A DNA stretch of 49,737 nt, from IMG/VR virus record IMGVR_UViG_3300042525_000443, positions 1 to 49,737 of that record; one strand, written 5' to 3'. Of the stretch, positions 1-49,737 are shown in pieces. This stretch comes from a virus. Within the stretch, counting starts at the first letter, position 1; each line of letters opens with the position of its first letter. Below the pieces are notes generated by a model, which saw only the letters and a list, made by a program, of their open reading frames with translations, made no database searches and was not told where the DNA came from. The translations under genes were made by a program, and so were the position numbers.

Positions 1-127
1 GGGTGGGGTGCTCCGCATCCTGCACGACACCACGGCCAACGACGAGGGCCACTTCGGCATCACGGACGGCTACGGTGGTCAGTTCAACTTTTCGTCCACG
101 ACGCCGCTCTCTCTGGCGTTCGAGGCC
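1..127. repeat. Terminal redundancy, left copy (circular genome closure)
   Basis: The first 127 bases are identical to positions 49611-49737. The reading frame of a structural gene continues without a break when the two ends are joined. This indicates a circular or circularly permuted genome of 49,610 bp. An exact length of 127 is also a common assembler k-mer overlap, so it is more likely closure redundancy than a biological direct terminal repeat. Confidence 0.95.
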
Positions 128-592
128 CGGTTCCGCGTCAGTTCGGTCGCGAACACCACCCTGCCCTTCTTCGTCGGCCTCGGTGCTCCGGGGCTGGTGG
201 CGACGGGGCAGATGGATGACACGACCGGCGAACTGGCCGACACCAACTTCATCGGGTTCCAGACGTTGTGTGCCGCCGGGGCCACGATGCTGACCAGCTA
301 CAAAAAGAGCGGTCAGACGAAGCAAGCCCCGACCGGGAACAACACGACCATCGTCGCGGACACCTGGTACAAGGTCGGCTTCCGGTTCAATCCGGGTGCG
401 ACCGACGACAAGCGGTTGATCTTCTACGTCAACGGCGTCGCTCTCCCGACCGAAGTCACGGCGACCAACTTCGCCGCCGCGACGTTCCCGGACGACGTGC
501 CGCTCTGCCCGGTGGTGCTGACCCAGAACGATGGTGCGGCTGCCAACCACATCAGCGTGGACTGGATCGCCGCGTTTCAGGATCGCGCGTGA
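2..592 (+). CDS. Capsid-associated structural protein with LamG-like fold (C-terminal part)
   Basis: This is the 3' part of a gene that starts at 49399 and crosses the circular junction; the joined product is 267 aa. The gene directly follows the major capsid protein, the usual place for a capsid decoration or stabilising protein. The visible part is rich in beta strand and has the feel of a LamG/concanavalin-type sandwich: phrases such as DTWYKVGFRFNP and LIFYVNGVALPT resemble the strand pattern of such lectin-like domains. The fold assignment is by pattern only. The gene ends with a stop that overlaps the next start by one base (TGATG), so the neighbours are probably translated together. 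Confidence 0.7.
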   Translation, partial: GGVLRILHDTTANDEGHFGITDGYGGQFNFSSTTPLSLAFEARFRVSSVANTTLPFFVGLGAPGLVATGQMDDTTGELADTNFIGFQTLCAAGATMLTSYKKSGQTKQAPTGNNTTIVADTWYKVGFRFNPGATDDKRLIFYVNGVALPTEVTATNFAAATFPDDVPLCPVVLTQNDGAAANHISVDWIAAFQDRA

Positions 593-837
593 TGACTGAC
601 AACGTGAGGTGGAAGCTCCAGCGAGTGCTGGGGCTTCCTGACTCCGTCGATTGGACTCCCCCTCCGGAGATTGGCAAGCGGCTTGATCGCTGGCTTGTAC
701 TCCGGAAGAGGGTCCGTCTGATCGCGGAACCGACGATGGAAGAGTTGGCGATGTTCGTGGCTTTGTGTCCGGAGAGCGCTGATGGCGGAAAGCAGTCTGA
801 CGCTCGACCTGCAAAAGCTGCGTCTGTTCGCCGTTGA
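592..837 (+). CDS. Small hypothetical protein (81 aa)
   Basis: The ATG at 592 overlaps the stop of the preceding structural gene by one base, and the 3' end overlaps the neck-protein gene by 56 bases. The product is short and basic, beginning MTDNVRWKLQRVLGLP, with a helical centre containing LVLRKRVRLI and a hydrophilic tail. No family is recognised. Its position between a capsid accessory gene and the head-tail adaptor suggests a virion or assembly role. The tight overlaps argue that it is translated, but the C-terminal ~18 codons share sequence with the next gene and may not be constrained. Confidence 0.55.
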   Translation: MTDNVRWKLQRVLGLPDSVDWTPPPEIGKRLDRWLVLRKRVRLIAEPTMEELAMFVALCPESADGGKQSDARPAKAASVRR

Positions 838-1774
838 ACAGTTCTACGGCGGGGACGGGGATTACTCGGCCCTGTCGTCGGACGAGCAAAGCCGTGTGGA
901 CCGCAACATCAATGCGGGCCTGCGGACCTTCTACTCCCCTCCCTCGGTGGACGGCGTGAGCGCCCACGAGTGGAGTTTCCTTCGACCCATCACGACGTTG
1001 ACGCTGCAAGCCCCGTATTCGACCGGCACGATTGCGGTCGCTTCCGGGGTTGTCACGTTGACCGGCGGGACATTCCCGTCATGGGCGGCATCCGGTCGCC
1101 TGAGCGTGAATGGGACGGAATACGAAGTCAACACGCGGGACAGCGGGACGCAAGTAACCCTTGTGGATACGAGCGTGACGGTGTCCAGCGGTGCGACCTA
1201 CGAATTGTTTCAGGACGACTACTCGCTCGGCGATGACTTCGAGCGGTTATTGTCCCCCGTCACATACAACCCCGGCGGTTCCAACAAGTGGGCGCTGACG
1301 CAAGTTCCCGAGTCGGTGATTCGGGAATGGCGTTCGGAAGAGACTTCCCGCACGGGGACGCAATACCCGACGCACTTCGCGATTCGCTCGGTCACGAATG
1401 ACCCGACCGTGGGGACGCGAAGCCTGATCCTGTTCTATCCGTCCGTCGCCACCACGGCGATCTTGGAATACCAGTACAAGGTCCGACCCTCGGAACTGAC
1501 CACCACGAACAAGTATGCGTGGGGTGCGTCGGATCACAGCGAAACCATCAAGGACGCGGTGCTCGCCTCGTTCGAGATGCACATTGACGGGCAACCGGGT
1601 GTGTTCGCGCAAAAGTTCCAGCAATCGCTCATGGCCAGCATCGCGCGGGATCGCCGCGCCAACATGGGCGGACTCATCGGCCAGATGCAAGACGGGTCCG
1701 ATGGCATCTACTCCCGCTGGGCAAGGCGTCCCAACGGAATCACGGTGACGTTTAACGGAGTGACCCCGACATGA
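782..1774 (+). CDS. Head-tail adaptor / neck protein (gp11-like)
   Basis: This 330-residue protein begins with a helical segment (residues 1-50) in which a motif LRLFAVEQFYGG precedes an N-I-N-A-G-L-R-x-F-Y segment, the pattern of phage adaptor proteins that sit under the portal. Residues ~70-150 form a small inserted beta domain with repeated V-T-L elements. The beta-rich C-terminal half contains a REWRSEETSRTGTQYPTHFA region followed by alternating hydrophobic strands, and ends in a helix. Its position after the capsid genes and before the nozzle gene matches short-tailed phages. The function is inferred from layout and general sequence character. Confidence 0.65.
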   Translation: MAESSLTLDLQKLRLFAVEQFYGGDGDYSALSSDEQSRVDRNINAGLRTFYSPPSVDGVSAHEWSFLRPITTLTLQAPYSTGTIAVASGVVTLTGGTFPSWAASGRLSVNGTEYEVNTRDSGTQVTLVDTSVTVSSGATYELFQDDYSLGDDFERLLSPVTYNPGGSNKWALTQVPESVIREWRSEETSRTGTQYPTHFAIRSVTNDPTVGTRSLILFYPSVATTAILEYQYKVRPSELTTTNKYAWGASDHSETIKDAVLASFEMHIDGQPGVFAQKFQQSLMASIARDRRANMGGLIGQMQDGSDGIYSRWARRPNGITVTFNGVTPT

Positions 1775-1992
1775 GTGCCCCAATTCGGATTCAAGCGGCG
1801 GGTGGCGTCGCCATCGAGGATGGCCGGAACAACGCGGTGTTCGTCGTCGGGGCCACGGTGCCAAGCGATGGCACGGCGGGCTTCGTGACCGGGTGCCTGT
1901 TCATTCACACGGACGGCGGGGCCGGGACCGCGTTTTACTGCAACGTGGGAACCGATACGTCCTGCAACTTCGATGCTGTGAGCGTTGCCTGA
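1771..1992 (+). CDS. Small virion-associated hypothetical protein (73 aa)
   Basis: It starts at an ATG that overlaps the adaptor stop (ATGA), and its own stop overlaps the glycosyltransferase start by one base. The product is short and glycine/alanine rich with alternating hydrophobic residues (AAGGVAIED, NNAVFVVGATV, FYCNVGTDTSC), suggesting a compact beta structure. It has two cysteines near the C terminus. No known family is recognised. Its place in the structural operon suggests a minor neck or capsid component. Confidence 0.6.
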   Translation: MSAPIRIQAAGGVAIEDGRNNAVFVVGATVPSDGTAGFVTGCLFIHTDGGAGTAFYCNVGTDTSCNFDAVSVA

Positions 1993-3125
1993 TGTTCTCG
2001 TTCGGAATCCTGTCGGAAGTCTGGTGTATGGGGGGCGTCGAGCGGCAAGTCATTGCCATGCTCCGACACCTTCCGCCGCACATTCAATGCGTGGGCATTG
2101 GGCTTTCGCCGGGCGCTCCGACCGACATGGCGACCGTGCTGGAAACCAGCAAGCTGTGCCCCTTCTACGGAACCAAGCGGTTTTCCGAGACGGGGCGGGA
2201 CAGTTATGTGGGCGTCAAACGGTTTGACACCTACGCGGAAGTCGAACAGCAGTTCGGCAACACGGACGCCTTGCTCGTGTGGTCGAAGACGCGAATCCCC
2301 GAGTGGTATCGCGGTCGCGTGATTGCAGTCTCCCACGGCTGCGTTGATTGGACGAAGCGAACGCTGGCGGAATTGGACGACCGGATCACGGATTGCGTGG
2401 CGGTCTCCCGATTGGCGTCGAATTCGTTTCCGCTCCATCGGCAGCCGGAAGTGACGGTCATCCGCAACGGGATCGAGTGGGACCGCTTGACTCCCGTGGA
2501 AAGCTGGCGTGATGCACGGTTCAGCCGTGGCATCCGCGAGGACTGCACAGTGGTCGCCTACGTTGGCCGGTTCAGTGACGAGAAGGAACCGCTGGCGGCG
2601 GCAAGGGCTGTTCGACACCTCATTGACAACAAGGATGACGCCATCGCGCTGTACTGCGGGATCGGCTTCGACAACGGGGAAACCCGCAAGCAGATCGAGG
2701 ACATCACTCGTGGGTACTGCGTCTTCCTTCCCGTCAATGACGTGGCGACCGCGTACACGATTGCCGATTGCGTCGTGTGCTGTTCTGAGAAAGAGGGATT
2801 CGGACTGACGCGACTCGAAGCGATGGCGACCGGCGTGCCGCTTGTCTGCACACGGACGGGGATCATCCCGGAAATTGAGGAGCAAATCGGGGAATGTGCG
2901 GAAATCGTCCGCAACCCGAAGAGTGAAGCGGAAATGGCATGGGCGGTGATTCAGGCTCTAGCCAACCCGCAGCGGGCGGCAAAAGCCCGTGCCTATGTGT
3001 GGACGGAGTTCTCGGCGCGGAAAATGGCTCACGAGTGGACCCAATACCTGGAGCGCATCGGTGGCGAAGTTCAGAGGGCCACGGAGCTTGAGTCTCGATC
3101 TTGCCTTTCCCGTAGCGGGAATTAG
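1992..3125 (+). CDS. GT-B glycosyltransferase, family 4 type
   Basis: The 377-residue product has the two-domain layout of GT-B enzymes. An N-terminal acceptor domain begins with a glycine-rich loop (WCMGGVERQV, residues 11-20). The donor domain carries GRFSDEKEP (192-200), typical of GT4 enzymes, and the E-x7-E signature in EKEGFGLTRLEAMATGVPLV (266-285). Such enzymes move a sugar from an NDP-sugar to an acceptor. The gene is embedded in the virion operon: its start overlaps the upstream stop by one base and its end overlaps the nozzle gene. It may glycosylate a capsid or tail protein, or alter host surface glycans. The family call is strong; the substrate is unknown. Confidence 0.88.
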   Translation: MFSFGILSEVWCMGGVERQVIAMLRHLPPHIQCVGIGLSPGAPTDMATVLETSKLCPFYGTKRFSETGRDSYVGVKRFDTYAEVEQQFGNTDALLVWSKTRIPEWYRGRVIAVSHGCVDWTKRTLAELDDRITDCVAVSRLASNSFPLHRQPEVTVIRNGIEWDRLTPVESWRDARFSRGIREDCTVVAYVGRFSDEKEPLAAARAVRHLIDNKDDAIALYCGIGFDNGETRKQIEDITRGYCVFLPVNDVATAYTIADCVVCCSEKEGFGLTRLEAMATGVPLVCTRTGIIPEIEEQIGECAEIVRNPKSEAEMAWAVIQALANPQRAAKARAYVWTEFSARKMAHEWTQYLERIGGEVQRATELESRSCLSRSGN

Positions 3126-4665
3126 CGAGCTTGAGCCAGTGTTCCGACAGAACCGCGATACGTCGAGGGCCGTTACGGCTTACGACGCGCGGAACGTGCG
3201 CGGGTACGACCCCAAGACGGGCCGTCTCCGTGGTGCCCAACGCGCTGGCCACACTCGATTCCTGACGGCGCAACACACGGGCGACTATCCGATTCAACAC
3301 ATTACCCACATCACTTCGACGGCGGCGTGGTCCGGCAGCGGGACGTATGCCATGCGGTCCACGACCGGAATTGCGGTCTCGAACGGCAACGTCAAGACGT
3401 TCAGCCGGGGCGGTTCTTACACGGCGGCGACGAGCGGAACCGGGGCGCTGAGCGCTTCGTTCCCACACGTCGATTCTGCGGAACTGTTTGGCGTGCTGTA
3501 TTTCGTGGACGGCGAGAACGTCAAGAAGTACACGGCATCGACAAACACGGTCGCGACGTGGACCCCCTCGGGTGGAAGTCTGCCGGGAAGCGGATCGACG
3601 CGGTGCCGACTGATCTGCACCTGGCGGTCGCGGATCGTGCTGTCGGGGCTGTCGAGCGACCCACACAACTGGTTCATGTCGAAGCTGGGCGACCCGCTCG
3701 ATTGGGACTACGGGGCCACGGTGACGGAGGCGATGGCTGTCGCGGGGAACAACTCCGACGCGGGCAAGTGCGCCGACATCATCAACACGCTGATTCCGTT
3801 CAACGACGACATCCTCATCTTCGGTGGAGATCACTCCATTTATCAGATGACGAACGACCCGATGGCGGGCGGGCGGATCGACCGCATCAGCGACGGCATC
3901 GGCATGGCGTTTGGGCCGACGTGGTGCAAAAGCCCCGAGGGGATCGTCTACTTCTTCGGCTCGCGTGGCGGGCTGTACGCCATCGCCCCGAACAACCCCC
4001 CTGCCCTGCTGTCGAACAACATCGGGTTCCGCCTCAAGAGCGTGAATCTGTCGACCAACATCGTCCGTCTCGCCTACGACGCGGAATTCGAGGCGGTCAT
4101 GGTGTACATCACGCCGCTGGCCGGTGGCGACACGGTCAATTACGTCTTCGACACGCGGCAGAAAGCATGGTGGGCCGACGCCTTCGTGGATGACGACCTG
4201 AACGTGTCCGCGACGCATGTGTACGACGGCGACGATCCGGACGACCGGGTGGTTCTCATCGGCTGCCGCGACGGACGCATTCGCCGGATCGACAGTTCGA
4301 CCTCGTGGGACGACGAGACGGCCAGCCACGAAATCGACAGCTATGTATGGCTCGGCCCGTACATGAGTAACAGCCGTGCCCCGATCCGGGCGAGGGAAAC
4401 CAAGGTTTACTTGGGCAACAACACGACGGACACGGCGGTTTCCGTGGCGTTTCACAAGGGCTACTCGGCGGAAGACGCCTTCGCTTCGACCGCGACGTTC
4501 TCGTACACGACGACGGACACGGACAAGTACGTCGAGCGACAGCGGGTCATGGGGCAGGTTGTCGCCATGAAGATTGCCAGCGGGACCGAAGGGGCGCACT
4601 GGTCCTATGAACGCGGAACGATGATCGCCGAAGAATTGGGCCAATCCGCCGGGCGGATGTTTTGA
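3088..4665 (+). CDS. Tail nozzle protein (T7 gp12-like)
   Basis: About 525 aa from a TTG start at 3088, chosen because AGAGGG lies nine bases upstream and because the family-like N terminus (LDLAFPVAGI, then YDARNVRGYDPKTGRLRGAQR) follows at once. The frame is also open to an ATG at 2989, and a GTG at 3139 is possible. The protein is almost entirely beta, with repeated blade-like units that contain aromatic and G-D pairs (YFVDGENVKKY, IVYFFGSRGGLYAI, VVLIGCRDGRIRRID). This fits the propeller-type nozzle proteins at the tail tip of short-tailed phages. It overlaps the glycosyltransferase by 38 bases with the chosen start. The role is inferred from pattern and synteny. Confidence 0.7.
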   Translation: MSLDLAFPVAGISELEPVFRQNRDTSRAVTAYDARNVRGYDPKTGRLRGAQRAGHTRFLTAQHTGDYPIQHITHITSTAAWSGSGTYAMRSTTGIAVSNGNVKTFSRGGSYTAATSGTGALSASFPHVDSAELFGVLYFVDGENVKKYTASTNTVATWTPSGGSLPGSGSTRCRLICTWRSRIVLSGLSSDPHNWFMSKLGDPLDWDYGATVTEAMAVAGNNSDAGKCADIINTLIPFNDDILIFGGDHSIYQMTNDPMAGGRIDRISDGIGMAFGPTWCKSPEGIVYFFGSRGGLYAIAPNNPPALLSNNIGFRLKSVNLSTNIVRLAYDAEFEAVMVYITPLAGGDTVNYVFDTRQKAWWADAFVDDDLNVSATHVYDGDDPDDRVVLIGCRDGRIRRIDSSTSWDDETASHEIDSYVWLGPYMSNSRAPIRARETKVYLGNNTTDTAVSVAFHKGYSAEDAFASTATFSYTTTDTDKYVERQRVMGQVVAMKIASGTEGAHWSYERGTMIAEELGQSAGRMF

Positions 4666-4676
4666 GAGGGTGAGTC

Positions 4677-7600
4677 ATGGCCGTTCCGTTTGAGGAAACG
4701 TTGTCCGACTGGCAAGCGTTTCAGAACTACCTGCTTGGCACACAAGGTGCGCAGCCGAATTTGCCGATCAATCCGGCAACTGGCTCCGGGACTGCGCCTC
4801 CAGCGCCAGCCGTTCAGCCGACCAGCGGAGCGGAGAAGATTGGCCTTGGTGGCGAACTGTCCGTCATGGGCGGATACGGAAGCGGCTACAACCTCAACTC
4901 CCCCGAATACCGCGCGTGGATGGAGGCGGCCACGAAAGCCGGTGGCATGGCTGGCGGACCCGCTTCAACTTCGCCGGTGGACCCGACGAAGATGACGGCG
5001 GAAGAGTGGGCGGCTAGTCGCCCGGAGTGGAATGTCACGCCATCCGGTCCGCACCCCAGCGACCCCGGCTGGCAGGATGAAAATGGCGACGGCATTCCCG
5101 ATCCGCCGCCCCCCGGCCTGACCGGCCTGCCCCCTTCCGGCCCCGCGTCCACGCTGCCCGGTAATCCGGGTGTCACGCAAGGGCCTGCCCCCATGCCGGG
5201 GCTGGTGCCGAACGCGGCCAGCAACGCGGTCAATCCGCTCGACACAAACGGCGACGGCACCGTGAACGAGCTGGACGAACCGGGGAAGAACCAAACCGGC
5301 TTCCGCGATGTCGACAACAACGGCATCGACGACCGCAATCAAACCACGGTTGGCGGTGGCCCGGTCGGCCCGAACTACGCGGACTGGTGGGCGCAAACCC
5401 TCGCCAGTAACCCGCAGATGGGATACGGCGGCAACGGCCAAATGGGCTGGGGCGGGGCGATGACGACGGGGACGGGCGCTCCCATTGAATTGGGCGGCGG
5501 CGGGGGTGGCTATGGGGGCGGAACAGCGGGCGGCGGTAACTTCTCCCTGCCGAGCGCTGGGGGGGATTTCAACATCCCCCCTGCCCCCACGGCCAACTTC
5601 CCCGACCTGACACAAATCGGCACGGGCGTGAGCGGTGGATCGGGCACGGGAACCGGCACGGGCGGTTTCACCATCCCAGAGTTTCAGAACCCGCTTGCTG
5701 GCTACGGCACGACGGGCACGGGCACGACCGGAACGACGACCAGTACGGGAACCGCTCCGCTGGCGGGCTACGGTGGCACGGGAGCAAGCCCCAACGCGGG
5801 GCTGGTGTCCGACCTTGCCAACTCGTACCAGAACCAGACGGACGCGGCCAATCAGGCGAACATGAGCCGGTACGACCAAGGCTTGGCGGCTTTGCTCGAC
5901 CGGATGAATCGGGCCGGTCTCGCCATCAACAACCTGACGAACGAGGGGATCGCCGACATTGGGCGGCAGTTCGAGGGTGCGCGTGCGACTGCGGACCAAG
6001 ACCTCATCAACCGGGGGCTGGCGAACACGACCGTGCGCTCGGGGGTGATGCGGGGGCTGACGACCGACCAAGCCGCCGAGACCAACCGGTATTGGGACAA
6101 CCAAGCACGCCAGAACCTGAACGAGGACTATCGCCAGACGGGCGATATCGTGAACTGGATCGGTGGCCGGAACGACGTGGGGCCGTCCACGGAAAGCCTC
6201 GCGAACCTTGCCAGTGGTGTCGGGGCTGCGGGACCGACGACGTTGACCGGATCGACCAGCACGACGCCCGCCGCGACGCAACCCGCCGTGAACCTGCCGC
6301 CGCAAGTGACCACGGCGCTGCAGAACGGCACGCTGATGAACTACGCCCCGACTCAATCGGGTGCTGCGCCAGCGACGCCCGGCAACACATTCCTGAACCA
6401 AGGGGCGGGGATCACGACTCCGCAGCAGCAAGCGGATGCGGCGAATCAGGGCGGCACGACGCGGAGTCAAACCGCTGCCCCGCCTCCACCGGCGACGGCG
6501 GAATCGACCCCGCTTTCCGGGTATGGCAGCACGTCGCAACTCACCGAACAGCAAGCAGCCGCGTCGATGGAAGGCGACATGCAGCGGGCGATGAGGGCTG
6601 GGATGTCCGGATCGCAGACTCGCACGCAGCGTGAGATGCAAGCCGGGGCCGCAGACACCTCGGGATCGTCGAGTATTGGCGGCGTGCGGGCGGATGGCAC
6701 GATGTCGCCCTACGCCAATTCGGCGACACCATCCGCCGAGTCGATCGCGCAAGCGACCGCCGATGCCCGGCAAGCGTCAGCCAACTTCAATAGCACACTG
6801 CCGTCTCTCGCGCAGGCGTTCAGCGGGTACGACTCGAACAAAATGGCGAGCCAGTTGTCGCGGGCCGTGAACCCAAGCGGCGTGGACAAGTCGTCCCTGT
6901 TCGATGGAACGACGGCACAGATGGGTCCGCAGTCGAGCATCAACCCGAACCTCGCGGCGCTGGGTGGACAAGACACTCCGCAGCAGACCGACCCGTACAA
7001 GGAGTGGGCGGACCTGCAAGCGGCCAACGCCAACCGACCGGAGACGAATCGGTTCGGCATGTACGACGTGCCCGTGACATCGACGCAAGGCTCGATGCCG
7101 ACCGCCGACTACATGCTCGGGCAACAACCATTCATGGGTGGCGGCAACGCGAACAACGGCATGAGCGGTGCCGATGCGAACTACGCGCCGTCCAACTACG
7201 ACCCGCAATCGAGCGGCACGCGGAACGGCAACACTTGGATGACCGACGCGGCGGTTTCGCCCGTGTCCAAAACCAAGGCGCCAGCACCACCCCCGGCTTC
7301 CCCCTCGGTGATGGGCTTTCCCGATCCGCCGGTGTCCGCTGTCGCTCCGGGGAACCCGAACGACGTGACGAACGCGATGCGGTCGCAGAACCCGAACAAC
7401 CCGCAATTGTCGAGCGGATTCCGTCCGCCAGAAATGCCGAATCCGGCATATGGCGGAACGCCCGGAATGGCGAGCATGTCGTCGCCGATGGCCGGGTACG
7501 GTCAACAGTCGAGCGCTCCCAAGCAAGCGAACGCATCGACCACGTCCTACGGTTCGGGCTACGGGCAATCGTTCTCGATGCCGACGCCCAGCAGCACGCC

Positions 7601-7841
7601 GCCGATGGGTGTGGTGCCGCAACGCCCGGAACCCGTGCCGTTTGCCAGTGCGCCGCCCATGTCGCCGATGTCGGGATACGGCAGTTCCGCGATGCCCGGC
7701 CCGTCCATGATGGCCCCGCCCGGTCCTGCCGCTGCCCCGACGTTCCAGCAGTACGGCGCTCCGGGTGTCCAGAACAAGCCGCCGTCCCTCGTCGGTGGCG
7801 TCATGATGCCGCAACCGCCTGCCCGCCGCTGGGGAGTCTGA
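4677..7841 (+). CDS. Large low-complexity virion protein with GYG repeats
   Basis: A 1054-residue protein with a good ribosome site (GAGAGGG) before the ATG. Most of the chain is disordered and rich in G, P, Q, T and S. Two Ca2+-loop-like acidic repeats appear (DENGDGIPD at ~134; DTNGDGTVNELDE at ~189 followed by DVDNNGIDD). A short motif P-[LM]-[AS]-G-Y-G recurs at residues ~339, 361, 612, 937 and 997, with a related GGYG at ~66. A helical island lies at ~380-480 (NMSRYDQGLAALLDRMNRAG and on). It precedes two other giant proteins, the place of internal or ejection proteins in short-tailed phages. No close family is recognised. Confidence 0.65.
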   Translation: MAVPFEETLSDWQAFQNYLLGTQGAQPNLPINPATGSGTAPPAPAVQPTSGAEKIGLGGELSVMGGYGSGYNLNSPEYRAWMEAATKAGGMAGGPASTSPVDPTKMTAEEWAASRPEWNVTPSGPHPSDPGWQDENGDGIPDPPPPGLTGLPPSGPASTLPGNPGVTQGPAPMPGLVPNAASNAVNPLDTNGDGTVNELDEPGKNQTGFRDVDNNGIDDRNQTTVGGGPVGPNYADWWAQTLASNPQMGYGGNGQMGWGGAMTTGTGAPIELGGGGGGYGGGTAGGGNFSLPSAGGDFNIPPAPTANFPDLTQIGTGVSGGSGTGTGTGGFTIPEFQNPLAGYGTTGTGTTGTTTSTGTAPLAGYGGTGASPNAGLVSDLANSYQNQTDAANQANMSRYDQGLAALLDRMNRAGLAINNLTNEGIADIGRQFEGARATADQDLINRGLANTTVRSGVMRGLTTDQAAETNRYWDNQARQNLNEDYRQTGDIVNWIGGRNDVGPSTESLANLASGVGAAGPTTLTGSTSTTPAATQPAVNLPPQVTTALQNGTLMNYAPTQSGAAPATPGNTFLNQGAGITTPQQQADAANQGGTTRSQTAAPPPPATAESTPLSGYGSTSQLTEQQAAASMEGDMQRAMRAGMSGSQTRTQREMQAGAADTSGSSSIGGVRADGTMSPYANSATPSAESIAQATADARQASANFNSTLPSLAQAFSGYDSNKMASQLSRAVNPSGVDKSSLFDGTTAQMGPQSSINPNLAALGGQDTPQQTDPYKEWADLQAANANRPETNRFGMYDVPVTSTQGSMPTADYMLGQQPFMGGGNANNGMSGADANYAPSNYDPQSSGTRNGNTWMTDAAVSPVSKTKAPAPPPASPSVMGFPDPPVSAVAPGNPNDVTNAMRSQNPNNPQLSSGFRPPEMPNPAYGGTPGMASMSSPMAGYGQQSSAPKQANASTTSYGSGYGQSFSMPTPSSTPPMGVVPQRPEPVPFASAPPMSPMSGYGSSAMPGPSMMAPPGPAAAPTFQQYGAPGVQNKPPSLVGGVMMPQPPARRWGV

Positions 7842-7844
7842 TAC

Positions 7845-9164
7845 ATGGCCATCACCGTCCAATACTCTCCGGACGCCCAACTCGTCGCCAAGGCTGCGAT
7901 GACCTCGGGGGCGGGCGACTACAACCGCTTCGCCCAGCAGCAGCAGCTTGCGCGCGACGAACTGAACCAGCGCCGCGACCTGACGATGTTGCAGGTGGCC
8001 GATGGTCAGTACCAGCAGAAGCTCGGCATCCTCGACGGCCAGTACCGGCAGACGCAGCAGATTCAGGCGTCTCAGACGGAGCAACTGCGCAACCTCGCCC
8101 AGCAGACGGCGATGGCGCAGTACGACGCGGGGAACCAGAATTGGCGGTTCGGCGTCGGCATCGCCAATGACCGGTCGATGCAGGACCAACGGCTGGCGGT
8201 CGGGTTGCAACAGCAGCAGAACGATATCTCGTCCACGGAGTATCGCCAGCAGCAGCAGCTTGCCCAACAAAACCTCTCCGACATGCGGAACATCCAAGCG
8301 CAGAATCAGCGCACGGCGATGTCCCTGCAAATGGAGCGGCAGAACACGATGATGCAGTTGCAGGCCCGGCAGCAATCCGAGCGATTCCAGGCACAGCAGC
8401 AGTACGGCATGGCGATGCTCGACGGCCAGCAGAAGGCCGAGTTGATGGGCCTGAACGCGAATCTTGACGCAAAGCAACAAGCTGCCGATCAGGCGAACCG
8501 CATTGAGCAGTTGAACCTGTCGAAGAAGAATCAACTCGACCTGTCGAGCACGCTGGCGGACAAGGAGTTCCGACAGAAGAACTTTCTCGACGAGTATGGC
8601 AAGTATTACGACTCGATGGCGCAGCGGGAGTACGAAACTCGATGGGGCGGGTTCAACGCAAAGATGGACGCGGCCAATAAGTGGCTGGACCAGACGGGCA
8701 TGAAAGACGACCCGAATGTAAGGGCACAAATTGAGTGGCAATTGACCAACGAAGCGATGGGCATCAAGGCCCGCGCCCCGATCTATTCCGACGCCGAATG
8801 GAAGTTCAAGAACGGGCTGGTGGAGTACAAGGGCGAGAAGTTCATGGCGACGGATCGGGGCTTTGAGGCGTTGCCGAACCCGAACGCACGGATGGAAGAA
8901 GTGCGATTGCGTGGCGTCAACGAAGCCGTGTCGACCAGCATGAAGATGGCATACGACCGCTCGAACGCGGTGTACGAATCCCTGATGCAGCAGGCTGCCA
9001 GCGCCACAATCCCGCCCGGCGTGAACCCAGCAGCGTTCCAAGCCGAGATGCGATTGCAGGCTCTCCAGAAATCGCGAGAGGCGTACACGACGACGATGCG
9101 GGAAGCGATTGAGTGGACGACCGGCGTGACCGGAACGTCCGTGGCCGATGTGGCAGGCATGTGA
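7845..9164 (+). CDS. Glutamine-rich coiled-coil internal virion protein
   Basis: A 439-residue protein that starts three bases after the previous stop. Residues ~25-235 are an almost unbroken Q/A/L/M-rich helix with coiled-coil character (many QQQ runs, e.g. QQQLARDELNQRRD and LQMERQNTMMQLQARQQ). A more globular, charged helical domain follows (residues ~236-439, e.g. YETRWGGFNAKMDAANKWL). This resembles the middle member of the three-protein internal core or ejection set of short-tailed phages, but no specific homology can be claimed. Its neighbours, the 1054-aa and ~1980-aa proteins, support that reading. Confidence 0.6.
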   Translation: MAITVQYSPDAQLVAKAAMTSGAGDYNRFAQQQQLARDELNQRRDLTMLQVADGQYQQKLGILDGQYRQTQQIQASQTEQLRNLAQQTAMAQYDAGNQNWRFGVGIANDRSMQDQRLAVGLQQQQNDISSTEYRQQQQLAQQNLSDMRNIQAQNQRTAMSLQMERQNTMMQLQARQQSERFQAQQQYGMAMLDGQQKAELMGLNANLDAKQQAADQANRIEQLNLSKKNQLDLSSTLADKEFRQKNFLDEYGKYYDSMAQREYETRWGGFNAKMDAANKWLDQTGMKDDPNVRAQIEWQLTNEAMGIKARAPIYSDAEWKFKNGLVEYKGEKFMATDRGFEALPNPNARMEEVRLRGVNEAVSTSMKMAYDRSNAVYESLMQQAASATIPPGVNPAAFQAEMRLQALQKSREAYTTTMREAIEWTTGVTGTSVADVAGM

Positions 9165-9178
9165 AAGGAAAGGGTGCG

Positions 9179-12100
9179 ATGCCTTACCGCATCCCGACGA
9201 TTGAAGAGTTGACCTCCGACGCTCTGGAATCCCTCAAGGCCCGTGGCTTCGGTGACTTCACCGAGCCAAAGCCTTTTGTCGATCCTGCGTTGCAACCCGG
9301 CTTCCGCGTGAAGACGGGTGACGAACTGTCCGGATACACGCGCGAGCTTCCTGACGCGGAGTCTGCGCGGCTTGGGCGGGAGTACACGGCGGCGGGCGGC
9401 AATGACCGCAATGCTTTCGCCTTGAGTCCCCTCACGCAAGTTCCGCAGTTCGCACACAGCACGTTCGACTTGTTCGGCTCGGCACTCGAAGGGATCGGCG
9501 AAGGGATCACGGCAACCGCTGGCGCGGTGGTCGACCCGCTGGCGTACATGAGCGGTAACGGTACGCCGGTCGGCGACTACCTGCTCCAAAACGAGCGGCT
9601 GAAGTCGGAGATGGGGCGAGGCGGGTACTCGAACTTCTTCTCGAACGTGGCGAAGTCGGCGACGAAAGTGTTCTCGGCGGCGGCTGCCCCAGGTACGGCG
9701 GCGGTGCGTGCTGGTGCCGTGGCCCTGAATATGTTCGCGGAACCTGCCGCGCAGAGCTACCGGCGGGCAAAGGAAGCGGGCTGGCAAGAGAACGCGGCGC
9801 TGGCCTACGGGGCGGCGCACGGGGCTGTCGAAGCGGGGACGGAGTTCCTGCTGGACAAGACGCCTCTTGGCGGTCTGTCGAAAGATGCGGCTAAGATGTT
9901 CAGCCGTGCCGTGGCTGGCGACTTGGCGAAGGTCGCGGCTGGCGGCTTGGCTGCGAAGCTGGCGCAGACGGCACGGTCGGCGGCGGGCGAGGGGCTGGAA
10001 GAGGTCGCTGCGTTCGTGCTGGGCGATTGGGTGGATCGTGCGGCGGCGAACATGACCGGCGACAACCGGCTGCAAAAGCAGTACGGAACGTGGAACGAAT
10101 ACCTCTGGGACGCGGCACAGTCCTTTGCGCTGGGGGCTGCTGCCGGTGGCCTGATCTCTGGTGGGATTCAGGCGGTCAATTGGGCTAACACGCAAGAGGC
10201 GTTGCGGCAAATCGCTTCCGGTCAAGGAACCCCGAATGTCACTCCAGAACCGACGCCGCTTGCGGACCCGACACTTCCGGTTCAACCGACAGGCCCGAGC
10301 GGCGCGAATCCGGTCGATCCGGGACAAGTCGAACCGCAGATAGGTGGTCGGACACCCGGCCCGTCTTCGCTGACGCAAGCGGTTCCGTTGAACGAACCGC
10401 TGTCGATGCCGAACACGAACATGCCATCCGTGCCGGTCGATGATCCGATCCAAGACCCCGGAGACGATCCGTACTTCGACCGGGGAATGACTGCGCTCGA
10501 CAAATCCAACCCGGAGATGCTCGAAACGAGGCGCGAGGTCGCGTCAAAGCCAGCGGAAGTCGTCGCGAAGATCGCGGCATTGGAGAAGTCATCGCGGTCC
10601 GCCTTCGCGGAGGCAATGGGCGTCGACCGGTCGAAGCTGCCGAACACGCTGGACACGCCAGCCAAGCGAGCCTTTGCCGTTGAGGTGGCGAAGAGGGTCC
10701 AAGCCTTCGCGCAGCAGCAGGCCGCACGCAAGCAGAGCGAACCGCCACAGGCAGAGCCAGAGAAAACCGGTGGCGTGTTCGACGTGATGGAACGGCTCAT
10801 GCCCGGTGCCGTCCGAAACGGTTCGCTTCTGGGCGTTCGTGATGTTCGGGCCGAGTTCCCGAATCTGTCGAAGGAGCAATTCGACCGTGGCATTCTGCGG
10901 ATGTCGCAAGAGGGGAAGGTGTCGCTGCACAAGCACGACGCTCCCGGCCAGTTGTCGCCGCAAGAACGCGACGCACTGATTACGGATGGGAAGGGGAACT
11001 TTTACGTTGGGATGGCGGCGCGGGGGGCATCCGGCAAAATCGGCACGCGAGCGGCGCAGCAATCCGACGAATCGATGGATCAGTCGGAAGAATCCGCCGA
11101 CCTCGGGCCACGCAAGCCAGCGGTGACGAACACGAACGTCCCCAATCCGTCCGACCCGGTGACGCGGATCATCAACGCGATGACGCCAGCGGTGCGCGAA
11201 AAGGTCGCGAAAATCCGCAACCTGCACATGCGCAATTTCGCCAAAGCGATGGGGCTGGCAAACATCAACCAGTTGCCGCCCGAGCTTGGCGACCCGACGA
11301 ATCGCGGCAAGGTGGTGGCCCTGCTGAACAGGATGGGCGAAGACCCTGAGACTCGGGCACCGGTGGCGTCCGCGAAGGGGCAGGCGACATACGCGAACAG
11401 CAAGGGGAACCAGGGTGTTCGTGGCACGCCGACCGGCCAGAACATCGATGGTCCGTCTGCGGGAGATATCGCCAGCGGCAAGCGAGTCACGGAGTTGGTG
11501 AAGACCGCCGCCGAGTCTGTGCTACGGAATGGCAACTACGACATCCCCCTGAATGAGATGAAGGGGGGCGGGAATGTGCGGGGTGCGTTCAATCGACGCA
11601 TCGGCGCTGCGAGCGTGGATTCTCGCACGAACTTCCCGACCGTCTTCCACGAAATGGGGCACGCCGTCGAGTTGGGTGACAACGTGGTGCTGACGCCCAA
11701 GGTCGGCGGCAAGGCTGAGTCGCAACTGCGGACGATTGGAAAGCATCAAACCAAAACGGGGGGATACGCCGCCAGAGAAGTCATGCGGGAGGGCCGCGCC
11801 GAGTTCATTCGGCTGTACGTTCAGGAAGGACCGGCGTTCCTCAAGCAAGAGTATCCGGAACTGTTTGATCACTTCATCAAGACGATGGAAGAGCGTCACC
11901 CTCGGGCGCTGCTGAATCTGACCGCCGCCGCTGCCGAGTACAACATGCTCATCCGCAAGATGAACGCGGTGGACCGGGCTGGCGACCGGATCGCGGACCG
12001 CAAGGGGCTGATGGATTACCTCAAGAAGTACACCGGGCACGAGTATTGGCGTGGCCTGTGGGAGCGGGCCAACGGGGCGTTCATCGACATCGCCGAAGTC

Positions 12101-15100
12101 TCCAACCGCATGGACAAGGCGGCGCGGGAGTACAGCAAGCAGGTGCTGGGCGTCGAGCTTGGCATCCCGGATAGGCTGCGCCCCGACAAGATGCTGGTGT
12201 ATCTGCACGGCTTGGCGTCGAGCCATACGCAAATGTGGCTGGACAGCCAGCCGGTCATGTGGGACGGCACGCGGCAAGGGAAGTCGCTGCGGGAATTGCT
12301 GGCCCCCCTGCTCGGCAAGAAGGAGTGGATCGACGCTTTTAACCGCTTGCTGCTGGCGAAGCGTACATTCGCTCTGCAAGACCCCGACACGTTGGACCGG
12401 ATGAACGACGCCCGCGTGTTGCAGTTCATGAACAATGCCGGGATGGTGCAGGTCGATCCGAACCAACAGGGTCCGGACCCCGACATGCGAAGCCCGAACG
12501 TCACGATCAAGCGAATCGACCCGCGAGCGACGGGGCTGTCCCTCACGGATGCGACCGCCGCAATCAAGCTGCTCGAAGCGGAGTTCGACGGAACCAACGG
12601 CAAGCCGAACTTCAAGGAGATTCTGGACGACTACTACGAGTTCCACGACCTGCTCCTGCAGTACGCCGCCGACGCATCCCCGACGCTGCGGTTGTCGGTG
12701 GATCGCATCCGTGCGGTGAACGAGGACGGCATCCCGCTCGGCGACCCCGGTGCCTACGTCCCGTTGCTCCGTGACTTTGAAGACGAGCGGACGGCAAGCC
12801 CCACGGCATCCGCCGCTTCGGGGCAGCTTGGACGCCGTTTGATTGGTAGCGACCGCCAGATCAAAGACCCGCTGATGGCGACGGTCATGAATCTGGAAGC
12901 CCGCCTCACCGCGATTCACGAGCGTGTCATGCTGGAAACCGTGCTGGCGATGGCGGACACCCCGAAGATTCCGGGATTGGCCCCGTTCATCCTCAAGCTG
13001 GCGGACGGAGAATCCGGCAAGGATGGGCTAGCGACGTTCGAGGCGGTGGACCGCTCGGGCAAGCTGGCCCGCTACCAAATCAACGATCAGGGTGTCGTGC
13101 GGCTGCTGCACGCGATGGACCCGGTCGCGTTTGCCGGTCGCATGATGGGCGGCAAGATCATCGACAGGTTCGTTGTCGGGCCGAACCGCATCCTCAAGAA
13201 CTTCGCCACGGGGTTCAATCCCCGCTTCGCGTTCCTCACGCAAACAATCTTCTCGATCCCGGAAATGCTGGCCATCGGTGGATCGTTTGCGGACCCGAAC
13301 AAGGCGAACGAGGCGACGAACCTGCTCCAAGCGACGATTCGCCGTGGAAAGAATCACTGGGAATTGATGGGTCAGATGATGGTCAACATGCTGGCGATTG
13401 CCGCCAAGAAGTCGACCATCGACCGCTTCGTCCCCGGCCAATACTTCCAGAACATCATCGCCCAGTTGGAGCAAGCGCGGGCGGACGGGGTGACGTTCGA
13501 GACGAGCATCCGCAACGACGAATCCGTGGCGTGGAACATTTCCCGCAACGTGGCTGGTCGGACGCCCCACCAGATCATGAACGAAGACGGCGGCATGGCC
13601 CTGTTCAAGTGGGGCCTGACGGAAGTTCCGCGTTGGATCGGATCGGCGTTTGGGACCGTCCCGGAAGCCGCCGCGCTGGCGGTGTATCAGTCGAAGCTAC
13701 GGGAATTGGGCCTCAAGCCCGGCGACGCGAAGACGCTCGAACAGCGGATGGACGTGGCCGAAGCCGTGAAGGAGTCGACCGGCAACTACGCCCGTCGCGG
13801 TTCCACAATGCGGTATCTGGAGAAGCTGCGCCCGTACTCGTCCGCCGGTGTGGTTCACGGCATGTCGCTGCTGCGGGCCATCAAGAATGATCCGCTGAAC
13901 GTCACGCAGGTCATGGGCTACGCGACGATCCTCGGGCTGCTGGCCGTGGCCAAGGCGATGGAAGACGACGAGTACCTGGAGGCGGATATCACGCAGAAGA
14001 TTAAGTACCTGCACGTCAAGCACGACGGCAAGTGGTATCTGCTGCCGCAGTATTCCGAGTTCGGGCTGATGACGCATGGGGCCGCTGTGGTGGCATTGCA
14101 CGCATTGAAGGGCCAGAACGAGGATGCTTTCCGTGGTCTGATGGAAGGCGTGAAGTCGCTGAGCCTGAGCGTGCTGGGCTACTCTGCCGCGACCGGCGTC
14201 CCCGTCATGGACGAAGCTCTGTCGCAACTCATGAACGAGGACGTGCGGCAGGGCGACAACATCGCGTTTCGGGCGGCTGGGTTGGCGGATCGCGCCGGGG
14301 CGCCCATCGTTCCGAACTACCGCGACATGCGAGAGGGTGACGTTCAGCCGACCGTGGTTTCCAAGCGAGAGGCGAGCCAGCAGTACACCGACAAGACGAC
14401 GCCACTGGCATGGCTGGCCGGTTTCGCTGGCGCATCTCCCATGCGTGTCGAGCACGCAGCGGACGCCATGACGGGCGGCCAGTTCTCCAACTTCCAGAAG
14501 GTATTCACCGAAGCCGACCCGCTGCGTGTCATCGCCCCCAAGACGCGGAAGGAAGGGGAGTTGTCGTACCGCGACAAGTCGACCGAGTTTCTGTACGACA
14601 AGATCAAGGAAGCCAACGAGCGGTCGAACGATCCCCGCCGCAAGGAAACCGAGGCGGATCGCGACAAGCGGCTGATGCTCGAAGCTGCCGACCGCGCCCG
14701 TGACGCATGGTCCGCCTTGCAGCGTGCGACGAAAGACCCCGACAAGATCAAGGAATACGCCGCCAAGAAGCGTGACGTGTCCCGCGTGGCCGTCGAGCAA
14801 TACGAGAAGGGGGACGTGTCGAAGTCCGCGTTCGCCGTTCAGGAGCGTGTGGCGAGTCTGCTGCTGGCCAAGGAGTGGGGGCAGGACGAAGAGGCCCGCA
14901 AGCTGATCGCCAATGGTGTAGACGACCTGACTCGGTTCCGCCCGGTGAAGCGGGACGAAGTGGATCGCTGGACGGAAGACACGCAAAAGGCTCGCGACTT
15001 CATCAAGGAGTCGGGACTGTCTCGGGATGAGATTCTGACCGCCTACCGCGAGCACATGGCCGAGTCGACGATTTCCGCGACCGCCAAGGCTGGTAAGCTC

Positions 15101-15127
15101 AACCGCCTACGGAGCGCCCTGCGATGA
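9179..15127 (+). CDS. Giant internal virion protein with HEMGH zinc-metallopeptidase motif (polyvalent)
   Basis: 1982 aa; the ATG at 9179 follows a strong site (AAAGGAAAGG). Residues ~1-330 include amphipathic or hydrophobic glycine/alanine stretches. Residues ~340-450 are a proline-rich linker. At 824-828 there is HEMGH, with E875 in a GRAEFIRLYV helix about 50 residues later: the HExxH...E arrangement of gluzincin-type zinc peptidases. The C-terminal ~1000 residues are largely helical and include an aromatic-rich region (KLRPYSSAGVVHGMSLLRAI) reminiscent of the large-polyvalent-protein-associated domains of phage ejected proteins. It is probably ejected with DNA and may cut cell-wall peptides or a host protein. 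The motif is certain; the function is inferred. Confidence 0.7.
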   Translation: MPYRIPTIEELTSDALESLKARGFGDFTEPKPFVDPALQPGFRVKTGDELSGYTRELPDAESARLGREYTAAGGNDRNAFALSPLTQVPQFAHSTFDLFGSALEGIGEGITATAGAVVDPLAYMSGNGTPVGDYLLQNERLKSEMGRGGYSNFFSNVAKSATKVFSAAAAPGTAAVRAGAVALNMFAEPAAQSYRRAKEAGWQENAALAYGAAHGAVEAGTEFLLDKTPLGGLSKDAAKMFSRAVAGDLAKVAAGGLAAKLAQTARSAAGEGLEEVAAFVLGDWVDRAAANMTGDNRLQKQYGTWNEYLWDAAQSFALGAAAGGLISGGIQAVNWANTQEALRQIASGQGTPNVTPEPTPLADPTLPVQPTGPSGANPVDPGQVEPQIGGRTPGPSSLTQAVPLNEPLSMPNTNMPSVPVDDPIQDPGDDPYFDRGMTALDKSNPEMLETRREVASKPAEVVAKIAALEKSSRSAFAEAMGVDRSKLPNTLDTPAKRAFAVEVAKRVQAFAQQQAARKQSEPPQAEPEKTGGVFDVMERLMPGAVRNGSLLGVRDVRAEFPNLSKEQFDRGILRMSQEGKVSLHKHDAPGQLSPQERDALITDGKGNFYVGMAARGASGKIGTRAAQQSDESMDQSEESADLGPRKPAVTNTNVPNPSDPVTRIINAMTPAVREKVAKIRNLHMRNFAKAMGLANINQLPPELGDPTNRGKVVALLNRMGEDPETRAPVASAKGQATYANSKGNQGVRGTPTGQNIDGPSAGDIASGKRVTELVKTAAESVLRNGNYDIPLNEMKGGGNVRGAFNRRIGAASVDSRTNFPTVFHEMGHAVELGDNVVLTPKVGGKAESQLRTIGKHQTKTGGYAAREVMREGRAEFIRLYVQEGPAFLKQEYPELFDHFIKTMEERHPRALLNLTAAAAEYNMLIRKMNAVDRAGDRIADRKGLMDYLKKYTGHEYWRGLWERANGAFIDIAEVSNRMDKAAREYSKQVLGVELGIPDRLRPDKMLVYLHGLASSHTQMWLDSQPVMWDGTRQGKSLRELLAPLLGKKEWIDAFNRLLLAKRTFALQDPDTLDRMNDARVLQFMNNAGMVQVDPNQQGPDPDMRSPNVTIKRIDPRATGLSLTDATAAIKLLEAEFDGTNGKPNFKEILDDYYEFHDLLLQYAADASPTLRLSVDRIRAVNEDGIPLGDPGAYVPLLRDFEDERTASPTASAASGQLGRRLIGSDRQIKDPLMATVMNLEARLTAIHERVMLETVLAMADTPKIPGLAPFILKLADGESGKDGLATFEAVDRSGKLARYQINDQGVVRLLHAMDPVAFAGRMMGGKIIDRFVVGPNRILKNFATGFNPRFAFLTQTIFSIPEMLAIGGSFADPNKANEATNLLQATIRRGKNHWELMGQMMVNMLAIAAKKSTIDRFVPGQYFQNIIAQLEQARADGVTFETSIRNDESVAWNISRNVAGRTPHQIMNEDGGMALFKWGLTEVPRWIGSAFGTVPEAAALAVYQSKLRELGLKPGDAKTLEQRMDVAEAVKESTGNYARRGSTMRYLEKLRPYSSAGVVHGMSLLRAIKNDPLNVTQVMGYATILGLLAVAKAMEDDEYLEADITQKIKYLHVKHDGKWYLLPQYSEFGLMTHGAAVVALHALKGQNEDAFRGLMEGVKSLSLSVLGYSAATGVPVMDEALSQLMNEDVRQGDNIAFRAAGLADRAGAPIVPNYRDMREGDVQPTVVSKREASQQYTDKTTPLAWLAGFAGASPMRVEHAADAMTGGQFSNFQKVFTEADPLRVIAPKTRKEGELSYRDKSTEFLYDKIKEANERSNDPRRKETEADRDKRLMLEAADRARDAWSALQRATKDPDKIKEYAAKKRDVSRVAVEQYEKGDVSKSAFAVQERVASLLLAKEWGQDEEARKLIANGVDDLTRFRPVKRDEVDRWTEDTQKARDFIKESGLSRDEILTAYREHMAESTISATAKAGKLNRLRSALR

Positions 15128-15768
15128 CCGAAGCCGAGAAACAGGTCCAATGGCTCGAAGGCTGGCTCGTCGATCCGCCGCCGCACGCCGTCTATGGCGA
15201 GCAATGGGGCAAGGTGACGGACCCGCCCATGTGCGGTGTCTTCGCTCACCTGTGTGACCATCTCGCCTTGGAGCCGCGAACCGTGGTCGAGATTGGACCC
15301 GGTGGCGGACGGTGGACGCGGGAGATTGCCAGCCGTCTCAACCCGCACGCCAAGCTGATCCTCGTCGACGGAACTGACGCCGCGAGGCCCATGCTCGACA
15401 ATATGCTCGGGCACCCCTTCGACCTGATCGTGTCGAAGGACGGCAACCTTTCGGAAATTCCGAACTGTTCGGTCGATCTGCTGTTCTCGTTCGACACGTT
15501 CGTGCATTTCGGCAGCACGCTGTTCCTGAAATACATGCGGGAAATCTACCGGATCATGCGGCCCGGCGGACGGCTGATGTTGCACTACGCCCAGCGGTGG
15601 GACCATCCAAACGTGGTCGCGGACCCGTCGAACTGCTTCATTCCGCCGAATGTGTTCGCATTGGACATCCTCGCGAACTACTTCACGCTTGGAATTTCCG
15701 GAGCGCAAATCCCTATCCCACGCGGGTTTGGGTCAATGTTTGTGTCGGTGACGCGAAATGGTGGTTGA
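15124..15768 (+). CDS. Class I SAM-dependent methyltransferase
   Basis: The 214-aa product starts at an ATG that overlaps the previous stop (ATGA). Motif I is clear (VVEIGPGGGRWT, residues 54-65), followed by the acidic end of strand 2 (LILVDGTD, D82), a motif around DLLFSFDTFVHF and the post-motif MRPGGRLMLHY. This is the Methyltransf_11/25 layout used on small molecules, sugars or lipids rather than on DNA, as no NPPY-type motif is present. With the glycosyltransferase in the same operon it may finish a glycan modification of the virion. The stop codon lies inside a TTGACA sequence that may begin the next promoter. Confidence 0.85.
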   Translation: MTEAEKQVQWLEGWLVDPPPHAVYGEQWGKVTDPPMCGVFAHLCDHLALEPRTVVEIGPGGGRWTREIASRLNPHAKLILVDGTDAARPMLDNMLGHPFDLIVSKDGNLSEIPNCSVDLLFSFDTFVHFGSTLFLKYMREIYRIMRPGGRLMLHYAQRWDHPNVVADPSNCFIPPNVFALDILANYFTLGISGAQIPIPRGFGSMFVSVTRNGG

Positions 15769-15794
15769 CAATTTACGATTCGTGTGACCAGAAT
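15765..15794 (+). promoter_or_regulatory. Candidate sigma70-type promoter with TTACGAT element
   Basis: TTGACA at 15765-15770 matches the -35 consensus exactly, and CAGAAT at 15789-15794 matches four of six -10 positions with 18-bp spacing. TTACGAT (15773-15779), a heptamer seen at three other regulatory sites in this genome, lies in the spacer. It would serve the structured non-coding stretch and the two small genes that follow. Confidence 0.4.
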
Positions 15795-15827
15795 TCACGT
15801 CGAAAACTTGGAGTCCGGCGTGCGACG

Positions 15828-16073
15828 GATCGCCCCTGCGGGGGATCGCACAATGCCCGGTGTGGCATGGAACCGCGTCCAAAACACACCATCAGAGCGA
15901 AGATGACCGTTGAGGCGACGACATACGGACGGTCTTAGCGCGAAGTGCGTACTTCCCCGTGGTGCGGGTGAAATCGGGAAAACCACGAAAATAAGTCATT
16001 TCCGACGCAAGCGAACGACAACTCAACGTGAAGGAAGGCTTGCGCAGTGGCCCCCTGTACGGGGTCGCTGCGC
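15828..16073 (+). ncRNA. Structured non-coding region, candidate leader or small RNA
   Basis: No convincing gene lies between 15769 and 16107. Four stem-loops are visible: GATC-CCCC paired with GGGG-GATC with one bulged base (15828-15847); GAAGT-GCGT-ACTTC (15942-15955); CGTGGT paired with ACCACG over an 18-base loop (15958-15987); and a longer one with GCGCAG paired with CTGCGC around CCCC/GGGG (16042-16073). None has a U-tract. A promoter-like sequence precedes the region. It could be a leader of the next gene or a small RNA; this is inference from folding by eye. Confidence 0.35.
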
Positions 16074-16107
16074 TCACTCCAATCTAACGTGAAGTGTGGG
16101 GGCAAGG

Positions 16108-16380
16108 ATGCGTGTCACGGCCAAGTCGATTGTGACGTTCGGCAAGTTCAAGGGCCGTCTGTGGGGCGACGTTCCGACCGACTACATCGCGCAGCAAGCG
16201 CAGTCCGGGCCGACGCAACAGATTCGCGACATCTCGGCCATCGCGCTGCGGGCGCTGACAAAGCATCGCACGCTGAAAAGGGCGAAGAAACAAGCATTCG
16301 GGGCGCGTCTGCGAAAAAATGTCGCGCTGCACGATGCAGAAAATTCGGTCGCCCCCGCTGTCGCATCGGATTTGTCGTGA
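16108..16380 (+). CDS. Small protein resembling DUF3820-type family
   Basis: About 90 aa from an ATG preceded by GGGGGCAAGG; an in-frame GTG lies four codons upstream. The N-terminal half contains TFGKFKGRLWGDVPTDYIAQQA, which matches the FGKxKGxxxxxVPxDY pattern of small DUF3820-like proteins, some of them phage-encoded. Their biochemical role is not firmly known. The C-terminal half is basic and helical (RALTKHRTLKRAKKQAF), which could bind nucleic acid. It follows the structured non-coding region and probably shares its promoter. Confidence 0.65.
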   Translation: MRVTAKSIVTFGKFKGRLWGDVPTDYIAQQAQSGPTQQIRDISAIALRALTKHRTLKRAKKQAFGARLRKNVALHDAENSVAPAVASDLS

Positions 16381-16407
16381 TACAATCATGCTGTTGATCC
16401 TGAATCG

Positions 16408-16452
16408 CCCCGTTCGTCGCGCACCCCTGCTAAGGTTTTGCGGCGGACGGGG
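16408..16452 (+). terminator. Strong 13-bp hairpin (possible terminator or RNA structure)
   Basis: Bases 16408-16420 pair along all 13 positions with 16440-16452, with two G-U pairs and a 19-base loop. Only a weak U-containing tail (TCATTTCATT) follows, so it is not a classic rho-independent terminator. It lies between the DUF3820-like gene and the repeat/C1q-like gene and could slow or end transcription, or protect an mRNA end. Confidence 0.45.
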
Positions 16453-16491
16453 TCATTTCATTGATGTTCAATCCGCCGAGGCCGATTCGCA

Positions 16492-17121
16492 ATGAACCAA
16501 GGCTTCAATCGCGGTTCCTCCGGTGCAGGCCGACGCCGTTCACTGGCGTTGATGCCGGGCGAGTCGAGCGGCGAGGGCACGACCGGGAACAAAATCCCGC
16601 GCGGCACCACACTGGCAAGCGTGCGCCGTGGTCAGGCTCTGCTGCGGATGATGAACGACCGGTTGCCAGCGGGTCAGGATTTCAGCCGTGGCACGACGCG
16701 AGCGGGGCGACGGCGGAACTTCGCGTTGATGGCGGGAATTCAAGCGGCGACGCCGACGACGGGCGTGCAGGTCTACGACGGCAGCACGTCCGCCGGACCA
16801 GCGTTGCCCGCGTCCGTGTCGTGGGACGGCGAGAACTACGACCCCGAAGGCTGGTGGTCAAGCGGAACGGTGCTTACGTGCCCGACGAGCGGCACCTACG
16901 ATGTGGAATACTCGTTCGACGTGAGCCAAGTCAGCCCGAGCGCGACGACCGTTATCGTCACAATCAACGGGTCTGGCTATGACACGCAAGTGTTCTCGTC
17001 GGGCGTGACGCCGATCACGAAGACGCAATCGGTTGTGTTCACGGCTGGCGACACGATCAGCATTGGCGTCGACGGTGGGACTGCGACCACGTTCAACAAC
17101 GGATTACTGACGATTGGGTAG
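16492..17121 (+). CDS. Virion protein with Arg-rich repeats and C1q-like C-terminal domain
   Basis: 209 aa. The N terminus holds three related units about 30 residues apart, each starting R-G-[ST]-[ST] and followed by an arginine cluster and a hydrophobic end: RGSSGAGRRRSLALM (7-21), RGTTLASVRRGQALLRMM (37-54) and RGTTRAGRRRNFALM (66-80). The C-terminal half (~95-209) is beta-rich, with TCPTSGTYDVEYSFDV and a later AGDTISIGV, the order of strands expected of a C1q/TNF-type jelly roll. Such domains trimerise and bind receptors. The protein could be a head fibre or accessory tip whose basic repeats hold it to the particle or DNA. It converges with the leftward operon, overlapping its last gene by 18 bases. 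Confidence 0.65.
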   Translation: MNQGFNRGSSGAGRRRSLALMPGESSGEGTTGNKIPRGTTLASVRRGQALLRMMNDRLPAGQDFSRGTTRAGRRRNFALMAGIQAATPTTGVQVYDGSTSAGPALPASVSWDGENYDPEGWWSSGTVLTCPTSGTYDVEYSFDVSQVSPSATTVIVTINGSGYDTQVFSSGVTPITKTQSVVFTAGDTISIGVDGGTATTFNNGLLTIG

Positions 17122-17358
17122 CTTGAGATGCGGGTTGGCCGCATACGTGGACTTCCAGTCGACGCAAAGGTTGAGGTCCGCGCTGGCCCAAATGAACACC
17201 TCTTGGCCGGTGCGTGTGTCGACCATCGTTTTGCCGAAGCCCTTGAACTCGGCCTCTTGCATCATCAGTTGGCGACGTGTTTCGCCGATGACATACCCGA
17301 CCGCCCCGCAGATGGCGGCGACGATCAGGAAGGCGATCATGGGGATGCCGTGCTTCAT
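17104..17358 (-). CDS. Small single-pass membrane protein (84 aa)
   Basis: Translation from the ATG at 17358 gives MKHGIPMIAFLIVAAICGAVGYVIG, a clear transmembrane segment (residues ~6-25), followed by a charged soluble part that ends NPHLKLPNRQ. The start overlaps the stop of the upstream zinc-binding gene by four bases, so it is the last gene of the leftward int operon. It could act in superinfection exclusion or host membrane contact, as small membrane proteins in lysogeny modules often do, but nothing in the sequence proves this. Confidence 0.65.
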   Translation of the reverse strand: MKHGIPMIAFLIVAAICGAVGYVIGETRRQLMMQEAEFKGFGKTMVDTRTGQEVFIWASADLNLCVDWKSTYAANPHLKLPNRQ

Positions 17359-17588
17359 GGCGTGTCCTTTGGGGTGATGCGGTGCTCGAACTTGCTGCAA
17401 AAGTCGGTTAGCTCGACTCGTGGAAACACGGCTTGGAGGTCGTGGAGTGGCGGCCCAGTCATGGCGACAGGCGGATTGATGCGGCACTCGTTGAACGTGT
17501 TTCCGGCGTTGGTGTTGTATGGCCCGGATCGCCACCAGCAGTTTTCGCAGCGTTCAAAGCGGATGAATTCGCGGCCCTTTTCGTCCAT
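17355..17588 (-). CDS. Four-cysteine zinc-binding small protein
   Basis: 77 aa from an ATG with AAAGGGAAT upstream. The sequence has CENCWWR, then NECRINPP, then a C-terminal FPRVELTDFCSKFEHR. This C-x2-C ... C ... C layout, with N/R-x-P-P after the third cysteine and F-P...D-x-C-x-x-F at the end, recurs in small phage and prophage zinc-ribbon proteins of unknown role. It lies ten bases downstream of the integrase stop and is probably cotranscribed with it. Confidence 0.7.
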   Translation of the reverse strand: MDEKGREFIRFERCENCWWRSGPYNTNAGNTFNECRINPPVAMTGPPLHDLQAVFPRVELTDFCSKFEHRITPKDTP

Positions 17589-17598
17589 GTGATTCCCT

Positions 17599-18525
17599 TT
17601 AAGCAATGTCGGCAGCAAACAGGGCAACAGAGACATTCGCGGGTCGCGGCATGAGGTCGCAGGCGTGCGGGCGCTCACCCACGGTCGGGTCCAGGTACTT
17701 CAAGGTCGTGCGTCGATCCGCGTGGCCGAGCAGTTCCGTGGCGTCACCACCGACCGCGTGGAAGTGGCTGGCGGCTGTCTTGCGGAGACAGTGGAACATG
17801 CACTCCCGGCGGGTGGGGAGATTGGCGTCGGCAAGGATTTTCTTGTACTTCGAGTAGATATGCGTCGGTGCACGGTCCCACTCGAAGACGCGGTCGGCAT
17901 CAGGCCGGAGCCGTCGCATCTCGCGCAGCAGGATCATCGTGTTCGCGTGGAGCTTGTGGGCCTTGTCTGCACGGCCACCCTTGCGTCCCTCGGCCCGCAC
18001 GATGGCGAACCCGGATTCCCAGTTGATGTTCTGCCACTCCAGCGTCATGACCCCGCCGATGCGTTCGGCGCTGTCGTAGAACACGGAGCACAGCGCCCGC
18101 CACCAGATGCGGCCCGGAATGCCGGAGATGGAATACTCGACGCGGTTCGTGGCATCGAACAGGGCGGCAAGCTGGGCTTGTGTCCATGCGAAGGGGATGC
18201 GGGTTGGTTCCTTCATCTTGTTGATGACGGGAAACGTCGCCATGTGTCCGTTCTTGGCGAGGAACGTCCAGAGCGCTTGGACGTTGTCGCGGAACTTGTT
18301 GCAGGTCCTGGGCGCTGACGGACAGCGGACGTGTGGATCGTCGCCGCGCTTCATCCAGTACATGACATCCTCGACCGTGTCGTTCGTCAGGTCGTCTGTC
18401 GTGGCGGGCCTGCCGAGGAAGCGGCTGAAGCGTTCAATGCTCATGTGAAACTGGTTGAACGTGCTGGGTTTGCCGTCCCTGAGTTTCCTGCGGGCGTAAA
18501 GGTCGAAGGCGTCGCTGAGGAGCAT
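17599..18525 (-). CDS. int: Tyrosine recombinase / phage integrase
   Basis: 308 aa. An N-terminal SAM-like core-binding domain (~1-105) precedes the catalytic domain. Expected active-site residues are visible: R155 in SAERIGG, a candidate Lys in the GRADKAHK region (~185-191), H245-x-x-R248 in FHCLRKTAAS, H268 in ELLGHADRRTT and the nucleophile Y277 in TLKYLDP. It catalyses site-specific integration and, with an excisionase, excision. It heads a leftward operon with a zinc protein and a membrane protein. An inverted repeat upstream (18569-18591) could bind a regulator or serve as arm sites. Length and motifs are normal for phage integrases. Confidence 0.95.
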   Translation of the reverse strand: MLLSDAFDLYARRKLRDGKPSTFNQFHMSIERFSRFLGRPATTDDLTNDTVEDVMYWMKRGDDPHVRCPSAPRTCNKFRDNVQALWTFLAKNGHMATFPVINKMKEPTRIPFAWTQAQLAALFDATNRVEYSISGIPGRIWWRALCSVFYDSAERIGGVMTLEWQNINWESGFAIVRAEGRKGGRADKAHKLHANTMILLREMRRLRPDADRVFEWDRAPTHIYSKYKKILADANLPTRRECMFHCLRKTAASHFHAVGGDATELLGHADRRTTLKYLDPTVGERPHACDLMPRPANVSVALFAADIA

Positions 18526-18827
18526 GATTGGCCGATCCTGTTCTGGACAACGGTAGGGAAAACCTGTGATCGTAGAAAAATGCCCTACGATTCATTACGC
18601 GTCAAGAATGCTTTTTCAGGACGTCGTGTTGTGAGGATCGGAGTGGATTTGTGGTTGAATGGTGCCCCGGCCACTGACGGATGGAGAGTGTGTTTCCGCG
18701 AGGAGCACGATTTGCGTGTCGAGCGGTCGCGTTGGTGGTCCCGCAACATGCGAATTTTTCACCTCTCCATTCCGTCCTTTTGTCTGCGCGTATTGCAAAC
18801 CCGATTCCAGAGTTTACGATTGGTGGT
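18526..18827. promoter_or_regulatory. Divergent int/xis control region with inverted repeat
   Basis: This 302-bp gap separates the leftward integrase gene from the rightward excisionase-like gene. ATCGTAG (18569-18575) and CTACGAT (18585-18591) form a perfect 7-bp inverted repeat with a 9-bp spacer. On the minus strand TTGACG (18605-18600) could be a -35 box, with a poor -10 (CATTTT) 17 bp on that falls in the spacer of the repeat. TTACGAT occurs again at 18814-18820, just before the xis start. No gene is convincing here. It may also contain attP, but no tRNA-like core is visible. Confidence 0.45.
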
Positions 18828-19049
18828 ATGAAACCACTACCACACGACAAAACACTCTGGACTCCCGATGAATTCGCCGATCATGTCGGTTGTTCGCGGG
18901 AGCTTGTTTACTACCTGTGCCGCGCCGGGAAGATCGGGCGCAAATTCGGCAGCAAAGGCCGCTCGCCGTGGATACTCGAAGTCGCTGATTTTGCGAAGTT
19001 TGCGACGCGGACGACCATGCCGAAACTGCGAAATCAGAAAAATCTGTGA
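18828..19049 (+). CDS. Excisionase-like helix-turn-helix protein
   Basis: 73 aa from the ATG at 18828 (GGTGGT just upstream). The core LWTPDEFADHVGCSRELVYYLCRAGKIG is a typical winged-helix/MerR-type recognition unit of the HTH_17 kind, followed by the wing GRKFGSKGRSPW, where an Arg/Lys-rich turn meets DNA. This family includes phage excisionases (Xis) and small regulators. Its placement, divergent from the integrase, favours an excisionase or directionality factor that may also regulate the int promoter. No separate CI-type repressor was seen, so it could also be the lysogeny regulator. Confidence 0.75.
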   Translation: MKPLPHDKTLWTPDEFADHVGCSRELVYYLCRAGKIGRKFGSKGRSPWILEVADFAKFATRTTMPKLRNQKNL

Positions 19050-19055
19050 ACATCC

Positions 19056-19093
19056 CTTGACGCATGTTACGATGTTGAGTAACATTCGTCAAG
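19056..19093 (+). promoter_or_regulatory. Promoter embedded in a 38-bp palindrome (operator candidate)
   Basis: CTTGACG (19056-19062) pairs with CGTCAAG (19087-19093), and ATGTTAC (19064-19070) pairs with GTAACAT (19079-19085). This makes two perfect 7-bp arms per side with a single C/T mismatch between them and an 8-bp centre. TTGACG (19057-19062) and TAACAT (19080-19085) with a 17-bp spacer also form a sigma70-like promoter, so the promoter boxes lie inside the palindrome arms. A dimeric repressor bound here would block transcription of the small ORFs and csrA downstream. Confidence 0.55.
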
Positions 19094-19217
19094 TGAGTTG
19101 AGCCTGTGGCGTGAAAACCACGGCTTGATTCAGGACCACCACAACGCTGTCCTGCTGGACGAAGCGGTGTGGCTACACCGTTGGGGCTTCATGCCCCCCA
19201 TCGTGGGAAGATCAGTC
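19094..19217 (+). ncRNA. Structured 5' leader with three hairpins
   Basis: If transcription starts just after the palindrome, the mRNA has a ~125-base leader. It contains a 6-bp hairpin with an 8-base loop at 19104-19123 (one wobble pair), CGGTGT-GGCT-ACACCG (19165-19180) and GGGGC-TTCAT-GCCCC (19183-19197). The last lies about 20 bases before the ATG at 19218 and close to its GGGAAG site. This could be a cis-acting regulatory RNA; no known riboswitch class is recognised. Confidence 0.4.
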
Positions 19218-19436
19218 ATGTCGAACCCTCTCGGGTTTGTCTCAACGCCGGTCAGGGCGTTGAACGGTTTCGTGCTCGACGCGAACGGCAAAGTGCTGGC
19301 GAACTGCCACAGCAATGATGTCGGAGAGGTCGGGACGTTGGTTGTTTCAGCCATCGTCGCCAAGGCCCTCGATATTGCCGCGCGAGACATGAGCGAGTTC
19401 TTGGACCAAGACCCCGACAACGTGGGTTCGGTCTAA
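19218..19436 (+). CDS. Small hypothetical protein (72 aa)
   Basis: The ATG at 19218 was chosen because GGGAAG lies seven bases upstream; an in-frame ATG at 19191 falls inside a hairpin. The product contains a short two-strand element with a turn (LNGFVLDANGKVLANC) and a long helix (LVVSAIVAKALDIAARDM) ending in an acidic tail. The G-x-V-L-D-A-N-G-K-V-L-A pattern is often seen in small phage proteins, but no function is known. It is the first gene of the RNA-rich region upstream of csrA. Confidence 0.55.
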   Translation: MSNPLGFVSTPVRALNGFVLDANGKVLANCHSNDVGEVGTLVVSAIVAKALDIAARDMSEFLDQDPDNVGSV

Positions 19437-19456
19437 GCAAGCAACTCCCCCGGTGG

Positions 19457-19551
19457 CGGTCGTTGGTTTGGCGACCGATCCGGCGTGCAGGCCCATGTCG
19501 CGTAGCGGGCTTTGTGTACTTGGCCTTGGGGGCGTGTTCGACCCGCACGCC
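19457..19551 (+). ncRNA. Structured spacer with three stem-loops
   Basis: Between the 72-aa and 39-aa ORFs there are three hairpins: CGGTCG/CGACCG around a 9-base loop (19457-19477), AGGCCC/GGGCTT (19489-19512) and GGCGTG/CACGCC around TTCGACCCG (19531-19551). The last loop contains TTCGACC, which resembles a tRNA T-loop, but no matching acceptor strand was found. It may be a structured RNA or part of the leader of the next ORF. Confidence 0.3.
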
Positions 19552-19589
19552 TAGCTAAACGTGGGCAGGGTCTTTCTTTGGAGCAACAC

Positions 19590-19709
19590 ATGGACGTTGT
19601 GCTCGGCGAGTTCGTGCTGACGGACCACGCGATTGGCGGTGGGGTCTGCCTGCTGGTGGCCGTGTTGACCGCCGTGGCGTTCTCGCTGCAAGGCGACAAG
19701 CGAATGTGA
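19590..19709 (+). CDS. Tiny membrane protein (39 aa)
   Basis: An ATG at 19590 with GGAG seven bases upstream gives MDVVLGEFVLTDHAIGGGVCLLVAVLTAVAFSLQGDKRM when read in pieces: a short acidic start, one hydrophobic helix (~residues 15-33) and a basic end. The design is that of a single-pass inner-membrane micro-protein. It sits between two structured RNA stretches. No family can be named; the clear ribosome site and membrane segment support translation. Confidence 0.5.
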   Translation: MDVVLGEFVLTDHAIGGGVCLLVAVLTAVAFSLQGDKRM

Positions 19710-19722
19710 CGGATCGGTGAGT

Positions 19723-19741
19723 GCCCACGGATGGGCGTTTT
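19723..19741 (+). terminator. Short GCCCA/TGGGC hairpin with T run
   Basis: GCCCA (19723-19727), loop CGGA, TGGGC (19732-19736), then G and TTTT. This could be a weak intrinsic terminator after the 39-aa ORF. Its loop also presents an A-C-GGA-U sequence, the preferred context for CsrA binding, so it may instead be a CsrA site. Confidence 0.4.
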
Positions 19742-19861
19742 GGATCGGCGGCGTGGACGGTGACACGCGGCGATATCGGCGGAAGCCACTACCAAGGGCA
19801 TGGTGTCCCAGCGGCAGCGGATAATAAGTCTTCCTCGTGGGTTCGACTCCCGTCCGGTCCT
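19742..19861 (+). ncRNA. tRNA-like RNA module 1 (non-canonical, ~120 nt)
   Basis: The 5' GGATCGG (19742-19748) pairs over seven positions (one G-U) with CCGGTCC (19854-19860), like an acceptor stem. Next comes a D-arm-like hairpin GCGT/ACGC (19751-19768) with a GG-containing loop. Just before the 3' acceptor strand is a T-arm with loop TTCGACT (19837-19853), matching the B-box consensus. The middle is about 68 bases, too long for a normal anticodon arm plus variable loop, and no clear anticodon arm folds. No CCA is encoded. It may be a degenerate tRNA, an att-type tRNA fragment or a new tRNA-like RNA. Confidence 0.35.
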
Positions 19862-19969
19862 ATCGCTGACGAGCGGAAGAAACGGAGCGTGCGAAATGAA
19901 AGCCATTTGGTTTGGCCGAGAGGCCGACGGGTAAACCGGAGTCCAGCCACGGACGCAATCGTGGTGAAC

Positions 19970-20102
19970 GGATCGGCGGCGTGTGGGAAACGCATTACGA
20001 CAACGGGATGGAGTGGTGTAACGGGTTCAATGCCCGGCCTCGGCTGACGAAGTCGCAGAGCAAGTCGACCACTCAAAGCAGGTCCGAATCCTGCCCGATC
20101 CA
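19970..20102 (+). ncRNA. tRNA-like RNA module 2 (non-canonical, ~133 nt)
   Basis: It begins with the same 14 bases as module 1 (GGATCGGCGGCGTG). GGATCGG (19970-19976) pairs perfectly with CCGATCC (20095-20101). A D-arm-like GCGT/ACGC hairpin follows (19979-19993). A perfect 5-bp T-arm with loop TCCGAAT lies at 20078-20094. The middle (~84 bases) is again too long and contains a further T-arm-like CGGG/CCCG hairpin (20022-20036). The discriminator would be A20102, without encoded CCA. It ends 35 bases before csrA. Confidence 0.35.
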
Positions 20103-20125
20103 CTCGAAGCAACAACAACCACAAC

Positions 20126-20140
20126 AAGGAGGCAAGGATG
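20126..20140 (+). promoter_or_regulatory. csrA ribosome site with two GGA motifs
   Basis: AAGGAGG, then CAAGGATG where the final ATG is the csrA start. Two GGA triplets therefore overlap the Shine-Dalgarno sequence and the start codon. CsrA proteins bind A-N-GGA and in other systems repress their own translation at such sites. This would allow autoregulation; it is an inference from motif position. Confidence 0.5.
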
Positions 20141-20320
20141 CTGGTACTAACTCGCAAGGTGGACGAGACGATCTTCATTGGTGGCTACATCCGGATTCGG
20201 GTTGTCGACATTCGTGGCGACAAAGTGAAGCTGGGCATTGTTGCCCCCGAGGACCAGAAGGTTCTCCGCGACGACGCGAAGGAGCGGCAGCCAAAGCCAC
20301 GGAGGGCTGACGATGCGTGA
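20138..20320 (+). CDS. csrA: CsrA/RsmA-type RNA-binding translational regulator
   Basis: The 60-aa product begins MLVLTRKVDETIFIGG, the signature start of CsrA, and keeps the five-strand core (IRIRVVDIRGDKVKLGIVAPED) and the C-terminal VLRDD with the conserved arginine. CsrA is a swapped dimer that binds GGA motifs in mRNA leaders to block or stabilise translation. A phage copy could reprogram host metabolism or control phage genes. The short C-terminal tail is basic. It has a strong ribosome site that overlaps GGA motifs and lies downstream of a GGA-rich structured RNA region. The next gene starts eight bases before its stop. Confidence 0.93.
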   Translation: MLVLTRKVDETIFIGGYIRIRVVDIRGDKVKLGIVAPEDQKVLRDDAKERQPKPRRADDA

Positions 20321-21479
20321 AGAACCGCGAGTCTACCGCATCGTGCGTGACAAGGGTTGTGCTGACCCTGACCCGTACATCGCCCTGTGCGAAGCGGTCG
20401 TGGAGAAGGCGCTGCAATCGCTCAAGAGCTTCTTCGACATCGTGAACGGCAAGACGATGAAGAAGGGTTGCGACGTGCGGCGACGGCGACGGGATGCACG
20501 CGGCGCGTGGCTGTGGATGACGCAGCCGGTGGGCAAGAGGGAGATGGGTCTGCCGTTTGACTTCTGCTGCGACGCGCTTGGGTGGAGTCCTGAGCGGATC
20601 GTCGAGGGGTTCAAGCGGCAGAGGACGAAACTCGAACTTCGTGAATTGGAGGCTCTCCTTGTTGCCGATCCCATTAGCTACGTCTCTGACCCCCGAGTGG
20701 TACGCAAAAAGAAAGCAAGGTATCGGAGCAAGCGAGTCGGCCTCACTTCTGGGCCTGCCGGGAGCGTACCAGACGCCGCTGGACCTGTACCTGTCAAAGA
20801 CGACGGAAACAGCGACCGTAGAGAACCGGGCGATGCGGCGCGGAACGCTCTTGGAGCCGTTATTGATTGCGGAGTTCCAAGAGCAGTCGGGCCTCAAGGT
20901 GAAGGCGCACCCGTGCCCGTTGTACCAACACCCCGAGCACACGTTCCTTCTGGCGACGCCGGATGGGGAACTGGAGAACGGGGATTTGTTGGAATTGAAG
21001 ACGCTTCATCCACGGTTTGCTTCTCAGCTTGGGGAACCGGGGACGGATCAAGCGCCGTTGAACTGGGTGTGTCAGGCACAACAACAGATGGCCGTCACTG
21101 GTGCCAAGAGGGTTCACCTGTTCTGCATGACGGGCTTCGAGGATTCCTGGCACGGGGTAGTCGAACGGAACGACCGACTCATCGACCTCATCATCGCACG
21201 GACGCGAGAGTTTTGGGCGATGGTCGAGGCACGGACGCCACCCCCGCCGGATTGGTCGCGGGCCTCGGACTTGGAAGCGATTGCCCGGCTGTACCCGGTG
21301 GACGTGGGCAAGGTCTTGCGGATGCCGGATCGGATGGCGGCGGCATGGATGCAACGCCAGCGGCTGGAGCAACGAGCGAAGCGGTTGGCGGCACGGGCGG
21401 ACAAGCTCAAGGCGAAGGTGCTGCACGCGATGGGGGATGCGGAGATTGCGTTCCACCCATCGGTCCCGTGGGAGATTAG
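20313..21479 (+). CDS. Hypothetical early protein; long open tail overlaps the YqaJ gene
   Basis: An ATG at 20313 with GGAGG eight bases upstream overlaps the csrA stop. The first ~120 residues look like a real protein: a helix (YIALCEAVVEKALQSLKSFFDIV), a basic region, then MGLPFDFCCDALGWSPERIVEGF, a pattern suggestive of a small helical DNA-binding-type domain. No stop follows until 21479, so 821 bases are shared with the YqaJ gene in another frame. That tail is glycine-rich and looks like shadow translation. The likely cause is the very low use of T at third codon positions of the overlapping gene. The functional part is probably residues 1-130. Confidence 0.55.
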   Translation: MREEPRVYRIVRDKGCADPDPYIALCEAVVEKALQSLKSFFDIVNGKTMKKGCDVRRRRRDARGAWLWMTQPVGKREMGLPFDFCCDALGWSPERIVEGFKRQRTKLELRELEALLVADPISYVSDPRVVRKKKARYRSKRVGLTSGPAGSVPDAAGPVPVKDDGNSDRREPGDAARNALGAVIDCGVPRAVGPQGEGAPVPVVPTPRAHVPSGDAGWGTGERGFVGIEDASSTVCFSAWGTGDGSSAVELGVSGTTTDGRHWCQEGSPVLHDGLRGFLARGSRTERPTHRPHHRTDARVLGDGRGTDATPAGLVAGLGLGSDCPAVPGGRGQGLADAGSDGGGMDATPAAGATSEAVGGTGGQAQGEGAARDGGCGDCVPPIGPVGD

Positions 21480-21678
21480 CCGCAAGGCGATGCCTGAAAC
21501 GGAAGTGAAGGCGTTCACGAAAAAGTCACACGTTGTTTTGCGAGAGAGGAAGCGGCGGAATGAGTACGGCAACGCAATCGAAGGAACTGGCCCCGCTGAA
21601 CAAGATTCGGTCGCTCATCAGCGCCGACTCGACCCGCCAGCAACTGGCGATGTCGCTTCCGAAACACCTGACGCCTGA
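20659..21678 (+). CDS. YqaJ-type viral recombinase exonuclease
   Basis: A TTG at 20659 is placed six bases after GGAGG. The product (~339 aa) carries the YqaJ family N terminus LTPEWYAKRKQGIGASESASLLGL, then RRGTLLEPLLIAEF, an acidic pair in FLLATPDGEL and LLELKTLH. The E-x-K after a beta strand fits the PD-(D/E)xK nuclease core. These enzymes resect dsDNA 5' ends for annealing recombination and pair with RecT, which is the next gene. The C-terminal ~40 codons overlap the recT gene by 119 bases. The family call is firm; the start codon is less certain. Confidence 0.88.
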   Translation: MLPIPLATSLTPEWYAKRKQGIGASESASLLGLPGAYQTPLDLYLSKTTETATVENRAMRRGTLLEPLLIAEFQEQSGLKVKAHPCPLYQHPEHTFLLATPDGELENGDLLELKTLHPRFASQLGEPGTDQAPLNWVCQAQQQMAVTGAKRVHLFCMTGFEDSWHGVVERNDRLIDLIIARTREFWAMVEARTPPPPDWSRASDLEAIARLYPVDVGKVLRMPDRMAAAWMQRQRLEQRAKRLAARADKLKAKVLHAMGDAEIAFHPSVPWEISRKAMPETEVKAFTKKSHVVLRERKRRNEYGNAIEGTGPAEQDSVAHQRRLDPPATGDVASETPDA

Positions 21679-22528
21679 TCGTTTCGCGAGGGTGATGCTG
21701 AATGCCATCAACCGGAACCCGAAGATTGCGAACTGCACGCAAGAGTCGGTCATCCGCTGCATGATGGACCTGTCGGCGGTCGGCCTCGAACCCGATGGGC
21801 GGATGGCGCACCTGATTCCCTACGGCGACCAGTTGACGCTGATCGTCGACTACAAGGGGTTTGTCCAGCTTTGCCATCGGATTGGCGTGCTGGTGGAGGC
21901 AAACAAGGTTTGCCGGAACGATTACTTCGAGTGGAAGGATGGTCGGGTTTCGCACGGGATCGACTTCTCGAAGCCGCGTGGCGAAGTCTACGCCTATTGG
22001 GCGAGGGGCGTGTTGCCGGATCGTCGCGAGGTTCACGCCGTCATGACGAAGGAAGAGGTTGACGCCGTGCGGGCGAGAAGCCGGTCGGCGAACAACGGGC
22101 CGTGGGTCACGGACTACGACGAGATGGCCAAGAAGACGGTGTTCCGCCGCCTTACAAAGTGGCTGCCGACAAGCCCGGAGATGAACCAAATCATCAACGT
22201 CGAGGACGAGCACGAGCGTGCCGAAGTCGTGCGGCCCGTCTCTAACAAGTCGGTGTCGGACCAACTCGTCGAGTCGCTGACTGGAGCGACGGAACCCGAT
22301 CCAGCCCCTGCCCCCGTGGTCCTCGAAGCCAAGGTCGTCCCGCAGGAAACGCCCGCATCGCACACGAAGGCGTGGTGGACGGCGGTCGTCGGGCAGAAGA
22401 CGGCGGTGGCGGAACTAGATGGCCTGCTGGCGGACCTGGATTCGGACGACACGGTTCCGGCGGATGTGCGGAGTCATGCGAAGACGCAGATCGCGGTGGC
22501 ACGGAAGTCGATGGGAGGTGCGAAGTGA
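21560..22528 (+). CDS. recT: RecT-family single-strand annealing protein
   Basis: 322 aa from an ATG preceded by GAGAGAGGAAG. The RecT pattern is clear: an N-terminal charged helix region, LPKHLTPDRFARVMLNAINRNPKIANCTQESVIRCMMDLSAVGLEPDGRMAHLIPYG read in segments, then a VDYKGFVQLCHRIG strand-helix and MAKKTVFRRLTKWLP. It anneals complementary single strands produced by the YqaJ nuclease, supporting phage recombination and concatemer formation. The C-terminal ~90 residues are a linker and an acidic helical end. The stop overlaps the next GTG start. Confidence 0.93.
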   Translation: MSTATQSKELAPLNKIRSLISADSTRQQLAMSLPKHLTPDRFARVMLNAINRNPKIANCTQESVIRCMMDLSAVGLEPDGRMAHLIPYGDQLTLIVDYKGFVQLCHRIGVLVEANKVCRNDYFEWKDGRVSHGIDFSKPRGEVYAYWARGVLPDRREVHAVMTKEEVDAVRARSRSANNGPWVTDYDEMAKKTVFRRLTKWLPTSPEMNQIINVEDEHERAEVVRPVSNKSVSDQLVESLTGATEPDPAPAPVVLEAKVVPQETPASHTKAWWTAVVGQKTAVAELDGLLADLDSDDTVPADVRSHAKTQIAVARKSMGGAK

Positions 22529-23367
22529 GGAAGATGGATACCTCAGAAAAGGTTGCGGGCGTCGACAAGATCGAGCGATACGGCTGGAAGTCAACCGGTC
22601 GTCCGGGACGTTTGCAGTACGTCAGCAAGCGGCTCATCAAGACAGACTACGACGGCTACCAGCGTGAAGTCACCGAAAAGGCAGAGGCGATTTGCCGCGA
22701 CTTTAGCTGGATGGCGATGGGTTGCCTCACTATTGCTCGCCGCCCTGACGGAACGCTGTGGGTGGTCGACGGCAACAATCGACTCACCGCGTGTTTGCGT
22801 CGCAGCGATATCGAGACGGTGCCCTGCATCATCTTCGACGTTGTCGACGTGAAGCAGGAAGCATCGGGCTTCATTGGTGCCAACAAGAACCGCAAGCCGG
22901 TCAGTTCGCTGGACACGTTCCGAGCCATGAAGACCGCCGGAAGCCCGGAGCACGGTGTCGTGGTCAGGATGCTGGACGAGCTTGGCCTGCACGTTTCCGG
23001 CGATTCCGACAACCCAAAGGGTGTGAAGTGTGTTTCTCAACTTCTCGAAGTGGTTCGGAAGTGCGGAGAGACCGAAGCACGCACGATTTTCGCTGCCGTA
23101 CATGCGCTTGTTCACGGCAAGTCGCGGTGGATGAAGGCCCATGTTCAGGGCATGGCGTGGCTTCACACGAAGCTCGATTGCGAGCGTGGCGTCGGCAATG
23201 AGGTGTTCCTCACGCACTGCCGCGAGTGCGACATCGAGCGATTCAACAAGTCGTTCTCGATGAACACCGTGGACCACACGTCTGTGCACGCCGGAAAGTC
23301 GATCCTCTACGCCGTCAATTACGGGCGTCGCAAGGTGCTGTTCGGCAAGGAAATCCTCGGGGGCTGA
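22525..23367 (+). CDS. ParB/sulfiredoxin-like nuclease-domain protein
   Basis: 280 aa from a GTG that overlaps the recT stop (GGGAGG six bases upstream); an ATG at 22534 is the alternative. The middle contains the ParB-N core: KAEAICRDFSWMAMGCLTIARRPDGTLWVVDGNNRLTACLR in segments, where DGNNR matches the D/E-G-x-x-R box of ParB-like folds, followed by VPCIIFDV. The C-terminal half is helical. Family members include CTPase/DNA-binding ParB proteins and phage nucleases. In the recombination block it may act on phage DNA or regulate transcription. Family likely; activity unknown. Confidence 0.75.
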   Translation: MRKMDTSEKVAGVDKIERYGWKSTGRPGRLQYVSKRLIKTDYDGYQREVTEKAEAICRDFSWMAMGCLTIARRPDGTLWVVDGNNRLTACLRRSDIETVPCIIFDVVDVKQEASGFIGANKNRKPVSSLDTFRAMKTAGSPEHGVVVRMLDELGLHVSGDSDNPKGVKCVSQLLEVVRKCGETEARTIFAAVHALVHGKSRWMKAHVQGMAWLHTKLDCERGVGNEVFLTHCRECDIERFNKSFSMNTVDHTSVHAGKSILYAVNYGRRKVLFGKEILGG

Positions 23368-23370
23368 CCG

Positions 23371-23919
23371 ATGGCACGCAAAACAGCGGAACCGATTGAA
23401 ACCCGCGAGATCACGCTGACCGTCGCCCAATGGCGGTGGGTGGCGGAAACGTGGCAGATCACCGTCGAGAAGCGGGGCATGGGCGGCAAGATCACGCCGG
23501 TCATGGAGCAGTCCCTGAACAAGCTGTGTTCGTTCGTGCGGATGCACACGGACGGGAAGGACGAGAAGGGCGAGTTCGTCGTCAAGGCGTCGCTGCCGGG
23601 ATGGGCGGCGGTGCTGGAATACCTGACGTGCATCCCATCGTCGAACGGACTCGGCTCGAAGATCGCCGCCCAGGTGTCAGGCAAGATGCAAACCGCAACC
23701 GTGACCATCGAGACGGACGACGGCGAGACGGTTGTGTGCGTCTGGTTCGAGCGGGACAAGCCCGATCCGACCGTGGGCGACAACGGTGCGATTTACATCA
23801 ACCGCGTGAGCAAGCTGGTGGGCGGCGACCTTATTCGTCAATCGGCGGCGTTCCGCGACAAGTACGAAGAGAAGATTGAGGATGCGGTCGAGCAGTACCT
23901 GGGGGAGCGGCATGGCTAG
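23371..23919 (+). CDS. Hypothetical protein (182 aa)
   Basis: It starts four bases after the ParB-like gene and overlaps the next by eight. The N-terminal third is helical with a repeated W (LTVAQWRWVAETWQITVEKRG). A beta-rich core follows (KMQTATVTIETDDGETVVCVWFERDKP), then a helical end (SKLVGGDLIRQSAAFRDKYEEKIEDAVEQYL). No family is recognised. Its place between recombination genes and replication-type genes suggests a DNA metabolism role, but no motif proves it. Confidence 0.6.
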   Translation: MARKTAEPIETREITLTVAQWRWVAETWQITVEKRGMGGKITPVMEQSLNKLCSFVRMHTDGKDEKGEFVVKASLPGWAAVLEYLTCIPSSNGLGSKIAAQVSGKMQTATVTIETDDGETVVCVWFERDKPDPTVGDNGAIYINRVSKLVGGDLIRQSAAFRDKYEEKIEDAVEQYLGERHG

Positions 23920-24598
23920 GACGATGCTGGAAGACGCGGCGCTGGTCGCGTTCGGGCGGTTGATGGCGAGTCGTCCGCATGATCCGCCGGGGCAAGTGGC
24001 TGAGACGGCGATGGTGTTTGCCGAAGCGTTGGTCGAACGCTACGAGGCCCGCAAGAAGGGAAAAACGCCGGTCAAACGGGGCGAGAAGTTCGTGCCGCCG
24101 ACTGTGGACGAGGTGCTGCGGTACTGCGAGGCGAACGGCCATATCGTGAACGCGGAGACGTTCGTGAACTTCTACGCATCGAAGGGCTGGAAGGTGGGGA
24201 AAGAAGGGATGAAGGACTGGCAAGCCGCTGTTAGGACATGGGCGAAAAACAATGAGCGAACCAACGGACATGGGGGCATTGTTCAAGGCGGTCGTTCCAC
24301 CACGAACGAGCGGCGAATTGCGGGAACCCTCGACGCCGTCGCCGACTTCCTTGCCGATGACCAAACAACAGTTCGCCGAGTCGATGCTCGCGTTGGTCGC
24401 GCTCAAGCGAACGATGGAGTTCTCGAAGATTCAGCTTTGGGCGTGGTTCGCCGTGTTGAACAAGTACCCGTGGCCGGTGCTGAATCGGGCCGTGCTGGAA
24501 ACGGCGCTGTCGAACGAGGCATTCCCGGACATCAAGGATGTGGTGGAAGCGTGCGACCGCCACTACCGGGTCAAGCAGTATTGCCCCTCGGGCGTTGA
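23912..24598 (+). CDS. Replication-type protein with FYASKGWKVGKEGMKDW motif; long overlapping tail
   Basis: The ATG at 23912 (GGGGGAGC upstream) gives a protein whose first ~115 residues look real. They include PTVDEVLRYCEANG...AETFVNFYASKGWKVGKEGMKDWQAAVRTW, the C-terminal signature of many phage replication-initiation proteins. Such proteins usually end soon after this motif, but here the frame stays open to 24598, sharing 347 bases with the next gene. The tail is low-complexity and probably not constrained. An N-terminal DNA-binding region typical of full-length initiators is short or missing, so this may be a truncated initiator or a helicase-loader partner. Confidence 0.6.
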   Translation: MARTMLEDAALVAFGRLMASRPHDPPGQVAETAMVFAEALVERYEARKKGKTPVKRGEKFVPPTVDEVLRYCEANGHIVNAETFVNFYASKGWKVGKEGMKDWQAAVRTWAKNNERTNGHGGIVQGGRSTTNERRIAGTLDAVADFLADDQTTVRRVDARVGRAQANDGVLEDSALGVVRRVEQVPVAGAESGRAGNGAVERGIPGHQGCGGSVRPPLPGQAVLPLGR

Positions 24599-24665
24599 AA
24601 CGGAGTGGAAGCCGCCGAAGTCGATGGTGGAAGACGTGGCAAGAGAACTTGGCTTGGAGGTTTGA
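24252..24665 (+). CDS. Hypothetical replication-associated protein (137 aa)
   Basis: The frame starts MSEPTDMGALFKAVV and has a proline-rich linker, then a helical domain (MTKQQFAESMLALVALKRTMEFSKIQLWAWFAVLNKYPW) and FPDIKDVVEACDRHYR, a helix pattern seen in small phage replication accessory proteins. It overlaps the open tail of the preceding gene for 347 bases and ends two bases before the SSB start. Codon choice in this frame has the usual G/C third positions, so this frame, not the overlapping one, is likely the real gene after ~24260. Confidence 0.65.
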   Translation: MSEPTDMGALFKAVVPPRTSGELREPSTPSPTSLPMTKQQFAESMLALVALKRTMEFSKIQLWAWFAVLNKYPWPVLNRAVLETALSNEAFPDIKDVVEACDRHYRVKQYCPSGVETEWKPPKSMVEDVARELGLEV

Positions 24666-24667
24666 GA

Positions 24668-25081
24668 ATGAACGGCGAAATGAACCAGATCATCATCACC
24701 GGCGTTGTGAGCAAGCCCGTCGAAAAACGACAGGCGGGCAACTCTGTCGTGGCGAAAATCCCGATGTTGGTGAAGAAGGAAGTGAAGGGCCGCGAAATCA
24801 AGTGCTTCGTGGATGTGAAGTGCTGGGGCGGCTTGGCGGATGCGATGTACGAAACGCTGGAGGAAGGCAGTCGCATCCTCGTGTCCGGCGAGTTGGAACA
24901 AGAAAGCTGGCAGGACAAGGCGACCAGCAAGTGGAACTATCGCCACGTCATCAACGCGAAGCATGTGACCTCGCTTTCGCCGATTGTCGTGCGTGAGCCT
25001 GAGCCTGCGGGTGAGACGGCGGTGGTGGATGCGGGTCCGGACGGAGGGTGTGTCGACCCTGCCACGGATGTTCCTTTTTGA
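24668..25081 (+). CDS. ssb: Single-stranded DNA-binding protein
   Basis: 137 aa; ATG seven bases after GGAGG. The OB-fold order is clear: MNQIIITGVVSKPVEKR, then VVAKIPMLVKKEVKGREIKCFVDVKCWGGLAD, SRILVSGELEQESWQDKATSKWNYRHVINAKHV. A short acidic linker leads to a C-terminal D-V-P-F, matching the acidic/aromatic tip by which bacterial SSBs bind partner proteins. It protects single strands during replication and RecT-driven recombination. It sits between replication and resolvase genes in the early operon. Confidence 0.9.
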   Translation: MNGEMNQIIITGVVSKPVEKRQAGNSVVAKIPMLVKKEVKGREIKCFVDVKCWGGLADAMYETLEEGSRILVSGELEQESWQDKATSKWNYRHVINAKHVTSLSPIVVREPEPAGETAVVDAGPDGGCVDPATDVPF

Positions 25082-25090
25082 AAGGCGAGC

Positions 25091-25294
25091 ATGATGATGC
25101 TACCGGACGCGGGAGACACATGGGTGCGAGAGGGTGGGTCGTTCAAGGACCGAGAGGAGCGGTTCGTCACCGCGGTCGACAACGAGATGGTTCACTTCGA
25201 GCAAAAGACGCTGAGGTTTCCAAAGCGGGAAGCGGCGGCGCTTCACAGTCAATGGCGGGCGTGGGCGGAGAAGGCACACAGGAGGCGAGCATGA
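25091..25294 (+). CDS. Small hypothetical protein (67 aa)
   Basis: It starts at the first of tandem ATGs just after the SSB gene, and its stop overlaps the resolvase start by four bases. The short, charged product has an aromatic strand pattern (DTWVREGGSFKDREERFVTAVDNEMVHF) and a basic helical end (HSQWRAWAEKAHRRRA). The W-x-x-W-A end resembles that of several other tiny proteins in this operon. No function is known. Confidence 0.55.
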   Translation: MMMLPDAGDTWVREGGSFKDREERFVTAVDNEMVHFEQKTLRFPKREAAALHSQWRAWAEKAHRRRA

Positions 25295-25746
25295 TCTACA
25301 TCGGTATCGACCCCGGTGCCAGCGGTGCGATTGCGGTGATCGACACGGACCCTGTTCCGGGCCTGCCGTCTATCTCGCTCTGCCGCTTGTCGGAGACGGA
25401 GCAGGGAGTCGCTGCGTTTCTGGACGAGCGATACAAGGACACCGCCGAGACCTTTGCCCTGATCGAGCGTGTCCACTCCATGCCGAAGCAAGGCGTGGCG
25501 TCCTCGTTCAAATTCGGTCAGTCCTACGGCTTCCTGCGGGGCTTGCTGACGGCATATTGCGTCCCCTTCGAGGAGGTGAACCCGGCGAAGTGGCAAGGGG
25601 CGTTGTCGTGCCGCACGAAGGGGGACAAGAATGTGACGAAGCAGAAGGCCGGGCAGTTGTTTCCGGGGATCAAAGTGGCTCACTGGAACGCGGACGCCCT
25701 GCTGATCGCGGAGTATTGCCGCAGAACGAAAGGCGGTGGCGAATGA
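25291..25746 (+). CDS. ruvC: RuvC-like Holliday junction resolvase
   Basis: 151 aa with GGAGGCGAGC before the ATG. The RNase-H-like fold starts MIYIGIDPGASGAIAVID, with D7 in the GIDPG box. E59 lies in LIERVHSMP and D135 in HWNADALLIAEY, giving the catalytic acidic set. FKFGQSYGFLRGLL and VNPAKWQGAL match the RuvC-type phage resolvases. It cuts four-way junctions or branched concatemers before packaging. The start overlaps the upstream stop and the end overlaps the next gene, as in a coupled operon. Confidence 0.88.
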   Translation: MIYIGIDPGASGAIAVIDTDPVPGLPSISLCRLSETEQGVAAFLDERYKDTAETFALIERVHSMPKQGVASSFKFGQSYGFLRGLLTAYCVPFEEVNPAKWQGALSCRTKGDKNVTKQKAGQLFPGIKVAHWNADALLIAEYCRRTKGGGE

Positions 25747-26150
25747 ACCCTGACACAACCCCAACCCCCGAAGGCTGGCATGAGTTCTGGCCGTGCTTCA
25801 TTCGCAAGCATGGGGACAAGACTGCGGTGCTCGATCACTCGTCTGTAAGAGGTTGGTGGTGCCGCATTCACAGGCACGAGAATTTGGAAGAGGAAAATGG
25901 GTTCCTGCCACTCGCCGACGCCGTCGCATGGGCCAACGAGCAACTCGGCGTGACGAAGCCGGTCGTTGTGCACGAGCGGGGATTCGACGACGGCAGCGTT
26001 CTCGTGTGGCGAGAGGACGGCAAGGCGTCGGCGCGGGTTAGTCATGACCAAGGTTCTTTGCTTTGGTACATCGATGGATTGGACGAGGACCGTGGAGCAA
26101 GAGAATCTGCCCTGACCGCTGCCCACGATTACGTGAGGGGGGGGCAATGA
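25743..26150 (+). CDS. Hypothetical early protein (135 aa)
   Basis: The ATGA overlap with the resolvase stop marks the start. The protein is acidic and aromatic with short domains: a W/F-rich N terminus (WHEFWPCFIRKHGDKTAV), an RGWWCRIHRHENLEEENG turn, a helix (LADAVAWANEQLG), and a C-terminal strand-rich unit ending in a helix (ESALTAAHDYV). No family is recognised. It is the first of a long series of small, closely coupled genes. Confidence 0.6.
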   Translation: MNPDTTPTPEGWHEFWPCFIRKHGDKTAVLDHSSVRGWWCRIHRHENLEEENGFLPLADAVAWANEQLGVTKPVVVHERGFDDGSVLVWREDGKASARVSHDQGSLLWYIDGLDEDRGARESALTAAHDYVRGGQ

Positions 26151-26347
26151 GCGAGCAACCGCAACAAGGCGACGTGTGGGAGAGGGATGGAAGGCGTCGC
26201 GTCGTTGATCGCGTCGTCGGAGAAACCAAAATCGGATTCGACGTGTGGTGGAACGGGAGAACGTATCCGACTTGGTGTACGACGTGGAGAGCGTGGGCAT
26301 CGAAGGCCAAGCTGATCGAGCGAAACGGAAAGGCGGTGGAAGCGTGA
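26147..26347 (+). CDS. Small hypothetical protein (66 aa)
   Basis: The ATG overlaps the upstream stop (ATGA), with a G-run ribosome site. The product is a compact beta-type protein: GDVWERDGRRRVVDRVVG, TKIGFDVWWNGR, then TWRAWASKAKLIER. The D-V-W-x-x-D-G-x-R-R pattern, ending in W-x-x-W-A, is shared loosely with the 62-aa protein at 28316 and the 67-aa protein at 25091, suggesting a small paralogous family within this operon. Its function is unknown. Confidence 0.55.
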   Translation: MSEQPQQGDVWERDGRRRVVDRVVGETKIGFDVWWNGRTYPTWCTTWRAWASKAKLIERNGKAVEA

Positions 26348-26592
26348 AACTCGACCCGAACTCACCGGCGTATCCGGTGGAATGTGATTACGTCGATGGC
26401 GTGCCTCGTGGTCGCCAGACAGCCAGTAGAGCGGGGTACGAGACCGGCCTTACCGTGCGGCAGGAGTTTGCCAAACACATGATGGGCAACCTTCTGGTTG
26501 GCGTTGACAAGCCGAATATGCAGGTCTGTGCGAGTCTCGCTGTCGAAGCCGCCGACGCCTTGATCGCCCAGTTGAACAAGGAGACAGCATGA
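26344..26592 (+). CDS. Small hypothetical protein (82 aa)
   Basis: A GTG start overlaps the upstream stop (GTGA), with GGTGGAAG before it. The N-terminal part contains the region SPAYPVECDYVDGVPRGRQTASRAGYETGLTVRQEFAKHMMG in segments, followed by a helix in which ASLAVEAADALIAQLNK ends the protein. The G-L-T-x-R-x-E/x-F-A pattern with A-x-x-A-D-A-L-I is common in short phage early proteins whose role is unknown. It is probably translated together with its neighbours. Confidence 0.6.
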   Translation: MKLDPNSPAYPVECDYVDGVPRGRQTASRAGYETGLTVRQEFAKHMMGNLLVGVDKPNMQVCASLAVEAADALIAQLNKETA

Positions 26593-27221
26593 CCGACGAA
26601 CGAGTCCTGTGTGTGCCGAGTGCGTTTTGGAACTTCATCGCCGACGCTGGATACAGCCACTCCGACAGGCTGGGTGCGTTGCTTGCACAAGCGACCTACC
26701 GCAACCGCAAGACGCCGAACGACGACGGCCCGCCAGCCGAAGAGGACGAGCGATGGGTGCAACTCATCCCCTACGTTCTCGTGTTCGACGAACGCGGGCA
26801 AATCCTTTCTTACAACCGTGGCGACAAAGGCGGCGAAAACCGTCTCGGCGGGAAGTGGTCCTGCGGCTTCGGCGGGCACGTCAACGACAAGGATGAAGGC
26901 TGGCTTGGCGGTATCGTGCGGGAGCTTCGCGAGGAGCTTTGCTTCACTGCCGCGATTGTCCCGCCGGAGACGCTTTTCGGCGTTGGCGATTGGGCTGTCC
27001 TGTCCGGCCCGCTCGGCTTCCTGCGTGACGACTCAACGCCTGTCGGTCGCGTGCATCTCGGGGTGCTGTACGAGATCAAGGCCGGGAGCGTGACACCGAA
27101 GGAAGACGTGGCTTGGACGTGGTCGAGTGTTGGGTTGCTTCGGCGGATGGCGGAGAAGAATCCGGACGACCTCGAAAAATGGTCGCGGATGGCTCTGGAC
27201 GTGCTGAAAGGCGGTGCGTGA
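26589..27221 (+). CDS. Nudix-family hydrolase
   Basis: 210 aa; ATGA overlap with the gene before. The Nudix box is visible at 96-119: GGHVNDKD, E103, then seven residues and RELREELCF. The G-to-E spacing is six instead of five, and the usual G-U end is replaced by L-C-F, but the catalytic R-E-x-x-E-E is intact. Upstream LIPYVLVFDERGQILSYNR and RLGGKWSCGFGGHV match the strand pattern of phage and bacterial Nudix enzymes. These cut nucleoside diphosphates linked to another group, so it may clean nucleotide pools or act on mRNA caps; the substrate is not deducible. Confidence 0.85.
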   Translation: MTDERVLCVPSAFWNFIADAGYSHSDRLGALLAQATYRNRKTPNDDGPPAEEDERWVQLIPYVLVFDERGQILSYNRGDKGGENRLGGKWSCGFGGHVNDKDEGWLGGIVRELREELCFTAAIVPPETLFGVGDWAVLSGPLGFLRDDSTPVGRVHLGVLYEIKAGSVTPKEDVAWTWSSVGLLRRMAEKNPDDLEKWSRMALDVLKGGA

Positions 27222-27553
27222 TGGACCCGGTGCGACTGCGAGAGTTGATTGCGTTGATGCGAAAGGGCATCGACACATACCTCGAACGCAAAGAGTTGCT
27301 TGATGCGGACGAACTCCTCACCTGCCCCGAACCACTGACGCTCGCGAGGGCTGTCGAGGTGGTTGGGCGGGAGCCGGATCACGGTTCCGGTAGGTTTTGG
27401 AGTTGGCATGGGGGCATTCACCTCACAAAGAACACACACGAAGATCGAGTTTCGATCCTGAAGGTCGATGAGGTGTACGAGAACATTTACCTGCCAACGG
27501 TCGGCCAATTCGCGTGCATGGTGTTGGCTGCGAAACAGGGGGTGGGGGGATGA
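27221..27553 (+). CDS. Hypothetical early protein (110 aa)
   Basis: The start overlaps the Nudix stop by one base. The N terminus is helical (MDPVRLRELIALMRKGIDTYLERKELL). A mixed region (EPDHGSGRFWSWHGGIHLTKNTHEDRVSILKV) and a short helix with a C-terminal glycine run follow. No family is recognised. It is part of the coupled run of small genes. Confidence 0.55.
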   Translation: MDPVRLRELIALMRKGIDTYLERKELLDADELLTCPEPLTLARAVEVVGREPDHGSGRFWSWHGGIHLTKNTHEDRVSILKVDEVYENIYLPTVGQFACMVLAAKQGVGG

Positions 27554-27744
27554 AGCTCTACGCGGTGTACGGTCTTGATGGGTATCCGGTGAGACCTCCA
27601 GAGACAACCGAGTCCAAGGCTTGGAACCGGGTTGCGAGGTTTATCGGGATGTCCGTTGACGAGTTGAAGGACAGAAGGGGCTACACCTGCGAGGAAGTCG
27701 AAATCGTGCGGAAGGGGGAGCGGGATGCGTCCGAAAAAGAATGA
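27550..27744 (+). CDS. Small hypothetical protein (64 aa)
   Basis: The ATG (GGGGGG just upstream) overlaps the previous stop. The product begins MKLYAVYGLDGYPVRPPETTESKAW and contains IGMSVDELKDRRGYTCEEVEIV. The pattern, a strand with a tyrosine-rich start then E/S-K-A-W...R and a D-x-L-K-x-x-G-Y-x-C-x-x-V, is typical of short phage proteins that follow replication genes. The function is unknown. Confidence 0.55.
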   Translation: MKLYAVYGLDGYPVRPPETTESKAWNRVARFIGMSVDELKDRRGYTCEEVEIVRKGERDASEKE

Positions 27745-27922
27745 GTGGTGGATGGTGGTTTCACCAAATGGCGAGATTTGGCCGAACAGCGCACGCGGCA
27801 CGAAAAAGGAATCGCAAGAGGTGCTTGCGAGCGTGCAGTACCAGTGGTGTTACTGGAAGAAGCAAGGCTACCGCTGCGTGGTGGTCGTGATTGCGGAGGT
27901 GAAGCGTGGCAAAGCAACCTGA
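27725..27922 (+). CDS. Small hypothetical protein (65 aa)
   Basis: It starts within the 3' end of the previous gene (20-base overlap), preceded by AAGGGGGAGC. It is basic with many aromatic residues: EWWMVVSPNGEIWPNSARGTKKE and a beta-type end (KKQGYRCVVVVIAEV). The W-x-V-x-x-P-x-G-x-I start followed by G-Y-x-C/V strands resembles tiny single-domain phage proteins. No function is known. Confidence 0.55.
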   Translation: MRPKKNEWWMVVSPNGEIWPNSARGTKKESQEVLASVQYQWCYWKKQGYRCVVVVIAEVKRGKAT

Positions 27923-28319
27923 ACAGCGGCACGGCACGCTCGTCTCGCACGAGGAGCTTGAGCGACTGAGGGCCTACGAACGCGAGTTGGAAGCTGTCTC
28001 CAACATCCTGACGAACGTACATCCGATGGGAGCCGTGAAGACCATCGGCATGCGTGAGGCGGCGACGGCACTGGGTGAAGTCTTGGAAAAGCAAGCCGTC
28101 TCGCACGAGGACGCGGCGTTGCTGCGGGAGGTGAAGCGGCTGGAGAACGCCATCCGGAATGGCTCGCCATACAGCCTTGTCGATCTCATCAGCTTTGACA
28201 CCGACGAAAAGCGGTGGAAAGTTGGAATCGATGCACCGAGAGCGATTTATTGCGGTGGTGGCGACACCCTCACTGCTGCCCTGTCTTCCGCGCTCGACGC
28301 GGCTGATGTGCCATCATGA
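27906..28319 (+). CDS. Hypothetical protein with N-terminal coiled coil (137 aa)
   Basis: A GTG start with GGAGGTGAAGC upstream. Residues ~15-85 are a heptad-like helix (HEELERLRAYERELEAVSNI, later EDAALLREVKRLENAI). The C-terminal third has a short strand-rich part (KRWKVGIDAPRAIYCGGGDTLTAALSSALDAA). It overlaps its neighbours on both sides. No family can be named. Confidence 0.55.
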   Translation: MAKQPEQRHGTLVSHEELERLRAYERELEAVSNILTNVHPMGAVKTIGMREAATALGEVLEKQAVSHEDAALLREVKRLENAIRNGSPYSLVDLISFDTDEKRWKVGIDAPRAIYCGGGDTLTAALSSALDAADVPS

Positions 28320-28504
28320 CCGACACGACGCCGGTTGTGGGGGATGAGTGGGTCGACGCCGATGGCATGAAGGTTGAGCCTGTCGAGCTAATGGGCGTCG
28401 GCGGGGAGCGCGGCTTGTACGTCAAGGTTGACGACGGGGCTGTGGTGTGGTGGTCGAGGGTGACATGGGATCAATGGGCGGCGAACGCAAGGAAGGTGAC
28501 GTGA
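28316..28504 (+). CDS. Small acidic hypothetical protein (62 aa)
   Basis: ATGA overlap with the preceding stop. The sequence TTPVVGDEWVDADGMKVEPVELMGVGG...GAVVWWSRVTWDQWAANARKV suggests a small beta barrel with a tryptophan-rich end. The D-E-W-V-D-A-D-G and W-x-x-W-A elements echo the 66-aa protein at 26147. It may be a paralogue; its role is unknown. Confidence 0.55.
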   Translation: MTDTTPVVGDEWVDADGMKVEPVELMGVGGERGLYVKVDDGAVVWWSRVTWDQWAANARKVT

Positions 28505-28785
28505 TGACCAACCCGCACGACACGCCGGAGCAGCGGCGATTGTTCAGCGAATGGTGGGAACGAAAATACTGCGAGGAAGTGCATTGGAACGAGAAGGGGC
28601 CGATGCGGGTTATCCACTGGGGGGACTGGTACGGATGGCTCGTCTGCCGTGCCGCGAACGCAGCCGAGGTCGCCGAACTGGTGGGGCTGCTGCGTCGTGT
28701 GGATGACGCTGGCTCGAATCTTATCGGGTGCGACCTGATGGCAGACATCAAGGCCGCAATCGCCAAGCACGGGGGAAACGCATGA
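28504..28785 (+). CDS. Hypothetical early protein (93 aa)
   Basis: The ATG at 28504 is seven bases after GGAAGG; a GTG three bases upstream is also possible. The protein starts MTNPHDTPEQRRLFSEWWERKYCEE, with a W-W-E-R-x-Y element often found in short phage proteins, then HWGDWYGWLVCRAANAAEVAELVGLL and a C-terminal helix. It is probably a small helical domain. No function is assigned. Confidence 0.55.
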   Translation: MTNPHDTPEQRRLFSEWWERKYCEEVHWNEKGPMRVIHWGDWYGWLVCRAANAAEVAELVGLLRRVDDAGSNLIGCDLMADIKAAIAKHGGNA

Positions 28786-29102
28786 GCATGACACAAAAAC
28801 AGATTGACGAACTCGAAAGCGCCGTGCTTTACCGCGATTGGCGACGCGTCAATGGCGTCATCTGTGCCGCAAACTCCGAAGCCCACGAGCGTGCCCTGAC
28901 GCCGACGCGGGAGTGGCTGGCTGATGAATCGCAAGGATACGACGCCGACAGGGACGGCTATCTGTTTGGCGAATACATCGTGCTTCCACTGCCGACTGGA
29001 CAGTGCGTTGTTCGCCTTGAACGCAATTGGAACACAATCGCCTACGTCACCACACGCGGCCAACTCCTCGACCTGCTGAGCGGACTGGGGGTGCGAACGT
29101 GA
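28782..29102 (+). CDS. Hypothetical early protein (106 aa)
   Basis: ATGA overlap at 28782. It has an N-terminal helix (QKQIDELESAVLYRDWRRVNGVICAAN), a TREWLADESQGYDADRDGYLFGEYIVLPL central region and a strand-rich end (CVVRLERNWNTIAYVTTRGQLLDLL). The second half could form a small barrel. No known family; coupled to its neighbours by overlapping start and stop codons. Confidence 0.55.
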   Translation: MSMTQKQIDELESAVLYRDWRRVNGVICAANSEAHERALTPTREWLADESQGYDADRDGYLFGEYIVLPLPTGQCVVRLERNWNTIAYVTTRGQLLDLLSGLGVRT

Positions 29103-29371
29103 CCACAGACGAACGAGCGGCGGCGTGTGCGGAAGAGATTCTGCGGCAAATCACCAGACGCGGGAATGTTCCGTTCCAAATCATCATCGCCCGCCACATC
29201 CGCGAAGCCGTGGCCGAGCGGGATGCGCTGCTGAAAGAAGCCCTGAGTCTGCGGGAGCTTGGTGCGTTGGAAGAACGGACGCCGATCAAGGGTCGCAACG
29301 CCCATCGGTACACGAACGAAGCGAACGACATTGAAGCACGAATCAAGGCCATGATCGGAGGGGCAAGATGA
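29099..29371 (+). CDS. Small hypothetical protein (90 aa)
   Basis: A GTG overlaps the previous stop. The product is mostly helical: TDERAAACAEEILRQITRRGNVPFQIIIARHIREAVAERDALLKEA, then a short basic linker and a terminal helix (NEANDIEARIKAMIGG). The A-x-x-I...E-A/V-x-E-R-D pattern is widespread in tiny phage proteins. The function is unknown. Confidence 0.55.
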   Translation: MTTDERAAACAEEILRQITRRGNVPFQIIIARHIREAVAERDALLKEALSLRELGALEERTPIKGRNAHRYTNEANDIEARIKAMIGGAR

Positions 29372-29538
29372 GCGAGCCTGACAACTGGCTGAAAGACGCC
29401 CCGGAGCCGGAAGTGTCGCGGCTGGAACCAATGCCCTACCCACTCACACACATCGAAGTCCCGGTCGACGAACTGGACCAACTGCGTGCGGCTGCTGCGG
29501 AACTGGCGGAGATCAAGCGGGTTTGGGGGATGAAATGA
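29368..29538 (+). CDS. Micro-protein (56 aa)
   Basis: An ATG overlapping the prior stop opens 56 codons: MSEPDNWLKDAPEPEVSRLEPM, then PLTHIEVPVDELDQLRAAAAELAEIKRVWGMK in segments. The V-D-E-L-x-x-L-R-A-A-A...L-x-E-I helix is a common end of small phage proteins. The ORF is short, but the overlaps at both ends keep it in register with the operon. No function is known. Confidence 0.45.
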   Translation: MSEPDNWLKDAPEPEVSRLEPMPYPLTHIEVPVDELDQLRAAAAELAEIKRVWGMK

Positions 29539-29645
29539 ACATGAACTGCCAACACGACCCAAGCGGCTGGTGCATCGACTGCGTCACCGACCTTCAAGAA
29601 GAGAACGACAAGCTGAAGACGCAGCGTGACGAGAGGGGAGGTTGA
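29535..29645 (+). CDS. Tiny putative zinc-binding protein (36 aa)
   Basis: The ATG overlaps the preceding stop. It encodes MNMNCQHDPSGWCIDC followed by VTDLQEENDKLKTQRDERGG, so a C-x-H-x5-C-x2-C cluster (four potential zinc ligands) precedes a short coiled coil. Such micro-proteins occur in phage early operons. Translation is likely from context only. Confidence 0.45.
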   Translation: MNMNCQHDPSGWCIDCVTDLQEENDKLKTQRDERGG

Positions 29646-29649
29646 GCGA

Positions 29650-29832
29650 ATGCCAAAGATCGGACGGCAGCAAGTTCGGACGGTTACGCTTGCTGACGAC
29701 GTGGTCCGCATGGCGGAATTTCTCGCTTCGCTATCGGACGAACCAGTTAAGAGGCGAGTCGAGAGAATGATTCGCAAGGCGTATCACCGTACACGGAGGG
29801 CACTTACGTTGAAGGAGAAGAGGGGCTACTAA
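29650..29832 (+). CDS. Small basic protein, possible RHH-type regulator (60 aa)
   Basis: The ATG at 29650 follows GAGG by nine bases. The product has a short beta start (QQVRTVTLADDVVRMAEFLASL) and then helices (EPVKRRVERMIRKAYHRTRRALTL), a strand-helix-helix pattern with high basic charge that fits ribbon-helix-helix DNA-binding proteins. It closes the rightward early operon, just before an AT-rich gap. Regulatory function is inferred only. Confidence 0.5.
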   Translation: MPKIGRQQVRTVTLADDVVRMAEFLASLSDEPVKRRVERMIRKAYHRTRRALTLKEKRGY

Positions 29833-29890
29833 CGCAAAATAAAACTGAAACAATATCCCCTGTCGATTCAACCTTGGCGGGGGGGTTGTC

Positions 29891-31111
29891 ATGCTGAGCG
29901 GCTATCGGACGAAGATTGCGTGTGGTCTCGGCGCGGCCATTTGCCTATGGCGTGCGGCTGTTTGTCCGCAGGTGTATGGCGGTGAAATCGATCCGGCGGC
30001 GTGGGACTGGATCGTCCGTGCGATTCAGTTTGCCGCGTTGTATTTTTTCCGGCTGGCGATCCCCAAGGACTTCGGCCCGCAACTCAAGCGGCTGATCGAG
30101 GCGTTGGCTGATCTTGCGCCGCTGATACTGTCGTTGATGGAGCAGTTCCGGAAGCCGCCGACGCCTGCGCCGGACGTGAACGTGTTCTCGGTGCCGACCG
30201 ACATGGAGCCGCCTGCCGGTGGTGTTGGTGTGTTGGAGTCGGGCCTGTTCGTCGAGAAGACGCCGAGCGGTGCAACGACGATCGGTTGTTTCGCCCTGCT
30301 GCTGTGCCTCGCCGGTGTCGCCAATGCCGCCCCGCCGAAGGCTGTCATCAACGGCCCAACGACCGGGACCGCTGGCGAACTGCTGACGCTGGATGCCTCG
30401 CAAAGCGAAGGCGAGAACATCAAGTTCCTATGGCGCGTGACGCCTGACGTGGCCGGTCGCCGCCTGTTTCGCGTCTGCGATAAAGACCCCTCGCGGGTGT
30501 CCATTGCGAGCCTGCCGGGGACGTGGGCGTACACGCTGGTCGTCTCCAATGCCGATGGCGCGGACCTCCTGACATGGGTCGTCACGATCCCCGGCACTCC
30601 GCAGCCGCAGCCGTCTCCCCTGCCCCCCCGCCCCGGTCCCGACGTTGTCCCGCCATCGCCCTCGCCGCCGATGCCGCCGACTCCGGGACCGGGGCCTGCT
30701 CCAAGCCCGACACCGGGGCCGACGCCCGACCCGGCTCCGAGGCCTCCCGAGCCGACGCCGGTCCCACCGGTCCCGGTGCCGTTGACAGGTTTCGCCGCTG
30801 ACGTGGCTTCGTGGGTGAAGCTGGTCGTTTCCCCGACGCGGGAAGCCGAGGCCAAGCGATTGGCGGATGCGTGTGAGGCGACGGCGTCCGCGATTGCGGC
30901 GGGTGCGCACTCCGGGCCTGCGGCGATCTTGGCGGCAATCAAAGCAGCGAACAACGCGGCGTTGGGTGCGAGCCTGAGCGCGTGGGGTCCGTTCGCTGCG
31001 AGGTACACGGCGGCGCTGGGCGTCAAATACGCGGCGCGTGAACTCACGACCAACGAGCAATGGGCGGCGATGCTGACGGAGACGGCCAAGGGGCTGCGGG
31101 GGGCGAAATGA
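29891..31111 (+). CDS. Membrane/PKD-domain protein with proline-rich linker (holin/spanin candidate)
   Basis: 406 aa. Residues ~1-80 hold hydrophobic segments (MLSGYRTKIACGLGAAICLW; the membrane-like AIQFAALYFFRLAIP) and an amphipathic helix, as in small holins. A second signal-like segment (TIGCFALLLCLAGVANAA, 130-147) is followed by a PKD-type domain (~148-235; AVINGPTTGTAGELLTLDASQS). A proline-rich stretch follows (~236-298), then an alanine-rich helical end. It stands immediately before the papain-like protease, with which it overlaps by four bases. This suggests a lysis or envelope-spanning role. The double hydrophobic layout is unusual. Confidence 0.6.
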   Translation: MLSGYRTKIACGLGAAICLWRAAVCPQVYGGEIDPAAWDWIVRAIQFAALYFFRLAIPKDFGPQLKRLIEALADLAPLILSLMEQFRKPPTPAPDVNVFSVPTDMEPPAGGVGVLESGLFVEKTPSGATTIGCFALLLCLAGVANAAPPKAVINGPTTGTAGELLTLDASQSEGENIKFLWRVTPDVAGRRLFRVCDKDPSRVSIASLPGTWAYTLVVSNADGADLLTWVVTIPGTPQPQPSPLPPRPGPDVVPPSPSPPMPPTPGPGPAPSPTPGPTPDPAPRPPEPTPVPPVPVPLTGFAADVASWVKLVVSPTREAEAKRLADACEATASAIAAGAHSGPAAILAAIKAANNAALGASLSAWGPFAARYTAALGVKYAARELTTNEQWAAMLTETAKGLRGAK

Positions 31112-32151
31112 GCGGTCGGCAGTGGACACACACGAAGCGGGCGATATGGCTGGTGGTCGGCGTGACCCTCGGCGCTGCGCTGACGATGTGGCTGTCCATG
31201 CCGCCATCGACAACGCCCGAAGAACACCGCTACGGGCTGATCGAGAATTGGGCGGAAGAAGCCGCGCCGATCATCGCGGCGAACCCGCCGTTTCAGTTGG
31301 TGGATGAGAACGGCAACGCGATTGTCCAAGACAACGCCAACGCGAACGTGCGGCTGTGGGACGGCGTGGTCAAGGCCCGTGGCTCGCATCTGCGCAACTA
31401 CCCGCAGCAGGTCGGGGACTGCGTTTCGTTTGGGGTGAAAAATGCGGTTGAGTACCTTTTCGCGGCTGACGGGGAACGCGACTTCCGAGAGGTTCATCCG
31501 AGTTACTTCTATGGATACGCTCGCGTAATCGTCGGTAAGGGTGCCGTCCGTGGCGACGGTGCGGTGGGTGCGTGGGGAGCAACAGCCGCACGCGATGGTG
31601 GTGCGCTGTTCTTTACCGACAACGGGGTTCCCGCCTACCAAGGAAGCCTCGCGAGGGCTTGGGGCAAGGACGGTCCCCCAAAAGCCTTCGTCGACATCGC
31701 CAAGACCCGCCGCGTCAAGACGATCGCGCCGGTTCGGACCGCCGTTCAATGCCGCGATGCCATCTGCAACGGCTACCCGGTGACGGTGGCCAGCATGTTC
31801 GGGACCAGCGATATCCGCGAACGCGATGGGCGGATGGTGGCGCGTCGCAACACGCAATGGGCGCATCAGATGTGCTGCGTGGGGTACGACGGTCGCGGGC
31901 TGGTGGCTTACTTCTACGTGCTCAACTCGTGGGGCGAGGCCGCGCATCCGCGACCGCTGCAAGGCGAGCCGCCCGGAGGGTTCTGGGTGACGGTCGACGA
32001 TATGCAGTGGATCACGTCCACCGGGGATTGCTGGTCGTTCAGCGACTTGGACGGGTTCCCGGCGAGGGAATTGGACTTCAACGTGTTTGGTCAAGCGAAA
32101 CCAGCGCCGCGTGGTGTCGCCTCGTTGCGGAAGACGGGGGTGGCGCTGTGA
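31108..32151 (+). CDS. Membrane-anchored papain-like cysteine protease (lysis candidate)
   Basis: 347 aa from the ATG overlapping the previous stop. A signal anchor (residues ~11-30) precedes a papain-type catalytic domain: Q100/Q101 and C105 in YPQQVGDCVSFGVKNAVEYL, H253 in WAHQMCCVGYD and N273 in YFYVLNSWGEA, the N-S-W-G box of the C1 family. The order Q, C, H, N and the spacing fit. Near the C terminus the motif LDFNVF (322-327) recurs three times in the exported protein at 33789. Position after a membrane protein suggests host lysis or envelope processing. No peptidoglycan-specific enzyme was seen elsewhere in the genome. Confidence 0.85.
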   Translation: MSGRQWTHTKRAIWLVVGVTLGAALTMWLSMPPSTTPEEHRYGLIENWAEEAAPIIAANPPFQLVDENGNAIVQDNANANVRLWDGVVKARGSHLRNYPQQVGDCVSFGVKNAVEYLFAADGERDFREVHPSYFYGYARVIVGKGAVRGDGAVGAWGATAARDGGALFFTDNGVPAYQGSLARAWGKDGPPKAFVDIAKTRRVKTIAPVRTAVQCRDAICNGYPVTVASMFGTSDIRERDGRMVARRNTQWAHQMCCVGYDGRGLVAYFYVLNSWGEAAHPRPLQGEPPGGFWVTVDDMQWITSTGDCWSFSDLDGFPARELDFNVFGQAKPAPRGVASLRKTGVAL

Positions 32152-32795
32152 CCATCCGTGTCGAACATACCGAGCACTGCACACTGTACTGCGGCGACTG
32201 TCTGGACGTGCTGCCGACGCTGGGCAAGGTGGATGCGGTTGTGACCGATCCGCCGTATGGGATTTACGACAATGGCGGAAAATGGGGCCGAAAAGGCGAA
32301 TTGACATGGGACCGGGAAGCGGCTGATGTTGCGGCGTTTGTTGACTTATCGCCAGAGGTTTTTATCTGGGGCGGAAACTACTTTCCGCTGCCGCCGTCTC
32401 GAGGATGGCTTGTCTGGTACAAGCGTGACTCAGTTCCGTCAGCAGCGGATTGCGAACTTTGCTGGACCAGCAAGGACATGAACACAAGGCTGATTGATCA
32501 AACAATCAGCGCGACTAACGCTGAGAGGGTCGGGCATCCGACTCAAAAGCCGCTCCTCGTGATGCTGTTTACGCTGTCTTTTGTTGACGGCGACCTAATC
32601 CTCGACCCGTTCGCAGGGTCGGGCACAACCGGAGTCGCCTGCATCCGCACCGGTCGCCGCTTTATTGGCGTCGAGAAGGAGCCGAAGTATTTCGAGATCG
32701 CCCTGCGTCGCATCCGCGAAGCCGAACGGATGGCGCACTGCAATCTGTTCAAGGAACCGAAGCCCGTCGAACGCAAACAACTTTCTCTCGTCTGA
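32148..32795 (+). CDS. Beta-class DNA methyltransferase (N6-adenine type)
   Basis: 215 aa from a GTG overlapping the protease stop. Motif IV DPPY is at 34-37 and the SAM-binding motif DPFAGSGTTG at 153-162, the beta-class order. The short target-recognition part between them includes GHPTQKPLLV, typical of these enzymes. DPPY favours N6-adenine methylation. It probably protects phage DNA against host restriction or marks it for regulation. A second methyltransferase gene follows immediately. Confidence 0.9.
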   Translation: MTIRVEHTEHCTLYCGDCLDVLPTLGKVDAVVTDPPYGIYDNGGKWGRKGELTWDREAADVAAFVDLSPEVFIWGGNYFPLPPSRGWLVWYKRDSVPSAADCELCWTSKDMNTRLIDQTISATNAERVGHPTQKPLLVMLFTLSFVDGDLILDPFAGSGTTGVACIRTGRRFIGVEKEPKYFEIALRRIREAERMAHCNLFKEPKPVERKQLSLV

Positions 32796-32802
32796 GGCAT
32801 AC

Positions 32803-33777
32803 GTGATTCAGATCGGCAACACCGCCGTGCATGTTGGGGACTGTCTGGAATCGCTTCGCGCGATGCCGGATCGGTCGGTCAACTGCTGCGTCACGTCGCC
32901 GCCGTATTGGGGGCTGCGGGATTACGGTGTGTCCGGTCAACTCGGCCTCGAACCAACCCCGGAAGCCTACGTCGCCAAGATGGTCGAGGTGTTCCGCGAA
33001 GTGCGGCGTGTGCTGCGGGACGATGGCACGCTGTGGCTGAATTTGGGGGATAGCTACAACACGTCTGGCACGCGACAAGGTAATGGCCTTGGTGGAATGC
33101 ACGGAGACGGAGAGGGTACATCGCATCGCGCTGGATACCGTGGCGCGTTCGTTGGGCTAAAACAAAAAGACCTCGTCGGCATCCCGTGGCGTGTCGCGTT
33201 CGCACTGCAAGCCGATGGATGGTGGTTGCGTCAAGACATCATATGGGCCAAGCCGAACCCCATGCCCGAGAGCGTGACCGACCGCTGCACGAAGTCGCAC
33301 GAGTACGTTTTCTTGATGGCGAAGTCGGAGAGGTATTTTTACGACGCGGATGCGGTGAAGGAAGTTGCGGAAACAAAACCGCACGCACGGGGCGGGACGC
33401 ACGAATCGCTTGGCGGGCCAATGGATCGAGGTGGTCACAGCCAGTACGACGCCGCACATCAGTCCCGAGTGTGGGGCGACGGCACCCGCAACCGCCGCTC
33501 CGTCTGGCAAATCTCCACCCGCCCATACAAAGGCGCACACTTCGCCACTTTCCCGCCAGCACTCATTGAGCCGTGCATCAAGGCGGGTTGTCCGGTCGGT
33601 GGTGTGGTTCTCGATCCCTTCGGCGGGAGTGGAACAACCGGACGTGTGGCGAACGACCTTGGACGCAATGCCGTGCTGTGTGAGTTGAATCCGAAGTATG
33701 TGGACCTGATCCGCGAGCGGCTGACCGCTCCGGCGAAGCCTGTGAAGAAGCCACGCAAAAAACCCGCACTTGTCTAA
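32803..33777 (+). CDS. Beta-class DNA methyltransferase (N4-cytosine type)
   Basis: 324 aa from a GTG with GAGG five bases upstream. TSPPYWGLRDYG (31-42) is the S-P-P-Y-W form of motif IV typical of m4C methyltransferases, and DPFGGSGTTG (271-280) is motif I. The central part (KQKDLVGIPWRVAFALQADGWWLRQDIIWAKPNPMP in segments) matches common phage orphan methyltransferases. The C terminus is lysine and proline rich. With the upstream m6A-type enzyme it forms a modification pair. No restriction nuclease is seen beside them. Confidence 0.9.
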   Translation: MIQIGNTAVHVGDCLESLRAMPDRSVNCCVTSPPYWGLRDYGVSGQLGLEPTPEAYVAKMVEVFREVRRVLRDDGTLWLNLGDSYNTSGTRQGNGLGGMHGDGEGTSHRAGYRGAFVGLKQKDLVGIPWRVAFALQADGWWLRQDIIWAKPNPMPESVTDRCTKSHEYVFLMAKSERYFYDADAVKEVAETKPHARGGTHESLGGPMDRGGHSQYDAAHQSRVWGDGTRNRRSVWQISTRPYKGAHFATFPPALIEPCIKAGCPVGGVVLDPFGGSGTTGRVANDLGRNAVLCELNPKYVDLIRERLTAPAKPVKKPRKKPALV

Positions 33778-33788
33778 CGAGGTGTGAC

Positions 33789-34364
33789 GTGTCCCGCATT
33801 CTGTCCGCTCTTGCCATCGCCATGTCGCTCGTCTCGGGAGCCATCGCCGACGATCCGCCGTTGGACTTCGGCGTGTTCGACCCGATGCCGCAACTTGTAA
33901 GCAATCCTTACACGTTGGGCGAGAAGCTCGATTTTGACGTGTTCGGGGCCGGGAAGACGGTCGTGGTCGCGGAACCGCTGGACTTCAGCGTGTTCGAGCC
34001 GATGGACACAAAGCCCAGCGTGAGCATCAAGCCTGCTGCGAAAATTGTCCCGACGCCGACCAAGACCGGAGGCTACCCGTTGAGAACAACCCGGTGGACC
34101 GGCCTGCCGAAAGACCGTGCCGCCGCTGTGACGCATCTCTCGACCGGGGCGCACGCGGGCATCTTCGATTTGACGTGGCTGGCGAGTCTGTCGATGGACG
34201 AACTCGAATCGCTGCACGCGGATCATCACGAGGGGTGCATCGACGAAACGGCGGTCAAGCGGGCGAAGATTCTGCCTGCCAAGCCGCTGCCGGTCGCGAG
34301 TGTGCAGCAACCGCAATGCACGGTGTTCTGGAATGGTCGCCAGTGGGTGAGGGTGTGCCGGTGA
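33789..34364 (+). CDS. Exported protein with three LDFxVF repeats
   Basis: 191 aa from a GTG. It has a signal peptide MSRILSALAIAMSLVSGAIA with a likely cut before DD. Three repeats follow: LDFGVFDPM (25-33), LDFDVFGAG (47-55) and LDFSVFEPM (64-72). The centre has a GGYPLRTTRWTGLPKDR loop and a helix rich in H and D (MDELESLHADHHEGC), and the C terminus is short, ending QCTVFWNGRQWVRVCR with two cysteines. The LDFxVF motif is also found in the papain-like protease. It may be a partner, inhibitor or substrate of that protease in the periplasm. No family is recognised. Confidence 0.65.
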   Translation: MSRILSALAIAMSLVSGAIADDPPLDFGVFDPMPQLVSNPYTLGEKLDFDVFGAGKTVVVAEPLDFSVFEPMDTKPSVSIKPAAKIVPTPTKTGGYPLRTTRWTGLPKDRAAAVTHLSTGAHAGIFDLTWLASLSMDELESLHADHHEGCIDETAVKRAKILPAKPLPVASVQQPQCTVFWNGRQWVRVCR

Positions 34365-34433
34365 AGTAGTCGAAGCCCGTTTCCTTTGCCGGAAGGGGGT
34401 GGTCCATCTCGGCGGCATGATGCCAACGCCGAA

Positions 34434-34459
34434 GGGGGCAGGACGCCCCCGAGTTTTTT
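34434..34459 (+). terminator. Rho-independent terminator
   Basis: GGGGGC (34434-34439), a five-base loop, GCCCCC (34445-34450), then GAG and TTTTTT (34454-34459). A clear intrinsic terminator that closes the lysis/modification block just before the TIG-domain gene. Confidence 0.9.
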
Positions 34460-34471
34460 GTGGGGTGAAGC

Positions 34472-34882
34472 ATGGCGCTCTCTGTCTCGACGGTGTCGCC
34501 GTCAACGGGTTCGACGGCTGGCGGAACGGTCGTCATCATCACGGGGACGGACTTCACGGGTGCAAGCGCGGTCGCGTTTCGTGGCGTGGCAGCGGCGTCA
34601 TTCACCGTTCTCAACAGCATGACGATCACCTGCGTCTCGCCTGCCGGTACTGTCGGCGCGTGTGACGTGGGCGTGGAGACGGGCGGAGGTGCCTTCTATG
34701 CGGCCAAGGTGAATGGATTCACCTATGTGCAAGGCTCGCTCTCTCGATTGCTGCTGACTGAGACGCCGCTGCCTCTCGGGGCACAAGCGGGCGGGACGCT
34801 GCTGATTCAAGGAACCTCGGCGCAATTGGGTGTGACCGGGACATACGACGCGGAAACCGAAGACGAACAGGAGGATCGCTGA
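34472..34882 (+). CDS. IPT/TIG-domain protein
   Basis: 136 aa. Residues ~3-85 form one IPT/TIG immunoglobulin-like domain: VSTVSPSTGSTAGGTVVIITGTDFTGASAVAFRGVAA...CVSPAG, the S-P-x-x-G-x-x-x-G-G-T-x-V-x-I-x-G-x-x-F pattern. The rest is short with an acidic C-terminal tail (YDAETEDEQEDR). TIG domains occur on phage capsid or tail proteins and on adhesins. It begins after the terminator and precedes a small protein and a fibre-like protein, so it may be part of a host-contact set. Confidence 0.8.
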   Translation: MALSVSTVSPSTGSTAGGTVVIITGTDFTGASAVAFRGVAAASFTVLNSMTITCVSPAGTVGACDVGVETGGGAFYAAKVNGFTYVQGSLSRLLLTETPLPLGAQAGGTLLIQGTSAQLGVTGTYDAETEDEQEDR

Positions 34883-34883
34883 C

Positions 34884-35195
34884 ATGCCATCCACAAACGG
34901 GAAGCGAACAGTATCGCAACGGCGGTTCAACAGCCTGTCGTCGAGCACGAACATCGCGCCAACCAGCACGGTCGGGTCGGTGGAAGAGGTGGAATTGCAC
35001 GTCCTCGGTGCTGACGTGTACGTGTCGCAAGACGGGACGGCGGCAAGCGCGACAAACGGGGTGCTTGTCGCCTCCGGAACGCGATACACCTGCCGTGGAC
35101 CATACACCGACCTGTACGTCATCGAGGCGGCGGCAAGCGCGGACGTCCGCGCCGTGTTCCTCGGTCCGAAGAAACCCGAATTCGTGGGGGCCTGA
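34884..35195 (+). CDS. Small structural hypothetical protein (103 aa)
   Basis: The ATG follows AGGAGG and overlaps nothing upstream (one-base gap). The N terminus is basic and serine-rich (NGKRTVSQRRFNSLSSSTN). A beta-rich core follows (EEVELHVLGADVYVSQDGTAA, then RYTCRGPYTDLYVIEAAASADVRAVFLG). The V-E-L-H-V-x-G-A-x-V-Y-V-S pattern resembles small virion proteins next to fibres. No specific family. Confidence 0.6.
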   Translation: MPSTNGKRTVSQRRFNSLSSSTNIAPTSTVGSVEEVELHVLGADVYVSQDGTAASATNGVLVASGTRYTCRGPYTDLYVIEAAASADVRAVFLGPKKPEFVGA

Positions 35196-35197
35196 CA

Positions 35198-36133
35198 ATG
35201 CCGCAGATCACGCAACTCTCTTCGCTCACGGCGGTCGCGAACGGCGATATCCTGCCCATCGTGGATATCTCGGACACGGCGCAGTCCTCGGCGGGGTCGA
35301 CAAAGCGGGTCACCATCGGAGCCATCTCCGACGCGATGGGGCTGGCGTCCATTGCCGGTGGGCGATTGACCCTCACCTCTGGCGATCCGCTTGCGCCTGC
35401 CGTGGCGTCGGGATCGACGATCTACTACACCCCGTTTACCAGCGACGTGACATCTCTGTGGGACGGCACGACGTGGGTGCCTGTGACGTTCACGGAGGCG
35501 TCGCTGGCGCTCACGGCGACCTCGGGAAGCATGTACGACGTGTTCGGGTACATTAGCGGCGGGGCGCTCACGCTGGAGACGCTGGTGTGGACCAACACGA
35601 CGACGCGGGCGACTGCCTACGCCATCAACGACGGGGTCATCACCAAGAGCGGGGATAAGACGCGGCGTCTGCTGGGATCGTTTTACGCGATCTCGACGAA
35701 CACGACGGCGGACAGCAATTCGCAGCGGTGCCTGTGCAATGCGACCAACCAGATCCTCAAGCGCGCCCTGGTGTCTGACACAACGTCGCACACTCACACG
35801 ACGACGGCGCGGGCTTGGAACAACACGACGACGGGCACGCGGTTCGAGTACGCCACCTGCCTGCCGTTCAATCGCCCCTTTGTGTCGCTGTGGGCGGATA
35901 TGACGCCGGGCGGTGGCATCACCGGGAGCGTGGGGCTGTCGCTCGATGCTTCGACCATGCCGAGCACAACGCCGCGTCTCACGTCCGTGGGCGTGCGTGT
36001 GGCGGGGTCTGCGGGCGTGATTCACAACGCCGGGACGAACATCGGCTATCACTACTTGCAGGTCGTGGAAGAGTCCAGCGGATCATCCACGACGTTCTCC
36101 TCGTTCGTGATTGACGGGCAGGCGTGGTGCTGA
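35198..36133 (+). CDS. Tail fibre / receptor-binding type protein
   Basis: 311 aa. It starts MPQITQLSSLTAVANGDILPIVDISDTAQSSAGSTKRVTIGAI in segments, the standard N terminus of phage tail-fibre proteins that attach to a baseplate or other structural protein. The middle and C terminus are threonine/serine/glycine rich with beta repeats (VWTNTTTRATAYAINDGV, TSHTHTTTARAWNNTTTGTRFEY) and a jelly-roll-like end. It probably binds the host surface. It lies far from the main virion operon and is followed at once by a bidirectional terminator. Confidence 0.8.
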   Translation: MPQITQLSSLTAVANGDILPIVDISDTAQSSAGSTKRVTIGAISDAMGLASIAGGRLTLTSGDPLAPAVASGSTIYYTPFTSDVTSLWDGTTWVPVTFTEASLALTATSGSMYDVFGYISGGALTLETLVWTNTTTRATAYAINDGVITKSGDKTRRLLGSFYAISTNTTADSNSQRCLCNATNQILKRALVSDTTSHTHTTTARAWNNTTTGTRFEYATCLPFNRPFVSLWADMTPGGGITGSVGLSLDASTMPSTTPRLTSVGVRVAGSAGVIHNAGTNIGYHYLQVVEESSGSSTTFSSFVIDGQAWC

Positions 36134-36151
36134 CCGCGTTCTCAGCCGATC

Positions 36152-36200
36152 AACGCAAAAACCCCCGACTCGGAAAGCTCCGGGCCGGGGGTTTGGCGTT
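36152..36200. terminator. Strong bidirectional terminator
   Basis: AAACCCCCG (36159-36167) pairs with CGGGGGTTT (36186-36194); AACGC (36152-36156) pairs with GCGTT (36196-36200) outside it, and CGGA-AAGC-TCCG forms the tip. A and T runs flank it on both sides, so it can stop both the fibre operon and the convergent leftward operon. Confidence 0.9.
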
Positions 36201-36209
36201 CTCGGGCGG

Positions 36210-36665
36210 TCATTGCCACGCGATGAAGTTCGTCCCCTTGTGCTGCTGAATCACCAGCGAGAACGTGCCGGGGCAGTGCTCGCAACTCATCGTGATTGAC
36301 AGCGCTGAGCGGCGCGACGGCGTTTTCCCGATGGGGTTGGTGCCGAGGTACACCACGGCCTCAGCCTCGTCGCTCCCCACGAGCGTCCCGACACCGTGCG
36401 TGTGCGTGTTGATGCTTCCGCACTTTGGGCAGCGGATGCACTCGCCGTCGCACACGGGAGAGAATTGTTCAAGGTGGACCAGCTTCTCGGCAATTGCCGG
36501 GTCGTACTTGTTCATGTTCAGGAAGTCGAACAGATTCAGTTCGTCGATCTCGAATCGCTCAGCAATCGCTTTCGTCGTCCACCCATGCTTTTCAATCACG
36601 CGGACGATGCCGAAGACGATCGTCTTCTGCGCGTACTCAACGGCGGGAACATCGGTCGTTTCCAT
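36210..36665 (-). CDS. HTH and zinc-ribbon protein, last gene of the leftward operon
   Basis: 151 aa. The N-terminal half is helical with an HTH-like portion (RVIEKHGWTTKAIAERFEIDELNLFDFL). The C-terminal half contains CDGECIRCPKCGS and a later MSCEHCPG, enough cysteines for one or two zinc sites, plus GTLVGSDEAEAVVYLGTNPIG. It could be a DNA- or RNA-binding regulator. It sits just before the bidirectional terminator. No exact family is known to me. Confidence 0.65.
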   Translation of the reverse strand: METTDVPAVEYAQKTIVFGIVRVIEKHGWTTKAIAERFEIDELNLFDFLNMNKYDPAIAEKLVHLEQFSPVCDGECIRCPKCGSINTHTHGVGTLVGSDEAEAVVYLGTNPIGKTPSRRSALSITMSCEHCPGTFSLVIQQHKGTNFIAWQ

Positions 36666-36707
36666 GTAAGCCTTTCTTTCGTGAACTGTGGTTGCGTTCT
36701 CAGACTC

Positions 36708-36980
36708 TCAATACCTCGCTTCGTGCTTCCGTGGGTCGTCCCTGCGGTCATTCATCACCGCCCTGCGTCCGATCTCCCTCGCGATCTTGTCCGCGAAGGG
36801 CAGATGTCGGACGTGGTCCAGGTACGCTGTCAGTTCGGACGGCCTCGCGCCAAGGTCCATGAGCATGTTCTTGGCCGCGAGCCGTGAGCAGCAATGCGCG
36901 AGGTAGACCAAGCGCATCCACTCGGCGGGCGTGAGGGGGACCGTTGCGTCGGGCGGGCCGATCAGGTCGGGGTGGGTCAC
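36708..36980 (-). CDS. Small helical hypothetical protein (90 aa)
   Basis: A GTG at 36980, eight bases after AGGAG, overlaps the stop of the upstream gene. The product contains PLTPAEWMRLVYLAHCCSRLAAKNMLMDLGARPSELTAYLDHVRHL in segments, a tight helical bundle, and a basic C terminus (DRRDDPRKHEARY). It may bind nucleic acid. No family is recognised. Confidence 0.55.
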   Translation of the reverse strand: MTHPDLIGPPDATVPLTPAEWMRLVYLAHCCSRLAAKNMLMDLGARPSELTAYLDHVRHLPFADKIAREIGRRAVMNDRRDDPRKHEARY

Positions 36981-37249
36981 TTGGGTGTCTCCTGTGGAAT
37001 GGCGCTGATGGCGATGCTCGACCACCACGCATCGCTGCCGGGGGCGCGCCGTCTCCGGCAATCGCACGGACTTGACTCGCTGACGAGCATGGAAAGCCGT
37101 TCGCGGGCGCTGTCTTCCGCGTCGGATTCGCATTCGGCGCAGATGGTTGACGGCATTTGGTCCGTAGGGTCTGGATACACGCCGTCGCGGCACGGGTGGC
37201 TGACGGACTGACCGGCGGTGTGTTCGACGATGATTGTGTATGTGTTCAC
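36977..37249 (-). CDS. Small hypothetical protein (90 aa)
   Basis: A GTG at 37249 follows GGGAGGTGACGAA and overlaps the previous stop. The N terminus MNTYTIIVEHTAGQSVSHPCRDGVY is a strand-turn unit; later parts contain CAECESDAEDSARERLSML and CDCRRRR, giving four to five cysteines. Residues AGQSV are shared with the protein at 37741-38040, suggesting a small common element. The function is unknown. Confidence 0.55.
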   Translation of the reverse strand: MNTYTIIVEHTAGQSVSHPCRDGVYPDPTDQMPSTICAECESDAEDSARERLSMLVSESSPCDCRRRRAPGSDAWWSSIAISAIPQETPK

Positions 37250-37710
37250 TTCGTCACCTCCCCGCGTGCTTTGGCGATGGCGTGCTTCTGTTTCGCAACC
37301 GCCTCGTCGTGCTCGATGCCGATGTCGATGGTGTCGCCGTCTCGCGTCTCGATCCAGCGGAAGCCGGGCAGGTCAATCAGTTGCTTCATTTGCATCGCGT
37401 GGATGCGTGAGCAGTTCCGGGCGTGCATGGGGCTGATCTTCGCCTGAAAAATCTTCCCGTGACTCGTCGCCATGTAGACCCATTCGAGCGTGGGGGGCAA
37501 TCCCATGATCTCGGAAATCTCCTGGATCATGTCGTAGTGCCACTCGGCCAGCGGATAGTGCTCGCGGTCGAATTTGTCGTTGTAGGTGACGTTCGGTGAG
37601 TCCGTTGTCAGCCTCTCTCGCAGGTCTTGGCAAGCGTACTCGGCGGGCGAGTCTTCGCTGGTCGTGTCTTCGATGTGGCGGATGGCGTCGATGAGTTGGT
37701 CGCGTGTCAT
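37246..37710 (-). CDS. Hypothetical protein (154 aa)
   Basis: ATG at 37710 with AAGGGAG upstream. Mostly helical: MTRDQLIDAIRHIEDTTSED at the start, then FDREHYPLAEWHYDMIQEISEIMGLPP, a central strand (WVYMATSHGKIFQAKIS) and a helical, histidine-rich end. No motif identifies a function. It overlaps the next gene by four bases, showing coupled translation. Confidence 0.55.
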   Translation of the reverse strand: MTRDQLIDAIRHIEDTTSEDSPAEYACQDLRERLTTDSPNVTYNDKFDREHYPLAEWHYDMIQEISEIMGLPPTLEWVYMATSHGKIFQAKISPMHARNCSRIHAMQMKQLIDLPGFRWIETRDGDTIDIGIEHDEAVAKQKHAIAKARGEVTK

Positions 37711-37740
37711 TGCGTTGCTCCCTTGTGGTGTTAAAGCTGG

Positions 37741-38040
37741 TCAGTTGCCGCGTGCGGATTTGACTGCGGCCTCGATCTCTGCTCGGTTGGTGAAACGGTC
37801 GGTATTGCGGGCGTCGGTCGGAACCCAAACCCAATAGCGATCAAGCTGCGATCCGACCCACTCGCCTTTCCACCCTAGCTTTTGCGCCAAGGCCTTTGCG
37901 GCGGCGGCATGGATATCCTCGTGGAGCATGCGCGTACTGTCGTCCGGCGACATGGTGACGGACTGACCGGCGGCGCGTGCAATGATCCGCGAGGGTCGCG
38001 TGTTGGTCGGGCCGTGATACTTCGTGGTGATCGGTTGCAT
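37741..38040 (-). CDS. Small hypothetical protein (99 aa)
   Basis: ATG at 38040 with GAGAGGGGAGA upstream. N terminus basic with AGQSVTMSPDDSTRMLHEDIHAAAAKALAQKLGWKGEWV, then a tryptophan/tyrosine element (RYWVWVPTDAR) and a helical end. The first half resembles small proteins that precede nuclease or AAA+ genes in phage operons, but no function is known. Confidence 0.55.
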   Translation of the reverse strand: MQPITTKYHGPTNTRPSRIIARAAGQSVTMSPDDSTRMLHEDIHAAAAKALAQKLGWKGEWVGSQLDRYWVWVPTDARNTDRFTNRAEIEAAVKSARGN

Positions 38041-38130
38041 TGTCGTTCTCCCCTCTCAGGACGTTCTCGGGCGATCTGGCCTCGTCAGCGGTGGCATTAC
38101 CACGCGGACCCGCAGAAGCGGGTTTCGGCC

Positions 38131-38811
38131 TCATTCAAACAGGTTGCCGCGTGACAGCGTTTCGATGAACGCGGTCTCGGCCTTGATGTGCTTCAGGAAC
38201 GCGGCTTTCGACTTGTAGGCTTTCCACCGTTTCGGGAAGCGGCTTCCGTCCACTCGTTCGGCAATGCGGCTGGCGCACCGATCCGGCGTCCAACCGGCTT
38301 CCCACAAATCGCGGCGCACGCGGCGGGTTGCGCGATAGCCGATTGCAGGCGAGCCGTCATAGTTCCGATAGGCGAATTCGGTGACGTGGGGAGCGAGGCG
38401 ACGAGCCAAGTCCCAAGCGGCGAGGTCGTAGGCGTCAATCGCGGCCTCGATCTCGCGGGACTGCGCCAACTCGCGTGCGGCTTTCAGGCGTTCAGCGGCT
38501 TCGCGTTCCAGGCGTTCAGCGGCGCGTTGCACGGCCTCGACCATACCGGGATTGACGCCCGAGAAGGTTTCGATGCAACGCGAGCCGACAAAACAGGTGT
38601 CGCCCGTGGTCGGGTTGCGCAGTTGGAACAGGTATCGCAACCCCTCGTGTTTGCACGCGCAAACGCCCGTGCATCGCGGGTCTTCCGACACGTTGCCGGT
38701 GAAATGCCAGTCAGCGCCGTTGCCCAGTCGGGTTACGAGATTCCGCGCGTGGTATTCGGACCTGCGGAGCCGTTCCCCGGCTGTCGATTGCTCAAATAGG
38801 GTTTGCTGCAT
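38131..38811 (-). CDS. Cysteine-rich putative DNA/RNA-binding protein (226 aa)
   Basis: ATG at 38811 with GGAGAGA upstream. Residues ~45-85 contain CTGVCACKHEGLRYLFQLRNPTTGDTCFVGSRCIETF in pieces: C-x3-C-x-C, then H-x3-R-Y-x-F, then C-x4-R-C-I. This is a small phage zinc module (C...C ... L-R-Y-x-F-x-L-x-N-x-x-T-x-x-x-x-V-G-S-x-C-I). The middle is a long charged helix (EREAAERLKAARELAQSREIEAAIDAY), and the C terminus has a short basic domain. Nucleic acid binding is likely; its exact job is not known. Confidence 0.6.
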   Translation of the reverse strand: MQQTLFEQSTAGERLRRSEYHARNLVTRLGNGADWHFTGNVSEDPRCTGVCACKHEGLRYLFQLRNPTTGDTCFVGSRCIETFSGVNPGMVEAVQRAAERLEREAAERLKAARELAQSREIEAAIDAYDLAAWDLARRLAPHVTEFAYRNYDGSPAIGYRATRRVRRDLWEAGWTPDRCASRIAERVDGSRFPKRWKAYKSKAAFLKHIKAETAFIETLSRGNLFE

Positions 38812-38918
38812 TGTCGGTCTCTCCAGTCGAGAAAAGGGGCGTTATCGGCCAATCTGGCCATTCCCCGCGCCGGTTGCGATGCCGGTTACGCGATTCGCGG
38901 GGCGTTGTGGGGTTATCA

Positions 38919-39071
38919 TCAGAATCCAGAGAGCATCAGGTCACGGATCGTGCGCCAGTATTCGCCAGAGAATCGCGAGCGGTCGATAACGCTCGCATCC
39001 TCGGCCATCGTCTCGCATTCCCATCGCATGGGGGCGCGGAGTTTGCAGTCCCAACCGTTCCAGATTGTCAT
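38919..39071 (-). CDS. Small hypothetical protein (50 aa)
   Basis: ATG at 39071 preceded by AAGGAAG that lies in the arm of a perfect 5-bp hairpin. It begins MTIWNGWDCKLRAPMRWECETMAE and has a short helix with a hydrophobic end (YWRTIRDLMLSGF). The short length and strong ribosome site make it plausible; function unknown. Confidence 0.5.
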   Translation of the reverse strand: MTIWNGWDCKLRAPMRWECETMAEDASVIDRSRFSGEYWRTIRDLMLSGF

Positions 39072-39118
39072 CGGTCTTCCTTTCAGGAATGTGGAAACAG
39101 GGTTCAAACGAGCGTCAA

Positions 39119-39760
39119 TCAGGCAACCATCTCGCCCGCCTCGATGGCCGAGAGCATGGCGCGAAGATTGTTCCTGCACGATTTGGCCAGCGCGATGTAT
39201 CGTTCGATTGGCTGACCGTCGAGGCCCTCGGCTTGCGCGATCGTCCGCGCTCGTTCCGCGAACGGTTTCGCGAGGTCTCGGCGCGACAGCGGCAGCGGGA
39301 CACAGCGGGACAGCAACGGTGAGGAATCGTCGCAATCCTCAAACAGGGCGTTCTCTCCCTCGATGGTTGTCGTGAACAGCCAAACAACGTGAGCCGGAAT
39401 GCGCTCCAGCGTCACCAGCAATTGGCGAATCACGTCCTTGCGCAGACCGTGAGCCTCATTCACGATGAACGCTCGCCCGCTTTTCGCGCCGATTGCGCGT
39501 GTCCGGCAATCGCGCTCGATCTGGCGAATGTCGGCGACGGAACAGGCCGAGGCGTCCAATTCCTCAATCGCGAGGGCGTCGGCATGTTCTCCGGCGATCA
39601 AACGCGCGATTGTGGTTTTGCCTGTCCCGGACTGGCCCGCAATCCAATAGGCCCGTCCAGCCAAACCGCCGCGCGAACGGAGAAGATTGAGTTTCGCGAG
39701 GGTTTTGTCTTGGCCGACAACGGCGGACCAATCGGTGGGGCGGTGACGTTCGTGTAGCAT
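39119..39760 (-). CDS. AAA+ ATPase resembling clamp-loader/DnaX small subunit
   Basis: 213 aa. Starts [24 protein letters not shown], the R-P-x-x-W/F-x-x-V-V-G-Q opening of RFC/DnaX/RuvB-type ATPases. Walker A is GQSGTGKT (42-49). The Walker B region is FIVNEAHG (98-105), with N in place of the usual first D but E kept. Sensor 1 is LFTTT, and S-R-C (151-153) matches the arginine-finger motif of clamp loaders. The third domain is short. It may load the host sliding clamp on phage DNA or open the replication fork. Confidence 0.82.
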
Positions 39761-39793
39761 TGTGGTGTCTCCGATGTTCGGATGGTTGGGGGA

Positions 39794-40030
39794 TCAGTCG
39801 GCTTCGATGGCGTTGCGCAATCGCGTGTTGTATGTGTCTCCGCGCCAAGAGTTAGAGCCGAAAGCGATATCCCCGGCACCGATCTTGTCGGCATCGAAAA
39901 CGGCCGTTGCCATTGGGTAGTCGGGGAACGTGATACCGACCATGTTCCGACCGTCTTCCGTGAATCGGAAGACATGGAACGGCGCTCCGAAGACTCCGTT
40001 CCGGTGATAGGCTTGCTCGACGATTTCCAT
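39794..40030 (-). CDS. Hypothetical protein (78 aa)
   Basis: ATG at 40030 with AGGGAGA upstream. The sequence MEIVEQAYHRNGVFGAPFHVFRFTEDGRNMVGITFP contains a strand-rich core, and AVFDADKIGAGDIAFGSNSWRGDTYNTRLRNAIE ends the protein. The pattern of hydrophobic strands with G-x-x-F-x-V/F-x-x-F-x-x-x-G is typical of short phage proteins near DNA-binding genes. No function is assigned. Confidence 0.6.
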   Translation of the reverse strand: MEIVEQAYHRNGVFGAPFHVFRFTEDGRNMVGITFPDYPMATAVFDADKIGAGDIAFGSNSWRGDTYNTRLRNAIEAD

Positions 40031-40105
40031 GTTGGTCTCCCTAGTTAGGATTGATGGCTTCCCGGACCGTCTCGCGACGGTTTCGGCCATTGCCAGTGGC
40101 CATCG

Positions 40106-40333
40106 TCAGCGGGACTCAATCTGCGGTCCGATCCATCGCACCAAATGCGACGGTTCGCGCTTCACGAGGCCAGTACGCTCCAGTGTCCGCAGACACGAAT
40201 TGAATCCTTCGAGCGTCACACGCCCCATGAGGGCAGCATAGATCGTCCCTTCCGGGATAGATCCCGCCTCGCGAATGGATTCCGCGACGGCGAAGGTGAC
40301 CTGCAAGGCGGCTTTGACGTGTTCGGCGTTCAT
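40106..40333 (-). CDS. Small winged-helix-like protein (75 aa)
   Basis: ATG at 40333 with GGGAGA that forms the arm of a perfect hairpin (40342-40354). The order helix-helix-recognition is visible: NAEHVKAALQVTFAVAESIREAGSIPEGTIYAALMGRVTLEGFNSCLRTLERTGLVKREPSHLV in segments, with a G-L-V-K-R-E wing start, the pattern of small winged-helix regulators. It may regulate the leftward operon. The assignment is by pattern only. Confidence 0.6.
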   Translation of the reverse strand: MNAEHVKAALQVTFAVAESIREAGSIPEGTIYAALMGRVTLEGFNSCLRTLERTGLVKREPSHLVRWIGPQIESR

Positions 40334-40341
40334 CGTGTTTC

Positions 40342-40382
40342 TCCCGTATCGGGACAATCGGACAAGCGGCTCCACGAGCCGC
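40342..40382 (-). promoter_or_regulatory. Two perfect hairpins, one sequestering a ribosome site
   Basis: TCCCG-ATA-CGGGA (minus strand, 40354-40342) includes the GGGA of the ribosome site of the 75-aa gene. Directly upstream, GCGGCTC-GTG-GAGCCGC (40382-40366) is a perfect 7-bp stem. They lie between two genes of the leftward operon. Confidence 0.5.
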
Positions 40383-40385
40383 ATT

Positions 40386-40426
40386 CCCCCCGCGCGGAGT
40401 CGAACCGCGCTTAGGCCACTGGGGGA
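40386..40426 (-). ncRNA. tRNA acceptor/T-arm-like minihelix
   Basis: Minus strand: a perfect 6-bp stem GCGCGG/CCGCGC with a 7-base loop TTCGACT (a consensus T-loop) is flanked by CCCCC (40425-40421) and a GGGGG run (40391-40386), which pair like an acceptor stem. Ten bases (AGTGGCCTAA) separate the 5' strand from the T-stem, so there are no D or anticodon arms. It may be a tRNA-mimicking minihelix or a tRNA 3'-end relic such as an attachment site. Confidence 0.4.
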
Positions 40427-40433
40427 CGTTGAA

Positions 40434-40652
40434 TCACGTCGCATCGGGGAACACAGGCTCTTGCGAGCGACGGCCATTGACGACAGGGAACAGCGATTCC
40501 CACTCGGCATCAACACGCTCGACGAATGCGGCGTAGGACTCACACAGGTCGCCAATCTGTCGCCACAACTCACGCTGTCGCTCGTAGGACACGCCTCGCA
40601 TGAGGTTACAGGTCGCGGTGACGTAGGCGCGTCGAAACTGCTCGTAGGACAT
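40434..40652 (-). CDS. First gene of the leftward operon (72 aa)
   Basis: The ATG at 40652 is seven bases after GGAG; another ATG six bases upstream is too close to that site. The product MSYEQFRRAYVTATCNLMRGVSYERQRELWRQIGDLCESYAAFVERVDAEWESLF in segments is helical and acidic in its second half, with a polar tail (PVVNGRRSQEPVFPDAT). It is transcribed from the promoter at 40717-40745. No family is recognised. Confidence 0.6.
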   Translation of the reverse strand: MSYEQFRRAYVTATCNLMRGVSYERQRELWRQIGDLCESYAAFVERVDAEWESLFPVVNGRRSQEPVFPDAT

Positions 40653-40716
40653 GGTCATTCTCCCCGCATTGGGACTGGTGAGTGTCGCGGACCGCATTCG
40701 GCTGTCGCATGATGGG

Positions 40717-40745
40717 ATATTACGATTTGGTTTCGACATCGTCAA
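40717..40745 (-). promoter_or_regulatory. Sigma70-type promoter for the leftward operon
   Basis: Minus strand: TTGACG (40745-40740), 17-bp spacer, TAATAT (40722-40717). TTACGAT on the plus strand (40720-40726) overlaps the -10 box, matching the element found at the other regulatory sites. Transcription would start near 40709, about 57 bases before the first start codon. Confidence 0.6.
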
Positions 40746-40868
40746 CGGGGATGTTGAGGTTTTGTGCCGGATCGGCCCTGTTGATCGTGCTTAACCCGTT
40801 GTCGTGCAACGCATTAGCGAGTTTGGAAAAATCTTCGCGGGAAGGGGAGCGGATCGCAATTGCGGGCC

Positions 40869-40896
40869 TGTTGGACCGTTGTTCGTGACCTGTTTG
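40869..40896 (+). repeat. 28-bp iteron-like repeat, copy 1
   Basis: It starts TGTTGGACCGTTGTTCG and ends CCTGTTTG. It matches copy 2 (40958-40985) at 24 of 28 positions, with an 89-bp offset. Possible replication-initiator or regulator binding site. Confidence 0.7.
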
Positions 40897-40957
40897 ACGC
40901 CTGTGCGATGCTCGTTTGTCGGCTCGTGAGCATGGCGTGCAATGCCTGGGCGAACGC

Positions 40958-40985
40958 TGTTGGAACGCTGTTCGTCCCCTGTTTG
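40958..40985 (+). repeat. 28-bp iteron-like repeat, copy 2
   Basis: It starts TGTTGGAACGCTGTTCG and ends CCTGTTTG. The direct sub-repeat GAACGCTGTT occurs twice around its start. Pairs with copy 1 at 40869-40896. Confidence 0.7.
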
Positions 40986-41489
40986 CGAGCCGATGGGAAG
41001 GCCGATCCGACTGTCGTCAGCCTCGCGTGCATCGTTCGTTGATCCGCTGTTCACCCGATGTTGCGATGCTCTTTGCGGTGTGCTTGGCGTCAGGATGCGA
41101 TAGCCGACCGGATGGTAGACAGGTCGTCTCCTACCTTATGTGGTGTGCGAGCGTTGCGACCGTGCACAATCGACGCAACTCGTTACGCGGCAAGGGCTTG
41201 CGTGCGATGCGTCAGGGACCCCCGTCAATGGTGGCGACACCTTTCGACCCCGACCGCCCCCCTCGCGCGTTCGCCCACGTATACAGTTACCCCTCACTCA
41301 CACACACACCCATTCACGATCACGCATGGGACCACGAATGCTGGTTGTGCGGTTTCGCTGGACCCTCTGCTGGAGGGTTGGCGGTGGCACTGCGCAAGCG
41401 TGTGCAGCGCGTATAGGGTGCGATCTGTGGGTAGACCACCCCCCTCTGGCTCGCGACCGGCAATGAGACATCCATCTCACCGTATCCGG

Positions 41490-41498
41490 TTATCCACA
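41490..41498 (+). promoter_or_regulatory. Perfect DnaA box TTATCCACA
   Basis: The nonamer TTATCCACA equals the bacterial DnaA consensus. It is in the non-coding region between divergent operons, supporting host DnaA-driven initiation of phage replication. Confidence 0.6.
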
Positions 41499-41763
41499 AA
41501 GAGCTTGTGGCAGGTTCTCGTCCGTCCGGGGGGTGTACCGGAGCAGCGTTCGACAGGGGGGTGGGTCTACGACCGACCGCCGGAGCGAGCCATTTCGTGT
41601 GTCACCTTTGGCGTCCCTTTTGGGCAGCGGTCGGTAGTGACACTGTTGAACCGAGCGGCGTTGGCAAACAGGGCCTGAGCGTGCCGCTGAGGTGGACGGT
41701 AGCACAGGCGTCTTGTGGTGGCAAGATGTTGATGGGTATGCTTAGCGCGCGTTGTTACATTTT

Positions 41764-41778
41764 GTGACAATGTGTCAC
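41764..41778 (+). promoter_or_regulatory. Palindrome GTGACA-ATG-TGTCAC before the late operon
   Basis: A perfect 6-bp inverted repeat with a 3-bp centre, 22 bases before the first start codon of the packaging operon (41800). It could be an operator for a dimeric regulator or an mRNA hairpin near the ribosome site. Confidence 0.45.
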
Positions 41779-41799
41779 GGTTTGTTGCGCGGGTGGTGT

Positions 41800-42159
41800 A
41801 TGGACGAACTGCCGTGGTGGATTTGCCGACAGTGGGGTGACGATTCGCGGGCGTGGCTGGTGATTCAGCACGGCGTGAAGGTTCCGTTCTGGCGGGAAAA
41901 CGGGGCTGGTTCCATCGTGATTCTTGAAACGGACGAAAAGTACGTCGATGGCAACTTCATCCAACTGCGGTGCTTGTTCTGGCCGGGGCGGCGTGAACGC
42001 GACCGGGTGATTCAGTGCATCTGCTACCTCTCGGATCACGAACGCCGTGAATACGAACACTTGCCGGAGATGTTCTACAAGAGGCTGGTGGATGAGTGCG
42101 TCCGTGAACTCGGGCGAGTGCTGTGGGAGAAGCAGGAAGTGGCGGAATCGGCGCGGTGA
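41800..42159 (+). CDS. First gene of the late operon, hypothetical (119 aa)
   Basis: ATG at 41800 preceded by GGTGGTG; an earlier in-frame start at 41752 would include the palindrome and is less likely. The protein is tryptophan-rich at the start (MDELPWWICRQWGDDSRAW) with a beta core (LVIQHGVKVPFW...SIVILETDEKYVDGNFIQLRCLFW) and a helical, charged end (DHERREYEHLPEMFYKRLVDECVREL). No family is recognised. Its position before the terminase genes suggests a role in packaging or late control. Confidence 0.6.
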   Translation: MDELPWWICRQWGDDSRAWLVIQHGVKVPFWRENGAGSIVILETDEKYVDGNFIQLRCLFWPGRRERDRVIQCICYLSDHERREYEHLPEMFYKRLVDECVRELGRVLWEKQEVAESAR

Positions 42160-42488
42160 ATCTTTCACCGGAGATGGATGTTGATGCGTTGAAAGGTTCC
42201 CTGTGGAGTTCACGTATGGCGAGTGAGCTTGTGCTGGATCGCCACTTTGAGGGGTGCCAGATTCCGGCGTTCGGGGTTTTGGCCATCGTGGAAGAGGACA
42301 CGCCTTTGAATGGTCAGCCTCGGGAGCGTGTGGTCGTTGGCCTCACGGTGGTCCGGAATCGGTACGGCGGCACCGGCCACACCTTCGTGGTGCCAACCTC
42401 GAATGGCGTGCCCGTCGATGAGTCCCGTGGCTGGGAATCGTTGAAGGACTGGATGCTGGAACGGCTGGACGAGGACAACGATGCCTGA
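42156..42488 (+). CDS. Hypothetical late protein (110 aa)
   Basis: A GTG overlaps the previous stop (GTGA); ATGs at 42174 and later are alternatives. The product has an N-terminal helix, a beta-rich core (IPAFGVLAIVEEDTPLNGQPRERVVVGLTVVRNRYGGTGHTFVVPTS in segments) and a short amphipathic end (WESLKDWMLERLDEDNDA). The function is unknown. It overlaps the candidate small terminase by eight bases. Confidence 0.55.
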   Translation: MNLSPEMDVDALKGSLWSSRMASELVLDRHFEGCQIPAFGVLAIVEEDTPLNGQPRERVVVGLTVVRNRYGGTGHTFVVPTSNGVPVDESRGWESLKDWMLERLDEDNDA

Positions 42489-43239
42489 GCGTGAATTCCC
42501 TGTCCCGCGTGTGACGGCGTTTCTCAAGCTGGTGCTGGTGCCGCTGGGGCTGTGGTCGGAATGTTGGAGACGGAAGGCCGGGCTGGTGAAGGGGGACCGG
42601 CGTTATGCTGTGAGGCCCCTCAATGATCGCGAAGCGTGGCTCAAGCTGATGACGGAACCTTCCACCCGGCACGGTGACCCGTGGGGCCGGATCGTGGTGA
42701 ACGAGTTGAAGAACACGGGACTGCGGTGCCTCGCGGAACCGGATGACAAGCTGTTCGCCTACTCGCGAAAAGGAACCCCGTGGCGTAGCAAGACGGGGAA
42801 GGAAAGGGTCCACCTGGGTTTGCTCGCGGCGCGGGAGCTTGGGCTGGATGTCTCGCCGTGGACGGATAAAGGGAATGATGAAGTTCAGATTTTGAAGAGT
42901 CGAAATTGGGCGCTGTCGAACGTCGGCAAGACGCTGGTGAAGCAAGCCCGCAAGATCGAGAGGAGACGCAAGGTGGCGAACCCCAAGGCAATGAGTCCCC
43001 GCGATGTCGTCGACTGGGTGATGGAGAATCTCGACAACGAGACACTCGGCGGGGCGTCGTACCCGAATGGGGCCTGCCGGTCCATGATGTTCGTGGCTCG
43101 GGAGAACAAGGAGAAGTTCGTCACCGAGTACATGCGGCTGGCGTACAAGGTGGAGAAGCCGGTGGGTGACACGCCGAAGGATGAACCCGAAGGGGTGTCG
43201 GCGTCGCTGGATGATCTTCTCGGAGCGACGTTGACATGA
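42481..43239 (+). CDS. Candidate small terminase or DNA-recognition protein (252 aa)
   Basis: It overlaps the TerL start by four bases (ATGA), the usual place of the small terminase. It has a basic N terminus (WSECWRRKAGLVKGDRRYAV), a region of mixed helices, a strongly basic helix (KTLVKQARKIERRRKVANPK) and a C-terminal helical domain (FVARENKEKFVTEYMRLAYKV). No clear terminase-small-subunit HTH can be named, so the call rests on position and charge. Confidence 0.45.
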   Translation: MPEREFPVPRVTAFLKLVLVPLGLWSECWRRKAGLVKGDRRYAVRPLNDREAWLKLMTEPSTRHGDPWGRIVVNELKNTGLRCLAEPDDKLFAYSRKGTPWRSKTGKERVHLGLLAARELGLDVSPWTDKGNDEVQILKSRNWALSNVGKTLVKQARKIERRRKVANPKAMSPRDVVDWVMENLDNETLGGASYPNGACRSMMFVARENKEKFVTEYMRLAYKVEKPVGDTPKDEPEGVSASLDDLLGATLT

Positions 43240-45017
43240 TCGTGCCGAAGGAACCGCTGGCGAATGCTGCCGCCCGGAAGCGGGTGCTGGAGGCGTGCGC
43301 CAAGAGTGCGGCCATGCGGCGACAGGTGACGGAGCGGTGCAGCAATGACGGGCTGTTCTGGCTGAATATGTTCGGCACAACCATCGACCCTCGGCGGACC
43401 CCGGCAAAACTGCCGTTTGTGACGTACCCGTTTCAGGATGATCTGTTCCGGGAACTGGAAGAGGCGTGCAACGAGGGGCGCGACCTGCGCATCGAGAAGT
43501 CCCGAGACATGGGGGTGTCGTGGGTAACGTGCGCATGGATGACGTGGCGGGCCATGTTCCGCCCGAACCAGATGTTTCTCATGCTGTCGCGCAAGGAAAC
43601 GCTGGTGGATGGGGACCGGGACTCCCTGTTCGCCCACTGCGACGTGCTCACCAAGGGGATGCCCGAGTGGTTGAAGCCGAAGAACCGCCGGTCCAAGCTG
43701 ACGATGGACTTTCCGGGGACGGAGTCGGTGATCGAAGGGGAATCCACGAACGCGGATGCGGGGCGCGGTGGACGACGCACGGCGATCCTGTGGGACGAAG
43801 CGGCGGCCTGCCCCGGCGGCGGTGACGATATCGCGGCGGCGACGCAAGCCAACACGAATTGCCGCATCCTGAACAGCACGCCCAAGGGGGAAAGCAACTA
43901 CTTCGCGGCGTCACGCAAAACGACGCGGACGTTCCGGGCGCACTGGTCGCTCCATCCCGAAAAGCGGATCGGGCTGTACAAGCCGACCGAGCGCGGCATC
44001 GAGATTCTGGAACCCGGCGCCCCGGAAGGGTATGTGTTCCGCGAGCAGAAGCCGAGTTGTCCCGAGGGTGTGCGGTCCCCGTGGTACGACAGGCAATGTG
44101 ACCGGACGCCAAACCCCGTGGAAATCGCGGCGGAATTAGACATCGACTACCAGGGGTCGGACTACCCGTTCTTCGACTCCGTGGGGATCGACGCCCATAT
44201 CGCCACGCATTGCCGACCGGCGTTGTATCGCGGACGGCTGCGGGATGACGGCGACGTGGTGCGGTTCGAGGAAGACAACCGTGGACCCCTCTCTGTCTGG
44301 CTCGACATGGGGCGTGATTATGTGCCACCGTCCCATCGCAACTTCGTCGTGGCGTGCGACATCGGACAGGGAACCGGGGCGTCTGACTCCGTTGCCTCGG
44401 TCGTGGATCGGGACAGCGGGGAAAAGGTTGCCGAGTGGGTACATAACAAGACGGGTGTGGAAGCGTTTGCGCGGACTGCGGTGAATCTCTGTCAGTTCTT
44501 CGCACGCGGCAACGAACCGGCGTTCATGATCTGGGACGGCGGCGGGCCGGGGCTGACGTTCGGCAAAGTGGTGACGCAAGACCTCGGGTTCCGCAGGGTG
44601 TACATGAAGCGGGACGATACCAAGGTTGATGCGCGGTGGACGCCCAAGGACCGGAAACCCGGCTGGTTCAGCAACCGCGACCTCAAACGCGACCTGCTGA
44701 TTCAGTACCGCGAGGCGCTGGCGAACGGGAAGTTTTTCAACCCGTCCGAAAAGGCGCTCTTGGAATGCAAGCAGTTCAAGAACATGGCGGACGGATCGGT
44801 CGAGCATGTGAGCATCGCTCAAGCGCAAGACGGCGGCGACAACCACGGCGACCGCGTGATTGCCGACGCGCTGGCCAACTTCATTGCGCGCCCAAACGTG
44901 ATTGCAAACGAGCGTCGACAGCCAACCGTCATGGACGACTTTCCTTTTGGGTCGTTCGGGTGGCGGCAGCGTCGGGCGATGGATTCTGACGGTGACAAAT
45001 TCTCAAGCAAGTGGTGA
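43236..45017 (+). CDS. terL: Terminase large subunit (packaging ATPase/nuclease)
   Basis: 593 aa. The ATPase domain has a Walker A-like EKSRDMGVSW (87-96), a form common in TerL proteins, and Walker B AILWDEAA (183-190). Coupling motif NSTPKGESNYF follows (motif III). The C-terminal RNase-H-like nuclease has FVVACDIGQGTGASDS with the first acidic residue and VIADALANF with the last. It packages concatemeric DNA into proheads and cuts it. The start overlaps the upstream gene; the end overlaps a possible portal start. Confidence 0.93.
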   Translation: MIVPKEPLANAAARKRVLEACAKSAAMRRQVTERCSNDGLFWLNMFGTTIDPRRTPAKLPFVTYPFQDDLFRELEEACNEGRDLRIEKSRDMGVSWVTCAWMTWRAMFRPNQMFLMLSRKETLVDGDRDSLFAHCDVLTKGMPEWLKPKNRRSKLTMDFPGTESVIEGESTNADAGRGGRRTAILWDEAAACPGGGDDIAAATQANTNCRILNSTPKGESNYFAASRKTTRTFRAHWSLHPEKRIGLYKPTERGIEILEPGAPEGYVFREQKPSCPEGVRSPWYDRQCDRTPNPVEIAAELDIDYQGSDYPFFDSVGIDAHIATHCRPALYRGRLRDDGDVVRFEEDNRGPLSVWLDMGRDYVPPSHRNFVVACDIGQGTGASDSVASVVDRDSGEKVAEWVHNKTGVEAFARTAVNLCQFFARGNEPAFMIWDGGGPGLTFGKVVTQDLGFRRVYMKRDDTKVDARWTPKDRKPGWFSNRDLKRDLLIQYREALANGKFFNPSEKALLECKQFKNMADGSVEHVSIAQAQDGGDNHGDRVIADALANFIARPNVIANERRQPTVMDDFPFGSFGWRQRRAMDSDGDKFSSKW

Positions 45018-45022
45018 ATCCC

Positions 45023-46819
45023 ATGATCGCGACCGACGACGAAATCGAGATGGAACAAGGCGAAAAGTCCGCTCCCGAGTCGGGACTGGAGGTGCCTCTG
45101 CCGCGTCTGATCGACGCCGTGATGGAGTCTCGCAAGAAGCTGACTCCGTGGCGAGAGCAGTACATCACGCTTTGGAAGGAGTACGTCGGCGACTTCTACG
45201 GGGAGAAGGCCAACGAAAAGGCGAACCCCGTCAACAAGATGGAGCAGGCGACGACGATCTACCTGCAACAACTGGCAGGGAACCCGCCGCGTGTGAACGT
45301 GTTCACGAAGAACCGCCGGTATCGGGCCGGGGCGACGAAGCTCGGGCTGGTGATGAATTCCTCGCTGGAGGATTACCGCATTCACCGGGCCTTGCAGCGG
45401 TCGGTGCGGAACAGCCTGTTCGGCATGGGCATCGTCAAGGTGGGCTTGAAGTCCAACGGCGTGAAGAACATCGGGGGCGAGAACGTCACCACGAGCACGC
45501 CGTTCGTCGAGTCGATCCTGCTGGATGACTACGTGGTGGACATGACCGCGAGCAGCTTCGACACCGCCGAGTACATGGGGCACAAGTACCGCGTGGCCCT
45601 CAAGGATGCGATTCGCAACCCCGAGTGGGACAAGCGGGTGCGGGCGAAGCTGCGCGAACAGGACAACCTCAACGTCAACGAGGACGGCGACGCCCGGCTG
45701 GCGGAGATGTCGGGTGAAGCGGATCGCGGGAAGCTGCACAAGCAGGTCGAGGTGTGGGAGGTGTACGTCCGCGCTGAGCGGAAGGTGGTGACGTACTGCG
45801 AACACTACCCCGCGTATCCGCTGCGGGTGGTCGATTGGGAAGGTCCGGAACGCGGGCCGTATCACGCTCTGTTCTACAACGAAGTCGACGGCAACGTGAT
45901 GCCCCTCGCCCCGGCGGCGACGTGGATTCATCTCCACAATTTCATCAATTCGGCGATGCGGAAGCTGATCCGCCAAGCCGAACGAGCGAAGTCGGTGGGC
46001 CTCGCCCCGAACATGAGCAATCAGAACGGCGGCAAGGACGCGATGACCATCATGAACGCCAACGATGGCGACGTGGTGGCGGTCGAATCCCCCGAAGCGA
46101 TTCAGGAGCGGGCGTTCGGCGGGATCGACCAATCCACGTTCGGGTTCATGCTCCAGTGCAACCAGATGTTCTCCACGCTGGCGGGGAACCTCGAAACGCT
46201 GGGGGGCCTGTCGGCGCAGACGGACACGGCAACGCAAGACGCCATTTTGAATCAGAACAGTTCCGAACGCATCAACGCGATGCGGCAGAAGGTTGCCCTG
46301 TTCACCAAGGGCGTGCTGACCGATCTGGCGTACTGGATGTGGACCGACCCCACGGAAACGTACCGCGCCGAGATGGATTCGCCGGTCGGTGCCATCGAAG
46401 TGGCGTTGACGCCCGAGGAACGGCAGTACGATTTCTTCGAGCACGAGATTGAAATCGAGCCGTACTCGATGGTGTTCCAGACCCCGCAACAACGCTCGCA
46501 GCAACTGAGCCAGTTGATGATGAGCACGCTCTTGCCCGCCCAGCCGATGCTGCAACAACAGGGCCTGAGCATCGATTTCACGCAGTACGTCAAGATGCTG
46601 GCCCAGTACATGAACCTGCCGGAACTGAACGATCTCGTGCAGTCGCAAGGCATGGCCCTGAACGCCAGCGATTCCTTCAAGGCGTCGGAACCGAGCACGC
46701 CGCCGGTGAAAGTCTCCACGGAAAACCGCGTTTCCAAGGGGGCTGGCGGGATGCAAGGGGACGAGTCGAGCATGATCCAGCGGTTGATGGCGGGCGGAAA
46801 TCAGAATAAGCAAAACTGA
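45023..46819 (+). CDS. Portal protein
   Basis: About 598 aa from an ATG five bases after GGTGA; GTGs at 45011 and 45014 are alternatives. It lies between TerL and the scaffold, the usual portal position. The sequence matches short-tailed phage portals in character: a charged N terminus, LTPWREQYITLWKEYVGDFYGE, a beta/alpha clip region, the long helical stem around NSAMRKLIRQAERAKSVG, and a glutamine/methionine-rich C terminus (QQRSQQLSQLMMSTLLPAQPML). Twelve copies form the DNA entry channel. Confidence 0.85.
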   Translation: MIATDDEIEMEQGEKSAPESGLEVPLPRLIDAVMESRKKLTPWREQYITLWKEYVGDFYGEKANEKANPVNKMEQATTIYLQQLAGNPPRVNVFTKNRRYRAGATKLGLVMNSSLEDYRIHRALQRSVRNSLFGMGIVKVGLKSNGVKNIGGENVTTSTPFVESILLDDYVVDMTASSFDTAEYMGHKYRVALKDAIRNPEWDKRVRAKLREQDNLNVNEDGDARLAEMSGEADRGKLHKQVEVWEVYVRAERKVVTYCEHYPAYPLRVVDWEGPERGPYHALFYNEVDGNVMPLAPAATWIHLHNFINSAMRKLIRQAERAKSVGLAPNMSNQNGGKDAMTIMNANDGDVVAVESPEAIQERAFGGIDQSTFGFMLQCNQMFSTLAGNLETLGGLSAQTDTATQDAILNQNSSERINAMRQKVALFTKGVLTDLAYWMWTDPTETYRAEMDSPVGAIEVALTPEERQYDFFEHEIEIEPYSMVFQTPQQRSQQLSQLMMSTLLPAQPMLQQQGLSIDFTQYVKMLAQYMNLPELNDLVQSQGMALNASDSFKASEPSTPPVKVSTENRVSKGAGGMQGDESSMIQRLMAGGNQNKQN

Positions 46820-46824
46820 TAGTG

Positions 46825-46854
46825 TTGACACGCTGGATCAGTTGTGCTTATTCT
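46825..46854 (+). promoter_or_regulatory. Late promoter with consensus -35 box inside an inverted repeat
   Basis: TTGACA (46825-46830), 18-bp spacer, TATTCT (46849-46854). AACTGAT (46814-46820) and ATCAGTT (46837-46843) form a perfect inverted repeat centred on the -35 box, so a dimeric regulator could cover it. It would drive the scaffold and capsid genes. Confidence 0.6.
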
Positions 46855-46887
46855 CTGAGACAGGAAGCGCCGCCCGGCTTTCCTGCA

Positions 46888-47202
46888 ATGCCCGATTTCA
46901 AGAGCAAACTGCCACCTTCCGCTTCCCTCTCCGAAGTTCAGGCCGAATTTCAGGCGTGGCTGCGAGAGAACGCGAAGCCCACGAAACTCACCGTTCCGCA
47001 CGCGGGGATCACATTCCGCGAAGGCCGGGAGTTGAAAAGCGACGCCGCTGCGGTGCATCCATCCCGGATCGCCGAGGCGACACAGATGTTGAAGGAAGCC
47101 GGATGTCCGACTCGGTACGACCGGGAAGGCAGGCCGTGCTTCCGATCTCTGCGACACCGCAGTGAATTCTGCCGCGTCACAGGACTGACGGAACGACGTT
47201 AG
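46888..47202 (+). CDS. Hypothetical protein between portal and scaffold (104 aa)
   Basis: The ATG at 46888 was chosen because the upstream in-frame region contains the promoter. It starts MPDFKSKLPPSASLSEVQAEFQAWLRE. The middle is mixed and the C terminus has RIAEATQMLKEAGCPTRYDREGRPCFRSLRHRSEF with two cysteines. No ribosome site is strong. The function is unknown; a small head-assembly role is possible. Confidence 0.5.
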   Translation: MPDFKSKLPPSASLSEVQAEFQAWLRENAKPTKLTVPHAGITFREGRELKSDAAAVHPSRIAEATQMLKEAGCPTRYDREGRPCFRSLRHRSEFCRVTGLTERR

Positions 47203-47229
47203 TGCGAGCACCGCCCAAGCATCGCACTC

Positions 47230-48264
47230 ATGGCCGAATTGGAATCAGCCGCACCGGCGTCTTCTGACGTGTCGAGCGATGTCGTCGTGGACAGTGGTTT
47301 CGACCATTTGTCTGACGACCGCAATGACGACGCGCTGGGCGCTATCGACAACGCGCTGGCTGGCGAGCCTCAAGACAATGTTCTGGAGGCGGACCCCGCC
47401 CCGGAACTCAAAGCGGAGCAACGGGACGGAGACGGTGCGGGTCTTCCTGGCGGTGCTCCCCCGCCGTCTCCCCCCGTTGCACCCGCTCCTGCCCCACCGG
47501 CGGACGGGTTTCAGGCTGTCGACTTTCAGATGGCGAAGGCGCTCGGGATCGGCTTTGCCGACATGCGGGCGTTCGGCAGTGTCGACCTGTTCCGCCAGTA
47601 CGTCAACCAAGAGGTGGCGCAGCGGCGGCAACAACAGGCGTTGGCCCAGCAACAACAGCGGTTTCAGGTCCAGCCGTTCAAGCTGGAGAACCCGGATCAA
47701 TACGACCCCGCGATTGTCGGGATGAACCAGCATTTCGCGCAGCAATTGGCGCAAATGCAGCAGTTCTACGACCAGCAATTGAACGCGGTCCATCAGCAAT
47801 ACGGCGGCCTGCAACAGCAGGTTCAGAAACACCTGCCGACGATTGAACAGTACCGGCAGCAACAGGAAGAGGCGGTTCGTGCGTCGCGGTACGAGGAATT
47901 CGACCGGACCTTGGATCGTCTTGTGGATGAAGAGTTTGTCGGGCGAGGTTCCTTTTCCGCCCTGTCGAATCCGCAGCATCAACAGGCCCGCCGTGCGATT
48001 GCTCGCAAGGTGGACGCCCTGATGCGCGAAGAGCGTGAACCGGGGGAGGCCGTGCCGCCCCTCGAAACGCTGGTTGAAGAGGCTGTCAGCGTCGTGTTCC
48101 GCAAACAACTCGCCGACCGCGAGCGATTGCAACTGACGCAGAAGCTCAAGCAACGGGGCCGGAACACCTTGGCCGTGCCGTCGCAAGCGCTCCACTCGGA
48201 CGACGCCGCGACAGGCAGGGAAAAGGCGCTCGCGGAAATCGACAAATTCGTTCGGTCTCACTGA
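47230..48264 (+). CDS. Scaffolding protein
   Basis: 344 aa. An acidic and proline-rich N-terminal part (residues ~1-95) is followed by a Q-rich coiled-coil helical section (QEVAQRRQQQALAQQQQRFQ; LAQMQQFYDQQLNAVHQQYGG) and a charged helical C terminus that ends KALAEIDKFVRSH. This composition and its location directly before the major capsid protein are those of phage scaffolds, which guide prohead assembly and then leave. The identification rests on composition and position. Confidence 0.75.
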   Translation: MAELESAAPASSDVSSDVVVDSGFDHLSDDRNDDALGAIDNALAGEPQDNVLEADPAPELKAEQRDGDGAGLPGGAPPPSPPVAPAPAPPADGFQAVDFQMAKALGIGFADMRAFGSVDLFRQYVNQEVAQRRQQQALAQQQQRFQVQPFKLENPDQYDPAIVGMNQHFAQQLAQMQQFYDQQLNAVHQQYGGLQQQVQKHLPTIEQYRQQQEEAVRASRYEEFDRTLDRLVDEEFVGRGSFSALSNPQHQQARRAIARKVDALMREEREPGEAVPPLETLVEEAVSVVFRKQLADRERLQLTQKLKQRGRNTLAVPSQALHSDDAATGREKALAEIDKFVRSH

Positions 48265-48288
48265 GGCCGCTAAGAAAAGGAGCCTTTC

Positions 48289-49353
48289 ATGGCTGTCATT
48301 CAAGCGACGGACCTCGCCTCGCTCGTCAAGGCGACGCAGAACCACATCCAGCGCACCAAGTTCGTCTCCATCGTTCAGGAGTACCAGTACCACATCATCC
48401 CGCAACTGCTTCGCAAGGAGCGGATGACGCAGGGTGGTGGGACCGGCTACGAGTGGCGCGTGGAAACGCTGGGCAACGATCAATCCTCGAACTGGGTGGG
48501 CCTCGCCGCCGTCACCCGTCCGACCATCAACGAGGCGTATGTCACGGCGTCCGTGCCGTGGCGTCACCTGCAAGATGACTGGTCCTACGACATCCGCGAA
48601 CCCGCCCTCAACAGCGGGGACAAGGAGAAGATTTTCGACCTCATCAAGCAGCGTGAAGTCGACAGCCAGCGGAAGCACGCGGACAAGCTCGAAGCCGCGT
48701 TCTGGAGCAAGCCCGCCGACTCGACGGACACGCTCCTGCCGTTCGGGATTCCGTACTGGATCGTTCAGTCCAACACCGAGGGGTTCAACGGCGGCAACGC
48801 CAGCGGCTTCACGGCGGGACCGGGCGGTGTGGACCGGAACACCTACTCCGGCTGGAAGAACTACACCGGCCAGTACACGACCGTCACCAAGGCTGACCTC
48901 GTGAAGAAGATGCGGGCTGCGGTTCGTCTGTGCAACTTCACCCCGCCGGTCAACTACCCGTCGCTCACGGGCGAGTCGACCACGCGGAAGAAGCTCGACT
49001 ACGGGCTGTTCACCACGCGAACCGTGGTGGAAGCGTTCGACGAACTCGCCGAAGCGCAAGGCGAACTCAAGACGAACGACGTGGCCTCGAAGGACGGCAA
49101 GGCCATGTTCATGGGCATGGATGTGACTTGGGTTCCGTACCTCGACAACAACGGTTCGTCGAACAACCCGATCTACGGGCTGTGCTTCGATACTTGGCGG
49201 TTCGCGTACCTCAAGGGCTTCGTCGACCGTCGCTCGGAGCCGATGACCAGCCGCGACCAGCACACGGTCGTGACCCAGTTCACCGACTCGACCATGCAAT
49301 TCGCGTGTCTCGACCCGCGCAAGAACTTCGTCTTCTCCACCAGCGCCGCCTGA
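48289..49353 (+). CDS. Major capsid protein
   Basis: 354 aa with a strong ribosome site (AAAAGGAGCC). Starts MAVIQATDLASLVKATQNHI, with WRVETLGNDQSSNWVGLAAVTRPT and a later WKNYTGQYTTVTKADLVKKMRAAVRLC element, as in HK97-fold capsid proteins of short-tailed phages. It lies after the scaffold and before the LamG-like protein. The fold is inferred from position and sequence character, not from a specific motif. Confidence 0.8.
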   Translation: MAVIQATDLASLVKATQNHIQRTKFVSIVQEYQYHIIPQLLRKERMTQGGGTGYEWRVETLGNDQSSNWVGLAAVTRPTINEAYVTASVPWRHLQDDWSYDIREPALNSGDKEKIFDLIKQREVDSQRKHADKLEAAFWSKPADSTDTLLPFGIPYWIVQSNTEGFNGGNASGFTAGPGGVDRNTYSGWKNYTGQYTTVTKADLVKKMRAAVRLCNFTPPVNYPSLTGESTTRKKLDYGLFTTRTVVEAFDELAEAQGELKTNDVASKDGKAMFMGMDVTWVPYLDNNGSSNNPIYGLCFDTWRFAYLKGFVDRRSEPMTSRDQHTVVTQFTDSTMQFACLDPRKNFVFSTSAA

Positions 49354-49398
49354 TCTCTCTGGCGACTGACACTCTTCACCTCACAGGGAGATTTTGAC

Positions 49399-49737
49399 AT
49401 GGCCTTGGAAACGATTCAGTTCGGTGACTCGATTGTGGCGACGCGGGGTCCGTCCCCGACCGTCTTCGCCAACATGGATTTGGAGCGTGCGGTGGTCTCG
49501 GGCCAAAGCGGCTACGGGGTCTTCCACGACTTCATGACGACGGCGGGGGTCACGACGTTCCTCGACACCGGCGTGACGGCGCGGTTGCTCGGATCGGCGG
49601 GCGTGGGTGAGGGTGGGGTGCTCCGCATCCTGCACGACACCACGGCCAACGACGAGGGCCACTTCGGCATCACGGACGGCTACGGTGGTCAGTTCAACTT
49701 TTCGTCCACGACGCCGCTCTCTCTGGCGTTCGAGGCC
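49399..49737 (+). CDS. Capsid-associated structural protein with LamG-like fold (N-terminal part)
   Basis: Begins MALETIQFGDSIVATRGPSP from an ATG preceded by AGGGAG and runs off the window; the rest is at 2-592 across the circular junction, giving 267 aa in all. The visible N-terminal part contains LERAVVSGQSGYGVFHDFMT and then strand-like repeats (LLGSAGVGEGGVLRILHDTT). It immediately follows the major capsid gene, so it is a decoration or stabilising protein candidate. Confidence 0.7.
   Translation, partial: MALETIQFGDSIVATRGPSPTVFANMDLERAVVSGQSGYGVFHDFMTTAGVTTFLDTGVTARLLGSAGVGEGGVLRILHDTTANDEGHFGITDGYGGQFNFSSTTPLSLAFEA
49611..49737. repeat. Terminal redundancy, right copy
   Basis: Identical to positions 1-127. 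Joining the two copies gives a closed circle of 49,610 bp with an unbroken structural gene. Confidence 0.95.

Follow-up and report, generated by a model that had tools for sequence, protein, structure and literature searches.

The bacterial Y RNA YrlA joins tRNA-like D, T and acceptor arms to a second, non-decoding domain (PMC8394870), and tmRNA carries a tRNA-like acceptor and T-arm together with pseudoknots and is missing the anticodon arm. E. coli tRNA-Leu deprived of its anticodon and variable arms is still leucylated, provided that A73 and the tertiary contacts between the D- and T-arms are kept (PMC9976931). In phage-host conflict, RNA pseudoknots serve as decoys in the form of ToxI and viral pseudo-ToxI (PMC3475682, PMC5772629), and phages also bear the large structured RNAs GOLLD and ROOL, often near tRNAs (PMC12286853). 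Here we describe two phage modules, M1 and M2, that share features with these RNAs.

The modules are found in a 49.7-kb virus record (IMGVR_UViG_3300042525_000443), the whole 49,737 nt of which constitute the window analysed. It encodes tailed-phage proteins, including a terminase with only distant relatives among cultured phages, RecT, an SSB and a tyrosine integrase; a 2004-aa open reading frame is also seen at 9113-15127. M1 and M2 lie within the 428 nt that separate a small open reading frame (19590-19709) from a csrA gene, which begins 35 nt after the end of M2 and is its neighbour, any functional membership being only putative. No clear promoter was found. The features are:

17599-18525, minus strand: tyrosine integrase
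19742-19861, plus strand: M1, a 120-nt type A tRNA-like RNA, complete (full-length match to the covariance model R1, see below)
19742-19748 / 19854-19860, plus strand: M1 acceptor, GGATCGG / CCGGTCC, one G-U
19751-19768, plus strand: M1 D-arm, GCGTG-GACGGTGA-CACGC
19769-19836, plus strand: M1 insert
19837-19853, plus strand: M1 T-arm, GTGGG-TTCGACT-CCCGT
19861, plus strand: M1 discriminator, T
19970-20102, plus strand: M2, a 133-nt type A tRNA-like RNA, complete (full-length match to R1; also found by our own module detector)
19970-19976 / 20095-20101, plus strand: M2 acceptor, GGATCGG / CCGATCC, perfect pairing
19979-19993, plus strand: M2 D-arm, GCGT-GTGGGAA-ACGC
19994-20077, plus strand: M2 insert
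20011-20017 / 20068-20074, plus strand: 7-bp helix in the M2 insert, GAGTGGT / ACCACTC (minimum-energy fold)
20021-20037, plus strand: third T-arm-like hairpin, within the M2 insert, 4/5 pairs
20078-20094, plus strand: M2 T-arm, GCAGG-TCCGAAT-CCTGC
20102, plus strand: M2 discriminator, A
20138-20320, plus strand: csrA, directly 3' of M2 (Pfam CsrA, E 5.5e-19; PHROG CsrA-like)

A preliminary description of this DNA had reported two modules of about 120 and 133 nt with a shared 14-base start, an acceptor stem, a D-arm and a T-arm, as well as a third T-arm-like hairpin and an integrase in the vicinity, and all of these are present in the window. Both modules begin with GGATCGGCGGCGTG (14/14 identical) and are otherwise alike only in short words. 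Each has the 7-bp acceptor, D-arm and T-arm with a consensus T-loop expected of a tRNA; position 55 of the M2 T-loop is C, and the acceptor pair 3-70 is A-U in both. The hairpin at 20021-20037 gives no separate match to R1. Elsewhere in the window, an isolated T-arm-like hairpin, CGCGGTTCGACTCCGCG (40393-40409, minus strand), stands without a matching acceptor or D-arm. Folding energy is by itself unconvincing (z of 0.03 and -1.26 for the window modules in single-sequence folding), and we judge the modules to be real because comparison with other phages shows it.

The family was traced from a search for CsrA relatives, in which tRNA-like modules were seen 5' of several phage csrA genes. A detector built around the three arms (acceptor, D and T) and a long gap picked up the 5' sequence of the window modules in other phages as well, and IMG/VR was scanned with three patterns that specified the D-arm and T-loop at their unusual spacing and left out the acceptor; a search with the bare 14-mer was discarded, as the matches listed were mostly due to chance. 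Related modules occur on well over 100 uncultured phage contigs, mostly fragments, and fall into two types. Type A, found in GC-rich phages with one to three modules per record, has a CGGCGTG..CACGC D-arm like that of the window modules, C8 instead of U8 and mostly A48; its acceptors are highly diverse (46 different among 61 modules) and its discriminator is mixed (28 A, 16 C, 11 T and 6 G in the same 61). Type B, with at least 93 modules, has a tRNA-Leu-like D-arm; among the matches listed, the acceptor is AGTCAGG in 54/93, and U8 (93/93), U48 (92/93) and A73 (72/93) predominate, with A14, A15, G18G19 and A20a being set by the search pattern. In one locus (L481:7183-12207) twelve type B modules crowd into 5 kb; they share a single scaffold and nearly the same 3' ends, most of them differ in their inserts, and a separate set of ordinary tRNAs adjoins them. 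On another contig, a tRNA array with a type A module among its members has, about 1.4 kb away, a sub-threshold match to the type III hammerhead ribozyme (L365:4383-4440, plus strand, 30.8 bits).

ARAGORN reports no tRNA and no tmRNA in the window, and Rfam 15 gives no match there at gathering scores and none in 19300-20300 even at E<=10. In contrast to these searches, a covariance model (R1) built from 49 type A modules of other phages, with the window sequence absent, matches both M1 (53.2 bits, E 3.3e-9) and M2 (50.7 bits, E 1.1e-8) at full length, the E-values being rough; the next-best match in the window scores 14.6 bits. Specificity is high: across 909 kb taken from other viral loci there are two matches, both of them tRNA-like modules. 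The two types are linked through R1, which matches type B modules as well, though with lower scores. With the Rfam tRNA model (RF00005), some type B modules reach 29-47 bits and those of type A go unrecognised. A BLAST search of the region and three family modules against about 50,000 annotated phage records recovered no related module. Judged from sequence comparison, M1 and M2 belong to a large family of phage RNAs that is unlisted in Rfam.

In host genomes the exact type A pattern has two matches in 84,980, both in Anaerolineae, and a class-wide search of hosts with the model added nothing to these two. In Bellilinea caldifistulae (L379) the module adjoins an FtsK-like ATPase gene, and the module of an Anaerolineae MAG (L380) has a tyrosine integrase at a distance of about 0.5 kb; these neighbourhoods point to possible prophages or mobile elements, and that of the former has, by our reading, the look of mobile DNA.

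Covariation in relatives, on which the preliminary reading of the stems turned, is strong. Across the 49 type A sequences 99.3% of the cells are paired, with 168 double-change cells (equalled in 0/500 shuffles); two-sided changes are seen at every one of the seven acceptor pairs and at four of the five T-stem pairs, and sliding abolishes the signal. The D-stem is invariant in this set because the search pattern fixed the D-arm. Since the detector that supplied the set had itself required at least 6/7 acceptor pairs and a paired T-stem, the acceptor-blind patterns provide the test that matters: a perfect 7-bp acceptor is present in 139/205 of the distinct matches listed, as against 2/615 in the slid control. 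By pattern, the 7/7 pairing is seen in 33/55, 19/48 and 87/102 of the distinct matches listed, with the respective controls at 1/165, 1/144 and 0/306.

In place of the anticodon arm the modules have an insert of 42-133 nt that is variable in sequence and constrained in structure. A canonical anticodon arm (5-bp stem, 7-nt loop and U33) is no more frequent in the family than chance would give: it occurs in 2/61 type A modules, with 0.8 in shuffles, and in 3/93 type B modules among the matches listed, with 3.0 in shuffles. The preliminary description likewise gave the window modules no foldable anticodon arm. A stem of at least 6 bp beginning at most 4 nt from the D-arm is found in 17/53 type A inserts (6.2 expected) and, among the matches listed, in 23/80 of type B (14.3 expected). 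We scanned for H-type pseudoknots in which the loop of a third stem base-pairs with the stretch immediately 5' of the T-stem, using 30 shuffles per insert. The native sequence beats all 30 shuffles in 13/53 type A inserts (about 1.7 expected) and in 16/80 of type B among the matches listed (about 2.6 expected), and energies are on average 3.6-4.8 kcal/mol better than those of the shuffles; the gain is smaller when a hairpin-plus-hairpin alternative takes the place of the pseudoknot. Scanned alone, the M1 insert has no significant pseudoknot, and that of M2 is only suggestive, being equalled by 25/200 shuffles. The M2 helix at 20011-20074 stops 3 nt before the T-stem, the site of the pseudoknot 3' strand in relatives.

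Compensatory changes also occur within homologous inserts. In L458/L474/L525 they affect both crossing helices of one pseudoknot. Helices read CCTGCGGG/CCCGCAGG versus CCTGCAGG/CCTGCAGG and, in L005/L460, TCACTG/TGGTGA versus GTACTG/TGGTAC; further cases are L318/L362, L334/L340, L357/L372 and L480/L531, the last pair having a long nested arm with no pseudoknot. The homologous insert of L005 and L460 is mounted on different scaffolds, one of type A and the other type-B-like. Given this exchange of scaffolds and the compensatory helices, the insert is a domain under selection that can be uncoupled from its frame. Internal T-arm hairpins with at least 4/5 pairs are present in 5/61 type A inserts (0.24 expected). 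Inserts with such a second, internal T-arm-like hairpin are those of L322, L392, L393, L418 and L419, besides the one at window 20021-20037. At the level of sequence, then, the comparison shows a conserved, covarying acceptor, D-arm and T-arm, with a structured insert, an H-type pseudoknot in many members, replacing the anticodon arm.

We examined the genomic context of the modules. Short gaps between co-directional genes accommodate 28/44 type A modules and, among the matches listed, 48/61 of type B; 16/44 of type A are without co-directional genes on both flanks. By our reading, most of the surrounding genes serve replication, recombination or nucleotide metabolism. A recurrent partner protein was sought among the module neighbours and none was found; hence it is probably host proteins on which the RNA depends. 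T-arm-bearing tRNAs or tRNA-like modules are present within 250 nt 5' of phage csrA at 11/129 loci, with about 1.4 expected (L124, L127, L130, L131, L136/L140, L138, L152/L153, L217 and L241), and several of these have 18-21 nt loops at the position of the 7-nt anticodon loop. A linkage to csrA as a general rule was rejected, csrA being present at only a few of the loci with type A modules in other phages. A CsrA sponge of the CsrB/RsmY type was likewise set aside: the region has 15 GGA motifs versus 12.0 +/- 2.6, and the family inserts have no excess.

As to processing signals, CCA is encoded in 1/53 type A modules and, among the matches listed, 2/80 of type B, agreeing with its reported lack in M1 and M2. 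Among type A modules 43/53 have a T at most 2 nt from the discriminator, as do M1 and M2, whereas in the ordinary phage tRNAs of this set C or A is more frequent at that site; a U near the discriminator stimulates B. subtilis RNase Z about 200-fold (PMC10100781). At position -1 type A has no preference for T (17/53), so that its processing by RNase P would rest on the fold alone; in type B, T is seen in 58/80 among the matches listed. Given that no protein partner was found, processing by host RNase P and RNase Z is likely. With regard to amino-acid identity, type B keeps the leucine determinants listed in PMC9976931, partly as fixed by the pattern, while no common identity is apparent in type A.

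These features set the modules apart from the described RNAs. YrlA is of similar size; however, its ends pair in a large Ro-binding basal stem, whereas those of the modules pair in an acceptor stem as in tRNA. The Rfam model of YrlA has no match among the window modules or relatives tested, and a Ro60/Rsr (TROVE) gene is present in 1/50 records, possibly incomplete ones, and not in the window. tmRNA has the alanine identity pair G3-U70, while the modules have G-U at 3-70 in 1/49; they further differ from it in their length of 95-180 nt, with no tag reading frame seen and no ARAGORN tmRNA call in the window. Type B is like tRNA-Leu in its D-arm, T-arm and acceptor and in retaining LeuRS determinants; yet, unlike tRNA-Leu and phage tRNAs, the modules have no 7-nt anticodon loop and instead the 42-133 nt insert. 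ToxI has no tRNA frame, being made up of short tandem repeats, and finds no Rfam match in the modules; GOLLD and ROOL are much larger, and the modules have no Rfam match to either. As the modules fit the definition of neither YrlA nor tmRNA, they would form, with respect to the open-access literature, a separate and new family among the tRNA mimics.

We favour, with a probability of roughly 0.55, the reading that M1 and M2 are non-decoding tRNA-like RNA genes giving rise to a host-trimmed, stable RNA whose elbow is a scaffold presenting the insert, and which acts in trans. Host RNase P and RNase Z would trim the transcript at the acceptor ends, yielding a product of about 95-180 nt stabilised by its tRNA fold; the insert would be the presented cargo, and the RNA would act on a host factor instead of decoding codons. 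The simplest role would be that of a decoy or mimic occupying a tRNA-binding or RNA-binding protein, which is the most economical proposal because no protein partner was found among the neighbours, inserts diversify in arrays and phages already use RNA mimicry, as in pseudo-ToxI (PMC3475682). It is a more speculative and rather doubtful extension that the constant frame carries diversifying pseudoknots directed at RNA-binding defence proteins of the host, which they would imitate or block, with the arrays of up to twelve variants as a repertoire. The main rival, itself unlikely, is that the modules punctuate polycistronic phage mRNAs in cis as RNase P and RNase Z cut signals, here 5' of csrA, with the insert as filler. 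The location of about two thirds of the modules between co-directional genes and the short distance from M2 to csrA are consistent with this, and since these enzymes need only an acceptor and elbow, so is the near-randomness of type A acceptors. However, the type A modules lacking co-directional flanks, the structural constraint on inserts and their movement between scaffolds argue against it, and twelve modules in 5 kb would be superfluous for such a purpose.

Two further proposals keep the modules closer to tRNA. A charged RNA, in type B by LeuRS, might compete for a synthetase, EF-Tu or a transferase; the leucylation of armless tRNA-Leu variants and the type B residues U8, U48, mostly A73 and those fixed by the pattern would suit it, but the window modules are of type A, with its mixed discriminator, diverse acceptors, C8 and mostly A48, and we regard this as quite improbable. 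We give still less credence to the insert being an intron of a novel kind, spliced out to leave a decoding tRNA. Many inserts do open with a stem at the anticodon-stem position; nonetheless, they are short for group I introns, whose core takes about 200 nt or more, and in the records tested none matches an Rfam family. They also mostly lack a recoverable anticodon stem and occur as homologs on different scaffolds, and type A has neither a conserved discriminator nor U8. Phages often integrate at tRNA 3' ends, and the integrases near the window modules and in the Anaerolineae MAG would fit the suggestion in the preliminary description that these are degenerate tRNAs or attachment-site relics. 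We consider it barely tenable: degeneration is contradicted by the compensatory evolution that many phages show in the helices of acceptor, T-arm and insert, and relics would leave unexplained the complete, paired 5' and 3' halves, the conserved spacing in many unrelated phages, the twelve-module array and the paucity of exact matches in host genomes. The remaining suggestion made there, of tRNA mimics, is the one that the widespread family with its covarying acceptors and T-stems upholds.

The modules are common in uncultured phages, and yet BLAST probes of annotated phage records yielded none. If real in vivo, they would represent a large class of tRNA mimics in which the anticodon half has been swapped for other structured RNA. 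They would then be a case of RNA-based manipulation of the host, and some of the phage tRNAs labelled 'undetermined' may be no tRNAs at all.
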